Positions 1-64,000 of a DNA stretch of 64,000 nt are shown here, piece by piece. The DNA lies in assembly GCF_005771565.1 (NCBI RefSeq), contig NZ_VAWA01000004.1:124001-188000 (forward strand). The letters run 5' to 3'. The translations under genes were made by a program, and so were the position numbers. Numbering within the stretch: the stretch's first letter is position 1; each line of letters begins with the position of its first letter. The DNA comes from Nesterenkonia sphaerica (lineage in GTDB: Bacteria; Actinomycetota; Actinomycetes; Actinomycetales; Micrococcaceae). The notes below the pieces were generated by a model that was not told the origin of the DNA, searched no databases, and worked only from the letters and a program-made list of their open reading frames with translations.

Positions 1-1046
1 CACAGTGCGCTGTTGAAGGCGATGTCATCGGCGACCTCGGTGATGCTGTAACCGCCGAAGAGGAACCCCAGCGCAATGAGCAGACCACCTGCGGCCACGA
101 ACGGAATCATGTAGCTCACACCGGTCATGAGCACTCGCTGGACTTTTCTGCCGAAGCTCTCCGCCTCCTGGTCAGCCTCCGGGAACGATGCGGTCTCGAC
201 GGAGACTGTCTGCGCAGTCGGGTCGTCGGCTGCCCGGAGAGCCTCCTCGATCATGCCTGCGGGGCCATTGATGGCGCGCTTGACGCGGGAGGCGACCACG
301 GGTTTTCCGGCAAAACGGTGCTTTTCCCTGACGTCGACATCCGCGGCGAAGATCACCGCAGACGCAGCGCGGATCACGGCACTGGGCAGAGCGTCGGAAC
401 CGGTGGCGCCCTGTGTCTCGACGTGGATGGTGACGCCGCGCGCCTGGGCTGCCTGCTTCAGCGCATCAGCTGCCATGTAGGTATGGGCTATGCCGGTGGG
501 GCAGGAGGTCACCGCCACCAAGGAGACGGTTTCTGCGGACTCCCGGGGCGCCGGCTCTGCGCTGGCGCTGACCGGAGCGTCAGCCACGGCCTGCTCGTCC
601 GGAGCGACCGCCTCTTGGATCAGGCTCACTACCTGCTGGGCTGAGGCTGCCGCGCGCAAGGACTGCACAAACTCCTCACGCATCAGGTACGTCGCCAGGG
701 CGGAGAGGATCTTGAGGTGATCCTGATTCGCCCCCGCAGGTGCGGCGATGAAGAACACCAGGTCTGCGGGCCCGTCGCTGGAGCCGAAATCCACCGGCGC
801 AGCAAGGCGGGCGAACGCCAGTGTAGGGGTGTTGACCGCGGATGTGCGGCAGTGCGGAATCGCAAAGCCTCCCGGCATGCCGGTTGCCGACTCCTGTTCG
901 CGATTCCACGCGTCTGTGAACAGTGCCCGCGGATCGTCCGCTCGGTCGGTGGTGGCGATGTGCTCGGCGAGAGCCTGGATCACCTCACGCGGTGTGGTGG
1001 CGCGAATCTGATCCAGACTGACAAGCTCGCTGGTGATGATACTCAT
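1..1046 (-). CDS. fruA: PTS fructose transporter EIIABC (partial, N-terminal part)
   Basis: Leftward gene cut by the window edge; about 348 residues are visible. It would import fructose and phosphorylate it to fructose 1-phosphate at the membrane. I read three domains in order: an EIIA domain with the phospho-histidine region GFAIPHCR near residue 70, an EIIB domain with the phospho-cysteine loop VTSCPTGIAHTY near residue 175, and the first membrane segment of EIIC (MIPFVAAGGLLIALGFLFGG) at the window edge. The domain order IIA-IIB-IIC is the usual fused FruA form. The ATG at 1044-1046 overlaps the fruK stop in an ATGA junction, so it is translationally coupled as last known gene of fruR-fruK-fruA. 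The rest of EIIC lies outside the window. Confidence 0.93.
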   Translation of the reverse strand, partial: MSIITSELVSLDQIRATTPREVIQALAEHIATTDRADDPRALFTDAWNREQESATGMPGGFAIPHCRTSAVNTPTLAFARLAAPVDFGSSDGPADLVFFIAAPAGANQDHLKILSALATYLMREEFVQSLRAAASAQQVVSLIQEAVAPDEQAVADAPVSASAEPAPRESAETVSLVAVTSCPTGIAHTYMAADALKQAAQARGVTIHVETQGATGSDALPSAVIRAASAVIFAADVDVREKHRFAGKPVVASRVKRAINGPAGMIEEALRAADDPTAQTVSVETASFPEADQEAESFGRKVQRVLMTGVSYMIPFVAAGGLLIALGFLFGGYSITEVADDIAFNSAL

Positions 1047-2056
1047 GAGGCGTTGCCCTTCATAGTTGTGTGGAGCTCCTCGACGACCACGTCGGCGAGA
1101 GAGAGGTCGGCGGGGCCCGGCATGGCGGACCCCGGTAAGTAGGCAGCCGCTCGCCCTTGGGCGGTGGCTTGTCTGAGGCAGTCAGCAGGGGACTGTCCCC
1201 GCTGGTGGGCGATGAGGAAGCCGGCCAGGGCGGCGTCGCCGGCACCGACGGTGCTGCGCGCTGCCACAGGTGGTCCGTAAGCGAAGAGCAGCGGCTGCTC
1301 GGCGTCAGCGTCATCAGGGACGAACAGCGCCCCGCGAGCTCCGAGAGTCACCAGTGCCGCCCTGAGACCGAGGTGCTGCATCGAGCGCACCAGCTCGGCC
1401 GCCAGCTGATGGTCATTCTCGAGAGCTGCCCCCGATAATCCTGCGGTAGCGGCGGGACCGCAGTGGTGTCGGTGGAGCTCGATGAGTTCTTCTGCATTGG
1501 GCTTGATGAGGTCGGGCTCAGCAGCGATAGCGTGGGCGAGCGCCGCACCAGAGGCGTCCACAGCGATGCGTGCGCCCTGGCTGGAGTGACGTTGGCGAAG
1601 CTCACGGATCAGGGTGGCATAGAAGTCAGCCGGTGCGCCGGGGGGAAGTGACCCAGCAAGCGCCACCCATGAGGATGTGGGGCTGCAGGCGAGCACCAGG
1701 GAGGCCAGCGCTGTGGTGGTGGCGTCTGTGAACACGGGGCCCGGCTCGTTGATCTTGGTCGTGGTACCGGCAGGATCGGTAATCGTAATGTTGGTCCGCA
1801 GCGGAGCTCCCACTGGCACCGTGCGGTGCTGAAGCCCTTGGGCACTCAGTGCAGCCAGCAGCGCCTCGTTGGGGTCCCCGGGCAGTAGCGCAAGTGTCTG
1901 CTCCCCAGCCGCTGCCAAGGCTCGGGAGATGTTGACACCCTTTCCTCCGGGGTCGCTGAAGCTGCGGACGGCGCGGTGGACCTCCCCGGGGGTTAGTGGT
2001 CCGGGGAGCTCGATGGTGGTATCGAGGCTTGGGTTGGGGGTCACTGTGAGGATCAC
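1043..2056 (-). CDS. fruK: 1-phosphofructokinase
   Basis: PfkB-family sugar kinase of 337 residues, phosphorylating fructose 1-phosphate, the product of the adjacent FruA transporter, to fructose 1,6-bisphosphate. The N-terminus MILTVTPNPSLDTTIEL, the substrate motif GGKGVNISRAL and the C-terminal ATP/catalytic motif STVGAGDAALAGFL (general base Asp in GAGD) are all present, and the length fits the family. The start is GTG at 2054-2056, overlapping the fruR stop as GTGA; the stop overlaps the fruA start as ATGA. This tight packing and the matching substrate make the fructose assignment strong over tagatose-6-phosphate kinase, the nearest alternative. Confidence 0.94.
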   Translation of the reverse strand: MILTVTPNPSLDTTIELPGPLTPGEVHRAVRSFSDPGGKGVNISRALAAAGEQTLALLPGDPNEALLAALSAQGLQHRTVPVGAPLRTNITITDPAGTTTKINEPGPVFTDATTTALASLVLACSPTSSWVALAGSLPPGAPADFYATLIRELRQRHSSQGARIAVDASGAALAHAIAAEPDLIKPNAEELIELHRHHCGPAATAGLSGAALENDHQLAAELVRSMQHLGLRAALVTLGARGALFVPDDADAEQPLLFAYGPPVAARSTVGAGDAALAGFLIAHQRGQSPADCLRQATAQGRAAAYLPGSAMPGPADLSLADVVVEELHTTMKGNAS

Positions 2057-2841
2057 GCGATCACAACCTCTACTTCGGCCTCAGTCAGTGCCTCGGCCAG
2101 GTCGGGGGCGGGCTCGGCATCTGTGATGAGGACATCAAGCTCAGCCAAGGTCGCGAACTGCACCAGGGTGGTCTGGCCCAGTTTCGAGGAGTCCGCCAAG
2201 AGGATCCGGTGACGTGCCGCGCGAATGAGGGCCGCCTTCACCGCCGCCTCCGCGCTGTCAGGTGTGCTCAGACCGAAGGCGGCGTCCACCCCGTTGGTGC
2301 CGATAAAGGCCACGTCCGCTCGGCGCCTGGCCAGGGCATCGACGGTGTCTGACCCGACGGCCGCGCCAGTGACACCACGGACAGTCCCTCCGAGGATCTC
2401 GACCTGCGCACCGGGGCAGGAGGCAAGTCGTTGAGCAATGGGGACGGCATTGGTGATCAGATACCGCTGCTGACCCTCAGCTGAGGATGTATCGGCTACG
2501 AGGTTCGCCAGTGCTTCCGTGGTGGTGCCGGCGTCGAGGATCATGGAGCCACCATTAGCTGGGGGCAGGAACTGCTGTGCGGTATGAGCGATCCGCTGCT
2601 TCTGTGCAGTGTGCCGTCCGAGCCGGTCACTCAGCGTGGGCTCAACCCGGGAAGCAGCACCGGCCGGGACCGCCCCGCCGTGGACCCGCTGCAGACTTCC
2701 CTGACTCTGCAGCACATCCAAGTCACGGCGAATGGTCTCCTTACTGACCTGCAGTTGGTCGGCCAGGAACTGGACGGTGACTGGCCCCTCGTCCAGGCGA
2801 GCCAAGATGCTGTCATGCCGTTCGGGGGTGAGCTGCGCCAT
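2053..2841 (-). CDS. fruR: DeoR-family transcriptional regulator of the fructose operon
   Basis: 262-residue DeoR-type regulator. The N-terminal winged helix-turn-helix carries the family signature VSKETIRRDLDVLQSQGSLQRVHGGAV; the C-terminal half is a DeoR sugar-phosphate sensing domain with the typical segment ILDAGTTTEALANLV and a late ILLADSSKLG motif. An open frame extends upstream to 2916, but the ATG at 2839-2841 (MAQLTPERHD) is chosen because a GGAGG ribosome site sits 6-7 bases before it and the wHTH begins directly after. It is first gene of the operon with fruK and fruA, so it probably autoregulates in response to fructose 1-phosphate (inferred from the family). Confidence 0.9.
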   Translation of the reverse strand: MAQLTPERHDSILARLDEGPVTVQFLADQLQVSKETIRRDLDVLQSQGSLQRVHGGAVPAGAASRVEPTLSDRLGRHTAQKQRIAHTAQQFLPPANGGSMILDAGTTTEALANLVADTSSAEGQQRYLITNAVPIAQRLASCPGAQVEILGGTVRGVTGAAVGSDTVDALARRRADVAFIGTNGVDAAFGLSTPDSAEAAVKAALIRAARHRILLADSSKLGQTTLVQFATLAELDVLITDAEPAPDLAEALTEAEVEVVIA

Positions 2842-2889
2842 GCCGCCTCCAGAAAGTGATTCGGACCACATGTGTGGAAGTAGCACGAC

Positions 2890-2908
2890 TTTATCTGTGT
2901 TTATCTGT
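2890..2908 (-). promoter_or_regulatory. tandem direct repeat upstream of fruR, candidate operator
   Basis: Two copies of TTTATCTGT (2890-2898 and 2900-2908; ACAGATAAA on the coding strand of fruR) lie about 50 bases before the fruR start, repeated every 10 bp, that is one helix turn. DeoR-type regulators often bind short direct repeats with helical phasing. The site also lies about 125 bases upstream of the divergent LuxR gene. No binding data; the assignment to FruR is inference. Confidence 0.45.
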
Positions 2909-3031
2909 CTTTGCAAGAGCTGTGGCCTGGAAGCAAAGAAATACGGGCATTGTGGCAGAGCGGCACGGCCTGCTGGGCGAGCGGCTCCGACATGCGCCGT
3001 TGCCGTCGCCGGCTCCTGGGTACGATGAGGT

Positions 3032-5497
3032 ATGGGGCAAATTCAGACGGCGGCATCGGAGCCTCTCGATCTCGCTGCTGAACACCACCGCAGAACGAAC
3101 AACCCCCTGATTATGATTGTGGGCCCCTTCGGTTCAGGGAAAGGGCGCCTCGTGGAGCGTCTGGAGACCAGCCTGGCCACCTCCTTCGAGGTGTGTCCCA
3201 CGGAGGCTCAGGCTGGAACCCCGCTGCGCAGGCGGCTGAGAGCCCTCGGAGCTCAGTCTGTTGACACCCCGGATGATGCGGTTCGGTACCTCTTGGACTC
3301 ACAAGGGGTCGCGCGCGGTGCTGAGGGTCTGCCCACGAGAACTCTGGTTTTCCGCGACGTCGACCTTTTTGATGAGGAGTCGCTGGAGACGCTGGAAATG
3401 ACAATTGCCACCCAGCAGGTCGCGGTGGTGATGACGTGCTCGTCAGAGTCGCGAGTCAGCCGCCGATTTGGTCGCTTGCTTCGGGGTCACCGGGGGCTCC
3501 GCGTGGCGCTGACTGCACTTTCTGATGAGGAGGTGCGCCAAACCATCGCAGCGACCCTCAACGCAGAGCCGACAGCTGCTCTGTATGAGTACCTCCGCGG
3601 GGTCACCAACTGTTTCGCCCAGGACCTGCGCAGTGTGGCACGCACCGGGCGCGCAGAAGGATGGATCGCCCATACCAGCGGCCGCAGCGCGGTGCTGCGC
3701 TCACCTATGTGGCTGGACCGTACGGCAGCCGTGGCGTTCTGCCGCAAGTTGGAGGGCGTGCTCAGCGAGTCCACCGTGGACTTGTTGCGGCAGATTGCTC
3801 TAGCTGAGGCTCTGCCTACCCTGAATCTTTTTGCGGATCCGGCCACCCGGGACACCGTTGACTGGTGTGAGGAAGCGGGATTGGTGCGGATCGAGGGTGA
3901 GTTCGTCGTGATGGCACGGCACTGTCACCGACATCTGCTCATCCTCGCCCCGGGCCAGGAGTACCTGGCCGAGGCAGAGACCGCAGCAGATATTCTGCAC
4001 GAACAATGCAGCTCGATTCCGCCAGGGCGCGACGCAGCTATTTGGGCAGCCAAGGAGCACCTCGAACGGGGAATGCTTGATCAGGCACGATTCCTGCTCA
4101 GCACTGTGCCGCGCAGTGACCCGCGTGCGTGCGGCGTAGAAGCCGGCATTTTGGCTGTCAGTGGGGCACCCAGGTCTGCCTTGAGGACCCTGCTGGCAGG
4201 CACTGCCGGTGCTGAGGTCCCGGTCGACGTCGCGGCACTGGAGACGTTCCTGCGCTCGGCGCTGCTCTACCGTCCCTCCGACGGCGGTGCCTCGAGTATG
4301 GATGAAGTGGCCCAGCGCCTGGAGGAGCTGGAAGATTTCGTGCCCCAGGGGTACCTGGAGAAGTTTCCAGCCCCCACCGGAACGTTGGCCGCCTACCGCC
4401 CCCACTCTGGTCACCGTCTCGGGTACCGCGAGCCCGCTGCCGATGCCGAACTGCTTGCCCGGTCAACCCGGGCCGCTCTGGACGCCTACGCCGCCGTCCT
4501 CGCTGGAAACTTTAGGCGCACCGCCTCCTCTCTTGCGGTGGTGACCAGCATCAGCGCCGCAGAGCTGCCCATCGTCGCTCTGGCGTGGATCATTGAGCGT
4601 GTCGGTCTCACCCGCATCCTGGCGTTCCCCAGCGAGGAAGTACTGCCTGAACACTGGACGGCCGGTGAGACGCCTGACCGTCGTCTGCTCCACGCCATGA
4701 CAGAAGGCGCGCTGGGGGTGCTGAAAGGAATTTTCTGCGGTGTGGACGCCGGCACGCTGCGCGAGGACTTGGATGACCTCTGGCTGCAGTTTGAGGTGGG
4801 CCTGCCTTTGGGTAACCTCACCCGTAGGCTTTTCGAGGCCTTGGACTTCGTCGTCTCGGGCCGCCGGTCGGAGGAGATTTTCGGTCCCACAAGCCACGTA
4901 CCCACCTCCCTGGACACCACCTTCAGAGATGTGTGCGTGGATGTGGTGGTACTCATGGGGCGGCTCCTGCATGCCCCAGCCCAGGAGCTGCTCCCCACCT
5001 TGGCTGAGAGCGCCGCCCAGCAGCCGCTGGCTCCCGGGATGCAACGCACAGCGTTGCGCTGCCTGCTGCTGCGCCGGACCAGCGAACTTCCCGCAGCCGT
5101 GCTGCATCCACTGGTGACTCTGGCCGCGGAGGCCGGAGTTGAGCCGGAGATTGTGGCGACGGTGCATGCGTACCTGAAGAGTCCCAGCTCCTCCGCGCGG
5201 GACCTGCTGTGCCGGGGCGTCCCAGGGCATCCTGCTTTTCGGTTCTGTCTGGTGGGTGCTGACGGGGAGGCCGGCGCCCGAATCCTGGATCACACCTTCA
5301 CCGACCAGTTGTCGGTCAGGGAAGCTGACGTGGCGACTCGCCTCATCAACGGCGTGAGCGCTCAGGACGTGGCCGCCCAGCTAGACATTTCAGTGCGGAC
5401 GGTCCAAGTGCACATCAGGAGCATCTACCGCAAACTCGGTGTCGGGTCCCGTCTGCAGCTGCTTGCGCTATCCCACAGCGGAGGTGAGCCAAAATGA
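3032..5497 (+). CDS. large LuxR-type (LAL-like) transcriptional regulator with P-loop
   Basis: 821-residue protein with a P-loop near the N-terminus (GPFGSGKGRL, residues 31-40), a possible Walker B strand (LVFRDVDLFDEE, about residue 110), a long helical middle region of the kind that forms TPR-like repeats, and a C-terminal LuxR/GerE helix-turn-helix (LSVREADVATRLINGVSAQD to VRTVQVHIRSIYRKLGV, last 65 residues). This is the layout of LAL/MalT-like ATP-dependent activators. It overlaps the next LuxR gene by ATGA, so the two are co-translated. The family does not reveal the ligand. Nearby downstream genes (glycosyltransferase and small membrane peptide) are the natural candidate targets. Confidence 0.82.
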   Translation: MGQIQTAASEPLDLAAEHHRRTNNPLIMIVGPFGSGKGRLVERLETSLATSFEVCPTEAQAGTPLRRRLRALGAQSVDTPDDAVRYLLDSQGVARGAEGLPTRTLVFRDVDLFDEESLETLEMTIATQQVAVVMTCSSESRVSRRFGRLLRGHRGLRVALTALSDEEVRQTIAATLNAEPTAALYEYLRGVTNCFAQDLRSVARTGRAEGWIAHTSGRSAVLRSPMWLDRTAAVAFCRKLEGVLSESTVDLLRQIALAEALPTLNLFADPATRDTVDWCEEAGLVRIEGEFVVMARHCHRHLLILAPGQEYLAEAETAADILHEQCSSIPPGRDAAIWAAKEHLERGMLDQARFLLSTVPRSDPRACGVEAGILAVSGAPRSALRTLLAGTAGAEVPVDVAALETFLRSALLYRPSDGGASSMDEVAQRLEELEDFVPQGYLEKFPAPTGTLAAYRPHSGHRLGYREPAADAELLARSTRAALDAYAAVLAGNFRRTASSLAVVTSISAAELPIVALAWIIERVGLTRILAFPSEEVLPEHWTAGETPDRRLLHAMTEGALGVLKGIFCGVDAGTLREDLDDLWLQFEVGLPLGNLTRRLFEALDFVVSGRRSEEIFGPTSHVPTSLDTTFRDVCVDVVVLMGRLLHAPAQELLPTLAESAAQQPLAPGMQRTALRCLLLRRTSELPAAVLHPLVTLAAEAGVEPEIVATVHAYLKSPSSSARDLLCRGVPGHPAFRFCLVGADGEAGARILDHTFTDQLSVREADVATRLINGVSAQDVAAQLDISVRTVQVHIRSIYRKLGVGSRLQLLALSHSGGEPK

Positions 5498-8115
5498 GTC
5501 TGCATACCCGGATGGTGGAGTCCTCCGCCTTGGAGCCGGGCAAGGAACTAGCGGAGGCCATACTCGACGTCCCACAGAGTCAAAGCGTCGCGCTGACCCT
5601 GCCGGGCCTGTGGAGCGTGGACGAGGTCATCGAGCAGCTGAGCGAGCGTGCTCCGGTGCTGCACGTGAACTTCGCGAGCGCGACGGCTCACGAGGAATGC
5701 GTGCTGGGCACCGCACTGGCTCGCGCTGAGAACGCATCCTCCCTGCCAGAAGACCTGGGGCTGTCGGATCACTTGGCGCAATGGGCGCAGCGTTGCCGGA
5801 CCCGCAGCGGAGTCGTCCCGTGGATAGTCGCAGAGGCTGCGCACAAGATGGGCGGGACGACCGCTGCGCTGCTGCTGACATTCGCACTGCAGGGAGCCCT
5901 GCGCCTGGTCCTGCCCAGCAGACGGGAGGCCGAGACCTCCGCCCTGGCCTCAGAGTTGGAACAGCGCGGCGGGCTCACCCAAGTCGGGCTGCGCCTGTTG
6001 CACATGCCGAGCATGGAGAGCGCCCTGCAATCCCACTTGGGCGCCGAGGCCTGCATCACCACTCGGCACCGGATCCTCGATCTCAGCGGGGGCCACGTGC
6101 CCCTGGCACAGCGAGTCGCCGATGTGGCGGTCGCCTATGGTGTGCTTCGCCGGCGCGCAGAGCTGTGGATGTGGGAACCGGACGAGTCCGCACTGCGGGA
6201 GGCTCTGGCAGGTGAGGGAGCGGACCTCTTCAGCGGACTCAGCGACGCGGAGCAGGACCTGCTCGTCATCACCGCTGTCGCTGGTCGGATTCCCGAGCAG
6301 TGGGCGGTGGAGGAATTCTCCGCCGACGTCGTGCTGAGCCTCAAGAACCAGTCCTTGCTGGCTCCCGACTACAAGTCACCACTGGGATCACTGGAGCTGC
6401 GAGTCTACCCCTCCGCGATTCGCGACGCCGCCAGGGAGGCCGTCCGGGACGCGGGGGAGAGACGGCTGTGGTTTGAATACGGAAAACGGATTCCGCTCAA
6501 CGCTGGCGGTCCCCTTGCTGAGGCGTCGCTGGTGTGCTGGGCGGCGCGCTCCGGGGAGCGGATACGACTGGACTGTGCCGAATTCGCGGCCCGAGTGTGC
6601 ATTGAACAAGGCTGGCACAATCAAATCCAGCACCTGAACCGGGGACTGGTGGCGGTGCCGCCGTCCATGCGGCTCCTGGCGGCACGTGCGGCTTGTGCGG
6701 AAGGCCATCACACGGAGGCTGCCCAGGAGCTGGAGCTGTTGGCCCGGCACGCCGAAGGGTCCGGCGGCACCGGGGTCGATGCGGCCACCCAGCGTGGTGC
6801 CGCCATCCTGCTCCGACGTCTCAGCATCTTTCACCCAGAGCTCGCCCTGCCCCTGCTGGAGCGGCTCCAGGGCGTCGGAGCCGCGGGGCTGACGCCGCAC
6901 CTGGACTGCGCAGTGGAAGCCACCGAGTCTGGCGACACAGACGAATGGCTGCGGCAATTCGTGCGAGCGCGGCGCTACGGGGACTGGGAGGAAGCTGTTA
7001 CTGCTCAGCTGTGGGTGGGTGTCCGGCTGGGACTGAGGCGGCACCCGGAGCTGGGCCGGTTGGTTCTGTCCTCTCTCTTGGATGACTTGGTCCGGGAGGG
7101 TGGGCAGCCCGATGTCGAGGAAATCGTGGTCGCCGTGCTCCTGATGATCATGATTGTGCAGGGTTGGCGAACCGATATGGTCAGAGTGGATTTTCACACC
7201 TGGCAGGGCCGAGAGGTGCGCGGGCCAGCGCTTCCCGGCGTGACCAATGTGGTAGCGGCGATCGTTGCGATGCAGCGAGGCAAGATGCACAGTGCGCTCC
7301 TGCACGCCTCAGCCGCCATTCGTGCCTTCGATATCAGTGACCCTTTTGGACTGGGCCCCTTCAGTGCGGCATTTGCGATGGCGGCCGCGGACTTCACCGA
7401 CGAGCAGACCTCAGCGCAGACTCGCCGGGACTTCGCACCACGGGTCGGCACCGGCGCCGTCCGTTGCGGGTTCCCCTCCCTGCGCCTTGTCACGCAGGGC
7501 ATGGCCCTGATCGGCAGCCGCCCCGCAGACGGGGACGTGGCCTCTAGGCTCGTGGTGCTGGCGGATCAGGCGGCGGAGGCAGAGGAGTGGATTCAAGAGC
7601 AGCAGTTGCTTCTGCTGGCCACCCTGGGCATGTCTTCAGCGGCCGCCGGTCGTGTCCTGAAGGCTCCGTGGGGCCAGCAGTCGGGTCGGCCTGGCATGAT
7701 CTACATGCTCGCCGAAGCGCTGACCACCTCCGACGATCACGCCGCGCTGGAGACCGCACAGGTCTTCATCGGCGCCAAGTCAGAACACTTCGGACTGGTG
7801 ATACTTTCCGCGATGTGGGCTCGTCGAGACGAGCTGGCGACTGAGGTGCGGGCCCGGTTGGCCAAGGTTGTCCTGGAGCAGCGCCAGACCACGACGGAAC
7901 CGTCCTGGATCCTCGACACCTTTAGCGGCCTCACGCTATGCGACCGTGAACGCGCCATCCTGGAAGGCCTGCACCGGGGCGATTCGACACGGATGATCGC
8001 CCGGGCGCTGAACTTATCGCCGCGTACGGTGGAGGCCGCGATCTCCAAGATGTTGCACCGCTACGGCTGTGCCAGTCGCGTCGAGCTGACGGCACTTAAC
8101 CTACTCGCCAGGTGA
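5494..8115 (+). CDS. second large LuxR-type regulator, no visible P-loop
   Basis: 873-residue protein coupled to the previous gene by an ATGA overlap. The C-terminus carries a clear LuxR helix-turn-helix (LCDRERAILEGLHRGDSTRM to LSPRTVEAAISKMLHRYGC). The middle is a long helical, leucine- and alanine-rich region resembling TPR-type sensor arrays. I see no GxxxxGK[ST] P-loop in the N-terminal 200 residues, unlike its upstream partner, although the overall length and domain order match. It may be a paralogue that lost ATPase function and works with, or is controlled by, the first regulator. That relationship is inference; the DNA-binding domain is directly visible. Confidence 0.8.
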   Translation: MSLHTRMVESSALEPGKELAEAILDVPQSQSVALTLPGLWSVDEVIEQLSERAPVLHVNFASATAHEECVLGTALARAENASSLPEDLGLSDHLAQWAQRCRTRSGVVPWIVAEAAHKMGGTTAALLLTFALQGALRLVLPSRREAETSALASELEQRGGLTQVGLRLLHMPSMESALQSHLGAEACITTRHRILDLSGGHVPLAQRVADVAVAYGVLRRRAELWMWEPDESALREALAGEGADLFSGLSDAEQDLLVITAVAGRIPEQWAVEEFSADVVLSLKNQSLLAPDYKSPLGSLELRVYPSAIRDAAREAVRDAGERRLWFEYGKRIPLNAGGPLAEASLVCWAARSGERIRLDCAEFAARVCIEQGWHNQIQHLNRGLVAVPPSMRLLAARAACAEGHHTEAAQELELLARHAEGSGGTGVDAATQRGAAILLRRLSIFHPELALPLLERLQGVGAAGLTPHLDCAVEATESGDTDEWLRQFVRARRYGDWEEAVTAQLWVGVRLGLRRHPELGRLVLSSLLDDLVREGGQPDVEEIVVAVLLMIMIVQGWRTDMVRVDFHTWQGREVRGPALPGVTNVVAAIVAMQRGKMHSALLHASAAIRAFDISDPFGLGPFSAAFAMAAADFTDEQTSAQTRRDFAPRVGTGAVRCGFPSLRLVTQGMALIGSRPADGDVASRLVVLADQAAEAEEWIQEQQLLLLATLGMSSAAAGRVLKAPWGQQSGRPGMIYMLAEALTTSDDHAALETAQVFIGAKSEHFGLVILSAMWARRDELATEVRARLAKVVLEQRQTTTEPSWILDTFSGLTLCDRERAILEGLHRGDSTRMIARALNLSPRTVEAAISKMLHRYGCASRVELTALNLLAR

Positions 8116-8380
8116 GCCCCGGCGGCCTCTGCGGTGTTCACTGCTGAGCGCAGTCGTATGTCTGCGGATGCCCACTGGAAGCTGTGTGCAGTGGATGCGT
8201 ATTCCTGCGTGGTGCGTTTCGGAACAGGCTTGCCCTGGACGGAACGACGTCGCGCTAAGTGAGTATTATTATTTTATAACTGTCGTAGAAATACATATTA
8301 CGCAGGCACAAATCCCCAAATAGTCTTGATTCAGCTTCATCTCATAGAAGCTTTTTAGGACTGTTTCAGGGGGAAACGTG
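8116..8380 (+). promoter_or_regulatory. AT-rich intergenic region before the glycosyltransferase
   Basis: 265 bases without a gene. The second half (about 8255-8370) is strikingly AT-rich for this genome, with a run such as TATTATTATTTTATAAC at 8263-8279 and TTGATT near 8328. I cannot fix -35/-10 boxes with certainty, but this is the obvious promoter and control region for the glycosyltransferase and its small partner, and the likely target of the two LuxR regulators upstream. No terminator with a T-run is evident after the second LuxR gene, so read-through is possible. Confidence 0.4.
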
Positions 8381-9439
8381 ATGAATAAAAGTGCCACGCG
8401 TGATCTCATGATCACCGCCGTGATTCCCGCACACAACGAGGCTGATGCGCTGCCGACCACCATAGCCAGCCTCCGCCGGCAGACCACCGCCCCGCAGGGG
8501 ATTCTGGTGGTCTCGGACAACAGCACAGACGACACAGTGGCGGTGGCCCGCCAGTGCGGTGTGGCGGTCATGGAGACCATGGGCAACACGGCCCGTAAAG
8601 CCGGTGCGCTGAATCAGGCGCTGGCCACGCTGAACCGGACTGGCCTGGTCCTGATCATGGACGCAGACACCGAGTTGGTGCCCACTTGGATCGACACCGC
8701 ACTGGGTGCACTAGAGAATCCGAAAGTGGGCGCGGCCGGGGCAGTCTTCAGAGGGCATCGGCCCACTAGTTATCTCGAGGTCTGCCAGTACCTGGAGTGG
8801 TCGCGGTACGGCGAGGAGGCCCGACGCAAGGGCAAGACGTTCGTTCTCTCCGGGACCGCTGCGCTGATTCGGTGGGAGGCGCTGGAGGACGTCCGTCGCG
8901 TCACAGGACGCTGGTACTCCGAGGACTCCATCACCGAAGACATGGAAATCACCCTGGCTCTGAAGTCTGCCGGCTGGGAGCTTCGCTCACCGGCGGGCTG
9001 CACCGCCGTCACAGAGATGATGCCCACGGTGAAGATGCTGTTCCTGCAGCGTCGACGCTGGAACCTCGGGGCGCTGCAGAACGTCTCCAGCTACTGGGGA
9101 AATCCCGTGGTACGGCCGTATGTGCGCCAGCAGATCATGTTGGCTCTCTCGGTGGTACTGCTGTGGGGGCTGATCGTGTTCACCCTCATTGGGCTTGCCC
9201 TGTATGGGGCGGTCACCCCCCAGCCCTTCTGGGTGGGTGTCGGTGCGATCTTCGTGGCCGAGAGGGTGCTCACCATCTGGGACGAACCTCTCCGTTACCG
9301 GCTGTTCGCTGCCCTGGTGCTGCCGGAACTTACCTACGCGGTGATTCTTCAATCCGCTTACGTGGCGGCCGTGTGGCAGAAGCTCACCGGGTCCGCTGGG
9401 ACGTGGCACCACGTCACCCCCGAAAGGACCACCGTATGA
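8381..9439 (+). CDS. family 2 membrane glycosyltransferase, processive type
   Basis: 352-residue GT2 enzyme. The nucleotide-sugar-binding fold starts at IPAHNEADALPTTIASL; the metal-binding DAD is at residues 94-96, the catalytic TED at 185-187 and QRRRW at 223-227 is the QxxRW motif of processive beta-glycosyltransferases such as cellulose and hyaluronan synthases. At least two C-terminal membrane segments follow (about residues 252-276 and 305-330). No N-terminal membrane helices are present, unlike HasA. I prefer ATG 8381 over GTG 8378, since AGGGGG sits seven bases before the ATG. Product unknown; an exopolysaccharide is likely. It is followed by a 53-codon ORF and a terminator. Confidence 0.85.
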   Translation: MNKSATRDLMITAVIPAHNEADALPTTIASLRRQTTAPQGILVVSDNSTDDTVAVARQCGVAVMETMGNTARKAGALNQALATLNRTGLVLIMDADTELVPTWIDTALGALENPKVGAAGAVFRGHRPTSYLEVCQYLEWSRYGEEARRKGKTFVLSGTAALIRWEALEDVRRVTGRWYSEDSITEDMEITLALKSAGWELRSPAGCTAVTEMMPTVKMLFLQRRRWNLGALQNVSSYWGNPVVRPYVRQQIMLALSVVLLWGLIVFTLIGLALYGAVTPQPFWVGVGAIFVAERVLTIWDEPLRYRLFAALVLPELTYAVILQSAYVAAVWQKLTGSAGTWHHVTPERTTV

Positions 9440-9500
9440 GTCCCAGATAGATCAACAACAGACACCGTCACAGGGACCATACAGATTAGGGAGAAATGCA

Positions 9501-9662
9501 ATGTACGGATCAGACCAATCACAAGCCGCTACCGTAGCTGCGCCCGGCGCCCTCTTGGGGTTCGGCTGGCAGTTCATCGCCTTCGGGGTGCTCCTGATGG
9601 CCGTGCTGGCGCTGCTGACTATCGCTTCCATCCTCTACTACCGGTCACGCGCTGACCGGTAA
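9501..9662 (+). CDS. 53-residue single-pass membrane peptide
   Basis: Short reading frame of 53 codons with a good ribosome site (AGGGAG six bases before ATG). The protein has a polar N-terminus with two Gln and three Ala-rich residues (MYGSDQSQAATVAAPGALLG), one long hydrophobic segment (about residues 19-46, FGWQFIAFGVLLMAVLALLT onward) and a short basic tail (YYRSRADR), which predicts Nout/Cin by the positive-inside rule. It is 61 bases after the glycosyltransferase and directly before a strong terminator, so it is probably the last gene of that transcript. No family recognised. It may be an accessory subunit of the glycosyltransferase; this is inference. Confidence 0.6.
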   Translation: MYGSDQSQAATVAAPGALLGFGWQFIAFGVLLMAVLALLTIASILYYRSRADR

Positions 9663-9673
9663 CCTCCAGACCG

Positions 9674-9711
9674 CTCTCCGGCGGCGGGACCCCCTGCCTG
9701 CCGCCGGAGAG
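9674..9711. terminator. strong rho-independent terminator, probably bidirectional
   Basis: Perfect 12-bp inverted repeat CTCTCCGGCGGC / GCCGCCGGAGAG (9674-9685 and 9700-9711) with a 14-base loop, followed by TCTTTTCC on the + strand. It lies between the small membrane peptide gene and the convergent PLP-enzyme gene, so it can serve both. Confidence 0.85.
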
Positions 9712-9721
9712 TCTTTTCCTG

Positions 9722-10897
9722 CTACGCGACCTGTGCGGTCGCGCGCAGCGCACCGAGCAGGTCAGCGTACAAGTCCTCAGGGTCCTCGATGCCGACCGAG
9801 AGCCGAATCAGCCCCTCAGGGACAGTGGCGGGCTCACCGGGGTGGCGGCGCCGTCGCTCAGCCAAGGACTCAACACCGCCGAGACTGGTGGCCGGAGTCC
9901 ATACCTGCAGCTCTTCCAGCACCGCATCGGCCATAGCTTGGTCCTGCGTCACCAGGGTGATGATCGCGCCGAAGCCGCTCAGCTGCGCGGCCGCACGCTC
10001 ATGCTGCGGATGATCCGGCAACCCGGGGTAGGAGACCCCGCTGAGTGGACTGTTCGGCTGACCGACGAGTTCGCTGAGTCGGGAGGCCAAGTAACCCGCA
10101 TTGCGTTCGGCGGCATCCAACCGGACTGCCAGGGTCCGCACTCCACGCAGCGCCAGAAACACCTCCATGGGCCCGGGGATGGTCCCGTGCAGACTCCGGT
10201 GATCATGAAGTGCGGCATGGAGTTCCTCGTCCGAGGTGATCACTGCACCCATGACCACATCAGAGTGACCGGAGAGGAACTTGGTGACGGAGTGGACGAC
10301 CACATCGGCGCCGGCCCGCAGCGGATTCTGTCGCAGGGGAGTGGCGAATGTGTTGTCCACCGCAGTGCGCACCCCGAGTCGGTTCGCCTCGGCGATCAGC
10401 ACCGGCATATCGGCAACTTCCAGCATGGGGTTGGTCGGTGACTCGATCCACAGCATTGCCCCGGTCCCAGCGCCAGAAGCCTCAGCTGCGACCTGTTCCA
10501 CACACGCCAGCACCTGCTCAGTGTTGGCGATCTCCACCCGGTGCAGGGAAAACAGCCCCTTGTCAGCCAGCTGGGTCGCCATGGAGGAGAAACCCATATA
10601 GGCGTGCTGGGGGATGATCAGGTGCCCACCCAGGGGCAGTTGGCTCATCATCGCAGAGATCGCCGCCTGGCCGGAGGAAAACAGCAGGCCGTGGGCCCCG
10701 CCCTCCAGCTCGGCCAGCAGCCGCTCCAGCGGCTCGAAGCTCGGTATGCCCTCGCGTGCGTACACCTGTGCCGACTCCACACTCGGGCGGTACCGGTAGG
10801 TAGAGGTGAAATCCACCGGAGGGTTCACCGGCGAGTTCGGTTCATGCGGGCGTCCGGCGGCGACCACCCGAGTGCGTTGCTGTTGATTCATGGCCAT
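9722..10897 (-). CDS. Cys/Met metabolism PLP enzyme (cystathionine gamma-synthase/lyase type)
   Basis: 391 residues of the trans-sulfuration PLP family. The PLP-binding lysine is K206 in HSVTKFLSGHSDVVMG; the aldimine-stacking and cofactor-aspartate regions are present (SSGQAAI near 75, VDNTFATP near 180). The usual family sequence R..NPT after the tyrosine is here YAREGIPSFEPLE, slightly off consensus. Which reaction it catalyses (cystathionine synthase, lyase, or a methionine gamma-lyase-like activity) cannot be decided by sequence alone. Two possible ATGs, 10897 and 10891. It follows the aminotransferase gene by 10 bases in the same direction, suggesting a two-gene amino-acid operon. Confidence 0.85.
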   Translation of the reverse strand: MAMNQQQRTRVVAAGRPHEPNSPVNPPVDFTSTYRYRPSVESAQVYAREGIPSFEPLERLLAELEGGAHGLLFSSGQAAISAMMSQLPLGGHLIIPQHAYMGFSSMATQLADKGLFSLHRVEIANTEQVLACVEQVAAEASGAGTGAMLWIESPTNPMLEVADMPVLIAEANRLGVRTAVDNTFATPLRQNPLRAGADVVVHSVTKFLSGHSDVVMGAVITSDEELHAALHDHRSLHGTIPGPMEVFLALRGVRTLAVRLDAAERNAGYLASRLSELVGQPNSPLSGVSYPGLPDHPQHERAAAQLSGFGAIITLVTQDQAMADAVLEELQVWTPATSLGGVESLAERRRRHPGEPATVPEGLIRLSVGIEDPEDLYADLLGALRATAQVA

Positions 10898-10907
10898 GGG
10901 GTTCAGA

Positions 10908-12128
10908 TTAGCGAATCCACTGACCCAGTCGGCTCATCGCGCGCTCCAGGACCTGCTCATCCTTGCAGAAGGCAAAGCGCAGCAGGTGATTGAGTTCGCT
11001 GGCGGCATCCCGCTGGGTACTCGGCAGGGTGAGGGTCGAGACGGGTATGGCACCGACGCCGGCGTGCTGGATCAGTTCCGCCGCATAATCCGCAGCGCTC
11101 TTCGCGGTCACAGCAGACACATCAGCGAGGACGAAGTACCCGGCAGCGGGGCGGTACGCGCGCAGGCCTGCTGCCTCCAGTCCCGCCATCACCAGCTCAC
11201 GGGAGTTTTCCAGCTGCACCTGGTTGGCAGCGAAGAACCCCCGGTCATCGCGCAGGCCCTCAGCGGTGGCCCACTGATACGCCGGTGCCGAGGTATAGGA
11301 CAGGAACTGCTTGACCCCGCGGACCCGATTGACCAGCTCCGCACTGCCAGTGACCCAGCCGACCTTCCACCCGGTCATGGAGAACGACTTGCCCACCGAA
11401 CTGACCGCCACAGCGACCTCTTCCGCACCCGGAACGGAAAGAACCGGAGTGTGGACGGACTCATCAAAGACCAGATGCTCATAGACTTCATCACTCATCA
11501 CCACAGCACCGGCTTCCCGGGCGATTTCTACGATCTCAGTGATCTCCTCCGCCGTGAAGACCGTGCCAGTGGGATTGTGCGGTGAATTCAGCAGGATCAT
11601 CGAGGTCCGGTCACTGACCTGAGCCCGCAGCGCGGCCACATCCGGACGGAAGTTCGGTGCCGTCAATGGCACGGTGTGCAGCGCCGCGCCAGCCAGCGCG
11701 ACCATCGCCCCGTAGGAGTCGTACCACGGTTCGAACGTGACCACCTCGCTTCCGGGATCGGCGAACGCCAAGATGCTGGCGGCGATCCCTTCAGTGGCGC
11801 CAGTGGTGAACAACACCTGCTGCTGCGGATCCAGGGTCAGACCGTAATGCATCTGCTGATGCTCAGCCACCGCCTCGCGGAACGCCGGAAGTCCGATTCC
11901 CGGAGGATACTGGTTGGTTGGGCCCACCTCGGAGGTGATCGCCGCCGCAGCCGTCTGCCGCATCCAGTGCGGGCCCTCGGCGTCGGGGAAGCCCTGCCCG
12001 AGGTTGATGGCTCCGGCCGCCTGGGAGGCGGCGGTGGTGCGCTCATAGACAGTGGGCAGCACACGCGCTGCTGCGTGATCATACGTGTTGGCCCCGGCAG
12101 CTGAGCGGGCCCAAGGAGGGGTAGGCAT
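10908..12128 (-). CDS. class I/II PLP aminotransferase (DapC / kynurenine-aminotransferase-like)
   Basis: 406 residues of aminotransferase fold type I. Visible motifs: INLGQGFPDAEGP near 41, NQYPPGIGLPAFREAV near 72, the PLP-stacking NSPHNPTG at 181-188, SDEVYEHLVF near 212 and the PLP lysine K247 in SSVGKSFSMTGWKVGW. The NLGQGFPD and SPHNPTG features are those of the methionine/kynurenine/N-succinyldiaminopimelate aminotransferase subgroup; actinobacterial DapC belongs here, but the substrate is not determined. Start ATG 12128, only 59 bases from divergent thiL, so both promoters share that gap. Confidence 0.85.
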   Translation of the reverse strand: MPTPPWARSAAGANTYDHAAARVLPTVYERTTAASQAAGAINLGQGFPDAEGPHWMRQTAAAAITSEVGPTNQYPPGIGLPAFREAVAEHQQMHYGLTLDPQQQVLFTTGATEGIAASILAFADPGSEVVTFEPWYDSYGAMVALAGAALHTVPLTAPNFRPDVAALRAQVSDRTSMILLNSPHNPTGTVFTAEEITEIVEIAREAGAVVMSDEVYEHLVFDESVHTPVLSVPGAEEVAVAVSSVGKSFSMTGWKVGWVTGSAELVNRVRGVKQFLSYTSAPAYQWATAEGLRDDRGFFAANQVQLENSRELVMAGLEAAGLRAYRPAAGYFVLADVSAVTAKSAADYAAELIQHAGVGAIPVSTLTLPSTQRDAASELNHLLRFAFCKDEQVLERAMSRLGQWIR

Positions 12129-12187
12129 GAGTTCATCGTAATCGCGGACAACGCCGTAGCTCCGACGACCATGGCAGGATGACGTTC

Positions 12188-13363
12188 ATGACCGACGATG
12201 TGCGACCGGTGTCTCAGGCGGGGGAGGATGCCGTACTGGCCGCGATCAGGGAGATCATCGACGCCCACCAGCGGGACCACCCTCGCCTGCTGCTGGGACC
12301 TGGCGACGACGCCGCGGTGCTCGCCTGCACCAGCGGCCAGCAGGTCCTTACCACCGACACTCTCAGCGCCGGGCAGGACTTCCGTCCTCACTGGTGGCAG
12401 GGCCGCCCCAGCGCAGAGTGGCCGATGGACATCGGGACCAAAGCAGCAGCCCAGAACCTCTCCGACCTCAACGCGATGGCCGCGACCCCGACCGCGCTGC
12501 TGGTCAGCCTGACAGTGCCGGCGGACCGCACCGTGCAATGGGTCACCGACTTCTACGCCGGCGTCCTGCGGGCGTGCAGCCAGCCGGGAGCTGCACACTG
12601 CGCGGTGGCTGGCGGGGACCTCGGGACAGGACCCGACGTGTCAGTCACCATCACCGCCGTGGGGGAACCCCAGGAGCCCGGCCGGCTGCTCACCCGGACG
12701 GGCGCAGGCGCTGGCGAGGTGCTCGCCGTCTGCGGAAGGCTCGGCTACGCGGCGGCCGGTCTGGCCCTGCTGGAGCAGTCCGGCGCTGGCCCGAGGGGGA
12801 GTCGGGCGGTCAAGGACCAGGAGGCAGAACCGGACCAGCAGGCCGGGTTGGCCGCTGAGTGCCGGGCTGCTGAGTGCCGGGCTGCTGAGTGCCGGGCCGC
12901 TGAGTGCCGGGCCGCTCAGCTACGGCCGCAGCCGCCGCTGACCGCCGGCGGCCAGGCGCTGCGCGCCGGCGCCACCGCGGGAATGGACCTCAGCGACGGT
13001 CTTCTCCGGGATGCGGCCCGGCTCGCTGAGGCGTCACAGGTACAGATTCTGCTGGACCCCACCGCGCTGCGCGACGCGGCCCGGGAACTGGAACCTGTGG
13101 CGGAGCACTGCCTGGGTGCCGGACCCGCACTGGCGTGGGACTGGGTGCTCAGCGGAGGTGAGGACTTTGGGCTGCTGGCCACATTTGATTCCGCGGCTGA
13201 GCTTCCCACCGGGTTCCGGGTGATCGGCCACCTGCTGGCGGTCAGCCCCGGGGCCGGCCCCAGTGGCAGCGTGCCCGGTGTCAGCGTGGACGGTGTCGGT
13301 GTGCCGGGTGTGAGTGTGCCCGGTGCTGGTGCTTCACACGGCTGGGACTCGCTGCGGGAGTAG
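12188..13363 (+). CDS. thiL: thiamine-monophosphate kinase
   Basis: Phosphorylates thiamine monophosphate to the active diphosphate cofactor. AIR-synthase/ThiL fold: the N-terminal GEDAVLAAI, LLLGPGDDAAVL, DTLSAGQDF, GTKAAAQNLSDLNAMAATP and AGGDLGTGPDVSVTITAVG motifs line the ATP and Mg site; GMDLSDGLLRDAARLAEAS and VLSGGEDFGLLATF follow. I prefer ATG 12188 to ATG 12179 because AGGATG sits at a proper distance before it. Two oddities: a low-complexity insert (about residues 220-245) encoded by four 15-bp tandem repeats, and a Gly/Val/Pro-rich repeat tail before the C-terminus. The core motifs are intact, so activity is expected. Confidence 0.93.
   Translation: MTDDVRPVSQAGEDAVLAAIREIIDAHQRDHPRLLLGPGDDAAVLACTSGQQVLTTDTLSAGQDFRPHWWQGRPSAEWPMDIGTKAAAQNLSDLNAMAATPTALLVSLTVPADRTVQWVTDFYAGVLRACSQPGAAHCAVAGGDLGTGPDVSVTITAVGEPQEPGRLLTRTGAGAGEVLAVCGRLGYAAAGLALLEQSGAGPRGSRAVKDQEAEPDQQAGLAAECRAAECRAAECRAAECRAAQLRPQPPLTAGGQALRAGATAGMDLSDGLLRDAARLAEASQVQILLDPTALRDAARELEPVAEHCLGAGPALAWDWVLSGGEDFGLLATFDSAAELPTGFRVIGHLLAVSPGAGPSGSVPGVSVDGVGVPGVSVPGAGASHGWDSLRE
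12854..12913 (+). repeat. four 15-bp tandem repeats inside thiL
   Basis: Unit GCTGAGTGCCGGGC(T/C) repeated four times without gap at 12854-12868, 12869-12883, 12884-12898 and 12899-12913, encoding AECRA repeated in frame. The 15-bp period keeps the reading frame, so copy-number change would be tolerated. Confidence 0.95.
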
Positions 13364-13379
13364 CGGCTCAGGTGCTGAC

Positions 13380-14726
13380 TCAGTCGCGCTGCACCTTGCG
13401 GCCGAGTTGGGTGAAGGTCCAGTCGTGGGCTTCCCAGTGTGGGGGGTGGAGCACGTTGCGGGCATCGATGATGCGCCGGGTGGTGACCTGGTGGTTGAGG
13501 TCCTCAGGTGTCAGGGCGCGGAACTCTTCCCATTCGGTGGTGAGGATGACCAGTTCGGCCTCGGTGACGGCGTCGTCGAGGGTGTCGGTGTAGGTGATGC
13601 GGGGGTAGCGTTTGGCGGCGTTGCGGCTGCCTTGGGGGTCGTAGACGTGGACATCGGCTCCGGCGTTGAACAGCCGGGCGGCGACGTCGAGTCCGGGGGA
13701 GTCCCGGACGTCGTCGGAGAGGGGTTTGAACGTGATCCCGAGTACGGCGATCTTTTTGCCGATGACGTCTTGGCTGAGCAGGTCGAAGGCCAGGGCGACG
13801 GCCTTCTTGCGCCGGCGCAGGTTGATCTGGTCGACCTCGTCGAGGAAGCGCATGGAGTGATCCAGGCCCAGTTCCGCGACCCGGGTCTGCAGGGCGCGGA
13901 TGTCTTTGGGCAGGCAGCCGCCGCCGAAGCCGACCCCGGCGTTGAGGAACTTGCGTCCGATGCGGGTGTCGTGGCCGATGGCATCGGCCAGGGTGGTGAT
14001 GTTCCCGCCGACGGTTTCGGTGACTTCGGCGAAAGCGTTGATGAAGCTGATCTTGGTGGCCAGGAACGCGTTGGCGGCGACTTTGACCAGTTCGGCAGTC
14101 TGGAAGTCGGTGGCGATCCAGGGGGTGTTGCGGTTCAGGGCCTCGGCGTAGACACGGCGCAGCACCGCCTCGTCAGCCTGGCTGGTGGTGCCGACCACCA
14201 GCCGGTCGGGGGTCAGGGTGTCTTTGACCGCGAAGCCTTCGCGCAGGAATTCCGGGTTCCACGCTAAGGAGACGTCGACGTCGGGGTTCTTCTGCTCGGC
14301 GACCAGGTCAGCTAACCGGGCGGCGGTGCCCACCGGGACGGTGGACTTGCCCACGATCAGGGAATCTTTGGTGATCGCCCGGGCCAGGCTGGCGGTGGCG
14401 GTGTCCACATATGTCATATCCGCCCCGGTGCCTCCGCGCACCTGGGGGGTGCCGACGGCGATGAAGTGCACATCGGCCCAGGCGCCGACTTCATCGAGGT
14501 CGGTGGTGAAGCGCAGCCGGCCGGTGGTGACGTGCTTACGGATCAGCTCCGGCAGGCCGGGTTCGTGGAAGGGCAGATCCCCGGCTGAGAGGGAGGCGAT
14601 CTTCCCGGGGTCGATATCGACACCCACCACGTTGAACCCGAGCTCCGCCATACAGGCGGCGTGGGTCGCGCCCAGATAACCGGTACCGATGACACTGATA
14701 TTCTCCACAATCACACTCACACCAGC
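13380..14726 (-). CDS. UDP-glucose 6-dehydrogenase
   Basis: Oxidises UDP-glucose to UDP-glucuronate. Rossmann motif ENISVIGTGYLGATHAA at the N-terminus, WNPEFLREGFAV in the middle, catalytic cysteine in GFGGGCLPKD (about residue 271 from this start) and the UDP-binding KISFINAFAE/GITFKPLSDDVRDSP regions. About 448 residues, normal length. The start is uncertain: GTG 14744, ATG 14726 and GTG 14720 are in frame; AGGATGGCT is well spaced for GTG 14720. Convergent with thiL (16 bases apart). UDP-glucuronate could feed the polysaccharide glycosyltransferase 4 kb away, but no operon links them. Confidence 0.93.
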   Translation of the reverse strand, partial: AGVSVIVENISVIGTGYLGATHAACMAELGFNVVGVDIDPGKIASLSAGDLPFHEPGLPELIRKHVTTGRLRFTTDLDEVGAWADVHFIAVGTPQVRGGTGADMTYVDTATASLARAITKDSLIVGKSTVPVGTAARLADLVAEQKNPDVDVSLAWNPEFLREGFAVKDTLTPDRLVVGTTSQADEAVLRRVYAEALNRNTPWIATDFQTAELVKVAANAFLATKISFINAFAEVTETVGGNITTLADAIGHDTRIGRKFLNAGVGFGGGCLPKDIRALQTRVAELGLDHSMRFLDEVDQINLRRRKKAVALAFDLLSQDVIGKKIAVLGITFKPLSDDVRDSPGLDVAARLFNAGADVHVYDPQGSRNAAKRYPRITYTDTLDDAVTEAELVILTTEWEEFRALTPEDLNHQVTTRRIIDARNVLHPPHWEAHDWTFTQLGRKVQRD

Positions 14727-14793
14727 CATCCTAAGCGGGATCACTCTCCCGCGAGGCTCCGCCGCGGAACTGCGCCCTCAGGCACGCAGTCCC

Positions 14794-15597
14794 TCAGTCA
14801 TCGAGGTCCTTGAGCCCGTGATCGGCCTCGGGGTTGGCCCGCACCATCTCGGTCAGCTGGTGGGCCGCCGCCACCACCACCCCGGCGAACTTCCGGCCCG
14901 GCTGGCGGGAGAGGCGCTCTATGGGCCCGGAGATGGAGACGGCAGCGATCACCCGGCCGGAGGGCCCCCGCACCGGCGCCGAGACGGAGGCCACCCCGGG
15001 TTCCCGCTCACCCAGCGACTCGCCCCAACCGCGGCGGCGCACACCGGCCAACACGGTGGGGGTGAACCGAGCACCGCGGAGGCCTTCGACCAGACGCTCG
15101 TGGTCCTCCCACGCCAGCAGGACCTGGGCAGCAGAGCCCGCCTTCATGGACAGCTGCGTACCCACCGGAATCGAGTCACGCAGACCGATCGGCCGTTCCG
15201 CCGAGGCCACGCAGACCCGTGCCTCCCCCTGGCGGCGGAAGATCTGGGTGGATTCCCCAGTGACATCGCGCAGCTTCAGCAGAATGGGGCCTGCGGCGGA
15301 GACCAGCTGATCGTCTCCGGCCGCCGCGGCCAACTCTGCCAGGCGCGAACCGATCACATACCTGCCGCGCACATCCCGGGACAGGAATCGATGATGGACC
15401 AGGGCGGAGGCCAGCCGGTGGACCGTCGGGCGGGCCAGGCCAGTGCATTCGACCAGCTGCGCCAAGGCGGCTGGCCCAGCCTCCAGCGCGTCCATGATCA
15501 TCACGGACTTGTCGATCACCCCGATCCCGGAGGGGGAGTGCAGTGGGCGGGGCGAGTCGGGGCTCAGACCCCCGGAGGACGCAGATTTCTCGGCCAT
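14794..15597 (-). CDS. ltbR: IclR-family regulator of leuCD (LtbR/NdgR-like)
   Basis: 267-residue IclR-type regulator: N-terminal winged helix (VIDKSVMIMDALEAGPAALA to CTGLARPTVHRLASALVHH), then an effector domain with GTQLSMKAGSAAQVLLAWE and SVSAPVRGPSGRVIAAVSIS. Divergent from leuC with a short intergenic region that contains a perfect palindrome. In Corynebacterium and Streptomyces the IclR protein in exactly this position (LtbR, NdgR) represses leuCD and related amino-acid genes; function here is by synteny and family. Residues 1-25 are low-complexity Ser/Pro and not part of the fold. Confidence 0.85.
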   Translation of the reverse strand: MAEKSASSGGLSPDSPRPLHSPSGIGVIDKSVMIMDALEAGPAALAQLVECTGLARPTVHRLASALVHHRFLSRDVRGRYVIGSRLAELAAAAGDDQLVSAAGPILLKLRDVTGESTQIFRRQGEARVCVASAERPIGLRDSIPVGTQLSMKAGSAAQVLLAWEDHERLVEGLRGARFTPTVLAGVRRRGWGESLGEREPGVASVSAPVRGPSGRVIAAVSISGPIERLSRQPGRKFAGVVVAAAHQLTEMVRANPEADHGLKDLDD

Positions 15598-15614
15598 ACA
15601 CCCAGTCTAGCGCG

Positions 15615-15633
15615 GGTCTCACATAATGAGACC
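15615..15633. promoter_or_regulatory. perfect palindrome between ltbR and leuC, candidate IclR operator
   Basis: GGTCTCA-cataa-TGAGACC, a 7-5-7 perfect inverted repeat located 17 bases before the ltbR start and 130 bases before the leuC start. Position between an IclR gene and its presumed target leuCD makes it the obvious binding site for both autoregulation and leuCD repression. Confidence 0.7.
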
Positions 15634-15763
15634 TGGACTGGCGGCTGTAGAGGCTCCGCGGCAACAGTGGTTCCCTAGGAGAGCGAAGCCCTACCGGGCC
15701 GGCGTCGTCGTCCCTCACCACCCTGATTCCGACGGCGACGCCCACAGATTTCTGGAGGAACTG

Positions 15764-17221
15764 ATGGTGGAGAACGCCAGCGACAAGCCGCTGACTTTAG
15801 CCGAAAAGGTGTGGCGTGACCACGTGGTGGTCCGCGGGGAGGACAATGAGGGCCAGCGCTCTCCGGACCTGCTCTACATTGACCTGCACCTGATCCACGA
15901 GGTCACCAGTCCGCAGGCGTTCGAGGGCCTCCGGCTGGCTGGCCGGCAGGTGCGCCGGCCTGATCTCACCATCGCCACTGAGGACCACAACACCCCGACC
16001 CTGGAGATCCACAAGCCGATCGCCGACCCGGTCAGCCGCATCCAGGTGGACACCCTGCGCGCCAACTGCGAGGAGTTCGGTATCCGGCTGCACTCCCTGG
16101 GGGATGCCAATCAGGGCATTGTTCACGTGGTCGGACCCCAGCTGGGCCTCACCCAGCCGGGTATGACGGTGGTCTGCGGCGACTCCCACACCTCCACCCA
16201 CGGGGCCTTCGGCTCCCTGGCCATGGGCATCGGCACCAGCGAGGTTGAGCATGTCCTGGCCACGCAGACACTGTCGCTGAAACCGTTCAAGACCATGGCC
16301 GTCACGGTGAACGGCACCCTGCGGCCAGGGGTGAGCTCCAAGGACATCATCCTGGCGGTGATCGCTAAGATCGGCACCGGCGGCGGACAGGGCTACGTGC
16401 TCGAATACCGCGGCACTGCGATCGAGCAGCTGTCCATGGAAGCCCGCATGACCATCTGCAATATGAGCATCGAGGCCGGGGCCCGGGCGGGGATGGTGGC
16501 CCCTGATGAGACCACTTTCGACTACGTCAAGGGGCGTCCGCACGCTCCCACCGGCGCGGAGTGGGACTCCGCTGTGGAGTACTGGCGTTCGCTGCGCACC
16601 GATGCGGGTGCCGAGTTCGACGCCGAGGTCGTCATTGACGCTGACCAGCTTGAGCCGTTCGTCACCTGGGGCACCAACCCCGGACAGGGCGTCTCCCTGA
16701 GTGAGTCGGTTCCCGCGCCGACCGACTTCGACGACCCCGTGGACCGCGAATCCGCTGAACGTGCCCTGGAGTACATGGATCTGCAGCCCGGCACACCCAT
16801 GAAGGACATCCGGGTGGACACCGTCTTCCTGGGGTCCTGCACCAACTCCCGGCTGGAGGACCTGCGCAGTGCTGCGGAGATCCTCCGGGGCCGGGAGAAG
16901 GATCCGCAGGTGCGCATGATCGTGGTTCCCGGTTCCGCCCAGGTCAGGCTGGAGGCTGAGGCGGAAGGCCTGGACCAGGTCTTCAAGGACTTCGGTGCCG
17001 AGTGGCGCTTCGCCGGCTGTTCCATGTGCTTAGGCATGAACCCGGACCAGCTGGCTCCGGGGGAGCGGTGCGCCTCCACCTCGAACCGCAACTTCGAAGG
17101 CCGTCAGGGCAAAGGGGGACGCACTCACCTGGTCTCCCCGGTGGTCGCCGCCGCCACTGCCATTCGCGGCACCCTCTCGGCACCGGCCGACGTCCTTCTC
17201 CCCGAACCGACCCCCGCCTAG
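15764..17221 (+). CDS. leuC: 3-isopropylmalate dehydratase large subunit
   Basis: 485 residues. With LeuD it isomerises 2-isopropylmalate to 3-isopropylmalate in leucine synthesis, using a [4Fe-4S] cluster. N-terminus [12 protein letters not shown]; substrate/cluster motifs [12 protein letters not shown] and [12 protein letters not shown] (first cluster cysteine) and GCSMCLGMN (other two cysteines). An open frame reaches 46 codons further upstream, but ATG 15764 is chosen: GGAGG lies six bases before it, the homologous N-terminus starts here, and the upstream ATG falls inside the regulator palindrome. leuD follows after 77 bases. Confidence 0.95.
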
Positions 17222-17298
17222 TTCGCGGCGTGCGGGCCGGCGCGCACCGGCCCCGAGCGGAATTCGCCCCGTCGGACGACACAGCACAGGAGCATCCC

Positions 17299-17898
17299 AT
17301 GGAACCCTTCATCACCCACACCGGCACCGGTGTCCCGCTCAGACAGTCCAATGTGGACACCGACCAGATCATCCCCGCAGTCTTCCTCAAACGCATCACC
17401 AAGACCGGGTTCGAAGACGCCCTGTTCTACGCCTGGCGGAAGAACCCGGACTTCGTGCTCAACCAGGAGGCCTACAAGAACGGAACCGTCCTGGTCGCCG
17501 GCCCGGACTTCGGGACCGGCTCCTCCCGGGAGCACGCGGTCTGGGCGCTGCGCGACTATGGATTCAAGGTGGTCATCTCCTCGCGCTTCGCCGACATCTT
17601 CTACAGCAACGCAGCCAAGCAGGGTCTGCTGGCGGCCAAGGTGGCTCAGCCCGACGTCGAACTGATCTGGAAAGAGCTGGAGACTGACCCCACCACGGAG
17701 ATCTCCGTGGACCTCGAATCCAGAACCGTGCGCTGCGGAACGGTGGACACCACCTTTGACATTGACAACTACACCCGGTGGCGGCTGATGGAAGGGCTGG
17801 ATGATATCTCCCTCACCCTGCGGCAGGACGAGGCCATCACCGCATTCGAAGCCCACCGTCCCGGCCTGAAGCCCACCACCCTGCCGGCCAAGGTGTAA
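17299..17898 (+). CDS. leuD: 3-isopropylmalate dehydratase small subunit
   Basis: 199 residues, swivelling domain of isopropylmalate isomerase. Diagnostic stretches: [15 protein letters not shown] near residue 20, [17 protein letters not shown] near 72 and [19 protein letters not shown] near 100. ATG 17299 follows AGGAG at seven bases. Co-directional with leuC, which supplies the iron-sulfur half; both should respond to the IclR regulator. Confidence 0.95.
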
Positions 17899-18003
17899 TT
17901 GACCTCACGCTCCGTTCGGGCGCTGCAAGGGAACCCGAATCTTGATCGGGTACAGTGGCAACGCTGAGAATCAGCTGACCTGACGAAGGGACCTCTCAAC
18001 TCC

Positions 18004-19326
18004 ATGGCAAAGCTGCTCACCATCCAAGGTGGTAAGCCCCTGCGCGGCGAAGTGCACGTCCGGGGCGCCAAGAACCTGGTCCCCAAATCCATGGTTGCCT
18101 CCCTGCTGGGCAGCGAACCCTCGGAACTGCGTAACGTCCCGGAGATCAAGGACGTGGAGATTGTCACCAACCTGCTGAGCATCCACGGGGTCAAGGTGGA
18201 CCGTGATGCGGCCTCCGGGGTGATGACGCTGGACCCGCGCGAAACCTACTCGGCCGAACACACCGAGATCGACACCCACGCAGGTGACTCGCGCATACCT
18301 ATCCTGTTCTGCGGACCCCTGATGCACAAGAACGGGGAGGCGTTCATCCCTGACCTCGGTGGTTGCCGCATCGGAGACCGGCCCATCAACTACCACCTCG
18401 AGGTGCTGCGCAACTTCGGCGCCGTGGTGGACAAGCGGCCTACCGGCATTCACATCTCCGCACCCAAAGGTCTGCGCGGAGCGAAGCTGGAACTTCCCTT
18501 CCCGTCGGTGGGCGCCACGGAGCAGGTGCTGCTGACCGCGGTGCTCGCCGAAGGCATCACCGAGCTGAAGAACTCCGCGGTGGAACCGGAGATCCACGAT
18601 CTCATCGCCATCCTGCAGCAGATGGGCGCGATCATCACCGTCTACACGGACCGGACCATCCGCATTGAAGGGGTCTCCCGGCTCTCCGGCTTCCGGCACC
18701 GTTCCATACCGGACCGGAATGAGACCGCCTCCTGGGCCTCTGCAGCGCTGGTCACCGAAGGGGACATCTACGTCCGCGGGGCCGCCCAGCGGGACCTGAC
18801 CGCCTTCCTCAACACCTACCGCAAGATCGGCGGAGAGTTCGAGGTCGACGACGACGGCATGCGCTTCTGGCACGCCGGAGGACCACTGAATCCGCTCGTG
18901 CTGGAAACGGATGTGCACCCGGGGTTCATGACAGACTGGCAGCAGCCCATGGTGGTGGCACTGACCCAGGCCAACGGGGTCTCCATCGTCCACGAGACCG
19001 TCTACGAGAACCGGTTCGGCTTCACCGAAGCGCTGACCCGGATGGGATCCTCCATCCAGCTCCACCGGGAATGTCTGGGCTCCAACCCCTGCCGGTTCGG
19101 ACAGCGGAACTTCCTGCACTCAGCGGTGATCTCCGGGCCCGTCACACTGCATGGAGCTGATATTGACGTCCCGGACCTGCGCGGAGGCTTCTCCCATCTG
19201 ATCGCGGCCCTGGCCGCCAACGGCACTTCCAACGTCACCGGCATCGAGATCATCTCCCGGGGCTATGAGCACTTCATCGACAAGATCGCCGGACTGGGCG
19301 CCGACATCTCGATCTCCGAACGCTGA
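18004..19326 (+). CDS. murA: UDP-N-acetylglucosamine 1-carboxyvinyltransferase
   Basis: First committed step of peptidoglycan synthesis, transferring enolpyruvate from PEP to UDP-GlcNAc in the cytosol. N-terminal LTIQGGKPLRGEVHVRGAKN; the catalytic loop GGCRIGDRP contains the PEP-reactive Cys121, which means the fosfomycin target residue is retained (some actinobacteria carry Asp here). C-terminal LRGGFSHLIAALAANG and GYEHFIDKIAGLGADI. 440 residues, slightly longer than the usual 418-430. Followed by plsC 28 bases later. Confidence 0.95.
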   Translation: MAKLLTIQGGKPLRGEVHVRGAKNLVPKSMVASLLGSEPSELRNVPEIKDVEIVTNLLSIHGVKVDRDAASGVMTLDPRETYSAEHTEIDTHAGDSRIPILFCGPLMHKNGEAFIPDLGGCRIGDRPINYHLEVLRNFGAVVDKRPTGIHISAPKGLRGAKLELPFPSVGATEQVLLTAVLAEGITELKNSAVEPEIHDLIAILQQMGAIITVYTDRTIRIEGVSRLSGFRHRSIPDRNETASWASAALVTEGDIYVRGAAQRDLTAFLNTYRKIGGEFEVDDDGMRFWHAGGPLNPLVLETDVHPGFMTDWQQPMVVALTQANGVSIVHETVYENRFGFTEALTRMGSSIQLHRECLGSNPCRFGQRNFLHSAVISGPVTLHGADIDVPDLRGGFSHLIAALAANGTSNVTGIEIISRGYEHFIDKIAGLGADISISER

Positions 19327-19354
19327 TCCCCCCTGCCCGGTAGGGTCTACAGAT

Positions 19355-20116
19355 ATGACACGACGACGCCGCCTCCCGCTGGGGATCCGCGCCACGGCCC
19401 ACCTGGTCCGGCCGATGATGAACCTGCTGATCGGCAAGGAATGGCGGGGCCTGGAGACCCTGCCGGAGAGCGGGTTCATCGCAGTGACCAACCACGTCAG
19501 CAAGATCGACCCCCTGGCAGTCGGTCTGGCAGTGGTGAGGACCGGCACCATTCCGCACTTCCTGGCCAAGGACTCCCTGTTCCGGCTGCCGGTGGTGGGT
19601 CCCGCACTGACCAGGCTCCAGCAGGTCCCGGTGGCCCGGGCCGACCGACAGGCCGCCAAGCAGTCACTGCAGGTGGCCCAGAGCGCCCTGGACCGGGGCG
19701 GGGCCATCATGATCTACCCCGAGGGCACGCTCACCCGAGACCCCGAGCTGTGGCCCATGCGGGCCAAGACCGGAGCCGCTCGGCTGGCGCTGAACACCGG
19801 CGCACCGCTGATACCGTTCGTCCACTGGGGCCTCCAGGATGTCTTGGCCCCCTACGCGAAGCTGCCCAAACCGTGGCCGCGGAAGAAGTACGTCCTGCAG
19901 GTCGGAGACCCCATCGACCTGTCTGATCTGCGCCAGCGCCCGCTGACCCGGACCGTGCTCGCCGAGGCCACCGAGCGCGTCGAGGCGGCGCTGACCGAAG
20001 GGGTGGCCCAGTTGCGCGGCGAGCCGGCTCCTGAGCTCATCTGGGACCGGGCGCTGAATCAGCGTGTGCCGCGCCACCAGCTGCGCGCCCGCGGCGGAGA
20101 CGAGGTTGCCTCATGA
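19355..20116 (+). CDS. plsC: 1-acyl-sn-glycerol-3-phosphate acyltransferase
   Basis: 253-residue PlsC-family acyltransferase making phosphatidic acid. The catalytic NHVSKID (H-x4-D motif) at about residues 46-52 and the phosphate-binding YPEGTLTRDPELWPM near 125 are intact. Start ATG 19355 is chosen; the frame is open further upstream but that part overlaps murA. The stop overlaps gpsA as ATGA, so precursor synthesis (GpsA makes glycerol 3-phosphate) and acylation are co-expressed. Confidence 0.92.
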   Translation: MTRRRRLPLGIRATAHLVRPMMNLLIGKEWRGLETLPESGFIAVTNHVSKIDPLAVGLAVVRTGTIPHFLAKDSLFRLPVVGPALTRLQQVPVARADRQAAKQSLQVAQSALDRGGAIMIYPEGTLTRDPELWPMRAKTGAARLALNTGAPLIPFVHWGLQDVLAPYAKLPKPWPRKKYVLQVGDPIDLSDLRQRPLTRTVLAEATERVEAALTEGVAQLRGEPAPELIWDRALNQRVPRHQLRARGGDEVAS

Positions 20117-21174
20117 GCTCCACCGCGCACAAGGAAAAGATTGCGGTCCTCGGGGCTGGGTCCTGGGGCACCACCTTCGCTAAGGTGCTTGCCGACGCCG
20201 CCGCCGGTGATGCCGAGGGCGCACCGGGGCAGATCGTACTCTGGGCGCGGCGCCCGGAGGTCGCTGACGAGATCAGCCAGCGCCACACCAACACCACCTA
20301 TCTGGACCAGCTCACGCTCCCCGAGCTGATTACCGCCACAGACCAGCTCTCCGCGGCAGTCAGCGGAGCCGGCGTCGTCGTCCTGGCCCTGCCGGCCCAG
20401 AGCCTCCGCGATCATCTGCCTGAGGTCCGGCAAGCACTGGCCCCCGGTGCCGTGGTGGTCTCCCTGATCAAGGGACTGGAGCGCGGCACCCACCTGCGCA
20501 TGTCCGAGGTCATTGCCGCTGAGCTGGGGGTGGCCGATGACCACATTGCGGTGCTCTCCGGACCGAACCTGGCCATGGAGATCGCCCGCGAAGAGCCCAC
20601 CGCCTCCGTGGTGGCATGCCGGGATGCCGCGGTGGCCGAACGCATTGCGGGACTGTGCAGTGCGCGGTACTTCCGGCCCTACACCAACACGGATGTCACC
20701 GGGGTGGAGATCGCCGGGATTGTGAAGAATGTCATCGCGCTGGCGGTGGGAATGTGTGACGGTCAGCAGCTGGGGGACAACTCCAAGGCCTCCGTCATCA
20801 CCCGCGGGCTGGCCGAGACCACACGGCTCGCCGTCGCCCTGGGCGGACGGCTGGAAACGCTGTCCGGGCTGGCTGGCCTGGGCGATCTGGTGGCCACCTG
20901 CGCCTCCCCGCTGTCCCGGAACCGCAGCGCCGGCCGGCTGCTGGGTCAGGGCTACAGCCCTGAGGAGACCGCCCAGCAGATGACGCAGACCGCGGAGGGC
21001 ATCAAGTCCGCCGGCGCGGTGCTGGAACTGGCTCACCAGCACCAGGTGGAGATGCCGATCACCGAAGCGGTGGTCGCGGTGCTCACCGGGAAGCTCGCGG
21101 TGGAGAACATCGCCACGCTGCTGCTGGCCCGGGAGCTGAAGGCCGAGCGGGAAGGACTGACTCATGACCGCTGA
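20113..21174 (+). CDS. gpsA: glycerol-3-phosphate dehydrogenase [NAD(P)+]
   Basis: 353 residues. Reduces dihydroxyacetone phosphate to glycerol 3-phosphate for phospholipids. Rossmann motif IAVLGAGSWGTTFAKVLAD at the N-terminus; SGPNLAMEIAREEPTA near 155; catalytic lysine region GVEIAGIVKNVIALAVGM near 200; SRNRSAGRLLGQG near 275. Overlaps plsC upstream (4 bases) and ddl downstream (11 bases). Confidence 0.95.
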   Translation: MSSTAHKEKIAVLGAGSWGTTFAKVLADAAAGDAEGAPGQIVLWARRPEVADEISQRHTNTTYLDQLTLPELITATDQLSAAVSGAGVVVLALPAQSLRDHLPEVRQALAPGAVVVSLIKGLERGTHLRMSEVIAAELGVADDHIAVLSGPNLAMEIAREEPTASVVACRDAAVAERIAGLCSARYFRPYTNTDVTGVEIAGIVKNVIALAVGMCDGQQLGDNSKASVITRGLAETTRLAVALGGRLETLSGLAGLGDLVATCASPLSRNRSAGRLLGQGYSPEETAQQMTQTAEGIKSAGAVLELAHQHQVEMPITEAVVAVLTGKLAVENIATLLLARELKAEREGLTHDR

Positions 21175-22312
21175 CATCACCCCTGACAAGCCGCGGGTGC
21201 TGGTGCTCTACGGGGGCCAATCCTCCGAACATGCCGTCTCCTGCGTCACCGCAGCCGGGGTGCTCAACGCCATCGACACCGACAGGTTCGACGTCGTTGA
21301 GGTGGGGATCACCGCAGACGGGCAGTGGACCAACCCCAGGGTGGATCCGCGGACCCACGCTTTCGGGGGCGAGGAGCTGCCCCGGGTGCTGCCCACAGAT
21401 GCCAGTGTCCAGCTGGTCCCCGGAGCCTCCGGCTCCGCGGCCCGCAGCGCCGAGCTGGTGGAGATCGGTCCTGAGCTGGAGGTCACCCCGCTGGGCCGGG
21501 TGGACGTGGTGCTGCCGCTGCTGCACGGGCCCTTCGGTGAGGACGGTACCCTGCAGGGGATGCTGGAGATGGCCGGTGTGCCGTACGTGGGAGCGGGAGT
21601 GCTCACCAGCGCTGTCGGGATGGACAAGCACTTCATGAAACTGGCCTTCCAGGCCGCCGGTCTCAGCGTCGGCCCCTGGGAAACCATCACCGCCCGCCAA
21701 TGGGCTGCCGACCCCCAAGGCTCCATGGAGCGGCTGCGGCAGCTGCAGCCGCCCGTCTTCGTCAAACCGGCACGCGCCGGCTCCTCCACCGGCATCACCC
21801 GGGTCGACACCCTCGACCAGCTTGACCAGGCGCTGCAGACCGCGCGCAAGTTCGACCCCAAGGTGATCGTGGAGCAGGGGATTGACGGCCGCGAGATCGA
21901 ATGCGGTGTGCTGGGCGGCGCGAACGGGTCTGCGGCGCGGACATCCCTGCTGGGGGAGATCGTGGTCGGTGACGGCTCTGAGGCACACCAGTTCTACGAC
22001 TTCAACGCCAAGTACACCGACGCCGCGGCAGCACAACTGTCCTGCCCCGCAGACCTCCCCGACGAGGTCAGCGCCGAGATCCGCCGCCAGGCTGCGCTGG
22101 CCTTCGACTCGGTGGACGGTGAGGGCATCGCCCGGGTGGACTTCTTCTACACCACCACTGGGTCTGTGGTCATCAACGAGATCAACACCATGCCGGGGTT
22201 CACCCCCATCAGCATGTACCCGCAGATGTGGAAGGCCACCGGGATGGGTTACACCGAGCTCATCACCGAGCTGATCGAGCTGGCCCTGCAACGGCCGGTG
22301 GGCCTCCGCTAA
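21164..22312 (+). CDS. ddl: D-alanine--D-alanine ligase
   Basis: 382 residues, ATP-grasp ligase forming the D-Ala-D-Ala of peptidoglycan. Motifs: VLYGGQSSEHAVSCVTA near 11, HGPFGEDGTLQGML near 120, VKPARAGSSTGITRV near 200, YDFNAKYTD near 280, and EINTMPGFTPISMYP near 340. The tyrosine/serine features are those of D-Ala:D-Ala rather than D-Ala:D-Lac ligases, as far as can be judged by eye. It begins inside the end of gpsA, an arrangement that joins lipid and wall precursors. Confidence 0.94.
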   Translation: MTADITPDKPRVLVLYGGQSSEHAVSCVTAAGVLNAIDTDRFDVVEVGITADGQWTNPRVDPRTHAFGGEELPRVLPTDASVQLVPGASGSAARSAELVEIGPELEVTPLGRVDVVLPLLHGPFGEDGTLQGMLEMAGVPYVGAGVLTSAVGMDKHFMKLAFQAAGLSVGPWETITARQWAADPQGSMERLRQLQPPVFVKPARAGSSTGITRVDTLDQLDQALQTARKFDPKVIVEQGIDGREIECGVLGGANGSAARTSLLGEIVVGDGSEAHQFYDFNAKYTDAAAAQLSCPADLPDEVSAEIRRQAALAFDSVDGEGIARVDFFYTTTGSVVINEINTMPGFTPISMYPQMWKATGMGYTELITELIELALQRPVGLR

Positions 22313-22321
22313 AATGGCCAC

Positions 22322-22660
22322 ATGATGTCCTTCACCGACCACGACTCCCGGATGCACACTGCCGATCCCGCAGCCGCTCCCGGCGGAGCAGCCACCATTG
22401 AGCGGGAACGGGTCGAGCAGCCTGCCGAACCCGGTGATCACGAGCGCTTCTCGCACTATGTGAAGAAAGACAAGATCATGGAGTCCGCCCTTGAGGGCGG
22501 GGCCGTGGTGGCGCTATGCGGCAAGGTCTGGGTGCCCTCGCGGGACCCCAAGAAGTTCCCGGTCTGCCCCGAATGCAAAGAGATCTACGAGGGCATCAGC
22601 TCCGGTGACGACCAAGGCTCCGGCAAGGGCCGCGGGTTCTTCGGCTTCGGTAAGAACTGA
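22322..22660 (+). CDS. DUF3039 domain protein
   Basis: 112-residue actinobacterial protein. The conserved core HYVKKDKIMESALEGGAVVA continues into LCGKVWVPSRDPKKFPVCPECKEIYE, with three cysteines that could hold a zinc ion (C-x20-C-x2-C). The N-terminal 35 residues are low complexity and the tail is Gly-rich. ATG at 22322 or 22325. Sits between ddl and the helicase gene, three bases before the latter, as in related genomes. No function is established for the family. Confidence 0.85.
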   Translation: MMSFTDHDSRMHTADPAAAPGGAATIERERVEQPAEPGDHERFSHYVKKDKIMESALEGGAVVALCGKVWVPSRDPKKFPVCPECKEIYEGISSGDDQGSGKGRGFFGFGKN

Positions 22661-22663
22661 GGC

Positions 22664-24445
22664 GTGACCGAACCCACACTGTTCGACGTCGGCACCGACG
22701 TCGGCTCACAGCTTCCCCCTGCCTACCCGCACCGGGCTGCTCACGGCACCGCCGGAACCCTGCGCCAATGGCAGCAGGAGGCCCTGGACCTCTACATCCA
22801 GAAACGGCCCAAGGACTTCATGGCCGTGGCCACCCCCGGGGCGGGCAAGACCACCTTCGCGCTGCGGGTGGCAAAACTCCTGGTCGAATCCGGTGAGGTC
22901 AACCGCATCTACCTGGTGGTGCCCACCGAACACTTGAAGCGGCAATGGGCCGACGCCGCCGCGCGGGTCGGGCTGGCCGTGGACCCGAACTTCAAGAACA
23001 GCGACGGCCGCCACGGCTCCCAGTTCATCGGAGTGGCGGTCACCTACGCGCAGGTGGCCAATAAACCGGCCCTGCACCGGAACAAGACCGAGGCAGGGCG
23101 GACCCTGGTGATCTTCGACGAGATCCATCACGCCGGCGATTCACTCAGCTGGGGCGACGGGGTGCGGGAGGCCTTTGACCCCGCTGTGCGCCGACTGGCG
23201 CTGACCGGCACACCCTTCCGGTCCGACACTTCACCGATCCCTTTCGTCACCTATGCCGAAGGACCCGATGGGGTGCCCCGGTCCCGGGCCGACTACTCCT
23301 ACGGGTACGGTCCGGCCCTGAAGGACCTGGTGGTCCGCCCGGTGGTCTTCATGGCCTACTCGGGCAATATGCGCTGGCGCACCGCCTCGGGTGAGGAGAT
23401 GGAGGCCCAGCTCGGCGGTGCCGCCACCAAGGACATCACCCAGCACGCCTGGCGGACTGCGCTGAACCCGGAGGGGGAGTGGATCCCGGCGGTGCTGCGC
23501 GCGGCCCACCAGCGGCTGATGAAAGTCCGGGACCGGATACACGATGCCGGGGGACTGGTCATCGCCACTGACCATGAAGCCGCCCGTGCCTATGCCGCGC
23601 AGCTGGACCGCCTCACCGGGCAGCCGACCACGGTGGTGCTTTCTGATGACAAGGACGCCTCACGCAAGATCGAGCAGTTCAGCCAGGATGAGTCCAGGTA
23701 CTGGATGGTGGCGGTGCGAATGGTCTCCGAGGGGGTCGACGTCCCCCGGCTCTGCGTCGGGGTGTACGCCACCTCCACCTCGACGCCGCTGTTCTTCGCC
23801 CAGGCGGTGGGCCGTTTTGTGCGTCTGCGCAAGAAGGCTGAGGTCGCCAGTGTCTTCCTGCCCTCAGTGCCGGTGCTGACCGATCTGGCCAATGCCATGG
23901 AGGCTGAACGCGATCACGCGCTGGCCGCCCCAGACGCCGATGACCCTGAGGACGGGGAGATCCCGGAGGCTGACCTGCTGCAGCAGGCAGAGCAGGAGGA
24001 GCGAGCCAGCGCGGAGCTCGCCAAGGGTGAGTTCGCCGCTCTGGGCTCCAGTGCGGCCTTCGACCGGGTGATGTTCGACGGCGAAGAGTTCGGCCTCGGC
24101 GGAGCGATCGGCTCCGAGGATGAGATGGACTTCCTGGGGATCCCGGGGCTGCTGGAGCCCGAACAGGTCTCGCAGCTGCTGCGCCGCCAGCAGGCCGAAC
24201 AGCTCCGACGTCGGCCCAAGGGCACCGACGGCGCCGGCGACGTCGTCGACCACCGGCAGTTGAAGGCGCTGCGCAGCAAGCTGAACAAATCGGTCTCCGC
24301 CTATTCCGCCAAGACCGGAATGCACCAGGGCAGCATCCACACCAAGCTCCGGGACAAGTGCGGCGGCCCCCCGGTGGGCCAGGCCACCCAGACTCAGCTC
24401 GAGGCCCGGTTGAAGCAGCTGCAGCTCTGGTTCGTCAGCAAGTAG
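22664..24445 (+). CDS. DEAD/DEAH-box superfamily 2 helicase
   Basis: 593 residues, GTG start. Q-like LRQWQQEALD precedes Walker A ATPGAGKTTFALR near 58; the DEAD box is DEIHHAGD, followed by LTGTPFRSD (motif III). Second RecA domain has MVSEGVDVPRLCVGVYAT and QAVGRFVRLRKK (arginine finger, motif VI). This is the SSL2/XPB-like group of single-polypeptide helicases that is common in actinobacteria next to DUF3039. The C-terminal 150 residues are acidic, then helical (RQLKALRSKLNKSVSAYSAK). Role unknown, probably DNA repair or RNA handling. Confidence 0.88.
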   Translation: MTEPTLFDVGTDVGSQLPPAYPHRAAHGTAGTLRQWQQEALDLYIQKRPKDFMAVATPGAGKTTFALRVAKLLVESGEVNRIYLVVPTEHLKRQWADAAARVGLAVDPNFKNSDGRHGSQFIGVAVTYAQVANKPALHRNKTEAGRTLVIFDEIHHAGDSLSWGDGVREAFDPAVRRLALTGTPFRSDTSPIPFVTYAEGPDGVPRSRADYSYGYGPALKDLVVRPVVFMAYSGNMRWRTASGEEMEAQLGGAATKDITQHAWRTALNPEGEWIPAVLRAAHQRLMKVRDRIHDAGGLVIATDHEAARAYAAQLDRLTGQPTTVVLSDDKDASRKIEQFSQDESRYWMVAVRMVSEGVDVPRLCVGVYATSTSTPLFFAQAVGRFVRLRKKAEVASVFLPSVPVLTDLANAMEAERDHALAAPDADDPEDGEIPEADLLQQAEQEERASAELAKGEFAALGSSAAFDRVMFDGEEFGLGGAIGSEDEMDFLGIPGLLEPEQVSQLLRRQQAEQLRRRPKGTDGAGDVVDHRQLKALRSKLNKSVSAYSAKTGMHQGSIHTKLRDKCGGPPVGQATQTQLEARLKQLQLWFVSK

Positions 24446-24602
24446 GTCCGTCCCCGGGTCGCCAGTGACGTGGATCTGCTGCGTCCGACCCACTTCTGGC
24501 TCGCGATCGCACCGGTTCACCCGGCCGGAGGGCCACCTCGCCGGCCCGGCCACCCGAATCCCACCCGAATCATCGGCACACCGGGCCCTGAACCCTCGGG
24601 GC

Positions 24603-24825
24603 GCAACATTCGATGGGACACCTCCCCGGAAATCGGCCATGTATCCCATCGGATGTCCCACAACAGGCCGCTCCTGAGGCACAAACGCAACATTCGTGGG
24701 GATTCAGGGGCAGACAAGCGGCCAGTGTCCCACTGAATGTTGCAGCAGGCTGCGTTATCCACAGGCGGGGGCGGACGCTCTGCACCGATTCCGTTGCTCT
24801 GCCAGGATGAGCACTATGCCACGCC
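24603..24825. repeat. structured 223-bp repeat, copy A (upstream of DUF559 gene)
   Basis: Non-coding repeat, about 97 percent identical (7 differences counted) to 58098-58320 and of equal length. Its first 141 bases are bounded by 19-bp inverted ends, GCAACATTCGATGGGACAC (24603-24621) and GTGTCCCACTGAATGTTGC (24725-24743), matching at 17 of 19. Two internal copies of the motif sit at 24641-24664 (reverse) and 24687-24705 (forward), making four alternating sites about 40 bases apart. A perfect TTATCCACA DnaA-box sequence is at 24755-24763. The repeat ends inside the first codons of the DUF559 gene. There is no transposase. The preceding 24446-24602 contains nothing I recognise. Confidence 0.9.
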
Positions 24826-25883
24826 GGTCAGCAGCGACAGGGACCATCGAGCTGCTGCGCGCCGGGAAGAGGCGAGGCCGTTCCCGCTCGGCGCTGAGCC
24901 GGGCAGTCCACAGCGGCGAGCTACACAGGCTACGCCAAGGGGTATTCGTACGCGCGGAGCAGTGGGCGCAAGCGCGGCTGAGTCAGCGGCACCGGGCGTT
25001 CACCGCGGCGGTGGGGCTGACCTCCGCCTCGGCGGTTTTCTGCGGCCGTACCGCCTTGTCTCTCTATGGACTCCCGCTGCTGAGCTGGCCGCAGCAGGTG
25101 CACTGCCGAACCCGGCATCACAGCCGCGTCGGAGTCAGCGACGCTGGATTCTTCACAGTCCGCACCTCCTTTCCGCTAAAGCACGCCTCACTGTCACGGC
25201 AGGAGGCACAGCTGCGGCTCCGTCGCGCGGACCTCGCGCTTCCGTACATGAATGTGCCGGTCCCGGGTGTGAGCTTAGAAGACGGCAGCCGCATTGAGGT
25301 AAGGGTGGAGCCCCTGCCAAGCGTCCTGGTGGACACGCTGCCCCGGCTGTCCCGGCAGGAGGCGATCGTGGTGCTGGACGCGGCGCTGACCGGGAAGTAC
25401 GACTACGGGGTCAGAGTCACTGACCGGGACCTGCACACTGCAGAGTCATTCCTCAGTCCTGGCCACACAGCTGCGTGGCGCCAGCTGCGCGACTTCGCCG
25501 ATGCGCGGTCGGAGAGTCCGGGGGAATCCCGTTCACGTGTGCTCTTCGACGAGCTGGGCTTCGAGGCCCCACAGCTGCAGGTGGAGCTGCACCTGGCCGG
25601 TGTGGGACGAGTCCGCGTGGACTTCTGGTGGGAAGGTCTGGTCTGCGAATTCGACGGCATGATCAAGTACACACGCCAGTTCACCGACCGCGACGCGGAG
25701 GACGTCGTGAAACAGGAGAAGCTGCGGGAGGACGCGCTGCGGATGCACGGCTACCGGGTGGTGCGAATCACCTGGAGCGACCTCGACGACCCGCAGACGT
25801 TGGGGCGCAAGCTGCTCCTTGCAGGAGCCCCGCACCGCGCCACCAGGTGGCATGGGGGCGCGAGTTGGTCAGCGGCAAGTTAG
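24807..25883 (+). CDS. DUF559/AbiEi-like protein: winged helix plus Vsr-type endonuclease domain
   Basis: 358 residues from ATG 24807 (AGG directly before; ATG 24816 is an alternative). N-terminal winged-helix of AbiEi type (TIELLRAGKRRGRSRSALSR to LHRLRQGVFV, residues 13-48). The C-terminal DUF559 part has a PD-(D/E)xK-like layout: E240 in SPGESRSR, D272 in RVDFWWEG, E281-F-D283 and K287, then HGYRVVRITWSDL. Such genes occur in multiple copies in actinobacteria and are often listed as type IV antitoxins or endonuclease-like proteins; function is unproven. No partner toxin gene is adjacent. The 5' end is shared with the orphan repeat at 58.1 kb. Confidence 0.8.
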   Translation: MSTMPRRSAATGTIELLRAGKRRGRSRSALSRAVHSGELHRLRQGVFVRAEQWAQARLSQRHRAFTAAVGLTSASAVFCGRTALSLYGLPLLSWPQQVHCRTRHHSRVGVSDAGFFTVRTSFPLKHASLSRQEAQLRLRRADLALPYMNVPVPGVSLEDGSRIEVRVEPLPSVLVDTLPRLSRQEAIVVLDAALTGKYDYGVRVTDRDLHTAESFLSPGHTAAWRQLRDFADARSESPGESRSRVLFDELGFEAPQLQVELHLAGVGRVRVDFWWEGLVCEFDGMIKYTRQFTDRDAEDVVKQEKLREDALRMHGYRVVRITWSDLDDPQTLGRKLLLAGAPHRATRWHGGASWSAAS

Positions 25884-25910
25884 ACAAAGCGCCTGAAGGC
25901 TGCCGGGTTT

Positions 25911-25933
25911 GACCGGGAGTTCAGCCCCCGGTC
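25911..25933. terminator. inverted repeat between convergent genes
   Basis: GACCGGG-agttcagcc-CCCGGTC, perfect 7-bp arms, between the ends of the DUF559 gene and the nicotinamidase gene. No T-run follows on either strand, so termination is plausible but not certain. Confidence 0.4.
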
Positions 25934-25948
25934 CCGAGGCAGTACCAC

Positions 25949-26602
25949 TCAGTCGGCGGGCAGCTCGTCGCTGGTGAGCAGCTCGATCCCGGCCTCGCGC
26001 AGCTCCTGGTAGGTCTGCTCGATCTTCTGCTGGTTCACACCCACGGTGAGGTCGGTCAGCACCCGCACCGCGTAGTCGTTCTCGGCGGCATCCAGTGCGG
26101 TGGCCCGCACACAGTGGTCGGTGGCGATCCCCACAATGACCACAGAATCGATCTCGCGCTCCTGCAGCCAGGAGTCCAGGTCCGGAGCGTCGGGGGAGAC
26201 CACGTCCTCCGGCTCCACCTTGATGCCCTTCTCGCCCTCGAGGATGCCGACCCGCTCCGGGTCCCCCAGGCGGCCCTCGAATCCGGAGTAGCCGTCGTCG
26301 TACAGTCCTTTCAGGAACCGGGCCTGGACGTAGTCAGTGTCCAGGTCCTCGTGCAGTTCCGCCCCCGGAGAACCTGCGAGGCAGTGCACCGGCCAGGTGT
26401 GCTCAAAGTCGGGTTCGGTCGAGAAGTGTCCACCGGGGTCCATATGCCAGTCCTGGGTGCTGACCACAGCGTCGAACTCAGCGTGGTGGTCCTCCAGGAA
26501 CTCGCTCAGTTCCGCGGAGAGCCGTGCCCCGCCCTCCACTGCGAGCGCCCCACCTTCGCAGAAATCGTGCTGAACATCCACGATGATCAGTGCCTGAGCC
26601 AT
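25949..26602 (-). CDS. pncA: nicotinamidase
   Basis: 217-residue isochorismatase-fold amidase converting nicotinamide to nicotinate. Catalytic triad visible: D9 in IIVDVQHDF, K98 in RFLKGLYDD and C164 in GIATDHCVRATALDA; metal ligands D51, H53 and H59 in DWHMDPGGHF. There is a longer than usual loop between K98 and the cysteine strand (residues 110-140, acidic). Divergent from pncB by 95 bases; the two form the NAD salvage (Preiss-Handler) route. Confidence 0.92.
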   Translation of the reverse strand: MAQALIIVDVQHDFCEGGALAVEGGARLSAELSEFLEDHHAEFDAVVSTQDWHMDPGGHFSTEPDFEHTWPVHCLAGSPGAELHEDLDTDYVQARFLKGLYDDGYSGFEGRLGDPERVGILEGEKGIKVEPEDVVSPDAPDLDSWLQEREIDSVVIVGIATDHCVRATALDAAENDYAVRVLTDLTVGVNQQKIEQTYQELREAGIELLTSDELPAD

Positions 26603-26697
26603 GAGCCTCTCCTCTGCAACGGTGGCGGCGGTGTACGTGCTCCAACGGTACTACTGGTCTGGCCTCAGCGGTACAGGCACGGGCATAGGATTGACCC

Positions 26698-28020
26698 GTG
26701 ACGTTCTCCACCGCACTGCTGACCGACCAATATGAACTGACCATGCTGCAGGCAGCCCTGCGCTCCGGGGCGGCCCACCGCCGCTGCACCTTCGAGGTCT
26801 TCGCACGCAGACTTCCCCAGGGGCGCAGGTTCGGGGTGGTGGCAGGAACCGGCCGGCTGCTGGAGGGCTTGGAGACGTTCCGGTTCCGGCGCAATGAGCT
26901 GGACTTCCTGGCTGAGCGTGGCATCGGCGACGACGACACCCTCGACTTCCTCTCCAGCTACCGCTTCAGTGGGGACATCAGCGGCTACGCCGAAGGCGAG
27001 ATCTACCTGCCGCACTCTCCGGTGCTGCAGGTCAGCGCCACGTTCGCCGAGGCCTGCCTGCTGGAGACCTTTGTGCTCTCTGTACTCAACCACGACTCCG
27101 CCGTGGCCTCCGCCGCTGCGCGGATGGTGATCGCCGCAGGGGGCGCTCCCGAATCCGGTGGCCGGCCCTGTGTGGAAATGGGCTCGCGGCGGACCCACGA
27201 GTTCTCCGCCACAGCGGCCGCCCGCGCAGCAGGGGTCGTGGGCTTCGCTGCCACGTCGAACCTGGAGGCCGGCCGCAGCTGGGGGGTCCCCACACTGGGC
27301 ACCGCCGCCCACGCCTTCACCCTGCTGCACGACTCCGAAGAGGACGCCTTCGCCGCCCAGGTGGAGACGTTCGGTCCCGGCACCACGCTGCTGGTGGACA
27401 CCTACGACGTCGAGGCGGCAGTGCGCAAAGCCGTCGAGATCGCCGGCTCCACACTCGGGGCGGTGCGGTTGGACTCCGGGGACTTGGTGGCCCAGGCGCA
27501 CGAGGTCCGGAAGCTGCTGGACTCCCTGGGCAACAGTGCCACCCGGATCATCGTCTCCTCAGACCTTGACGAGTACGCGATCGCCGGACTGGCCGCTGCG
27601 CCGGTGGACGCCTACGGGGTGGGCACACGACTGGTCACCGGCTCCGGCGCGCCCACTGCCTCCATGGTCTACAAACTGGTCCAGCGCCAGGACAGCAAGG
27701 GTGCCGAGGTGCCGGTGGAGAAAGCCTCCCCGAACAAGGCCAGCGCGGGCGGGAAGAAGCAGGCCCTGCGCAACCTCGACGCCGACGGGCGGGCGGCAGC
27801 AGAGATCATCTCCACCGATGCCACCCCGGAGCACTCCGGCTACTCCGGCCGCAACCTGCACGTCCCGCTGGTGGTCAGCGGCAGCGTGACGCCCGGCACC
27901 ACAGGTCCGGAAGGCGTCCGGGCAGCGGCGCAGCGGCACCGCGCCTCAGTGGAGGAGCTGCCCGCCGCCGCCCAGCGGCTCTCCGAGGGCGAACCGGTGA
28001 TCCCCACGGTCTTCGTCTGA
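26698..28020 (+). CDS. pncB: nicotinate phosphoribosyltransferase
   Basis: 440 residues, GTG start preceded by AGGA. Joins nicotinate with PRPP, using ATP, downstream of PncA. N-terminus LLTDQYELTMLQAAL; RCTFEVFARRLPQGRRFGVV-type motif near 40 (RRCTFEVFARRLP); LEAGRSWGVPTLGTAAHAF near 190 includes the phospho-histidine region; LDSGDLVAQAHEVRKLLD near 260; YGVGTRLVTG near 305. Length and motifs match the NAPRTase family (class II-like). Confidence 0.94.
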   Translation: MTFSTALLTDQYELTMLQAALRSGAAHRRCTFEVFARRLPQGRRFGVVAGTGRLLEGLETFRFRRNELDFLAERGIGDDDTLDFLSSYRFSGDISGYAEGEIYLPHSPVLQVSATFAEACLLETFVLSVLNHDSAVASAAARMVIAAGGAPESGGRPCVEMGSRRTHEFSATAAARAAGVVGFAATSNLEAGRSWGVPTLGTAAHAFTLLHDSEEDAFAAQVETFGPGTTLLVDTYDVEAAVRKAVEIAGSTLGAVRLDSGDLVAQAHEVRKLLDSLGNSATRIIVSSDLDEYAIAGLAAAPVDAYGVGTRLVTGSGAPTASMVYKLVQRQDSKGAEVPVEKASPNKASAGGKKQALRNLDADGRAAAEIISTDATPEHSGYSGRNLHVPLVVSGSVTPGTTGPEGVRAAAQRHRASVEELPAAAQRLSEGEPVIPTVFV

Positions 28021-28036
28021 GGCGCAGCAGGTTCGG

Positions 28037-28112
28037 CGACCCAGTGCCGGTCTGTCGACCCAGTGCCGGTCTGTCGACTCAGTGCCGGTTCGTCGACCCA
28101 ACGCCGGTTCGT
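28037..28112 (+). repeat. four 19-bp tandem repeats between pncB and clpS
   Basis: Unit CGACCCAGTGCCGGTCTGT repeated at 28037-28055, 28056-28074, 28075-28093 and 28094-28112. Units 1 and 2 are identical; units 3 and 4 differ at a few positions (CGACTC..., CCAACG...). The array fills nearly the whole gap and ends 11 bases before the clpS start codon, so it lies in the clpS leader. Confidence 0.95.
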
Positions 28113-28123
28113 AGAATAGAGCT

Positions 28124-28429
28124 ATGACTTCAGCTGCCGGATCAACGCTGACCCAGGAGGGCACCGAGCTCGACCTGCAGCGCAGCGTGCTGCACAGCCG
28201 CCCCTACCAGGTGGTGGTGTGGAACGACCCCGTGAACCTGATGTCCTATGTGGCGTGGGTGTTCCGCAGCTACTTCGGCTACTCCCGGGACAAAGCACAC
28301 CAGCTGATGCTCCAGGTCCACCACGAGGGCCGGTCCGTGGTAGCTTCCGGGCCGCGGGAGAAGGCCGAGCAGGATGTCACCGCCATGCACAGCTACGGGC
28401 TGCAGGCCACCGTCGAGGAAGCGGAGTAG
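28124..28429 (+). CDS. clpS: ATP-dependent Clp protease adaptor
   Basis: 101 residues. Delivers N-end-rule substrates to ClpC/ClpA. Core YQVVVWNDPVNLMSYVAWVF with the binding-pocket Asn-Asp, then LMLQVHHEGRSVVASGPREK (conserved His) and a C-terminal helix edge LQATVEEAE. DUF2017 follows six bases later, the standard actinobacterial pair. The ribosome site is weak and lies next to the 19-bp repeats. Confidence 0.94.
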   Translation: MTSAAGSTLTQEGTELDLQRSVLHSRPYQVVVWNDPVNLMSYVAWVFRSYFGYSRDKAHQLMLQVHHEGRSVVASGPREKAEQDVTAMHSYGLQATVEEAE

Positions 28430-28435
28430 ACCGCC

Positions 28436-29062
28436 ATGGCCCGTGCCTTCCGCGCCACCACCCGTGGCTACCGAGCGGATATGGAAACCTATGAGAGGCG
28501 ACTGCTGTCGCATCTGTGCGCCGATGTCATCTCCATGCTGGAGGCCCGTGGCCAGGCATCGGGCGACGACGCCGCCACCGCACCGGAGGACGGATTCGCC
28601 CACTTCCGCCGCGAACTGGCCGGCCTGGGCGTGGACATCGACGGTGAGACCGAGGAGTCCGGGCTGGAGCCTCCGGCTGATGCGGCGCTGGCTCGCCTGC
28701 TGCCCGACGCCTCGGGCGACCCAGCGGAGGCGGCCCAGCTCCGCAGGCTCTCCGAGGCTTCGCTGCGGGAGTCGAAGATCGCCGACCTGCGGGCGGCGCG
28801 TATGGCTCTGGAATCTGACCCGGTCTCGCTGTCGGAGGAGCAGGCCCCGGTGTTCGGCCGCGCACTCAATGCGGTGCGTCTGACCTTGGCGGCACGGCTG
28901 GAGATCGACGATGAGGACGACGCCGAACGGGTCCACCAGATGGCTTCTGGGTCCAAGGCTTCCACCACGGAGGAGTTCATGGCCGAGCTCTACACCTTCA
29001 CCACGTGGCTGCAGGAGTCACTTTTCAGCGCGATGCTCGATGTCATGCCAGACGACCAGTGA
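28436..29062 (+). CDS. DUF2017 family protein
   Basis: 208 residues, actinobacterial family found right after clpS. Helical, acidic; segments AFRATTRGYRADMETYERRL at the N-terminus and ADRVHQM-like EDDAERVHQMASGSKASTTE near 160 are conserved parts. No catalytic motif is visible. The fixed position next to clpS suggests a link with proteolysis, but this is guilt by association only. Confidence 0.85.
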   Translation: MARAFRATTRGYRADMETYERRLLSHLCADVISMLEARGQASGDDAATAPEDGFAHFRRELAGLGVDIDGETEESGLEPPADAALARLLPDASGDPAEAAQLRRLSEASLRESKIADLRAARMALESDPVSLSEEQAPVFGRALNAVRLTLAARLEIDDEDDAERVHQMASGSKASTTEEFMAELYTFTTWLQESLFSAMLDVMPDDQ

Positions 29063-29080
29063 CGCTATGCTGAACGCCAT

Positions 29081-29866
29081 ATGAAACTGACGATCATCGG
29101 GTGCAGCGGCTCCTTTCCGGGGCCGCACTCCTCTGCCAGCTGCTACCTGGTCAGCCAGGAGTATCAGGGCCGCACCTGGCGCATCGCTCTCGACCTCGGC
29201 AGCGGGGCGCTGGGCCCGCTGCAGCGCCACATGGCGCTGGAGGACCTGGATGCGGTGTGCCTGAGCCACCTGCACCCGGACCACTACATGGACCTGACCG
29301 GCCTGCACATCGCGGTGAAGTGGCGTCCCGGCGGCTGGCCCAGTGAACGCATCCCGGTCCACGGGCCGGTCGGCACCGATATGCGTATCGCAGCAGCTCA
29401 CGGGATCGACCCGGTCCCGGGGATGCACCAGGAGTTTGAGTTTCACCACTGGTCTCCAGGCCAGCCCACCATGATCGGCCCCTTCACCATCACCCCGATC
29501 ACCGTGCGGCATCCGGTGGAGGAGCCCTACGCGCTGCGCATTGAGGCCCCGGGGACCAACGGAGACACCCGGGTGCTGACGTATTCCGGGGACACCGACA
29601 GCTGCTCCGGTCTGGTCGAGGCCGCCCGCGGCTCCGATGTGTTTCTGTGCGAAGCCGCCTACCAGGACGGCCGCGATGACGACATTGAGGGGATCCACCT
29701 CAACGGCGACCGGGCAGGGATGACAGCCGAACAGGCAGGAGTGGGTCGACTGCTGCTGACGCACATGCCGGCGTGGACCGATGCCAATGTGGTGCGCGAA
29801 CACGCCGCCCGCCGCTACTCAGGAAACATTGCTGTGGCCGCCGACGGGGTCACCTACCAGATCTGA
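29081..29866 (+). CDS. metallo-beta-lactamase fold hydrolase
   Basis: 261 residues. The di-metal motif HxHxDH is at residues 63-68 (SHLHPDHYMD), further ligands in ITVRHPVEEP, YSGDTDSC and the final LTHMPAWTD. N-terminus MKLTIIGCSGSFPGPHSSAS is of the RNase Z/PhnP-like (lactamase_B_2) group. Its fixed place before rph and rdgB suggests RNA or nucleotide processing; substrate unknown. Confidence 0.87.
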   Translation: MKLTIIGCSGSFPGPHSSASCYLVSQEYQGRTWRIALDLGSGALGPLQRHMALEDLDAVCLSHLHPDHYMDLTGLHIAVKWRPGGWPSERIPVHGPVGTDMRIAAAHGIDPVPGMHQEFEFHHWSPGQPTMIGPFTITPITVRHPVEEPYALRIEAPGTNGDTRVLTYSGDTDSCSGLVEAARGSDVFLCEAAYQDGRDDDIEGIHLNGDRAGMTAEQAGVGRLLLTHMPAWTDANVVREHAARRYSGNIAVAADGVTYQI

Positions 29867-29887
29867 AATACGCTACAGGGAGGGTCA

Positions 29888-30628
29888 ATGACTATGACGA
29901 TTGTCCGTGCTGATGGCCGCGCCGTCGATCAGATGCGCGAAGTCACCATCACCCGCGAATGGTCGGCGCACGCCGAGGGAAGTGCACTGATCGAGTTTGG
30001 TGACACCAAGGTGCTGTGCACCGCCAGTGTCGAGTCCGATGTTCCGCGCTGGCTGCGCGGGCAGGGCCGGGGGTGGGTCACCGCCGAATACGCCATGCTC
30101 CCGCGCGCCACCAACACCCGCAACGCACGCGAGTCCATTAAGGGCAAAGTCGGCGGGCGCACCCATGAGATTTCTCGGCTGATCGGACGTTCCCTCCGCG
30201 CGGTGGTCGACCTGGAGTCGCTGGGCGAAAATATGATCACGCTGGACTGCGATGTGCTGCAAGCAGACGGCGGCACCCGGACCGCTGCGGTGACCGGAGC
30301 GTTCGTGGCTCTGGCCGATGCCATCGAATGGGCTCGCGGCGAAGGCAAGATTCGCAAGCGGGCAGAGGTCCTGCGGGACTCCGTGGCTGCGGTGTCGGTA
30401 GGGGTGCTGCCAGAGGGAACCGCCGTGCTGGACCTGCCCTACGGGGAGGACTCCACCGCGGGGACGGATATGAACGTCGTGGTCACCGGCAGCGGCGAGT
30501 TCGTCGAGGTGCAGGGCACCGCTGAGGGTGCACCGTTCAGCCGGGAGCAGCTCAACGCCCTGCTGGACCTGTCCCTCACCGGCTGCCAGCGCCTGGCGGA
30601 CCTGCAGAGGATGGCACTGGCCCAGTGA
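29888..30628 (+). CDS. rph: ribonuclease PH
   Basis: 246 residues. Phosphorolytic 3'-exoribonuclease that trims tRNA precursors. Motifs: [19 protein letters not shown] near 30, [16 protein letters not shown] near 57 (conserved RG and the phosphate site), [20 protein letters not shown] near 100 and the Asp-rich [17 protein letters not shown] near 180 that binds the metal. Coupled to rdgB by a GTGA overlap. RNase PH acts on tRNA tails, relevant to the three tRNAs in this window. Confidence 0.95.
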
Positions 30629-31260
30629 GCGGCCAGATCGTCCTCGCCACCGCCAATCAGGGCAAGCTCCGCGAGTTCCGAGCCCTGCTGGCCGCCCAGC
30701 CGGCCCTGCGTCACCTGGACCTGGACACCGCAGTGGTCGACGCCGCCACCGCCGGGGCCCCAGCGGTCCCCGAGACAGGGGTGACGTTCGCTGAGAATTC
30801 CCTGCTGAAAGCTCGCGCCGTGGCCGCCCACACCGGTCTGCCGGCAGTCGCCGATGACTCCGGCCTGGCCGTGGACGTCCTCGGCGGCGCGCCCGGGTTT
30901 CTCTCCGCCCGCTGGGCCGGAGCGCAGTCCAGCGACATCAACAACCGCCGACTGCTGCTGGAGCAGCTGAGCGACGTTCCCGCCCGCCACCGGGGGGCGG
31001 CCTTCGTCTGCGTGGCCAGCCTGGTGACCCCCAGCTCCCACCGCGCGGGCCCGGGGGAGCACACCGCAGAAGGACGGTTGGAAGGCACCCTGCTGACCCA
31101 GGAGCGGGGAACAGGGGGCTTCGGCTACGACCCCATCCTGCAGCCGGCCGGGGAGACCCGCTCCTGTGCTGAGCTGACCATGGAAGAGAAGAACGCGATC
31201 TCACACCGCGGCCAGGCCTTCGCCGCGCTGGCTGAGCGCATCGTGGAGGTACTGGCCTAA
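30625..31260 (+). CDS. rdgB: XTP/dITP diphosphatase (non-canonical purine NTP pyrophosphatase)
   Basis: 211 residues, GTG start. Clears XTP, ITP and dITP from the nucleotide pool. T/SxNxxK substrate loop at residues 8-13 ([11 protein letters not shown]), [19 protein letters not shown] near 75 with the metal-binding Asp, [11 protein letters not shown] near 165 and [14 protein letters not shown] near 190. The next gene starts on the base following the stop. A longer than usual loop ([18 protein letters not shown]) lies near residue 140. Confidence 0.94.
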
Positions 31261-32379
31261 ATGTCACTGTCAGCACTTGGCTCCCTGGCTGATCTGCGCC
31301 CACCACGAGTGAAGGGCCTGAACTTCACCGCTGTGGACTTCGAAACCGCCAACGGCTTCCGCGGCTCACCCTGCGCGATCGGGATGGTGCGCGTGCGCGA
31401 CGGCAACGTCGACGAGCTGTTCTTCAAACGCATGCGGCCACCAGAAGGGTTCGACCGCTTCGACCCGCGCAATGTCCACATCCACGGCATCACCGCCGAG
31501 CGAGTGGCCCAGCAGCCGCGCTTCGGGGAGCTCTTCGCAGACATCGCAGACTTCATCGGGTCAGACACGCTCATCGCGCACAACGCAGGCTTCGACCTCG
31601 AGGTCTTCGAATCCGCCTTGGAGGTCTCCGGGCTGGACTCACCGGGTCTGCGCGCACTGTGTTCGCTGCGCCTGGCGCGGGCGGTCTACCAGCTCGACTC
31701 CCACGCCCTGCCGCGCTCCGCCGCAGCGGCCGGTTTCCACCTCAAGCACCACCACCACGCCCTGTGGGACGCTCGCGCGGCGGCCGCAATCGTGGTGGAC
31801 ATCGCCGAGCGTGAGCGGCAGAAGCAGCTGCACCCGCTCTTTGCCGCCCACGGCATTGAGCTGGAGGAGCTCCAGTCCTGGTCCGGGCCCCGTGACTACG
31901 AATCCCGGGCCACCCGGCAGGCCCGCGGCTGTGCGGCACTGCTGGACGCCCGGACTCCCGACGTCACCGAGGACATGCTCCCGGACCTGATGCGCTGGCA
32001 GGACGAGGGCCGGAACCTACCGGCCAACCCTCAAGCCGACCCCAGCCACCCGCTCTGTGGTGAGCACATCGTCTTCAGCGGCAACCTCGCCGTCCCCCGC
32101 GCCGACGCCAAGGCGCTCGCGGCCGAGCACGGGGCCACCACGGCCTCGAAAGTCACCAGTGCGACCACACTGCTGGTGGTCGGCGACGGGGTCAGCAGCC
32201 AGGATCTGCAGGCAGAGCGCACGGTGCCGCCGCTGCGGGCACGCAAGGTCGTGGAAGCCCTGGACCGCCGCAGCCAGGGCCAGCAGCTCCGGCTCGTGAC
32301 GGAGGACGGCTTCCGGCAGCTGCTCGGCGATGCATGGCCGCTGCCGGACTCCTCGGCGGTCAGCGCCGCGGCAGAGTAG
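31261..32379 (+). CDS. DEDDh 3'-5' exonuclease with C-terminal BRCT domain
   Basis: 372 residues. DnaQ-like exonuclease: DFET gives D26 and E28 (motif I), HNAGFDLEVFESAL is motif II and HHHHALWDARAAA contains the catalytic His and final Asp (motif III, DEDDh type). A helical linker is followed by a BRCT domain (GEHIVFSGNLAVPRADAKAL near 260 to VTSATTLLVVGDG). The fusion resembles the Pol III epsilon-like proteins of actinobacteria that are separate from the replicative polymerase; a repair or processing role is likely. Starts directly at the rdgB stop. Confidence 0.88.
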   Translation: MSLSALGSLADLRPPRVKGLNFTAVDFETANGFRGSPCAIGMVRVRDGNVDELFFKRMRPPEGFDRFDPRNVHIHGITAERVAQQPRFGELFADIADFIGSDTLIAHNAGFDLEVFESALEVSGLDSPGLRALCSLRLARAVYQLDSHALPRSAAAAGFHLKHHHHALWDARAAAAIVVDIAERERQKQLHPLFAAHGIELEELQSWSGPRDYESRATRQARGCAALLDARTPDVTEDMLPDLMRWQDEGRNLPANPQADPSHPLCGEHIVFSGNLAVPRADAKALAAEHGATTASKVTSATTLLVVGDGVSSQDLQAERTVPPLRARKVVEALDRRSQGQQLRLVTEDGFRQLLGDAWPLPDSSAVSAAAE

Positions 32380-33037
32380 TCTCCCGCCACCGCCGGCCCA
32401 GATCCTCCACCACCAGCTGCAGCAGCTCATGCTTCGGCCCCGGCGCGGGGGCACCAGGTGGCTGCCCCGCCCGCTGCTGCGCATCGCGGACCAGCCGGGG
32501 GTGGCCGTGGGTGAGGCAGATGGCCTGGGCCGCCCAGTCCTGCTTCATCGGGGTCTCCACGTAGGGCAGCGCACTGATGGGCACAATACGCAGCAGGGCG
32601 GCGTCGTCCTCAGCCTCCGGCTGCGCCGGAGCCCGGGGTGAGCCCATGTCACCGGAGGCGAGTCCGGCCAGCGAGGTCCCTGCGCTGCCGGGCACCAGCT
32701 CCACCGCGGCGGCATCCACAATCCGGCGCAGCGCGTGGGAGGTGGGCCGCGGCGGCGGCTGGGGCGCCCCAGGGGGAAACCGCCCGGTGATCACGTGGTG
32801 CCAGCGCAGAGCGGCCAGCCACATGCTCGCCGCCGGGTCAGCCCCGGTGCCCTCACTGGACCATTCAAGGACTTCCAGCAGCCCATCACCCATACACAGC
32901 GCCAGCAGCGCTTCGGCGTGGACTGCCTCGCCGGGGGCCGGAAGCAGGCTGAGCATCACGGGTTCGAAGGAGTCGATGAGCTGCAGGTCTGCTGGATCCG
33001 GCGCGGAGGAGGTCACGAACGGCAAGAATACCGACAT
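32360..33037 (-). CDS. ADP-ribosylglycohydrolase-like protein, degenerate
   Basis: 225 residues from ATG 33037 (a longer frame reaches 33208 but overlaps sbcD). The C-terminal half resembles ADP-ribosylglycohydrolases (DDAALLRIVPISALPYVE, AAQAICLTHGHPRLVRDAQ), and CMGDGLLEVLEW recalls their GD motif. The TDDT-type metal ligands of active enzymes are not visible, and the middle is short, so it is either a truncated or a divergent, probably inactive member. The end overlaps the convergent exonuclease by 20 bases. It is divergent from sbcD, sharing a 73-bp gap. Assignment is tentative. Confidence 0.5.
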   Translation of the reverse strand: MSVFLPFVTSSAPDPADLQLIDSFEPVMLSLLPAPGEAVHAEALLALCMGDGLLEVLEWSSEGTGADPAASMWLAALRWHHVITGRFPPGAPQPPPRPTSHALRRIVDAAAVELVPGSAGTSLAGLASGDMGSPRAPAQPEAEDDAALLRIVPISALPYVETPMKQDWAAQAICLTHGHPRLVRDAQQRAGQPPGAPAPGPKHELLQLVVEDLGRRWRETTLPRR

Positions 33038-33110
33038 TTTCGCGTCCGGCGGAGTCCATGTGGGTGCCCCGCCGTAGGCTGGTGGCAGTGACAAGAGAAG
33101 TGAGTCGATC

Positions 33111-34334
33111 ATGAAGCTGCTGCACACCTCGGACTGGCACCTGGGCCGCGGGTTCCACGGCGCGGATCTGCGTGAGACCCAGCTGGAGATGATGCGGACC
33201 GTCTGCACGGCGGTGACCGAGCATCAGGTGGATGTGGTGCTGGTCTCCGGAGACGTCTTTGACCGCGCGCTGCCCCCCGAGTGGGCTGTCCGGGAGCTGG
33301 GCGCGTGCCTGCGTCAGATCCGCGAGGCCGGGGCGCTGGTGGTGATGACCAGTGGCAACCATGACTCGGCGGTCCGGCTCGGCTTCAACCGTGAACTGGT
33401 GGCACACTCCGGGGTCCACATCCGGTCCGGGCTTGAGGATGCCTGGACACCGGTGGAGGTCACCTCGCACCAGGAACGGGTGCTGATCTACGGAGTCCCG
33501 TACTTGGAGCCGCAGATCTACGCGGCGGAACTGGGCCTGGACCGGGCGCACCACTCGGCGGTGATGTCAGAGGTGGTCCGCCGCATCCGTGCAGATGTGG
33601 CGGCGCGGACTGATCCGGAGCACGACGCCGCGCCCCGGGTGATCGTGATGGCCCACCTGTTTGCCCACCGCGGCCAGGCCAGTGAATCCGAACGCAGCAT
33701 CGGCGCCCCGGCGGTCCCGGAGGCCACCCTGGAACACCACCAGAACAGCGTCGGAGGGCTAGCGGTGGTCCCGCTGGAGATTTTTGAAGGCTTCGACTAT
33801 GTGGCCCTGGGCCACCTGCACGGGCGCCAGCGGCTCGCCGACCGGATCCGCTACTCCGGATCACCCCTGCGCTACTCGTTCTCCGAGGAGCACCACCATA
33901 AGGGGGCCTGGCTGGTGGACACCCAGGCGCTGCAGGACCCGGCAGCAGCGGTGACTGCGGTGGACTGGAGTCTGGGCCGCGAGGTCGCCCGTCTGCAGGG
34001 CACACTGGAGACGATGCTGGCTCCGGAGACAGTGCAGGCCCACCAGGAGGCGTTTGTGCAGATCACGCTGACTGATGATGAACGCCCCGCGCGGGCCTAC
34101 CACCGTCTCAGCGAGGCGTACCCCCTCCTAATGCAGTACCGGTACGCAGGGCGGGGGCTGCAGCAGCCTGAGCACAGTTTCAGTCAGCGGCTGCACACCG
34201 CGCAGAGCGAGCTCGAGGTGGTCACCGGGTTCCTCGAACATGTGCGCAACCGGAGCGCCACCGGTGAGGAGCTGGCGGAGGTGGCCTCCGCGCTGGAGGC
34301 AGTGCGCACCACAGAAGCCGGGGAGCCGGCATGA
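33111..34334 (+). CDS. sbcD: exonuclease SbcD (Mre11-type nuclease subunit)
   Basis: 407 residues. Calcineurin-like phosphoesterase with all metal motifs: DWHLGR (D8/H10), SGDVFDRA near 45, TSGNHDSAVRLG near 82, VMAHLF near 182 and LGHLHGRQ near 225. It cuts hairpins and trims double-strand ends together with SbcC. ATG at 33111 has GAGAAG/GTGAG-like purine stretch before it. Overlaps sbcC as ATGA. Confidence 0.95.
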   Translation: MKLLHTSDWHLGRGFHGADLRETQLEMMRTVCTAVTEHQVDVVLVSGDVFDRALPPEWAVRELGACLRQIREAGALVVMTSGNHDSAVRLGFNRELVAHSGVHIRSGLEDAWTPVEVTSHQERVLIYGVPYLEPQIYAAELGLDRAHHSAVMSEVVRRIRADVAARTDPEHDAAPRVIVMAHLFAHRGQASESERSIGAPAVPEATLEHHQNSVGGLAVVPLEIFEGFDYVALGHLHGRQRLADRIRYSGSPLRYSFSEEHHHKGAWLVDTQALQDPAAAVTAVDWSLGREVARLQGTLETMLAPETVQAHQEAFVQITLTDDERPARAYHRLSEAYPLLMQYRYAGRGLQQPEHSFSQRLHTAQSELEVVTGFLEHVRNRSATGEELAEVASALEAVRTTEAGEPA

Positions 34335-37300
34335 AGTTCCACTCGCTGACCGTCTGCGCGTTCGGTCCCTTTGCCGGGACTGAGAGGGTGGACTTCGACG
34401 CGCTCAGCGCGGACGGGTTGTTTCTGCTGCGCGGCCAGACTGGGGCCGGAAAGACCTCGGTGCTGGATGCCATCACCTTTGCCCTCTACGGCGACGTGCC
34501 GGGGCACCGGCGCGCTGAGGGGTTGAAGTCCCAGCACGCACCGCTGGAACGTCAGCCCTATGTCGAGTTGGAATTTTCCACCGGGCAGGACCGCATGTGG
34601 GTTCGGCGGGAGGCCACCTATTACCGCCCTGCCAAACGCCGCGGGGCCGCCCCCCAGCGGGTAGGTTCCGCCCTCTACATCAAGCGTCTGCAGCAGGGTG
34701 AGTGGAAGCCGCTGCCGGTGCACAAGATCGATGAGGGCGCCGCTGAGCTCCAACGCCTGCTGGGGCTGAGCATGGGGGAGTTCACCAAGGTGATCATGCT
34801 CCCGCAGGGCTCGTTCGCCCAACTGCTCCACGCCTCAAACGATGATCGGCGCAAGATTCTCGAGCAGCTTTTCGACATCCGGGTCTATGAGCAGTTGGAA
34901 CAGCACCTGGAAGAGTGCAAACAGCAGTCCGCAGCCCAGCGCAAAGAGCTGGAATCCCAGATAACTCTGCACACCCGCCAGCTGACCAACTGTGCGGCCG
35001 CGCTGCTGACCGATGCGATGCCCCAGACAGCGGACCTGCTACCAGAACAGCTCAGCGAGCCAGTGCTGCACCACCTGTGGCAGCAACAGGCCGCGCTGCA
35101 GACCGCCGCAGCCGAAGCCCAGGACGCCGCAGCGCAGGCACAGGACAGATGGACGGAGCTGACGGCCCGGCGCCGGGAGCTTCAGCGCTGGAGTGAGCAT
35201 CAGGAACTCAGACGCCTGCACGAGCAGGCCCGAGGCGACGCCGAACAGGCCGACCAGCTGCTCTCCCATCACCAGCGGGCACTAGCAGTCCAGCAGTGGC
35301 TCACCCGCGCTGACCAGGACACCGACACCGCCCACCAAGAGCAGGAGCGCGCCACGGCCATCCAGCAGCAGGCCCAGGAACTGCTGCGTGAGCAGCCAGA
35401 ACTGGCAGCGGAGTCAGTGGCTGCGGCAGCCGAAGAGCTCGTGGAGCTGCGCGCCCGGCTCACCGACCCGGAGGTCAGTCAGCTCGAACAGCGCTGGGCG
35501 GAGCTCACTGAGGCGGCGCACACGGCAGACCACGCCGCAGCGCAGGCCCGGACGCTGATCCAGGCGCGCGCAGCCGAGATCACCACGGTCTCGGAGGAGC
35601 TGGAGTCGGGGCAGGCTCAACTGGTGCCCGCAGAGGAGATCGACCAGGAGATCGACGAGACCCAGCAGGCTGCAACAGAGGCACAGAGGCGCACCGAGCT
35701 CCACCAGCAGCGTGAGTCCGCCGCCGCACGGCTGGAGGAGCTGGAACGGCAGGAGGTGGCAGCACAGGTCGAGCAGCGGGAGGCGGAGCAGACCTACCGG
35801 CTCCGCTTCGCAGATTCGCTCCAGCAGGCCGCCGCCCAGGTGGCCGCTGAGCTTTCTCCCGGGGAGCCGTGCCTGGCCTGCGGCTCTCGAGACCACCCTG
35901 AGCCGCTGGAGCAGCAGGCTCATGCCGTCTCGGCTGCCGACTGTGAGTCCGCACTGGAACACTGGCAGCAGACGCGCCTGAACTGCGCCGACCTGGCTCA
36001 GCGCCGGCGCAGCACCGAGGCCGAGCTGGAGCACATCCGCAGCGCCCTCGGTGATGAGGCAGACGTGCCGGCCGAGCAAGCCCACCGAGAGCACCGCAGC
36101 GCCGAGGAGCGGGTCCGTGTGGCGCGGCAGCGCCGCCAGGAGCAACGGGCTCTGCTGAACGAGGTGGAGAAGCTGCGCCAGCGGCTGGCAGACCTGCAGA
36201 CGCAGCGCACTGCCGCCGAGCACACCGCCGAGCGCGAGGGCGCCGACGCTGCACGTCTGCGCAGTGAGGCGGAGGCCGCACGCCAGCGGCTGAGTGCACT
36301 GCGCGGCGGATACCCCAGTGTGACTGAGCGCATCGCGGACCTGGATCAGTGGCACCAGAAGTTCACCGCCGCCCAGCAGGCTGCCCAGCGCGCGGCCCAG
36401 GCACAGGAGACCGCCAGGCGCAGCGCAGCAGAGGCTGCGCAGCAGGTGGCGGACTCCCCATTCCCCAGTCCACAAGCCGTGCTGGAGGCTCAGCTCCCGG
36501 CCGAGCGGCTGAGTCAGTTGAACCAGCAGGTGGCCGACTTCAGAGACCGGGAGACCAAACTGGCGTTTGAGGCGGAGCTGGAGGAGATCATCGCCGGCCG
36601 AGAGCGCGCCGCCCGCGGAGAGCAGTCCCCGTCGCAGCAGGAACTGGACCTAGCCGAGCAGGATGCGCGCCAGGCTGACCAGGAAGTGGAGACGGCGGCA
36701 CGCCGACTGACGGAGTACGTGGCGGAGGCCAAAGCGGTGCAGCGTGCGGCTCAGGACCTCCAGGAAGCGCTCAGTTCCCGCGACCAGCAGGCGGCGGCGG
36801 CGCAGCTTCGCGCTGAGCTGGCCGATGCGGTGCTGGCCCGCGGAGGTGATAACGAGAAGGGCATGCGCCTGACCACCTACGTGCTGGCCGCCCGGCTGGA
36901 ACGGGTCACCGAGGCCGCCACCCGGCATCTGAGCATTATGACCGACGGGCGCTACCAGCTTCTGCTGGACCCGGAGCGCACCGGCACCAGGCAGCGGCTG
37001 CGCGGCCTGGATCTGAAAGTCTTCGACGAACACGCGGAGCAGGAGCGGCCCGCCCAGTCGCTCTCCGGGGGCGAGACCTTCATGGCGTCACTGGCACTGG
37101 CCCTGGGACTCGCCGAGGTGGTGCAGTCTGAAGCAGGCGGGGTGGGGCTGGATAGCCTGTTCATTGACGAAGGGTTCGGTTCCTTGGACGATCACACCTT
37201 GGAAGCGGTGATGTCAGCGCTGCACACTCTGCAGGGCGAGGGCAGAAGGATCGGGGTGGTCAGTCATGTCACAGAGATGCACCAGCAGATCCCGGTGCAG

Positions 37301-37357
37301 CTGAAAGTCACCAAGACTCACACCGGCTCCGCGCTCGAACTTGTCGGTGTCCAGTGA
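34331..37357 (+). CDS. sbcC: exonuclease SbcC (Rad50-type SMC ATPase)
   Basis: 1008 residues. N-terminal ATPase lobe with Walker A GQTGAGKTSVLDA near 37 and Q-loop LPQGSFAQLL near 160; two long Gln/Glu/Ala-rich coiled coils with a zinc hook (CLACGSRDHPEP, near residue 514) at their apex; C-terminal lobe with ABC signature SLSGGETFMASLALALG and Walker B DSLFIDEGFGSLD, then D-loop and SHVTEM His switch. The hook is CLAC in place of the more usual CPxC (the proline is missing). Forms a 2:2 complex with SbcD. Confidence 0.95.
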   Translation: MKFHSLTVCAFGPFAGTERVDFDALSADGLFLLRGQTGAGKTSVLDAITFALYGDVPGHRRAEGLKSQHAPLERQPYVELEFSTGQDRMWVRREATYYRPAKRRGAAPQRVGSALYIKRLQQGEWKPLPVHKIDEGAAELQRLLGLSMGEFTKVIMLPQGSFAQLLHASNDDRRKILEQLFDIRVYEQLEQHLEECKQQSAAQRKELESQITLHTRQLTNCAAALLTDAMPQTADLLPEQLSEPVLHHLWQQQAALQTAAAEAQDAAAQAQDRWTELTARRRELQRWSEHQELRRLHEQARGDAEQADQLLSHHQRALAVQQWLTRADQDTDTAHQEQERATAIQQQAQELLREQPELAAESVAAAAEELVELRARLTDPEVSQLEQRWAELTEAAHTADHAAAQARTLIQARAAEITTVSEELESGQAQLVPAEEIDQEIDETQQAATEAQRRTELHQQRESAAARLEELERQEVAAQVEQREAEQTYRLRFADSLQQAAAQVAAELSPGEPCLACGSRDHPEPLEQQAHAVSAADCESALEHWQQTRLNCADLAQRRRSTEAELEHIRSALGDEADVPAEQAHREHRSAEERVRVARQRRQEQRALLNEVEKLRQRLADLQTQRTAAEHTAEREGADAARLRSEAEAARQRLSALRGGYPSVTERIADLDQWHQKFTAAQQAAQRAAQAQETARRSAAEAAQQVADSPFPSPQAVLEAQLPAERLSQLNQQVADFRDRETKLAFEAELEEIIAGRERAARGEQSPSQQELDLAEQDARQADQEVETAARRLTEYVAEAKAVQRAAQDLQEALSSRDQQAAAAQLRAELADAVLARGGDNEKGMRLTTYVLAARLERVTEAATRHLSIMTDGRYQLLLDPERTGTRQRLRGLDLKVFDEHAEQERPAQSLSGGETFMASLALALGLAEVVQSEAGGVGLDSLFIDEGFGSLDDHTLEAVMSALHTLQGEGRRIGVVSHVTEMHQQIPVQLKVTKTHTGSALELVGVQ

Positions 37358-37860
37358 GTCGCGCGCTGGAGCTGCTGGCCCGCCTTCCCGGGACCCTGCT
37401 GCCATTCGCAGTGGGGCTGAGTCTGGTCAGCGCACCCGGAGTGAGGTGGTGGACGGCTCTGGCCGGCGGCGTCGTCGCACTTGTAGGGTATCTGCTCTCT
37501 CCAGTGGTGGCGCGGCTGGCAGTGCGCTGGTGGGGCAGCTGGAAGAATCTGCTGCTGGGTCAGGCGGTGCTGTATGTGGTGCTGGTGGTGCTGCTCCTCG
37601 CCGCCGCTGAGCAGCAGCGGCAGTGGGTGGTGCTGCCGTTGGGTCTGCTGGCCGGGGCTGCTGCTCCTGCCGAGCGGGTGTGCTCACCCAATCCTCGCCT
37701 TGATCGCACCGCTCTGGGCCTCAGTGCGCTCATCGCCCTGGGCAGCGGATTCGCCGCCGCATGGGCGCTGCCGCTGGCGGCCTGCGGGGTCGCAGCAGCA
37801 GCCGCCGTTCCGGCGCTGGTGATGCGCCGGTACCGGGTCAGGCCCGTCGACTCCCCGTAG
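37354..37860 (+). CDS. hypothetical membrane protein downstream of sbcC
   Basis: 168 residues, GTG start overlapping the sbcC stop (GTGA). Strongly hydrophobic with about five membrane segments (for example TLLPFAVGLSLVSAPGV, LVGYLLSPVVARL, AVLYVVLVVLLLAAAE, LPLGLLAGAAAP, and a C-terminal Ala-rich stretch). Basic C-terminus VMRRYRVRP. No family recognised. Co-directional with sbcDC; ends 7 bases before the convergent mqo stop. Confidence 0.7.
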   Translation: MSRALELLARLPGTLLPFAVGLSLVSAPGVRWWTALAGGVVALVGYLLSPVVARLAVRWWGSWKNLLLGQAVLYVVLVVLLLAAAEQQRQWVVLPLGLLAGAAAPAERVCSPNPRLDRTALGLSALIALGSGFAAAWALPLAACGVAAAAAVPALVMRRYRVRPVDSP

Positions 37861-37866
37861 GGGCGC

Positions 37867-39363
37867 TCAGGAGCCCAGCTGCAACGTCGCGGAGGTCGCG
37901 GCGCTGACTTCGTGGAGCAGCTTCGGTTCCTCATTGAGCACCCGCCCAAAGGAAGGCACCATGTTCTCCAGCTGGGGCTTCCACGACTCGATCTGTCCGG
38001 GGAAGCAGCGCTCCAAGAGTTTGAACATGATGCTGGGTGCCGTGGAGGCCCCAGGGGAGGCGCCCAGCAGGCCAGCGATGGAACCGTCGGCGGAGGCGAT
38101 CAGCTCGGTGCCGAACTGCAGCACACCCTTGCCCTTCTCATTGCGCTTCATGACCTGCACCCGCTGGCCTGCGGTGATCAGCTCCCACTGATCGGGGTGC
38201 GCCTCTGGGTAGAAGTCCCGCAGTGCCTCCACCTTCTTCTTGTGGGTCTTGGCCACTTCCTTCATCAGGTAGGTCACCAGGGAGGTGTTGGCCGCCCCGA
38301 CCTGCAGCATGGGGATGAGGTTGTGTCCGCGGACTGAGAGTGGAAGGTCAAAATAGGAGCCAGCTTTGAGGAAGTTCGTGGAGAATCCGGCGAAGGGGCC
38401 GAACATCAGCGACCGTCGCCCCTCCACGAACCGGGTGTCCAGGTGCGGCACAGACATTGGCGGAGCGCCCACTGAGGCCAGACCGTAGACCTTGGCGTGG
38501 TGCTCCTCCGTGATGGCCGACTCTGTGGTGCGCAGGAACTGACCAGAGACCGGGAAGCCGCCGAACCCCTTGATCTCTTCGATGCCGCTGGACTGCAGCA
38601 GGCTCAACGCCCCGCCGCCGGCCCCCACAAAGACAAAGCGCGCGCTGGCGGAGAACTTCTCACCGGCAGCAGTGTCCTTCACCTTCATGTCCCAGCGTCC
38701 GTCGGTTCCGCGGCTCAGGCCCGAGACCTCATGGTTGTAGCGCATCGCGACTCCCTGGGCGCCGAGGTGGCCGGCCAGTTGGCGGGAGATGGAGCCGAAG
38801 TCGACGTCGGTGCCGTCCTCGAACCGTGAGGCGGCCACCGGGGTGGTGTCGGCGCGCCCGCGACCCAGCAGCGGAGCCCAGCCGGCGACGGTGTCGAGGT
38901 CCTCAGTGTGCTCGATGTGGGAAAAGAGCGGCTCCGCCCGCATCGCGTGGTAGCGGTCCCGCAGATACTGGGTGTTCTTCGGCCCCCACACGAAGCTGAT
39001 ATGCGGCAGCGCGTTGATGAAGGTGCGCGGCGTACCCAGCACGCCTTCCTTCACCCAGTGTGACCACAGCTGACGGGAGACGTGGAACTGATCAGCGATA
39101 CCGCAGGCCTTGGCGGTGGAGATCGAGCCGTCTGTCCCGCGGGGGGTGTAGTTCAGCTCGCAGTAGGCGGTGTGGCCGGTCCCGGCGTTGTTCCACGGAT
39201 CCGAGGACTCTTTGCCCACGCCGTCGAGCTTCTCGAACAGCGCGATGTTCCAGTCGGGCTGGAGCTCCTTCAGAATGGCTCCCAGCGTGGTGGACATGAT
39301 GCCACCGCCGATGAGAATCACATCGAATCGCTGGGTGGAGTGGGTCGACGCTGACTCGCTCAC
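37867..39363 (-). CDS. mqo: malate:quinone oxidoreductase
   Basis: 498 residues, GTG start with GAGGAG upstream. Membrane-associated FAD enzyme that oxidises malate to oxaloacetate and feeds electrons to quinone. FAD-binding motif VILIGGGIMSTTLGAILKEL near the N-terminus, FEKLDGVGKESSDPWNNAGT near 45, and HAELNYTP-like TAYCELNYTPRGTDGSIS near 65. The C-terminal GASPGASTAPSIMFKLLERCFP is characteristic. Convergent with the membrane protein; transcribed in opposite direction from sbcDC. Confidence 0.95.
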   Translation of the reverse strand: MSESASTHSTQRFDVILIGGGIMSTTLGAILKELQPDWNIALFEKLDGVGKESSDPWNNAGTGHTAYCELNYTPRGTDGSISTAKACGIADQFHVSRQLWSHWVKEGVLGTPRTFINALPHISFVWGPKNTQYLRDRYHAMRAEPLFSHIEHTEDLDTVAGWAPLLGRGRADTTPVAASRFEDGTDVDFGSISRQLAGHLGAQGVAMRYNHEVSGLSRGTDGRWDMKVKDTAAGEKFSASARFVFVGAGGGALSLLQSSGIEEIKGFGGFPVSGQFLRTTESAITEEHHAKVYGLASVGAPPMSVPHLDTRFVEGRRSLMFGPFAGFSTNFLKAGSYFDLPLSVRGHNLIPMLQVGAANTSLVTYLMKEVAKTHKKKVEALRDFYPEAHPDQWELITAGQRVQVMKRNEKGKGVLQFGTELIASADGSIAGLLGASPGASTAPSIMFKLLERCFPGQIESWKPQLENMVPSFGRVLNEEPKLLHEVSAATSATLQLGS

Positions 39364-39449
39364 GGCAAGGCTCCTCTAATGGCAGATGTGCGACGGATCG
39401 GATAAGACTTTACCGCCGGGCCTGCACGGCAAGAAATTGAGCTCCCTCG

Positions 39450-41102
39450 TCATCCCTGGCGCAGGCGGATCTTCTTGAAACGTTCATTCAGTACCGGGGA
39501 CATGGGATAGTCAGTCACCCGGGAGTTCAGCGCCAGCCCGGAGATCGGGTATGCCAGGGGCAGGGCGGGCAGCTGTTCCTGGATGAGGTCTGCCGCCTCA
39601 CGGTACAGCTCCGCGCGCGGCTCCTCCTCAGATTCGGCGCGGGCTTCGTTGAGCAGATCCGTGATGTCGGCGTCGTGGAAGTTGAACTCGCGGGTCTGCT
39701 GGCCGAACAGCGGGCCGAGGAAGGCGTGCGGCGAGCGGAAACCGCCGTTGCGTCCCAGCAGGTGCAGCGCGCGGGAGGAATCACCCATGACCTGCTCGAG
39801 GTACCCCTCATCCCAGCGGATGGGCCTGGGTCGGATGGTGAAGCCCGCCGCGGTGAGATCAGCAGCGATCGCGGCGAAGACCGCCTCCGGCTGCGGCAGG
39901 TAGCTGCGGGTGGTCCGGATCGGGTAATAGAAGTCCAGGGGCTCACCGTCATAGTCGGACTCCGCCAGCAGCTCCTGGGCTTCGGAGAGGTCATAGTCGT
40001 AGCGCAGCGCGGTCTCGGAGTGGACAGACAAAGCCGCCGGGGTGAACTGGTAGGCCGGGCGGGAACCCTCCAGAAACAGCCGCTCCACCAGTTGAGGGCG
40101 ATTCACCGCCCGGGCTGCCGCCTCCCGAACGAGGATGTCGGACATCACCGGGTGGTCGAGATTGAACCCCATGTAGAGCACCGAGAAAGGGTCCCGCTGG
40201 AGGATCATGCGGCCTGACTGGACCAGTGAGCGCAGGTTGTCCGCAGTGATCAGGTCATAGACGTCGGCCTGGCCCCGCTGCAGCTCGCGCAGTCGATCAA
40301 AGCTGCGCGGCAGCGGGCGCACGATCACTTCCCCGGGACCCTCGGTGGCCCCCCAATACTGGTCGAATGCCCGAAGCCGCACCTGAGAGTCGCCCTCCGT
40401 GTCCGTTTCGACCAGCCGGTAGGGGCCGGTCCCGGCAGGGGAGCGTGAGACAAGACCGGGGTCCCTGTCGACCAACACCTCACCCGAGGCGATACCGAAG
40501 GCGGGGAGTGTCAGAGCCTGCAGCAGGTAGACCACCGGCTCACGCAGAGTCAGCACCATCGTTCGGTCGTCCTGCGCCTCCACCGACTCCAGCACACACT
40601 CCGGGTCTGACATGAATCCGCCGAAGACGGTGGGGAACGCCAAGGGGACCGACTGGCTGAGGTTACCGGCACCGTAGAGGTCATCCAGGCGTCCCCACCG
40701 CTGGAAATTCTGCACCACAGTCTCAGCGCTGAGTGCCGACTCATCGTGGAAGACCACACCTCGGCGCAGGGTGAACGTGTAGGTCAGCTCGTCCTCGCTG
40801 ACCTCCCACTCCTGGGCAAGCAGCGGCTCCAGGGACCCCGTGTGATCAATGCCCACCAGCGGTTCGAAGATCTGGCGGACGATCCGTTCGGTCTCCGAGT
40901 CGGTGGCCACACCAGGATCCAGGGACTTCGGGCGGTGGATGCCAGCAACGGTGACCCGTCCGGCGCCGGGGTCAGCAGCGGCGTCGTCCGGGTCTTGAGG
41001 AAAATCTGGAGCCTGAGCGTGGTGGGCTGCGGTCGTCAGAGCGGCCACTGCTCCCGCAGCCGACGAGGCGCCCAAGAACCTGCGTCGGGAGAGCGATGTC
41101 AC
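39450..41102 (-). CDS. ABC-type peptide/nickel substrate-binding protein with Tat signal
   Basis: 550 residues (GTG 41102). Family 5 extracellular solute-binding protein; core stretches LTYTFTLRRGVVFHDESALS near 95 and YDLSEAQELLAESDYDG near 370. The N-terminus VTSLSRRRFLGASSAAGAVA is a twin-arginine signal, so it is exported folded. No cysteine lipobox follows. Upstream extension of the frame would run through tRNA-Leu, hence GTG 41102. No permease or ATPase genes accompany it, so it is an orphan binding protein or shares a transporter elsewhere. Start lies one base after the tRNA discriminator. Confidence 0.83.
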   Translation of the reverse strand: MTSLSRRRFLGASSAAGAVAALTTAAHHAQAPDFPQDPDDAAADPGAGRVTVAGIHRPKSLDPGVATDSETERIVRQIFEPLVGIDHTGSLEPLLAQEWEVSEDELTYTFTLRRGVVFHDESALSAETVVQNFQRWGRLDDLYGAGNLSQSVPLAFPTVFGGFMSDPECVLESVEAQDDRTMVLTLREPVVYLLQALTLPAFGIASGEVLVDRDPGLVSRSPAGTGPYRLVETDTEGDSQVRLRAFDQYWGATEGPGEVIVRPLPRSFDRLRELQRGQADVYDLITADNLRSLVQSGRMILQRDPFSVLYMGFNLDHPVMSDILVREAAARAVNRPQLVERLFLEGSRPAYQFTPAALSVHSETALRYDYDLSEAQELLAESDYDGEPLDFYYPIRTTRSYLPQPEAVFAAIAADLTAAGFTIRPRPIRWDEGYLEQVMGDSSRALHLLGRNGGFRSPHAFLGPLFGQQTREFNFHDADITDLLNEARAESEEEPRAELYREAADLIQEQLPALPLAYPISGLALNSRVTDYPMSPVLNERFKKIRLRQG

Positions 41103-41103
41103 G

Positions 41104-41185
<82 letters not shown>

Positions 41186-41273
41186 GAGGCGCTGACCAGC
41201 GCGCTCTTCGCACGTGGCAGCAGCACACCAGTGTACCGGTGCTTCAGCAGCTCCGGCTCCCGCGGACTCAGCG

Positions 41274-41741
41274 CTAGACCCCCAACTCTTTGCGCAGGCG
41301 GGCTACATGTCCGGTGGCCTTGACGTTGTACTGCGCCAGCGTCACGGTTCCGGCAGCGTCCACCACCACTGTAGAGCGGATGAGACCTTCATAGACCTTT
41401 CCGTAGTTCTTCTTCTCTCCCCAGGCGCCATAGGCTGCGGCCACGGAATGATCCTCATCAGACAGCAGCGGAAAGCTCAACTGCTCCTGCTCGGCGAAAC
41501 TCTGCAGCGCAGAGACCGGATCCGGAGAGATGCCCAAGACCTGGTACCCGGCGGCGTTCAGGGACTCCAGCGAATCCCGGAAGTCGCATGCCTGGGTGGT
41601 GCATCCGGGGGTGGCGGCCTTCGGATAGAAGTAGATGACCACCTGCTGGCCCCGGTAGTCCTCCAAGGACACGGGGCGTTCCTCATGGGAGGTCAGGGTA
41701 AACGAGGGTGCGTTATCACCGGGGGAGAGGTGGTCAGTCAT
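41274..41741 (-). CDS. bcp: thioredoxin-dependent peroxiredoxin (Bcp/PrxQ)
   Basis: 155 residues. Peroxidatic C47 and resolving C52 in ATPGCTTQACDFRD place it in the PrxQ group with five-residue spacing; the N-terminus SPGDNAPSFTLTSHEERPVS and FPLLSDEDHSVAAAYGAWG are typical. Reduces hydroperoxides using thioredoxin. Divergent from the unknown gene at 41797 (55-bp gap). Downstream lies tRNA-Leu. Confidence 0.93.
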   Translation of the reverse strand: MTDHLSPGDNAPSFTLTSHEERPVSLEDYRGQQVVIYFYPKAATPGCTTQACDFRDSLESLNAAGYQVLGISPDPVSALQSFAEQEQLSFPLLSDEDHSVAAAYGAWGEKKNYGKVYEGLIRSTVVVDAAGTVTLAQYNVKATGHVARLRKELGV

Positions 41742-41796
41742 GGAAGGTGTTCTCCTTGTCAGGTGGGGGTTTCACTGCTCCCCGTAGACTATCGCC

Positions 41797-42339
41797 ATGG
41801 TGATTCACTCGGAGCGCAGTCCGGCGGAGGAGCAGCTGGTGGCCGCCTTCCGAGCGGTCTTTGACGCCTCGGTGATGAATTTTGGTTCCTACAACCTGCT
41901 CTACGCGGAGAACATTTTCGGCCGCGAGGAACACCCGGAGCTGCTGCTGGCAAGCAGAGGTGCCCCCTCCGCCGACCTCTCCGCGCAGGAAGCGGTCGAG
42001 GCTGCCCGCCACCTGCTGGTGGGGTACCGGCGGGAGCCTGCAGAAATGGTGCTGTGCCCCATTGACCCAGCTGCCATGTTTCCCCCGACGGAAACCGCGG
42101 AGGCGGTCTCGCCGCGGGTGCCAGCGCTGGTGAATCTGACGAATCTGGCCGGGATGGCCTCCGAGGGCACGACGGTGGAAATCGCCATGTCGACCGGACG
42201 CCGGATCAAGCTGGACATCCGCACACCTGTCACGTTTGAACAGATCCCGGAGGTGCCGTTGCACCAGGAGCTCGATATCGAGGACTTCTACACGTTTCTG
42301 GACCACTTCATGGATGTCATTGAGCGTAAGGGCAGCTGA
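41797..42339 (+). CDS. hypothetical protein, 180 residues
   Basis: Soluble-looking acidic protein with no signal peptide or membrane segment. Central LLVGYRREPAEMVLCPIDPA and helix-rich C-terminus LDIEDFYTFLDHFMDVIER. No catalytic motif and no family I recognise. ATG 41797 has no strong ribosome site; the coding strand shows normal high-GC third-position use. Divergent from bcp. A hairpin ending in T-rich sequence follows before tRNA-Lys. Confidence 0.7.
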   Translation: MVIHSERSPAEEQLVAAFRAVFDASVMNFGSYNLLYAENIFGREEHPELLLASRGAPSADLSAQEAVEAARHLLVGYRREPAEMVLCPIDPAAMFPPTETAEAVSPRVPALVNLTNLAGMASEGTTVEIAMSTGRRIKLDIRTPVTFEQIPEVPLHQELDIEDFYTFLDHFMDVIERKGS

Positions 42340-42397
42340 GACGAACATCACCGCACCAGGGATTAGCGCGAACTGGTCAGCGGTGCTAGCATAGTGT

Positions 42398-42428
42398 GTC
42401 GTTGCCCACCGGCTGGGCGACTTTCTTT
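42398..42428 (+). terminator. hairpin with T-rich tail before tRNA-Lys
   Basis: GTCG-tt-GCCCA-ccggc-TGGGC-GAC followed by TTTCTTT. The stem is imperfect (two unpaired T). It probably terminates the 41797 transcript. Confidence 0.55.
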
Positions 42429-42451
42429 GTGTCCTTTGTTCTGCCGAATCA

Positions 42452-42524
42452 GGGCCTCTAGCTCAACTGGCAGAGCATCAGACTCTTAATCTGCAGGTTG
42501 CGGGTTCAAGTCCCGCGGGGCCCA
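42452..42524 (+). tRNA. tRNA-Lys (anticodon CTT)
   Basis: 73-nt cloverleaf: acceptor GGGCCTC/GGGGCCC, D-arm GCTCAACTGGCAGAGC, anticodon loop CTCTTAA (anticodon CTT), T-arm GCGGGTTCAAGTCCCGC, discriminator A. A terminator lies 22 bases downstream. Confidence 0.95.
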
Positions 42525-42546
42525 CGGAACAAAGAGCACAAAGGAG

Positions 42547-42578
42547 AAAGCCGCTGGTCCTGACGATCAGCGGCTTTT
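42547..42578 (+). terminator. rho-independent terminator of tRNA-Lys
   Basis: AAAGCCGCTG-gtcctgacgat-CAGCGGCTTT, perfect 10-bp arms (42547-42556 / 42568-42577), right arm ending in a run of four T. Between here and tRNA-Pro at 42708 I see no gene. Confidence 0.85.
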
Positions 42579-42707
42579 CTGCTGAAAAGAGCAGTGTGGT
42601 GTGCAGGTGGCGGACGGATTCGCCGCTGACGGCACAAACACGGTACTGTTGACCGGTCCGTGTCCGGGTACAGTGAGGCTGCTGTCCCCGCAAGCACAGG
42701 ATTGTGA

Positions 42708-42781
42708 CGGGATGTAGTTCAGTTTGGTAGAGCGCTCGCTTTGGGAGCGAGAGGTCGCAGGTTCAAATCCTGTCATCCCGA
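42708..42781 (+). tRNA. tRNA-Pro (anticodon TGG)
   Basis: 74-nt cloverleaf: acceptor CGGGATG/CATCCCG, D-arm GTTCAGTTTGGTAGAGC, anticodon stem CTCGC/GCGAG around TTTGGGA (anticodon TGG), T-arm GCAGGTTCAAATCCTGT, discriminator A. Confidence 0.95.
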
Positions 42782-42787
42782 CAGTGC

Positions 42788-42821
42788 CCGGGGCCGGCCG
42801 CATGCAGCGGCCGCACCCCGG
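42788..42821 (+). terminator. strong GC hairpin after tRNA-Pro
   Basis: CCGGGG-c-CGGCCGC-atgca-GCGGCCG-ca-CCCCGG stem of 13 bp, followed directly by a second small hairpin CCTGA-agcg-TCAGG (42822-42836). There is no T-run, but the location suggests the tRNA-Pro terminator ahead of tig. Confidence 0.6.
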
Positions 42822-42913
42822 CCTGAAGCGTCAGGCACCTGCAGCTTCCCGGCAGGCGGCTCTGACCTTGATACCAAGTCAAGTTTTGCAATCGCAGCAA
42901 CAGGAGCCCATAC

Positions 42914-44314
42914 GTGGTCAAGAGCACCGTCGAAGAACTGAACCCGACTCGAGTCAAGCTCACCGTAGAGGTGTCCGGCGAAGAGCTCGAGCCGAAGATC
43001 AAAGCTGCCTATAAGAGCATTGCCAACCAGGTTCAGATCCCCGGCTTCCGCAAGGGCAAGGTCCCCGCCCCCATCATCGACCAGCGGTTCGGCCGCGAAG
43101 CGGTCATCCAGCAGGCCATCAACGACGGCCTCCAGGAGTTCTACCAGCAGGGTCTGGCCGAAGCGGAGATCACGCCGCTGTCCCGGCCCGAGGTGGAGGT
43201 CGAAGAGATCCCCGACGTCGCGACCAACGAGGGCACGCTGAAGTTCTCCGGTGAGCTCGACGTCAAGCCCACTGTGGAGCTGCCCGAGTACTCCGGCCTC
43301 GAGGTCGAAGTCGAGGCTGTCGAGGTTGACGACGAAGCTGTCCAGGAGGAACTCGACGCGCTGCGTTCACGCTTCGGCACGCTGAAGGACGTGGAGCGCC
43401 CCGCCACCACGGACGACTTCGTCACCATTGACCTCACCGCCACCATCGGCGAGGAAGAAGTCGACAACGCCACCGGTCTGAGCTACCAGGTGGGCGCCGG
43501 CACCATGCTTGACGGGCTCGACGAGGCGTTGGAGGGTCTCTCGGCCGGCGAGGACGCCACCTTCAACACCACCCTGGCCGGGGGAGAGCACTCCGGTGAA
43601 GAGGCCACCGCGAAGGTCACCCTCACCGCGGTCAAGGAGCGCGAACTCCCCGAGGCGGATGACGACTTCGCCCAGATGGCCTCCGAGTTCGACACCATCG
43701 AGGAGCTCAAAGAGGACCTCCGCGGCAAGGCCGCCTCCACCGGGCTGGAGAAGCAGGGTGTCGAGGCGCGGGACAAGGTGCTGGAGAAGCTGATGAGCCT
43801 GGTCGAGGTTCCGGTGCCGGAATCAGTGATCGAGGAGCAGATCGGCCAGCACTTCAGCTCCCAGGGACACAGTGAGGGCGACTCCCACGACACCGACGAT
43901 CACCGCGCCGAGATTCGCGAGCAGACCGAAGAGGCCTTCCGCAATGAGATAGTTCTGGACCTCATCGCGGAGAAGGAAGAGATCGGGGTGGACCAGGGCG
44001 AGATCATCGAGTACATCGTCGCCACCGCCCAGCAGTACGGCATGGAGCCCAATCAGTTCGCTCAGATGCTCGACCAGGCCGGCCAGGTCCCCATGATCAT
44101 GGGCGAGGTCCGCCGCCGCAAGGCCCTTGCGAAGGTCTTGGAACTGGCCACTGTGACAGACACCGCTGGCGAGACCGTCGACCTCTCGGCATTCGTGACC
44201 CCCGCAGAGGAGCAGGAGGACGACGAGGCTGCCGAGGCAGTCGAGGCCGCCTCGGCGGACTCCACTGTGGCCGAAGCCGCAGAGACCGCTGAGGATGCCG
44301 GCGAGACGAAGTAA
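42914..44314 (+). CDS. tig: trigger factor (ribosome-associated chaperone)
   Basis: 466 residues, GTG start. N-terminal ribosome-binding domain with the docking loop [12 protein letters not shown] near 45; FKBP-type PPIase domain about 155-245 ([19 protein letters not shown] to [20 protein letters not shown]); long C-terminal helical arms. The last 40 residues are very acidic and Ala-rich. First gene of the tig-clpP1-clpP2-clpX chaperone/protease cluster found in many bacteria, but separated from clpP1 by a terminator. Confidence 0.96.
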
Positions 44315-44335
44315 ATGAGAGTGTGATGTGCAATG

Positions 44336-44367
44336 CGCCCCGTCCGTCGCCGGACCGGGGCGTTTTG
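44336..44367 (+). terminator. rho-independent terminator after tig
   Basis: CGCCCCGTCCG-tcgc-CGGACCGGGGCG (one bulged base) followed by TTTT. Splits tig from the clpP genes. A second hairpin CCACCG-gaaaa-CGGTGG follows at about 44378-44394, within the clpP1 promoter region. Confidence 0.8.
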
Positions 44368-44491
44368 CATATTCGCCACCGGAAAACGGTGGTGTGCCAT
44401 CGGCGAACAGTGCCGCCGAAGCCGTGGCGTCGTCGCCGGTCTCCAGTAATGTCATAAGCCGAACCACTCACCAGACGTATGGAGGAACTTG

Positions 44492-45100
44492 ATGTCTGAG
44501 CAGCTGCCCACTGCCTCGAGCGTGGACACGGCATCGCAGGAGAACTACATCTACAACCGGCTCCTGAAGGAGCGGATCATCTGGCTGGGGTCGGAGGTGC
44601 GTGACGACAACGCCAACACGCTGTGCTCCCAGATGCTGCTGCTCTCCGCTGAAGATCCCGAGCGCGACATCTATCTCTACATCAACTCACCGGGCGGTTC
44701 GGTGACTGCCGGGATGGCCATCTACGACACCATGCAGTTCATCCCCAATGACGTGGTGACCGTCGCCACCGGTCTGGCCGCCTCCATGGGCCAGTTCCTG
44801 CTCTCCTCCGGCACCCCTGGCAAACGCTTCGCCACCCCCAACGCCCGGATCCTGATGCACCAGCCCTCCGGTGGCATCGGCGGCACCGAATCGGATGTGC
44901 GCATCCAAGCGGAGCTGATCAAGCACATGAAGCAGGTCATGGCCGAGCTCACTGCCGAGCAGACCGGACAGAGCGTGGAGACCATCCTCAGCGACAATGC
45001 CCGCGACAAGTGGTTCACCGCAGAGGAGGGCCTGGAGTATGGGTTCTTCGACAAGATCGCCCAGCGTTCCTCCACCGTCTCCGGCGGCGGCGGAGTCTGA
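44492..45100 (+). CDS. clpP1: ATP-dependent Clp protease proteolytic subunit 1
   Basis: 202 residues. Serine protease subunit with S98 ([17 protein letters not shown]) and H123 (LMHQPSGG) of the triad. The frame opens at TTG 44489, but ATG 44492 is chosen with GGAGGA eight bases before. The tandem clpP1-clpP2 arrangement is the actinobacterial pattern in which the two subunits form a mixed 7+7 barrel fed by ClpX or ClpC. clpP2 starts 46 bases after the stop. Confidence 0.96.
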
Positions 45101-45146
45101 GCCCTTACGACGCCGCGGAACACAGGACTTCACAGGAGACATTGAG

Positions 45147-45758
45147 ATGAATTTTGAAGCACGCTATATCCTCCCCTCCTTCGAGGAGCGGACCCCTTAC
45201 GGGTTCAAGCGCCAGGACCCCTACGCCAAGCTCTTCGAAGACCGGATCGTCTTCCTCGGCGCCCAGGTCGACGACGCCAGCGCCGATGACATCATGGCCC
45301 AGCTGCTGGTGCTGGAGTCGATGGACTCCGAGCGGGACATCACCCTCTACATCAACTCCCCAGGTGGCTCTTTCACCGCAATGACCGCCATCTACGACAC
45401 CATGCAGTTCATCCGCCCGCATGTGCAGACGGTTTGCCTGGGTCAGGCGGCCTCTGCCGCAGCGGTGCTGCTGGCCGCCGGGACCCCGGGCAAGCGCCTG
45501 GCGCTGCCGAACGCGCGTGTACTGATCCACCAGCCAGCCATGGGCGGAGCCCGCGGCACCGCCACCGACCTGGCCATTCAGGCTGACGAGATCCGCCGGA
45601 TCCGGACCTGGATGGAAGAGGTGCTGGCCCAGCACACCGACAAGAGCCCGGAGCAGATCAAAGAGGATATTGACCGCGACAAGTTCCTCTCGGCCGAAGG
45701 TGCGAAGGACTACGGGCTGGTCGATGAAGTGCTCAGCTCCCGTAAGCTCCCCGTCTGA
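45147..45758 (+). CDS. clpP2: ATP-dependent Clp protease proteolytic subunit 2
   Basis: 203 residues from ATG 45147, which has AGGAG upstream; a longer frame overlaps clpP1. Catalytic S103 in [19 protein letters not shown] and H128 in [14 protein letters not shown]-terminus [20 protein letters not shown] is typical of actinobacterial ClpP2, with the docking edge for ClpX. Works with ClpP1; both subunits are essential in mycobacteria. Confidence 0.96.
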
Positions 45759-45769
45759 GTGCGGCGAAT

Positions 45770-45799
45770 CGCCACGGGCGCAGGGGCCCCGTGGCGGTT
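45770..45799 (+). terminator. hairpin between clpP2 and clpX
   Basis: CGCCACGGG-cgcaggggc-CCCGTGGCG with 9-bp arms (45770-45778 / 45788-45796), followed by GTTTGG. It could end or attenuate the clpP1P2 transcript so that clpX is expressed separately. The T-tract is short. Confidence 0.6.
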
Positions 45800-45875
45800 T
45801 GGGGGCAGGTCCGTGCTCTGAAGTACGCTTGAGACAGTCCCATAACGATCTGCACGGCGAGAGGGTTGCCCACAC

Positions 45876-47168
45876 ATGGCCCGAATAGGTGAGAGCTCAG
45901 ACTTATTGAAGTGCTCTTTCTGCGGCAAGTCCCAGAAGCAGGTCCGGTACAAGCTGATCGCAGGTCCCGGAGTATACATCTGTGACGAGTGCATCGAGCT
46001 GTGCAACGAGATCATCGAAGAGTACCTCAACGAGGTCCAGGAGACCTCAGAGGTGGAGCTGCCGACCCCCAAAGAGATCAAAGACTTCCTCGACGAATAC
46101 GTGGTGGGCCAGAACAAGGCCAAGCGGTCGCTGGCGGTGGCGGTCTACAACCACTACAAGCGAATCCAGGCCACCGGATCAGCCTCCAAGACCGCCTCGC
46201 TGGAGAAGGGGCCCTTGGACGAGGTGGAGATCGGTAAGTCCAATATCCTCATGGTCGGCCCCACCGGATCCGGCAAGACCTACCTGGCGCAGTCGCTGGC
46301 CAGAAAGCTGCAGGTGCCGTTCATCGTCGCCGATGCCACCAGCCTCACCGAGGCCGGGTATGTGGGCGAGGATGTGGAGAACATCCTGCTGAAGCTCATT
46401 CAGGCTGCCGACGGTGACGTCAAGAAAGCCGAACAGGGCATCGTCTATATCGACGAGATCGACAAGATCTCTCGAAAATCAGAAAACCCCTCCATCACCC
46501 GGGACGTCTCCGGGGAAGGTGTCCAGCAGGCGCTGCTGAAGATCCTGGAGGGCACCACCGCCTCGGTGGCGCCCCAGGGCGGCAGAAAGCACCCGCAGCA
46601 GGAATTCATTCAGATCGACACCTCCAATGTCCTCTTCATCGTCGCCGGTGCCTTCGCCGGGCTGGAGGACATCATCGAGTCCCGCGCCGGCCGCAAGGGC
46701 ATCGGGTTCGGCGCCCCGCTGTCCACCATCGTGCCCGGTGAGGCCAGCTATGCAGACGTGGAGCCGGAGGACCTGCACAAGTTCGGTCTGATCCCGGAGT
46801 TCATCGGCCGTCTGCCGGTGGTCGCCACAGTGGAGGAACTGGACGAGGCGGCGCTGAAGGAGATCCTCAGCAAACCCAGAAATGCCCTGCTGAAGCAGTA
46901 TCAGAAGATGTTCGCCATCGATGACGTGGAGCTGGAGTTCGACGACGACGCCATCCAGGCCGTGGTGGAGCTCGCCCAGCAGCGCGGCACCGGTGCCCGC
47001 GGGCTGCGCTCAATCCTGGAGAACGTGCTCAACCCCATGATGTTCGATCTCCCCGGAAGAGATGACATCGCCATGGTCACCATCACCGGCGAGGTGGTGC
47101 GCGAAGGAGCTGAACCCCTTCTCACCACCCGCGATGAGGCAAAAAAACTGCGCAAGAAGTCCGCGTAA
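45876..47168 (+). CDS. clpX: ATP-dependent Clp protease ATP-binding subunit ClpX
   Basis: 430 residues. N-terminal C4 zinc finger ([20 protein letters not shown] to ICDECIELC, residues 9-40) for substrate and adaptor binding; AAA+ core with Walker [13 protein letters not shown] near 127, Walker [14 protein letters not shown] near 190, the GYVGEDVE pore loop near 165, and sensor-2 [10 protein letters not shown] near 375. ClpP-binding loop IGFGAPLS is present near 270 (IGF). Unfolds proteins for the adjacent ClpP1P2. Confidence 0.97.
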
Positions 47169-47274
47169 CACCCCCGGCGGGAGGGCCGATTCAGTCAAGT
47201 ACGGCCGTGTCGGAAACGTGATGACGTGGGGCTTCCGTTAACCTGCAACTAAGACTACTGTTCAGTCCAGGGAC

Positions 47275-47288
47275 GTGACACGTGTCAC
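47275..47288. promoter_or_regulatory. perfect 14-bp palindrome upstream of sugar ABC operon
   Basis: GTGACACGTGTCAC, perfectly self-complementary, 23 bases before the binding-protein start and overlapping the probable leader. Such a site suggests a dimeric repressor. No regulator gene is adjacent, so the factor is encoded elsewhere. Confidence 0.6.
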
Positions 47289-47311
47289 CTCGATCAGGAG
47301 GTGTAGTACTG

Positions 47312-48592
47312 GTGAAAGCACGATCAGCAGGGGCGGCCGCGGCCGCAGCGGTTCTGCTCCTATCAGGCTGCGGGGGTCAGGACGAAGTCCCCACGCTGAC
47401 CTGGTACATCAACCCCGACGACGGCGGGCAGGAGGCACTGGCGGAAAAGTGCACCGAGGAGGCCGACGGCGCCTACCGCATCCAAACCTCCCTGCTGCCC
47501 ATGGACGCTCCCGCCCAGCGCGAACAACTCGCCCGCAGGCTCGCCGCAGGCGACTCCTCGCTGGACATTATGAGCATTGACCCGCCCTTCATCCCCGAAC
47601 TCGCCACCCCCGGCTTCCTGGCGCCGGTGCCGGAAGACGTGGCAGAGCGCACCACCGAGGACACCCTGGAGGGCGCCCTGGCCGGAGCCATGTGGGGCGA
47701 CGAGCTGGTCACCGTGCCGTTCTGGGCGAACACCCAGCTCCTCTGGTACCGCGAATCCGTGGTGGAGGAGGCTGGGCTCGATATGGACGAACCAGTCACC
47801 TGGGACGAAATCATGGACGTCGCTGCCGAGCAGGACAAATATCTGGGTGTCCAAGGCATCCGGGCTGAGTCCATGACCGTATGGGTCAATGCGCTGGTGG
47901 AGTCGCAGGACGAGTCCATCCTCGTCGACCCCTCAGCGTCAGCAGACGAGCTGGAGACCAACCTCGACTCCGAGGCCGGGGCTCGGGCCGCAAGCATCAT
48001 GTCGCGCATCGGCCAGGAGGGCCTCGGCGGGCCCGGTGTCGCCTCCATGGATGAGAACCAGTCCATGTTGCTGTTCCAGCGTGAGAACGGCTCCTTCATG
48101 GTCAACTGGCCCTTTGTGTGGCCAGCCACCCTCGGTGCCGCGGATGAGGGCAGCATCGATGCCGACATTCCCGACGACATCGGCTGGACCCTCTACCCAC
48201 GGGTGGATGCCGACACTCCTACGGCGCCCCCGCTGGGCGGGATCAACCTCGGAGTCGGCGCCGAATCCGAGCACCCGGAGCTGGCCTACGAGGCCATCGA
48301 ATGCATCGTCACTCCGGAGAACCAGGCCGAATACTTTGTGACCAACGGCAATCCGCCCTCTTCGGAATCCGCATTTGACGACCCCACGGTGGAGGAGGAG
48401 TTCCCGATGGCTGATGTCATCCGTGAGTCGCTCGACATGGCCGCTCCGCGTCCGCAGACCCCGTTCTACAACGAAATATCTGAATCCATCCAGGGTCGGT
48501 TCACTCCACTCTCCGGAGTCGATGAGGACACCACGCCAGCGCGAACTGACTCCTACATCATGGAAGTCCTGCGAGGGGAGCGTCTGCTGTGA
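47312..48592 (+). CDS. carbohydrate ABC transporter substrate-binding lipoprotein
   Basis: 426 residues. Lipoprotein signal with lipobox LLLSGC (modified Cys20) after an Ala-rich segment. SBP family 1: TLTWYINPDDGGQ at the mature N-terminus, then YYRESVVEEAGLDM-like LLWYRESVVEEAGLDMDEPV near 150 and NPEQAEYFV-like ENQAEYFVTNGNPPSSESAF near 345. GTG 47312 has AGGAGG ten bases upstream; an upstream GTG at 47282 lies inside the palindrome. First gene of a four-gene importer; the binding fold suits an oligosaccharide (trehalose/maltose-like), exact sugar unknown. Confidence 0.88.
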   Translation: MKARSAGAAAAAAVLLLSGCGGQDEVPTLTWYINPDDGGQEALAEKCTEEADGAYRIQTSLLPMDAPAQREQLARRLAAGDSSLDIMSIDPPFIPELATPGFLAPVPEDVAERTTEDTLEGALAGAMWGDELVTVPFWANTQLLWYRESVVEEAGLDMDEPVTWDEIMDVAAEQDKYLGVQGIRAESMTVWVNALVESQDESILVDPSASADELETNLDSEAGARAASIMSRIGQEGLGGPGVASMDENQSMLLFQRENGSFMVNWPFVWPATLGAADEGSIDADIPDDIGWTLYPRVDADTPTAPPLGGINLGVGAESEHPELAYEAIECIVTPENQAEYFVTNGNPPSSESAFDDPTVEEEFPMADVIRESLDMAAPRPQTPFYNEISESIQGRFTPLSGVDEDTTPARTDSYIMEVLRGERLL

Positions 48593-49569
48593 CCGCCACC
48601 GCTGAAAGCACACGCAAGCAACGCCGCTCCTCCAAGAAGCCGCGCAGATCCGACCGCACCAAAGCCGAGATCCGCCTCGGCTGGCTGCTGGCCGGTCCGG
48701 CGTTCTTCGTGATGCTGGCGGTGACTGCCTACCCCATTGCCCAAGCCACCTTCGACTCGCTCTTCTCGTTCCGGCTCACCGCTCCCGACGAACGCTCGTT
48801 CGTCTTTCTCGACAACTACATTCTGCTGTTCTCCGACGGACTGTTCTGGCGGATCTTCGGCGTCACCCTGCTGATCACCGTCGTGACAGTCGCGGTAGAG
48901 CTGGTCCTGGGCTTCGCCCTGGCGCTGGTGATGCACCGGGCGCTGAAGTCGCTGCGCGGAGCGCTGCGCACCGCGATCCTGGTGCCCTACGGCATCATCA
49001 CGGTAGTGTCCGCGTTCGCCTGGTACTACATGTTCGACATCAACTCCGGCTTCGTCAACAACTGGTTCAGCTGGGTCCCGGGCATCGACAGCGACCTCGA
49101 CTGGTTCTCCAACTTCGGCACCGCGATCACCGTCATCATGGCCTCGGAGATCTGGAAGACCACACCCTTCATCGCGCTGCTGCTGCTGGCAGGTCTCGCT
49201 CAGGTCCCCGACGAACTCGTGGAAGCGGCCCGGGTGGACGGGGCCACCAAGGTCCAGCAGTTCACCCGCGTGATCATCCCGAACATGAAGGCAGCCATCA
49301 TGGTCGCCGTCCTCTTCCGCGCCCTGGACGCCTTCCGCATCTTCGACAACGTGTTCATCATGACCGGTGGTGACGCCAATACCGAAGTGCTGGCCCTGCT
49401 GGCCTACCGCCAGTCGATCTCCCGACTGGAGATCGGCCTGGGCTCCGCGGTCTCCGTGGTGCTGTTCATCTGCGTGCTGCTGCTGTGCCTGCTGGCCGTC
49501 AAAGGATTCAGAGTGGACCTCGCCAGCGGCACTGATTCGTCCGGCGGCAAGAAACAAGGGGGGAAGTGA
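48589..49569 (+). CDS. carbohydrate ABC transporter permease (MalF-type)
   Basis: 326 residues, GTG start overlapping the binding-protein stop (GTGA). A basic N-terminal tail (about 25 residues) is followed by six membrane segments. The EAA loop for the ATPase is EAARVDGATKVQQFTRVIIP near 220. Partner of the next gene; the two form the membrane channel. Confidence 0.9.
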   Translation: MTATAESTRKQRRSSKKPRRSDRTKAEIRLGWLLAGPAFFVMLAVTAYPIAQATFDSLFSFRLTAPDERSFVFLDNYILLFSDGLFWRIFGVTLLITVVTVAVELVLGFALALVMHRALKSLRGALRTAILVPYGIITVVSAFAWYYMFDINSGFVNNWFSWVPGIDSDLDWFSNFGTAITVIMASEIWKTTPFIALLLLAGLAQVPDELVEAARVDGATKVQQFTRVIIPNMKAAIMVAVLFRALDAFRIFDNVFIMTGGDANTEVLALLAYRQSISRLEIGLGSAVSVVLFICVLLLCLLAVKGFRVDLASGTDSSGGKKQGGK

Positions 49570-50420
49570 TGGCAGGCTCCAAGGGCCTCACCGGCCGGCA
49601 GAAACTGGGCTGGGCGGTCGTCTCCGTCGTCGTTCTGGTCTACGCCCTCTTCCCGGTGGCGGCGATCTTCGCCAACAGTTTCAAAACGCAGGCAGACCTG
49701 GGGAACCCGTCCTTCTGGCCGAGGAACTGGACGCTGACCCACTACGAGATGATCTTCGTCGGCGGGGCCCAGGAACTGTTCCTGACCTCACTGCGCAACA
49801 GCATCGGCATCACCCTGATCGCGACCTTCGTGGCCGTGGTGCTGGCGACCCTGTGCGCCTACGCCATCGCCCGGCTGAACTTCCCCGGCAAACGCATTAT
49901 TCTCGGTGCAGCCCTGGCAGTCTCCATCTTCCCCGTCATCTCTGTGGTAACCCCGCTGTTCAACCTATGGCGGACCATCGGGCTGTATGACACCTGGCCG
50001 GGTCTGATCATCCCCTACCTGTCGCTGACCCTGCCGATCTCCATTTGGACACTGTCCGCGTTCTTCCGGCAGATCCCCTGGGAATTGGAGCAGGCGGCCC
50101 AGGTGGACGGCGCCACCCAGTGGCAGGCCTTCCGCAAGGCGATCGTCCCGCTGGCCGCACCCGGGGTCTTCACCACCGCCATCCTCGCCTTCTTCATCGC
50201 CTGGAATGACTTCGTCTACGGAATCTCACTGACCTCCACCGAAGCTGCGCGGCCGGTCCCGGCAGCGCTGGCGTTCTTCCAGGGCGCCAGCCAGTTCGAA
50301 GAACCCACCGGGGCAATTTCGGCCGCGGCGATCGTGGTAACTATCCCCGTCGTCGTACTAGTGCTGCTGTTCCAGCGGCGAATCGTCTCCGGCCTGACCC
50401 AGGGCGCGGTCAAGGGCTAG
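49569..50420 (+). CDS. carbohydrate ABC transporter permease (MalG-type)
   Basis: 283 residues. Start ATG 49569 (GTG 49566 is alternative), overlapping the previous stop by one base as TGATG. Six membrane segments; EAA-type motif LEQAAQVDGATQWQAFRKAI near 177. Ends 32 bases before the ATPase gene, which has an AGGAAAGGA-type ribosome site. MalG-like partner of the preceding permease. Confidence 0.9.
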   Translation: MAGSKGLTGRQKLGWAVVSVVVLVYALFPVAAIFANSFKTQADLGNPSFWPRNWTLTHYEMIFVGGAQELFLTSLRNSIGITLIATFVAVVLATLCAYAIARLNFPGKRIILGAALAVSIFPVISVVTPLFNLWRTIGLYDTWPGLIIPYLSLTLPISIWTLSAFFRQIPWELEQAAQVDGATQWQAFRKAIVPLAAPGVFTTAILAFFIAWNDFVYGISLTSTEAARPVPAALAFFQGASQFEEPTGAISAAAIVVTIPVVVLVLLFQRRIVSGLTQGAVKG

Positions 50421-50452
50421 GGCTTTCAAAGGCCAAGGAAAGGAAACGTCTC

Positions 50453-51709
50453 ATGGCATCGATCACGATGAAGAATATCGTCAAGGAGTACGACGACGGC
50501 TTCCCAGCGGTCAACGACATCTCCATAGATATCGAGGACGGGGAGTTCGTGATCCTCGTCGGCCCCTCCGGCTGCGGAAAGTCCACCTTGCTGCGCATGA
50601 TCGTCGGCCTGGAGGACATCACCTCCGGTGAGATGCTCATCAACGGGGAACGCGTCAATGACAAGCCGCCGCGTGAGCGCAACCTGGCGATGGTCTTCCA
50701 GAACTATGCGCTCTATCCCCACCTGACCGTCTTTGAGAACATCGCCTTCCCGATGCGGCTGGCCAAAGGCCAGTTCAGCGATTCCGAAGTCAAGGAGAAG
50801 GTCCAAAAGGCCGCCGGGATGTTGGAGCTCACGGAGCACCTGGAGCGCAAACCTGCCAACCTCTCCGGCGGTCAGCGCCAACGCGTGGCGATGGGAAGAG
50901 CCATCGTCCGGGACGCCAACGCGTTCCTCTTTGACGAGCCGCTGAGCAACCTCGATGCCAAGCTGCGCGGACAGATGCGCGCCGAGATCTCTCAGCTGCA
51001 GCGCAGGCTCAACACCACCAGTGTGTATGTCACCCACGACCAGACGGAGGCGATGACGCTCGGTGACCGCGTCGCAGTGCTGAAGAAGGGGCTGTTGCAG
51101 CAGATCGCCTCGCCCCGAGAACTGTACGAACAGCCTGCGAACCTCTTCGTGGCAGGGTTCATCGGCGCGCCCTCGATGAACTTCCTGCCCGGCACCGTGG
51201 AGGATGGTCCGGTCGGATCCATGAGCCTGAACACGCCGCTGGGCTCCATCGAGCTGCCCGAGGAGCTGGCCGCCGCCGGCAAAGGCAGGGACATTGTGCT
51301 GGCAGGCATCCGCCCCGAGTTCTTCGCCGAGGCCTCCACGGTGGATGAGAGCAAGCGGGGCCGAGGGTCGATCGTCCGGGCAGAGCTGACCCACGTGGAA
51401 TGGCTGGGCAACGAGCAGTACGGCTACATCAGCTATGAGAACGACCCCCGTGTGGTCGACACCCTGCAGAACCTGGCACATGACATGGATGCCGATGACC
51501 TGCGCACACAGCTGGTGGTCGCGCTCGACGCCACCTCTCGGGTCCGCGGTGGTGACTCCGCGGACCTGTGGGTCGACACCCGGCGCATCCACCTGTTCGA
51601 TCCCTCCACGGGCGAGAACCTCACCCGTGATGAAGAGGCCGGTGCGGAGCTGACTCGCCTGGCGGCCGAGGACCGCAAACGCGACCGGGAGAGAACCGCC
51701 GCCGACTGA
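50453..51709 (+). CDS. ABC transporter ATP-binding protein (MalK/UgpC/MsmK type)
   Basis: 418 residues. Walker A GPSGCGKSTLLRMI near 37, Q-loop FQNYALYPHLTV near 82, signature NLSGGQRQRVAMGRAIV near 137, Walker B AFLFDEPLSNLDAKLR near 157, H-loop THDQTEAMTL near 190. After the motor domain is a C-terminal OB-like regulatory extension (about residues 235-400). Gene directly attached to its importer, though MsmK-type ATPases often serve several sugar transporters. Confidence 0.92.
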   Translation: MASITMKNIVKEYDDGFPAVNDISIDIEDGEFVILVGPSGCGKSTLLRMIVGLEDITSGEMLINGERVNDKPPRERNLAMVFQNYALYPHLTVFENIAFPMRLAKGQFSDSEVKEKVQKAAGMLELTEHLERKPANLSGGQRQRVAMGRAIVRDANAFLFDEPLSNLDAKLRGQMRAEISQLQRRLNTTSVYVTHDQTEAMTLGDRVAVLKKGLLQQIASPRELYEQPANLFVAGFIGAPSMNFLPGTVEDGPVGSMSLNTPLGSIELPEELAAAGKGRDIVLAGIRPEFFAEASTVDESKRGRGSIVRAELTHVEWLGNEQYGYISYENDPRVVDTLQNLAHDMDADDLRTQLVVALDATSRVRGGDSADLWVDTRRIHLFDPSTGENLTRDEEAGAELTRLAAEDRKRDRERTAAD

Positions 51710-51779
51710 CCCCGGGCTCTGCCGCAGGGGTGCTAAGTTGTACTCGGAACCATTTCCCGTGATGAGAAGGAGCGCCCTG

Positions 51780-52166
51780 ATGAGCAACATTCCCGCAGAT
51801 CTGAAGTACAGCGCCGAGCACGAATGGATTGGCGCAGCAGACGCCGAGGGTGTCGTTCGCATCGGAATCACGGACTTCGCTCAGGATGCGCTCGGTGAAG
51901 TGGTTTACGTGGAGCACCCCGAAGTGGGTGCCGCTGTCTCAGCCGGCGACGTCGTCGGCGAGGTGGAGTCCACCAAATCGGTCTCCGACATCTACGCTCC
52001 GGTCACCGGAGAGGTCACTGCGGTCAATTCCACGCTGGATGATCAGCCCCAGACCATCAACTCCGACCCTTACGGCGAGGGATGGCTCTTCGAGGTCAAA
52101 CTCTCCGACGCCTCCGAGACTGACAGCCTGCTCAGCGCCGAGGACTACACCCAGCAGGTGGGCTGA
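51780..52166 (+). CDS. gcvH: glycine cleavage system H protein
   Basis: 128 residues; carries a lipoyl arm that shuttles aminomethyl between GcvP, GcvT and GcvL. Lipoylation lysine K66 in GEVESTKSVSDIYAP. ATG 51780 with AGAAGGAG upstream; a longer frame exists but is not needed. No other gcv gene is adjacent. Placed before garA as in other actinobacteria. Confidence 0.95.
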   Translation: MSNIPADLKYSAEHEWIGAADAEGVVRIGITDFAQDALGEVVYVEHPEVGAAVSAGDVVGEVESTKSVSDIYAPVTGEVTAVNSTLDDQPQTINSDPYGEGWLFEVKLSDASETDSLLSAEDYTQQVG

Positions 52167-52278
52167 ACCGCCCCAGCTGTTATATAGTTGTTATCCTCAC
52201 TTCGGACCTGACCCTGCGGGCGGTCCGTCGGCCATCACAGGTGCAGTCGCACCCCACATGCACAGAGAGGAGGGCCAG

Positions 52279-52719
52279 GTGACTGAGCAGCACAAGAAGC
52301 AGCAGCCCGTCCCAGAGAGCGCGTCGGAGACCACCTCGGTGGCTCTGCCGCCGGCCAACTTGGGTCCCCTGGAAGCTCACCTCTCGGAGCAGGACATTGC
52401 CGCCATCAGTGCCCTGCCGAAGAGTTCTGCGCTGCTGATCGCGCACACCGGAGCCAACCAAGGTGCACGATTCCTGCTGGACAAGGATGAGATCACCGTA
52501 GGACGGCACCCCGAAGCTGACATCTTCCTCGACGATGTCACCGTCTCGCGGCGGCATGTGCGGATCGTCCGGGGGCAGGGCGGGTTCGAGGTACTGGATT
52601 TGGGAAGTCTCAACGGCACCTACGTCAATAACGACCGGGTGGACCGCTACCGGCTGTGCACCAATGACGAGGTTCAGGTCGGGAAGTTCCGCCTGACTTT
52701 CTACTCCGGAGGCAGCTGA
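52279..52719 (+). CDS. garA: FHA-domain regulator GarA/OdhI
   Basis: 146 residues, GTG start after GAGGAGG. C-terminal forkhead-associated domain (EITVGRHPEADIFLDDVTVS, RRHVRI, LGSLNGTYVNN) preceded by the ETTS phosphorylation motif at residues 17-20, as in mycobacterial GarA and corynebacterial OdhI. Unphosphorylated, these proteins inhibit 2-oxoglutarate dehydrogenase and alter glutamate metabolism; phosphorylation by PknG or PknA/B-type kinases releases it. The kinases are outside the window. Confidence 0.92.
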   Translation: MTEQHKKQQPVPESASETTSVALPPANLGPLEAHLSEQDIAAISALPKSSALLIAHTGANQGARFLLDKDEITVGRHPEADIFLDDVTVSRRHVRIVRGQGGFEVLDLGSLNGTYVNNDRVDRYRLCTNDEVQVGKFRLTFYSGGS

Positions 52720-52817
52720 ACCCTCCGGGGAGTGACAAATGACTGATCTTCGGCGACTCGCACGATATTCTGAGGCTGACTTCTTTCCTTCCCCTGAACC
52801 TGAAAGAGGATGCGCCC

Positions 52818-53573
52818 GTGAGTGCAACACCTGCTCGTCAGCCTAAACCGGCGGCGAAGGCCGGGCCCGCAGATACCCATGTCTTCACCATTTCGGAAGT
52901 GCTGCGTGAACTCCAGCGCGAGTTTCCGGACCTCTCAGCATCGAAGCTGAGGTTCCTCGAAGAGCGGGACCTGGTGGAGCCGGCCAGAACCCAATCCGGC
53001 TACCGCAAATACTCGGCATCCGACGTCGAACGCCTGCGTTTTATTTTGGCGCTGCAGCGGGACCGCTATATGCCCCTGGATGTCATCAAACAGACGATGG
53101 ACGCCATCGACGTCGGCGAGCAGCCGGAGGCGCTGCCGGAGTCAGCACCGGTGGGTCCCAAGGAGGTCACCGGGGAACTCGCCGCCCAGATCACCGGGCG
53201 CAGCCGCCCGATGAGCCGCAAAGAGCTGCGCGCCCTCTCCGGTGCCACCCGGGGCATGCTGGACACTCTGGAGAAGTTCCGCATCATCAGCGCCGACGTT
53301 CAGGGCAACTACAGCCATCACGATCTCAAAGCAGTCAAAGCCGTCCGGGTCCTGGCTCGTTACGGCCTGGAGCCCAAGCACCTGGTGACGCTGCGCCGTT
53401 CCGCAGATGCGGAGCTTGACCTCATCGGACGGGCCATGGCCCCGCATGCGGCCCGGAAGGACGCCGCGGCACGGGCCCGGGTCGCCGAATCCTCCAAAGA
53501 GATGCTGCAGTGCCTGAAGGATCTGCGCGCCTCCATCATGGACGCCGCTGTGGAGCGAATCGACCGCCGGTAG
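52818..53573 (+). CDS. ftsR: MerR-family regulator FtsR
   Basis: 251 residues, GTG start. N-terminal MerR helix-turn-helix (TISEVLRELQREFPDLSASK, LRFLEERDLVEPARTQSGYR, RYMPLDVIKQ). C-terminal two thirds are helical and of a type specific to this actinobacterial family. Position right after garA matches C. glutamicum FtsR, which binds the ftsZ promoter. Function here is by homology and synteny. Confidence 0.87.
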   Translation: MSATPARQPKPAAKAGPADTHVFTISEVLRELQREFPDLSASKLRFLEERDLVEPARTQSGYRKYSASDVERLRFILALQRDRYMPLDVIKQTMDAIDVGEQPEALPESAPVGPKEVTGELAAQITGRSRPMSRKELRALSGATRGMLDTLEKFRIISADVQGNYSHHDLKAVKAVRVLARYGLEPKHLVTLRRSADAELDLIGRAMAPHAARKDAAARARVAESSKEMLQCLKDLRASIMDAAVERIDRR

Positions 53574-53631
53574 CCCTCCGAGGGGCCCGTAGGGGGTCCA
53601 TCCCTCCGCCGTTCCGGCATACACTGGAAGT

Positions 53632-54189
53632 ATGGAGGACCCGCAGGTGCAGCTCGAGGTGGTGGGTGTTCGGGTGGAACTGCCCAGCAATCAGCCTGTG
53701 CTCATCCTGCGCGGGGTAGATCCGGGGACTGAGAACCTCCACGTGGCCGTGGTGGTGGGACCTGCCGAAGCGGCCGCCGTCGCCCGGGCCTTGCAGGGGG
53801 AGGTGCCACCGCGCCCCATGACTCATGATCTGCTCACCACTGTGCTGGAGAGCTGGGGCCGCGGGATCGGCGGGGTGGAGATCAGGCTCCTGGACAGCAG
53901 CACCTACGCCGGCTCGCTCCGGCTCAACAGCGGCACCACCATCGACGCCCGCGCCTCCGACGCCATCGCGGTGGCCGTGCGGGCTCAGTGTCCGATCAGC
54001 ATGGCTCGGACCACCTTGGAGGCGGTCTCTGTGACTCCCCGCTACCGTTCCTCGTCCAGCGAGCCGTCACCGGGGGCCAGCCCCGAGGCCCAGCAGCTCG
54101 CCGGCCGCGGCCCCATCTCCGAGGATGAGATCCGCGAGTTTCAGAAGTTCCTCTCTGAGGCTGACCCCGAAGACTTTGACAGGTCATGA
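53632..54189 (+). CDS. DUF151/bifunctional nuclease family protein
   Basis: 185 residues. N-terminal DUF151 fold: LEVVGVRVELPSNQPVLILR, RPMTHDLLTTVLESWG near 62, and LNSGTTIDARASDAIAVAVR near 100. C-terminal 40 residues are Ser/Pro-rich then helical (EIREFQKFLSEADPEDF). DUF151 has been reported as a nuclease in plants and Thermotoga; no such function is proven in actinobacteria. Co-directional with ftsR and the second MerR. Confidence 0.88.
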   Translation: MEDPQVQLEVVGVRVELPSNQPVLILRGVDPGTENLHVAVVVGPAEAAAVARALQGEVPPRPMTHDLLTTVLESWGRGIGGVEIRLLDSSTYAGSLRLNSGTTIDARASDAIAVAVRAQCPISMARTTLEAVSVTPRYRSSSSEPSPGASPEAQQLAGRGPISEDEIREFQKFLSEADPEDFDRS

Positions 54190-54295
54190 GACACGCCGAG
54201 CCGGAGTGCACCTGTCACCACATCCCGACGTGGCGCGGATAGACTGGCACTATCATCCGCAGCTACGTGACGCACACCACCAGAGAGGTGCCTGA

Positions 54296-54907
54296 GTGAA
54301 GGACCAACGCGCTGAACTACCGCGCACCCGCCAGCACTCCCGCCCCACGGCTCAGGACACCCTGTTTGACGACGGACTTCCTGACCTGGATGAGGACATG
54401 GGCTACCGCGGCCCGGTAGCGTGTTCGGCCGCCGGCATCACCTACCGCCAGCTGGACTACTGGGCGCGGACTAAGTTGGTCGAGCCCTCTCTGCGCAACG
54501 CCTCCGGGTCCGGGTCGGCCCGGCTCTACTCCTTCCGGGACGTGCTGGTGCTGAAGGTGGTCAAGCGGCTGCTGGACACCGGGGTGTCACTGCAGCAGAT
54601 CCGCGCGGCGATCGAGCACCTGCGCGAGCGCGGGGTCGAGGATCTCGCAGAAATCACCCTGATGTCTGACGGTGCCAGCGTGTACGAATGCACCTCCACG
54701 GACGAAGTCATCGACCTGGTCCAAGGTGGCCAGGGCGTCTTCGGAATCGCCGTGGGCCGAGTCTGGCGTGAGGTCGAAGGCAGCCTTGCAGAGCTGCCCA
54801 GGGAACGCAGCGAAGCCGCTGAGAGCGCGGAGGCAGCCCCGGCCGCCACCCCACCGGCCATGGATGAGCTGTCACAGTTGCGCGCCAAGCGCCAGCAGGC
54901 CTCCTGA
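54296..54907 (+). CDS. MerR-family regulator (second in cluster)
   Basis: 203 residues, GTG start. HTH in GPVACSAAGITYRQLDYWAR, LRNASGSGSARLYSFRDVLV and VSLQQIRAAIEHL is of the MerR_1 type. A weak hairpin GCAGC-gCACAG-gttctg-CTGTG-CTGC follows at 54926-54951. In many actinobacteria the two MerR genes flank DUF151 in this order, and may be related by duplication; the target of this one is unknown. Confidence 0.85.
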   Translation: MKDQRAELPRTRQHSRPTAQDTLFDDGLPDLDEDMGYRGPVACSAAGITYRQLDYWARTKLVEPSLRNASGSGSARLYSFRDVLVLKVVKRLLDTGVSLQQIRAAIEHLRERGVEDLAEITLMSDGASVYECTSTDEVIDLVQGGQGVFGIAVGRVWREVEGSLAELPRERSEAAESAEAAPAATPPAMDELSQLRAKRQQAS

Positions 54908-54974
54908 TCGAGGCTTCCCCCGACCGCAGCGCACAGGTTCTGCTGTGCTGCCCCTCCAGCATTAGGATGGACCC

Positions 54975-55781
54975 GTGCAGATTCTCAGTGTCTCCAGTCT
55001 GAAAGGCGGGGTCGGCAAGACCTCGGTCACCATGGGTTTGGCGTCGGCGGCCCTCCACGGGGGCGTCAGGACCCTGGTCATCGACCTGGATCCGCACGCC
55101 GATGCCACCACAGGCCTGAACGTCTCGCGCGGCGCCGGCCGGGAGGCGGCCCAGCTGCTGAAGGAGTCGCGCAAGGCCAGCATCTCAGACCACGTGGTCC
55201 GCTCCGGCTGGGTGGATCTGATGGATGCCAAGCAGCAGAAGACCGCTGTGCTCGACGTCGTGGTCGGCTCAGCGCTCTCCGCCACCTTTGACCGCCCAGA
55301 CATTCGTCCCCGAGACATGAAACGGCTGAAGACCCTGCTGAGCAGAGTCAGCGGGTATGACCTGGTGCTCGTGGATTGCCCGCCGTCACTGTCCGGGCTG
55401 ACCAGGATCGCCTGGGCGGCAGCCCACCAGGTGCTGCTGGTCGCTGAGCCCTCCCTGTTCTCCGTAGCCGGCACCGAACGCACCATGCGCGCCATCCGGA
55501 TGTTCTCCAATGAGTTCGCCCCCCAGCTCACCCAGGCAGGGGTGGTGGTGAACAGGGCGCGGGCCGACTCGGCCGAACATGAGTACCGGCTGCTGGAGAT
55601 GGAGCGCCTCTACTCGGACAAGCTCCTGCTTCCGGTGCTGGAGGAAAACCCGCATTGGCAGCAGATCCAGGGTGCGGCCTACCCGGTCCACCAGTGGCCG
55701 GGCGACCAGGTGCGGGATATGGCGAAGAGCTTCGATGAGATCCTCAAGCAGCTGGTCCCCGCCAAGAGTCTCACCTCGTGA
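54975..55781 (+). CDS. ParA/MinD-type ATPase (Walker A cytoskeletal)
   Basis: 268 residues, GTG start. Deviant Walker A KGGVGKTSV at residues 10-18, DLDPHADATTG near 38 (switch I) and VLVDCPPSLSGLTRIA near 130 (switch II). No ParB gene is next to it, and the chromosomal par locus is normally near oriC, so it is an orphan ParA-like protein; it could position a protein cargo. Overlaps mtr by GTGA, an unexplained pairing. Confidence 0.85.
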   Translation: MQILSVSSLKGGVGKTSVTMGLASAALHGGVRTLVIDLDPHADATTGLNVSRGAGREAAQLLKESRKASISDHVVRSGWVDLMDAKQQKTAVLDVVVGSALSATFDRPDIRPRDMKRLKTLLSRVSGYDLVLVDCPPSLSGLTRIAWAAAHQVLLVAEPSLFSVAGTERTMRAIRMFSNEFAPQLTQAGVVVNRARADSAEHEYRLLEMERLYSDKLLLPVLEENPHWQQIQGAAYPVHQWPGDQVRDMAKSFDEILKQLVPAKSLTS

Positions 55782-57220
55782 GGCCCGGCACTCCCTATGA
55801 CCTGGCCATCATTGGGTCCGGCTCCGGGAATTCGCTGATCACGCCTTATTGGGATGATAAGCGGGTGGTCTTGGCTGACCAGGGCATCCCGCACACCGGT
55901 GCTTTCGGCGGAACCTGCCTCAACGTCGGGTGCATCCCTACCAAGATGTACGTCCGCCCCGCGGCGCTGGCACGCTCACCGGAGGAGGCCGCCCGTCTGG
56001 GGGTGGAACTCTGCGAGGCGCAGGCCGACTGGCCACGCATCCGGGACCGGATCTTCGGCCGGATTGACGCGATCTCCGAGGCAGGCCGCGAGTACCGCGA
56101 GCGGCTGGAGCATGTGGATCTGATCTCGGAACGAGTCACCCTCACTGGCCCCCGATCGTTCCGCACCGCCTCCGGTGCGGAAGCCTCCGCCGAGCAGATG
56201 GTGATCGCCGCTGGCTCCCGCCCGGTGATTCCTGAGGTCCCGGGCACCGGGCTGCCCCAGGTGCACACCTCGGAGACCATCATGCGGATTCCGCAGCTGC
56301 CGGAGAAGATCCTCATTGTCGGCGGCGGATACATCGCCTGCGAGTTCGCCGGCATTTTCTCCGGACTCGGATCCGAGGTCATCCAAGTCAATCGCAGCGT
56401 CGGGCTGATGAACCAGCTCGATGCCGAGATTGCTGCCGCCTACTCCGCCCAGGCGGAGGCGAACTGGACGGTCCACTACCAACGGACCTTGGCCGGCGTC
56501 GTCGAAGATGCCCACGGCAGGGCAGTAGCGCAGCTGGTGACCAGTGACGGCCGTATCGAAGAGATCACTGCTGATGTGGTGCTCCTGGCCATCGGACGGG
56601 TGCCCAACAGCGACGCCGTCGGTGCGGCCGAGGCAGGCCTGGACATTCACCCGGACGGGAGGATCGCGGTCGATGAGTACCTGCGCGTGCAGCAGGATGG
56701 CGCGCCGGTCGAGGGCGTCTACGCCATCGGGGACATCTCCTCACCGCCCATGCTCAAGCACGTGGCCAACCACGAGGCGCGGGTCGCGGCGCACAATCTG
56801 GAGCACCCGCAGCACCTGCGGCGAGTCCGGCATGAGGTCATCCCCGCCGCGATCTTCTCTCACCCGGAGATCGCCCACGTCGGGCTCACCGAGGACCAAG
56901 CGGCGCAGCAGGTCGGGGCCGAGCACCTGACGGTGAAGACACAGCGCTACGCCGACACCGCCTATGGCTGGGCCATGGAGGACCAGTACGGGATCATGAA
57001 GGTGATCGCTGATTCCCGCAACGGGCAGATCCTGGGCGCACACGCCATGGGCTACCACTCCTCGAACCTGATCCAGCCCATCATCCACGCCATGAGCTTC
57101 GGCCAGGATGCCTACACGGCAGCCCGCGGCCAGTACTGGATCCACCCGGCCCTGATGGAGGTCACCGAGAACGCCCTGCTGGGTCTCGACGTGCCGGCAC
57201 CGCCCGACGCCCCGCTGTAG
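55778..57220 (+). CDS. mtr: mycothione reductase
   Basis: 480 residues, GTG start. Pyridine nucleotide-disulfide oxidoreductase, reduces mycothiol disulfide with NADPH. FAD motif LAIIGSGSGNSLITP, redox pair C47/C52 in GGTCLNVGCIPTK, NADP motif ILIVGGGYIACEFAGIFSGL near 172, and the C-terminal His-Pro HPALMEVTENALLGL that completes the partner site. Reciprocal neighbours are ParA (overlap) and the Rv2466c-type redox protein, so the mycothiol link is strong. Confidence 0.93.
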   Translation: MRPGTPYDLAIIGSGSGNSLITPYWDDKRVVLADQGIPHTGAFGGTCLNVGCIPTKMYVRPAALARSPEEAARLGVELCEAQADWPRIRDRIFGRIDAISEAGREYRERLEHVDLISERVTLTGPRSFRTASGAEASAEQMVIAAGSRPVIPEVPGTGLPQVHTSETIMRIPQLPEKILIVGGGYIACEFAGIFSGLGSEVIQVNRSVGLMNQLDAEIAAAYSAQAEANWTVHYQRTLAGVVEDAHGRAVAQLVTSDGRIEEITADVVLLAIGRVPNSDAVGAAEAGLDIHPDGRIAVDEYLRVQQDGAPVEGVYAIGDISSPPMLKHVANHEARVAAHNLEHPQHLRRVRHEVIPAAIFSHPEIAHVGLTEDQAAQQVGAEHLTVKTQRYADTAYGWAMEDQYGIMKVIADSRNGQILGAHAMGYHSSNLIQPIIHAMSFGQDAYTAARGQYWIHPALMEVTENALLGLDVPAPPDAPL

Positions 57221-57289
57221 CGGAATGACTGGGACCGGTGTCCGGTTGGCATGGGAGGAACCCCTGTAAGCTGACTGAAAGGACCTCAA

Positions 57290-57889
57290 ATGGCCGAGCG
57301 TGTGGACTTCTGGTTCGACCCCATCTGCCCCTTCGCCTATGCGACCTCCCGCTGGATCCTCGAAGTGGAGAAAGTCCGTGACATCGAGGTGCAGTGGCAT
57401 GTGATGAGCCTGGGCGTGCTCAATGAGCAGAAGAACCCCGCCCCTACGGAGGACGAGGATGTGCTGGCGCGCTGGATCCCGGCTCGGACCTCCACTGCAG
57501 TGGCGCAGACCGCGCCGGAGAAGATTGGTGACTTCTACAGCGCGATTGGGCACGACATTCATGTCAACGGTCACCGCGACTTCGAAGCGGCCTCCCGCCG
57601 GGCGCTGGCGGAGATCGGCCTGGACGAGTCCCTGGTGGATGAGGCGAAGACCGACACCTACGACGACGCCATGCGCACCTCACATGAGTCCGGCATCTCA
57701 CAGGTCGGGCAGGATGTGGGCACCCCGATCCTGGCCATCGCTGGTACTGCTTTCTTCGGGCCGGTCATCACACGGGTCCCCACCGGGGAGACCGCAGGCA
57801 AAATCTTCGACGGCGCGGTAGCGATGGCGGAGTACCCCTACTTCTTCGAGCTCAAGCGCTCCCGCACCGAACGCCCTCAGTTCAGCTGA
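57290..57889 (+). CDS. DsbA-family mycothiol-linked oxidoreductase (Rv2466c-like)
   Basis: 199 residues. Thioredoxin-fold with a helical insertion, very similar in layout to mycobacterial Rv2466c (VDFWFDPICPF..., RWILEVEKVRDIEV, HVMSLGVLNE, VGTPILAIAGTAFFGPVI, FFELKRSRTERPQFS). In Rv2466c the active site is CPWC; here it is C13-P-F-A16, so the second cysteine is gone and a monothiol, mycothiol-mixed-disulfide mechanism is implied. ATG with AAGGA upstream, 69 bases after mtr. Nitroreductase-type activation of drugs is known for Rv2466c; not claimed here. Confidence 0.87.
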   Translation: MAERVDFWFDPICPFAYATSRWILEVEKVRDIEVQWHVMSLGVLNEQKNPAPTEDEDVLARWIPARTSTAVAQTAPEKIGDFYSAIGHDIHVNGHRDFEAASRRALAEIGLDESLVDEAKTDTYDDAMRTSHESGISQVGQDVGTPILAIAGTAFFGPVITRVPTGETAGKIFDGAVAMAEYPYFFELKRSRTERPQFS

Positions 57890-57892
57890 GCC

Positions 57893-57921
57893 TGGGCGGT
57901 GCCCCCATGGGGGGCGCCCCA
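57893..57921 (+). terminator. GC-rich hairpin after Rv2466c-like gene
   Basis: TGGGCG-gt-GCCCCC-at-GGGGGGC-GCCCCA, a stem of about 12 bp with one mismatch, four bases after the stop. No clear T-run. The rest of 57922-58097 contains no gene or other structure I recognise. Confidence 0.55.
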
Positions 57922-58097
57922 GTTCGGGTGGTGCGCTGCGCCGGGCCCTGGGGGAGCTCCATCATCAACCTCAGCCCACATCGGCATCGTCAGCGCTGCC
58001 CCGGGGCGCTGGGGGAGAGCTCCGCCCTAGAACCCGGCGGCGTATCTCGTGGTGGCATGTGCGCACCGCGGAAGCCTGGTGACGCAACATCCGAGAC

Positions 58098-58320
58098 GCA
58101 ACATTCGATGGGACACCTCCCCGGACATCGACCATATATCCCATCGGATGTCCCACAACAGGCCGCTCCTGAGGCACAGACGCAACATTCGTGGGGACTC
58201 AGGGGCAGACAAGCGGCCAGTGTCCCACTGAATGTTGCAGCAGCCTGCGTTATCCACAGGCAGGGGCGGACGCTCTGCACCGATTCCGTTGCTCTGCCAG
58301 GATGAGCACTATGCCACGCC
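58098..58320. repeat. structured 223-bp repeat, copy B (orphan)
   Basis: About 97 percent identical to 24603-24825 along its entire length: inverted ends at 58098-58116 and 58220-58238, two inner motifs, TTATCCACA at 58250-58258, then the ATG and first codons (ATGAGCACTATGCCACGCC) of the DUF559 gene. Here homology stops at the sixth codon or so. A short direct duplication GACGCAACAT(C/T)CGA occurs at 58081-58094 and again at 58096-58109. Confidence 0.9.
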
Positions 58321-58376
58321 ACACAGCGCGCACACGGGCAGGACCCGCTCAGCCGGTGCGAATGACCTTGTGCTGA
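58302..58376 (+). pseudogene. 24-codon remnant carrying the DUF559 gene start
   Basis: Begins MSTMPR as in the gene at 24807, then diverges (HTARTRAGPAQPVRMTLC) and stops. It overlaps the 3' end of the convergent SDR gene by 28 bases. The remainder of a DUF559 body is absent. Most likely a truncated duplicate or a recombination scar rather than a functional peptide. Confidence 0.6.
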
Positions 58377-59110
58377 GCAGCCTGCGCCACCGGGCGGATG
58401 ACAATCTGGTCCAGGTTCACATGGTGCGGCAGGGTGACCGCACGGGCGATCACCTCTGCCACGTCCTCGGCCACCAGCGGTTTCTTCACCCCGGCGTAGA
58501 CCTTGTCCGCCGCCGCGGCGTCGCCCCGCAGCCGTTTGGCAGCGAACTCCTCGGTCCGCACCATGCCCGGCAGGACCTCAATGACTCTCAGATTGTGCTC
58601 GGCCTCCTCCAGGCGCAGCACCCCGGTCAGCGAATGCTGCCCGAACTTTGCCGCGTTGTACCCGGCCCCGCCCTCGTAGGCCACTGTGCCTGCGGTCGAG
58701 GTCAGGTTCAGGACTGTGCCTTCTCCGTGGGCCCGCAGCATGGGCAGGAACGCCTGGGTGACGTTCAGGGTCCCCAGCACGTTGACCTCGTACATCCACC
58801 GCCAGTCCTCTGCCCGGCCCTCAGCGACTGATTCCACCCCGAGGGCGCCGCCAGCATTGTTGATCAGAGTGTCGATCCCACCGTCTTCGCTGACCGCCTC
58901 CAGCAGGGAAGCGACCTGGTCAGGGTCAGTGACGTCGCAGACCACCGGGATGATGCCCTCCTGTTCGGCCAGGTGCTCCAGCTTCTCTGCCCGACGAGCA
59001 GCAGCGAAGACCCGCCACCCCTCAGAGGTCAGGCGCAGTGCGGTGGCCGCGCCGATCCCCGAGGAGGCTCCGGTGACAAGGGCGCGGCGGGGGGCTGATT
59101 CGATGTTCAT
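58349..59110 (-). CDS. short-chain dehydrogenase/reductase
   Basis: 253 residues, classical SDR. Cofactor motif VTGASSGIGAATALRL near 12, NAGGALGVESVAEG near 88, catalytic Ser in LTSTAGTVAYEGGAGYNAAK with Tyr and Lys (Y-x3-K). Closest by eye to YdfG/NADP-dependent serine or 3-hydroxy acid dehydrogenases, but substrate is open. Divergent from valS by 95 bases. Confidence 0.88.
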   Translation of the reverse strand: MNIESAPRRALVTGASSGIGAATALRLTSEGWRVFAAARRAEKLEHLAEQEGIIPVVCDVTDPDQVASLLEAVSEDGGIDTLINNAGGALGVESVAEGRAEDWRWMYEVNVLGTLNVTQAFLPMLRAHGEGTVLNLTSTAGTVAYEGGAGYNAAKFGQHSLTGVLRLEEAEHNLRVIEVLPGMVRTEEFAAKRLRGDAAAADKVYAGVKKPLVAEDVAEVIARAVTLPHHVNLDQIVIRPVAQAAQHKVIRTG

Positions 59111-59205
59111 AAGAACACCCTAGCCAGAAGGCTCGGAGCGGAGGATGCTGTTTCCGACATGTGAGACGGACCGGTGAGCCTGAGCATGCGTGGCACAATG
59201 GCCCC

Positions 59206-61839
59206 ATGGCTGAGAACATAAAGGGCACAGACACGCCCGCATACAAGACCCCTGAAGTCCCCGAGAAGCCCGCACTCGAAGGGCTGGAGACCAAGCTCAG
59301 CGCAGCCTGGTCCCAGGAGGAAATCTTCCACTTCGACGATCGCGCCCCCCGCGACGAGGTGTACTCCATCGACACCCCGCCGCCCACGGCTTCCGGGTCA
59401 CTGCATGTCGGCCACATGTTCTCCTACACCCACACCGATGTGGTGGCCCGCTACAAGCGCATGCGCGGCAAGAAGGTCTTCTACCCGCTGGGCTGGGATG
59501 ACAACGGTCTGCCCACCGAGCGGCGCGTGCAGAACTACTACGGCGTCCGGTGCGACCCCTCCCAGCCGTACGACCCGAACTACACGCCTCCGGAGAAGCC
59601 GGCCAAGAATCAGCGCGACTGGGACATGATCTCCCGGCGCAACTTCATCGAGCTGTGCGAGACCCTCACTGTCGAGGACGAGAAAGTCTTCGAGGACCTG
59701 TTCACCACCCTGGGCCTCTCAGTGGATTGGCGCCAGACCTACCGCACCATTGACGATGACTCCCGGACTGCCTCACAGCGGGCGTTCATCAGGGATGTGC
59801 ACTCCGGCAACGCGTACACCGCCGAGGCACCGACCCTGTGGGACGTCACGTTCCGCACCGCTGTGGCCCAAGCGGAGCTGGAGGCCAAGGAGCGCCCCAG
59901 CGCCTATTACCGCTACCCCTTCACCGACGACGCCGGCAACGAAGTCACCATCGCCACCACCAGGCCCGAGCTGCTTCCCTCCTGTGTGGCGCTGGTGGCC
60001 CACCCCGACGACGAGCGCTACCAGGGGCTCTTCGGAAGCACCGTCACCTCCCCGCTGTTTGATGTGGAAGTCCCGGTTCGGGCGCATCCGCTGGCGGACC
60101 CGGAGAAGGGCTCGGGGATCGCCATGATCTGCACCTTCGGTGACATGACGGACGTGACCTGGTGGCGGGAACTGAACCTGCCCACACGTGCGGTCATCGG
60201 CCGTGACGGCCGGCTCTCGGCAGAGACCCCGGAGTGGATCACCACCACCCGGGGGCGGGAGAACTACCAGCAGCTGGCCGGCAAGACCGTCCACTCGGCC
60301 AAGGAGGCCGCCATAGAGCTGCTGCAATCCGGCGGGCTGCTGCGTGCAGAGCCGGAGAAGATCACCCACGCGGTGCACTTCTACGAAAAGGGTGACAAGC
60401 CCCTGGAAGTGGTCACCTCACGCCAGTGGTACATCCGCAACGGCGGCCGGGACGCCCAGCGGCGGGAGCAGCTGATTGAGCGCGGCCGCAAGATCACCTG
60501 GAACCCCGGTTTCATGCGCTCGCGGTACGAAAACTGGGTGGAGGGCCTCAACGGAGACTGGCTGATCTCCCGCCAGCGGTTCTTCGGGGTGCCGATCCCG
60601 GTGTGGTACCCGCTCAGCAGCGCGGGGGAGCCCGACTACGACCACCCGATCCTGCCCGAGGAGCACCAGCTTCCCGTAGACCCGGCCGCCGAACCGGCAC
60701 CGGGTTACACCGAGTCTCAGCGCGGCGAGCCCGGCGGATTCATGGGTGAGCCGGATGTCTTTGACACCTGGGCGACGTCGTCCCTGACTCCCCAGATTGC
60801 CGGCAAATGGGAGCGGGACCCGGACCTGTTTGAGCGGGTTTTCCCGTTCGACCTGCGCCCTCAGGGCCATGACATTATCCGCACGTGGCTGTTCTCCAGC
60901 GTGGTGCGCGCCAACACTCTGCATCAGACGGTGCCGTGGACCAACACCGCCATCTCCGGCTGGATTCTGGATCCGGACCGGAAGAAGATGTCCAAGTCCA
61001 AGGGAAATGTGGTGGTCCCCAACGAACCGCTGGAGCAGTTCGGCGCGGACGCTGTGCGGTATTGGGCCGCCTCGGCCAGGCTGGGGGCGGACACCGCGTA
61101 CGAAATCAGCCAGATGAAGATCGGCCGCCGGCTGGCCATCAAGCTGCTCAACGCCTCCAAGTTCGCCTTCGGCATGGGGGTGACCGAGGAGCACATCGTC
61201 GGACCCGGCACCGATTCCAGCGTGATCACCGAACCGCTGGACCAGGCGCTGTTGGCGAAGTTGCGCACTGTGGTGCAGCAGGCCACCGAGCACTTTGACG
61301 ACTATGACTACGCCCGTGCGCTGAGCCTGACCGAGAGCTTCTTCTGGTCCTTCACCGATGACTACGTGGAACTGGTCAAAGACCGGGCGTATGGGGCACA
61401 GGGAGAGCAGGCCCAGGCCTCAGTGCGGGCCACCCTGGCCACAGCGCTGGACAAGCTGCTGCGTCTGTTCGCCCCCGTGCTGCCGTTCGCCACTGACGAA
61501 GTGTGGCGCTGGTGGCGCCGCGGATCGGTGCACGCCGTGAGCTGGCCCCAGCCCGCCGAGCTGGACGCCGTGGCAGGTTCCCCTGCCGTGCTGGACGCCG
61601 TGGCCGCCGGGCTGACCAGCCTGCGCCGGGCCAAGGCCGAGGCCAACGTCAAGCAGCGCACGGAGATCCTCTCGGCGCGGATCACGGGTTCGCAGCAGGA
61701 GATGGAGTCGGTCCGCTCAGCACTGCGGGATCTGCAGGCAGCCACCAAGTCACAGGTCCTTCAGCTGGAGAGCGCCGACGACGCCGCCCCGGAGATCGTG
61801 GTCTCGGAACTGCAGCTGGCCGAGGCCGGCACCGCCTGA
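59206..61839 (+). CDS. valS: valyl-tRNA synthetase
   Basis: 877 residues, ATG 59206 (an upstream in-frame ATG 59161 has no ribosome site advantage). Class I signatures: HVGH at 67-70 for HIGH, and KKMSKSKGN near 595. The GWDDNGLPTERRVQNYYGVR insert is that of the archaeal/alphaproteobacterial-like ValS type rather than the E. coli type, and it lacks the long C-terminal coiled-coil arm. Editing domain in the middle (about 185-400). Charges tRNA-Val. Confidence 0.93.
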   Translation: MAENIKGTDTPAYKTPEVPEKPALEGLETKLSAAWSQEEIFHFDDRAPRDEVYSIDTPPPTASGSLHVGHMFSYTHTDVVARYKRMRGKKVFYPLGWDDNGLPTERRVQNYYGVRCDPSQPYDPNYTPPEKPAKNQRDWDMISRRNFIELCETLTVEDEKVFEDLFTTLGLSVDWRQTYRTIDDDSRTASQRAFIRDVHSGNAYTAEAPTLWDVTFRTAVAQAELEAKERPSAYYRYPFTDDAGNEVTIATTRPELLPSCVALVAHPDDERYQGLFGSTVTSPLFDVEVPVRAHPLADPEKGSGIAMICTFGDMTDVTWWRELNLPTRAVIGRDGRLSAETPEWITTTRGRENYQQLAGKTVHSAKEAAIELLQSGGLLRAEPEKITHAVHFYEKGDKPLEVVTSRQWYIRNGGRDAQRREQLIERGRKITWNPGFMRSRYENWVEGLNGDWLISRQRFFGVPIPVWYPLSSAGEPDYDHPILPEEHQLPVDPAAEPAPGYTESQRGEPGGFMGEPDVFDTWATSSLTPQIAGKWERDPDLFERVFPFDLRPQGHDIIRTWLFSSVVRANTLHQTVPWTNTAISGWILDPDRKKMSKSKGNVVVPNEPLEQFGADAVRYWAASARLGADTAYEISQMKIGRRLAIKLLNASKFAFGMGVTEEHIVGPGTDSSVITEPLDQALLAKLRTVVQQATEHFDDYDYARALSLTESFFWSFTDDYVELVKDRAYGAQGEQAQASVRATLATALDKLLRLFAPVLPFATDEVWRWWRRGSVHAVSWPQPAELDAVAGSPAVLDAVAAGLTSLRRAKAEANVKQRTEILSARITGSQQEMESVRSALRDLQAATKSQVLQLESADDAAPEIVVSELQLAEAGTA

Positions 61840-61888
61840 GCCCACCACCGCTTGAGCCCACCACCTCGGGTGACTCGCTCGTGCCCGG

Positions 61889-63046
61889 TTGGCCATCACC
61901 ACAGGATTCGTTTGGGCGAGTACCCAACCGGAGCCGACCACGGTGGTCCGTGTCGTCGATGGTGACACGGTCGATGTACGCCTCGATGGTGAAGTGGAGC
62001 GTGTCAGGCTCCTGAACATCGACACTCCGGAGACGAAACACCCGCAACGCGGGATGGAATGTCTGGGGCCCGAGGCGACCGCGTTTCTGGAGGATCGGCT
62101 CACTCCCGGGGAGGAGATCGAGCTCGAGTTCGATGTTGATCAGCGGGATCGATACGGCCGGGTGCTTGCCGGAGTATTCGCCGATGGCAGTCTGGTCAAC
62201 GCTGAGATCGCCCGCGCCGGATTCGGCGCCGCTGTCTACTACGCTCCGAACCGGCGCTTTCTTCACGAGGTGCAGCAGGCCGAGGATGAGGCACGAGCCG
62301 AGGGCGTAGGCCTGTTCAGTGACGAGATTGAATGCACGATCCCGGCGGCTATTGTGGCATTTGAGCAGCAAGCGGCTGCGGTCCCAACGGCACCACCTGA
62401 AGAAGAGGCCGCATTGGAGGAGGTCCTGGCTGCTGTGGCTGTGGTGGCCGCTGCTGCAGTTGTGCTCAATGAGAGCTTCGACGGTCTCGAAGCCCACCCG
62501 ACCTCAGCGGTGGGCCGGGCGTTCCGAGACGACTTGGACGACCACCGTCAGCGACTCGATCAGACCATGAGCGAAATGTCGGAGCTTGAGGAACGCACCA
62601 CTGTGCAGATTGAGCAGATCCGAGAAGCGGAGCGAGTAGAGCGCGAGCGGGAGGAAGCCGAACGTGAGGCGGCCCGGGTCGAGGCTGAACGGGCCGAGGC
62701 TGAACGGGAAGAGCTCGAACGGCAGGAGGCTGAGCGTGCGGCCGCTGCGCAGGCTGAGGCTGAACGGGCTGAGCAGGAACGGCAGGAGGCCGCGAACCGA
62801 GAAGCAGACCGCGGGCGTGACGCACCGGCAGTCCCGCAGCCCGACCCGGCAGATGCTCCCGCGCCACCCCGACCGCCGGCCAACCCTCCGCCACCGCCGG
62901 CACCCAATAACCAGGCACCGCCGAGTCCTGCTCCTCCGGGACCAGAGACGGGCCCTCCGGGTCATTTTCATAAGGACGCACCGACGACCTACACCGGCCC
63001 TCGGTGCTTTGCCCCCGGCGGAAAGTGGTGGAAGCCCTGCGGATAG
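61889..63046 (+). CDS. SNase-like nuclease with coiled coil, Pro-rich region and C-terminal Cys motif
   Basis: 385 residues with TTG start. Thermonuclease domain (residues 18-155): calcium/catalytic residues D24/D26 in VVDGDTVDV, R40, E48 in LLNIDTPETKH and R91 in DRYGRVLAG. Then a hydrophobic stretch (EEVLAAVAVVAAAAVVL), a charged coiled coil of Glu/Arg/Ala repeats (about 225-305), a Pro-rich linker (310-360) and a terminal TYTGPRCFAPGGKWWKPCG. Secreted nucleases usually begin with a signal peptide; none is visible, since an in-frame stop lies 15 bases upstream of the start. So the N-terminus is either internal or lost. Confidence 0.8.
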   Translation: MAITTGFVWASTQPEPTTVVRVVDGDTVDVRLDGEVERVRLLNIDTPETKHPQRGMECLGPEATAFLEDRLTPGEEIELEFDVDQRDRYGRVLAGVFADGSLVNAEIARAGFGAAVYYAPNRRFLHEVQQAEDEARAEGVGLFSDEIECTIPAAIVAFEQQAAAVPTAPPEEEAALEEVLAAVAVVAAAAVVLNESFDGLEAHPTSAVGRAFRDDLDDHRQRLDQTMSEMSELEERTTVQIEQIREAERVEREREEAEREAARVEAERAEAEREELERQEAERAAAAQAEAERAEQERQEAANREADRGRDAPAVPQPDPADAPAPPRPPANPPPPPAPNNQAPPSPAPPGPETGPPGHFHKDAPTTYTGPRCFAPGGKWWKPCG

Positions 63047-63058
63047 TGAGGCTGAGCC

Positions 63059-63766
63059 TCACTCGTGCTCGGCCTCGGCGGAGCGGACCTCCAGAACGCC
63101 GTCCAATTCGCTGAGCCGGCGGTGCAGGTGGTCGGGGGAGAGGTACTGGGAACGCGAGAAGCTCAGCTGCGCGTCGACCACCGCACCTTCGCTGGTCTCC
63201 TTCCGGCGGGTGTGGTTTAGACCCACCTCGTAACCCAGGCTGGAGGCGGTGGTGAGCACATCGCGCAGGATGCCCTGCCCGTCCCGGTACCGCACTTGGA
63301 ACCGATGGGTACGCCCACGTTTAGGGATGCGTCGCGCTAAGCGGGTCACGACTGTCACTGCCAGCAGGTAGAACGCCACCGTCAAGGCAGCAATCAGCGG
63401 CATGCCCGCCCCGCAGGCCATGCCCACCGCGGCAGTGACCCAGATCGATCCCGCCGTGGTCAGCCCCGAGACGATGTTCTGGCGCACAAAGATCACCCCG
63501 GCGCCGATGAAACCGATCCCGGAGACGATCTGCGCGGCAATGCGGGAGGGGTCCAGGATGACGTCGCCGCCCAGCAGATGTGAAAAGCCGTAGGCCGAGA
63601 CCAGGGTGAACAGCGCCGAGCCCAGCCCGACCAGAATGTGGGTGCGCGCCCCGGCGGATTTCTGGCCCAGCTCACGTTCCAGACCCACCACACCGGAGAG
63701 GACGAACGCGCTCGCCAGCAGCAGAGCCTCCGTGGCGAGCGAGTCGGGTATCAGGTCAATGTTCAT
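63059..63766 (-). CDS. MgtC/SapB family membrane protein
   Basis: 235 residues. Four to five membrane segments in the first 145 residues with the family signature LSGVVGLERELGQKSAGART and GLGSALFTLVSAYGFS; SGIGFIGAGVIFVRQNIVSG and LTTAGSIWVTAAVGMACGAG follow. The C-terminus is a soluble ACT-like domain. MgtC proteins act in magnesium limitation or acid stress in intracellular pathogens; role here unknown. Convergent with the nuclease (12 bases apart). Confidence 0.88.
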   Translation of the reverse strand: MNIDLIPDSLATEALLLASAFVLSGVVGLERELGQKSAGARTHILVGLGSALFTLVSAYGFSHLLGGDVILDPSRIAAQIVSGIGFIGAGVIFVRQNIVSGLTTAGSIWVTAAVGMACGAGMPLIAALTVAFYLLAVTVVTRLARRIPKRGRTHRFQVRYRDGQGILRDVLTTASSLGYEVGLNHTRRKETSEGAVVDAQLSFSRSQYLSPDHLHRRLSELDGVLEVRSAEAEHE

Positions 63767-63894
63767 TCCACTTACGGTAGGCTCCCAGGCTTGAGTCAGG
63801 CTGGAGGTCCGCCTGGGCGTTTCACTGGCCGAATATGCCGGCAGATCTCACCCTGCAGCCGCATTGACTCGGCATTTTCGGCCACTGAGCGCGA

Positions 63895-63924
63895 TTGGGA
63901 CGGCGTGCGGGTTTCGCGTAGAAT
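63895..63924 (+). promoter_or_regulatory. sigma-70-type promoter before the T-box
   Basis: TTGGGA (63895-63900), an 18-base spacer, TAGAAT (63919-63924). The predicted start is about 63931, immediately before the T-box. 63767-63894 contains no gene that I can support. Confidence 0.65.
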
Positions 63925-63930
63925 CCGAGG

Positions 63931-64000
63931 CAGCAGCTTTGACCCGGCCATCACCGGTGAGCTTCCGGAAGAACTGGAGAATCTGGCATCAGCCTCTCCA
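63931..64000 (+). ncRNA. T-box leader (isoleucine type), 5' part
   Basis: The sequence CCGGCCATCACCGGTGAGC (63944-63962) followed by TTCCGGAAGAAC matches the short Stem I of actinobacterial ileS T-boxes: a stem-loop CCGG-ccatca-CCGG that exposes the ATC specifier codon (63950-63952), then the conserved GAGC-TCCGGAAGAAC junction. It should bind uncharged tRNA-Ile and control ileS, which would lie just beyond the window. The antiterminator/sequestrator half is outside. Based on my memory of the motif, not on a covariance search. Confidence 0.78.

Follow-up and report, generated by a model that had tools for sequence, protein, structure and literature searches.

Why does one 64,000-nucleotide stretch of Nesterenkonia sphaerica DNA (hereafter the window) carry a nearly identical block of mostly non-coding sequence twice, once leading into a gene and once without that gene? 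An initial sequence-only reading had described the pair as a 223-bp repeat linked to the DUF559/AbiEi family that could act either as a control element or as a mobile cassette. The follow-up analysis leads to a different repeating unit, and to a possible partnership between this unit and the gene beside it.

The repeated block and its four-site array

The two copies differ at seven of 223 positions (24631, 24636, 24641, 24684, 24703, 24749 and 24767), as the sequence-only reading had estimated, and BLAST widens the match to 224 bp (97% identical). Within the first 141 bp of the repeat there are five of these differences (four of them in spacers, one in a site); the other two are further downstream. 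The first 141 bp form an array of four 18-bp sites resembling GCAACATTCGATGGGACA, in the orientation + - + -, with start-to-start spacings of 39-45-39 in copy A and 38/39-45-38/39 genome-wide. The inverted ends noted earlier were borne out (19 nt, 89% complementary), and they are sites 1 and 4 of this array. The features discussed below are the following.

24602..24825, + strand: copy A of the 224-bp repeat, comprising the array, the DnaA box and the start of the AbiEi-nuclease gene
24603..24620, + strand: array A site 1, GCAACATTCGATGGGACA
24642..24659, - strand: array A site 2
24687..24704, + strand: array A site 3
24726..24743, - strand: array A site 4
24755..24763, + strand: perfect DnaA box TTATCCACA, 52 bp upstream of the start codon
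24807..25883, + strand: gene for P0001 (358 aa), with an AbiEi-type winged helix (wHTH) and a putative PD-(D/E)XK-like nuclease domain
58084..58094, + strand: extra half-site GCAACATCCGA, immediately left of array B
58097..58320, + strand: copy B of the 224-bp repeat, running into codon 7 of a gene copy that has been lost
58098..58238, both strands: array B, with sites at 58098-58115 (+), 58137-58154 (-), 58182-58199 (+) and 58221-58238 (-)
58250..58258, + strand: DnaA box carried in copy B
58302..58320, + strand: truncated AbiEi-nuclease reading frame in copy B, first 19 bases

Full-length copies of the 224-bp repeat number only two (A and B) in the 2.79-Mb own genome (G000; an assembly of 86 contigs), and a search of 57 other genomes gave no matches to the repeat at E ≤ 1e-3. 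A limit of two copies had been named in advance as a finding that would tell against a repeat family; it holds for the 223-bp block but fails for the array, of which the genome contains nine full examples with its own motif and with dissimilar spacers. The repeating unit is thus the 141-bp four-site array inside the block, and not the block itself. In a motif-blind scan for four-unit arrays, the score is 81 for array A and 82 for array B, whereas the next best place in the window reaches 63 and five shuffles of the window give maxima of 59-63. Model R1 recovers all nine arrays, with weaker matches at C1:94967, C1:84265, C44:41547 and C75:59985, and CGCAACATTNNNTGGGA with up to two mismatches gives 25 matches in this genome against 7 for the reversed control. 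Only array A adjoins an AbiEi-type gene; two other homologs of the gene in the genome (contigs C66 and C75) are without a four-site array scoring at least 60. The window also holds a 210-bp direct repeat (44658-44865 and 45328-45535, 71% identical) in two neighboring reading frames that look like tandem clpP genes.

The start codon of the gene (ATG, 24807) lies within copy A, as previously read, but the DUF559 label does not carry over to its product: P0001 has no Pfam DUF559 match, its Pfam AbiEi matches stay below the curated cut-off, and it is matched by PADLOC AbiEi models. Among 45 aligned proteins, PADLOC AbiEi (PDLC02225) matches 45/45 at E ≤ 0.01, compared with 16/45 for Pfam AbiEi_4 and 3/45 for DUF559. 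Residues E240, S241, R244, D272, E281, D283 and K287 are invariant in 45/45 proteins, and E240, D272, E281, D283 and K287 probably constitute a PD-(D/E)XK-like site. The AlphaFold2 model of P0001 is confident (mean pLDDT 92.3, pTM 0.89), and a sequence search of solved structures with P0001 gave 0 matches at E ≤ 1. The five neighbors tested at this locus comprise a helicase, an isochorismatase, a DUF3039 protein, an NAPRTase and one reading frame without a match, with no AbiEii toxin among them; no DDE or HUH transposase was found at the locus. Copy B does lack the gene, as had been stated, but it still keeps the first 19 coding bases. The half-site immediately to its left is possibly a remnant of an older array.

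The DnaA-box sequence picked out earlier is a perfect box. Within the window, TTATCCACA occurs only in copies A and B, with 0.11 matches expected. Across the gene family, TT[AG]TCCACA is present within 250 bp upstream of 20/51 Nesterenkonia genes and 29/65 genes from other genera (49/116 together), compared with 2/51 and 1/65 downstream and with 16/346 upstream windows of neighboring genes, some of which may overlap the upstream region of the gene itself. Because of this enrichment over both downstream regions and neighbor genes, the box is a recurrent feature of the family; DnaA may bind it. A scan of 24440-24830 for sigma-70 promoters and terminators found none.

Gene-specific repeats and cognate motifs across genomes

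The proposed tie between repeat and gene family had been framed in terms of the 223-bp block; that block is not the recurring unit, but the tie itself is well supported outside this genome, in that gene-specific repeats bracket AbiEi-type genes at many actinobacterial loci. When the two 350-bp flanks of the same gene were compared at 49 Nesterenkonia loci, 24 shared at least 16 of 18 positions, against 80/2352 (3.4%) mismatched flank pairs and 0/47 ordinary genes of the window. Other genera, including Arthrobacter, Cellulomonas, Rhodococcus, Sinomonas, Micrococcus, Agromyces and Curtobacterium, gave the same level of sharing in 38/63 loci (of 66 loci, 3 had flanks that were too short or a stop that was too distant and were left out) against 250/3906 mismatched pairs (6.4%). 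In each of the two sets, 0/20000 permutations reached the observed mean. About half of the loci fail this test, including that of copy A, which scores 14 and has no 3' array, and distant relatives also have repeats on both sides of the gene.

The spacing of the sites is gene-specific as well. An inverted pair of sites lies within 70 bp on both sides of 36/112 genes, and the spacing is equal on the two sides in 31/36 (permuted mean 5.7, maximum 13 in 5000 permutations); among matched pairs the spacing ranges from 10 to 59 bp. Array sites were also seen around genes of other kinds. At L317:1596-2681 (Galactobacter caseinivorans), the 50-bp-spaced site pairs that are found around the AbiEi-type gene also frame a gene with a NOV_C match (PF13020), and arrays may therefore frame other genes too. 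At L105:2646-3560 (G013), array sites flank a DUF6226 gene on both sides, and at L100:2679-4476 (G009) they flank a hydrolase and MarR-type pair, some of the sites at one or other of these two loci being weak.

Model R1 finds matches in 13/30 genus genomes at E ≤ 0.1 and in 8/30, including the own genome, at E ≤ 1e-4, and it is blind to other motifs. The motif-blind scan reveals four-site arrays of the same geometry beside six close relatives or orthologs of the gene (scores 81, 73, 82/79, 81, 63 and 75), with six different motifs. By locus, the scores are 73 (L120), 82 and 79 (L121), 81 (L122), 63 (L123), 75 (L124) and 70 (L125, a decayed locus that retains the motif of G000), against a median maximum of 54 and a highest value of 59 in 60 shuffles of one 4-kb locus. 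The motifs differ from one another: GAAAC..GAG, GGGCAG.AG...ACGA, GAGAC.....GGGAGC, GACAT....AGGTG and GCAC....GAGGAG. More distant homologs mostly give background scores in the same scan.

Outside the immediate locus, the motif beside a nuclease gene is the one dispersed through the same genome, and no motif tested is enriched in a genome other than that of its gene. The motif of the G029 gene, GAGACNNNNNGGGAGCNA, occurs without mismatch at 19 sites in G029, at 1 in G021 and at 0 in 28 other genus genomes (control 0-2), and the 19 sites form seven groups, spaced by 38/39-45 or by 83/84. For the gene on G014:C31, the adjacent motif has 42 matches in G014 against 5 for the control, and the pattern is noisier in that the other 29 genomes, with one mismatch allowed, give 8-27 against 4-22. 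For Galactobacter caseinivorans, the motif occurs 12 times in its own genome, compared with 0 for the control and 0 in the congener G. valiniphilus. Because the layout recurs in relatives while the signature changes, gene and dispersed repeats seem to evolve together.

Shared addresses and gene decay

The gene occupies the same place, between helicase and nicotinamidase genes, in ten genomes. Where both flanking proteins could be compared, the helicases are 80-94% and the nicotinamidases 75-87% identical, whereas the gene products are 39-65% identical. Clear arrays are present at 8/10 of these loci, three of the eight being weak (L102, L107 and L168, scores 60-63), and the motif-blind scan gives no four-site array at L135 and L148. 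In the gene tree, the ten group with a few others (support 0.999), and G012 is placed with G001, G014 and G029, not with G004; the tree does not simply track the species, and strict vertical descent is therefore not established.

Matching 63 array places from eight genomes by their flanking genes reveals further addresses that are common to several species. An array between trmH and rplT is found in six species, with the start of trmH on one side and the rplT terminator, placed by eye, on the other. It has the GCAACATTC motif in G000, G006 and G009, a GGGCAG-type motif in G014, a GAGAC-type motif in G029 and a two-site variant in G005, so that four sites are present in five species. At the place of copy B, which was compared at 30 loci, arrays are found in G000, G014 and G029 (scores 82, 77 and 84), each with the motif of its own genome. 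The other 27/30 loci score 51-59, which amounts to no array; they include G005, with a weak R1 match (E=0.02), and the near relatives G009 and G006 (54 and 51), whose intergenic DNA has diverged so far that neither junctions nor a target duplication can be defined. At the same place in G014 (L252), three tandem 84-bp units, each with one + and one - site, represent local array amplification. A third array address is common to G000, G012 and G029. The array motifs of G014 and G029 differ, close as these two genomes are (DsbA-like proteins 93% and gene products 65% identical). Either arrays persist at such addresses and change their motif in concert, or new arrays land repeatedly in the same places.

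G006 and G009 carry interrupted or truncated versions of the gene. Their arrays are less self-consistent (48-73 at 12 places) than those of G000 (70-85 for nine arrays; p=3e-4), in a comparison biased by the motif having been found in G000 and by some of the 12 places being at null level; this difference fits array upkeep by the gene. In orthologous arrays, 593/936 site positions and 539/883 spacer positions are identical, or 516/720 and 414/676 without the badly registered purC set, the sites having been chosen by motif. Solo arrays were also considered as scars left by lost genes, a possibility that was set aside after tblastn at E ≤ 0.01 found no remnant of the gene at any of 62 such loci; a fragment as short as the one in copy B would escape this search.

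Copying, regulation and known systems

Two kinds of explanation, a control element or a mobile cassette, had been offered for the repeat. Sequence alone does not decide between them, and mobility or copying is favored here. The explanation we prefer, for which we judge the balance to be about even, is a gene/array partnership of the REPIN/RAYT type with nuclease-driven copying, run by the AbiEi-nuclease instead of a tyrosine transposase. It starts from what is observed directly, that is, the array geometry and dispersal, a cognate motif per genome, the bracketing of the gene, the DnaA box and the truncated copy B, and from these we infer binding, cleavage, copying and DnaA control. The four-site arrays would be the cognate recognition sites of the neighboring protein, whose winged-helix domain would bind the inverted sites and whose PD-(D/E)XK-like domain would nick or cut at or near the array. 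Repair from another array would then copy an array, and sometimes its neighborhood, to new or existing array addresses; this would both spread non-autonomous arrays and give all arrays of a genome one motif. The DnaA box in the promoter region may tie expression to replication, when a repair template exists. Copy B would be a recent product, consisting of array A and a further 81 bp, as far as codon 7 of the gene, placed in a DsbA-like/SDR intergenic region; in our reading, array A either overwrote an older array there or was copied to a favored location. Several observations count against copying: nine arrays is a low number for an element that spreads, the flank test fails at about half of the loci, that of copy A included, L135 and L148 lack a four-site array, and the trmH/rplT array sits in an operator-like position.

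The main rival, which we consider rather unlikely, supposes a fast-evolving regulon, in which an AbiEi-type repressor has the 5' array as its autoregulatory operator and the dispersed arrays as operators elsewhere. Motif and protein would drift jointly, lineage by lineage, and the nuclease domain would serve for dimerization or persist as a residual module. The closest precedent is the binding of inverted repeats upstream of their own genes by AbiEi of S. agalactiae (two 23-bp inverted repeats) and by Rv2827c (four inverted repeats, in two pairs; PMC7319586). Array A lies 64 bp before the start codon, and the recurrence of the trmH/rplT array in six species is in keeping with this explanation; arrays at this and other shared addresses could be conserved operators. 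However, many of the genes also have the element on their 3' side, the invariant nuclease-type residues suggest catalysis, and copy B is physically a copy, coding DNA included. Gene orientation at 61 array places flanked on each side by a called gene (33 tandem, 25 convergent, 3 divergent) differs from that of a background set (87 tandem, 45 convergent, 33 divergent; Fisher p=0.0023), in a test with non-independent shared addresses and a rough gene caller, and the scarcity of divergent places argues against simple operators.

A role in chromosome structure or replication, in which the protein would hold or cut arrays to organize or process the chromosome under DnaA control, seems improbable to us. 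It would draw on the upstream enrichment of the DnaA box and on the fixed array addresses common to several species, but there is no known structural role and the bracketing of the gene is left unexplained. That the inverted sites act as hairpins in a transcript is very improbable. Array A, treated as single-stranded DNA, does fold better than 200/200 shuffles (z -3.7), mainly by pairing of site 1 with site 4; in 10 sequences, however, the pairs 1-2 and 3-4 display no covariation beyond column shuffling (78.1% versus 77.3% paired, score 0.112 versus 0.113), pairing of 1-4 and 2-3 does no better, positions 24400-26000 have no Rfam match at E ≤ 0.1, and the dyad symmetry of the array makes either strand look alike. 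The covariance-model check proposed at the outset thus yielded no hairpin covariation, and the RNA candidate was rejected. A DUF559 promoter duplicated as an ordinary segment, any similarity elsewhere being due to chance, agrees with the presence of only two full-length copies, but is scarcely credible as a general explanation in view of the seven other arrays, the controls and the motifs that other species have independently; it is refuted for the array and is a fair account of the origin of copy B alone. Mobilization by a RAYT was rejected as well: a search for the RAYT-type Y1 transposase (PF01797), which detects the E. coli control, found none in the own genome and one among 30 genus genomes (G005, L309).

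The partnership that we favor has likenesses to several known systems. REPINs or BIMEs with their RAYT are likewise dispersed extragenic pairs of inverted short sites whose motif is cognate to the gene that they flank, with several flavors per genome, each with its gene, and with tandem clusters (PMC3116915 and PMC8049555); GTAG/CGTC-type tags on the palindromes are a further feature (PMC3733652). The arrays differ from them in having an AbiEi-wHTH/PD-(D/E)XK-like protein instead of a Y1 transposase partner, in numbering about nine where REPINs number tens to hundreds, and in their usual four-site unit of fixed spacing in the P0001 clade, with a motif that changes between close species. The AbiEi-type winged-helix N-terminus and the inverted sites upstream of the gene, four as in Rv2827c, recall the type IV toxin-antitoxin system AbiE (PMC7319586). 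Unlike in AbiE, there is no AbiEii nucleotidyltransferase toxin among the five neighbors, the C-terminus is a fused nuclease-like domain, and arrays also lie 3' of the gene and dispersed; the sites are of about 18 bp with gaps of 20-21 and 27 bp, compared with 23 bp and gaps of 13 and 4 for AbiEi operators. A nuclease-like gene with its own repeated site and non-autonomous copies is also reminiscent of homing endonuclease genes and of IS/MITE elements; in contrast to the former, the gene is bracketed by its site and does not interrupt it, and in contrast to the latter, the locus has no DDE or HUH transposase. The present system would appear to join the operator layout of AbiEi with the dispersal of REPIN/RAYT, without the defining protein of either. 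Among the openly licensed PMC papers searched, we recognized none that describes such arrays, which does not establish their absence from print.

More broadly, and with a probability that we place somewhat short of even, these arrays may belong to a widespread actinobacterial repeat class run by AbiEi-wHTH/PD-(D/E)XK proteins, with gene-specific array codes, nuclease-driven concerted motif change at fixed addresses and a tie to replication through the DnaA box. If this is true, REPIN-like populations of repeats that have a dedicated partner protein also originated separately from RAYT transposases, and a large, unexplained group of actinobacterial AbiEi/DUF559-type genes would gain both a function and a list of binding sites, readable from the gene flanks. 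Close protein pairs with different motifs would then offer a direct route to how the AbiEi winged helix chooses its DNA, and motifs that differ between close species while the addresses stay fixed would be a rare and testable case of genome-wide concerted evolution of a protein and its sites.
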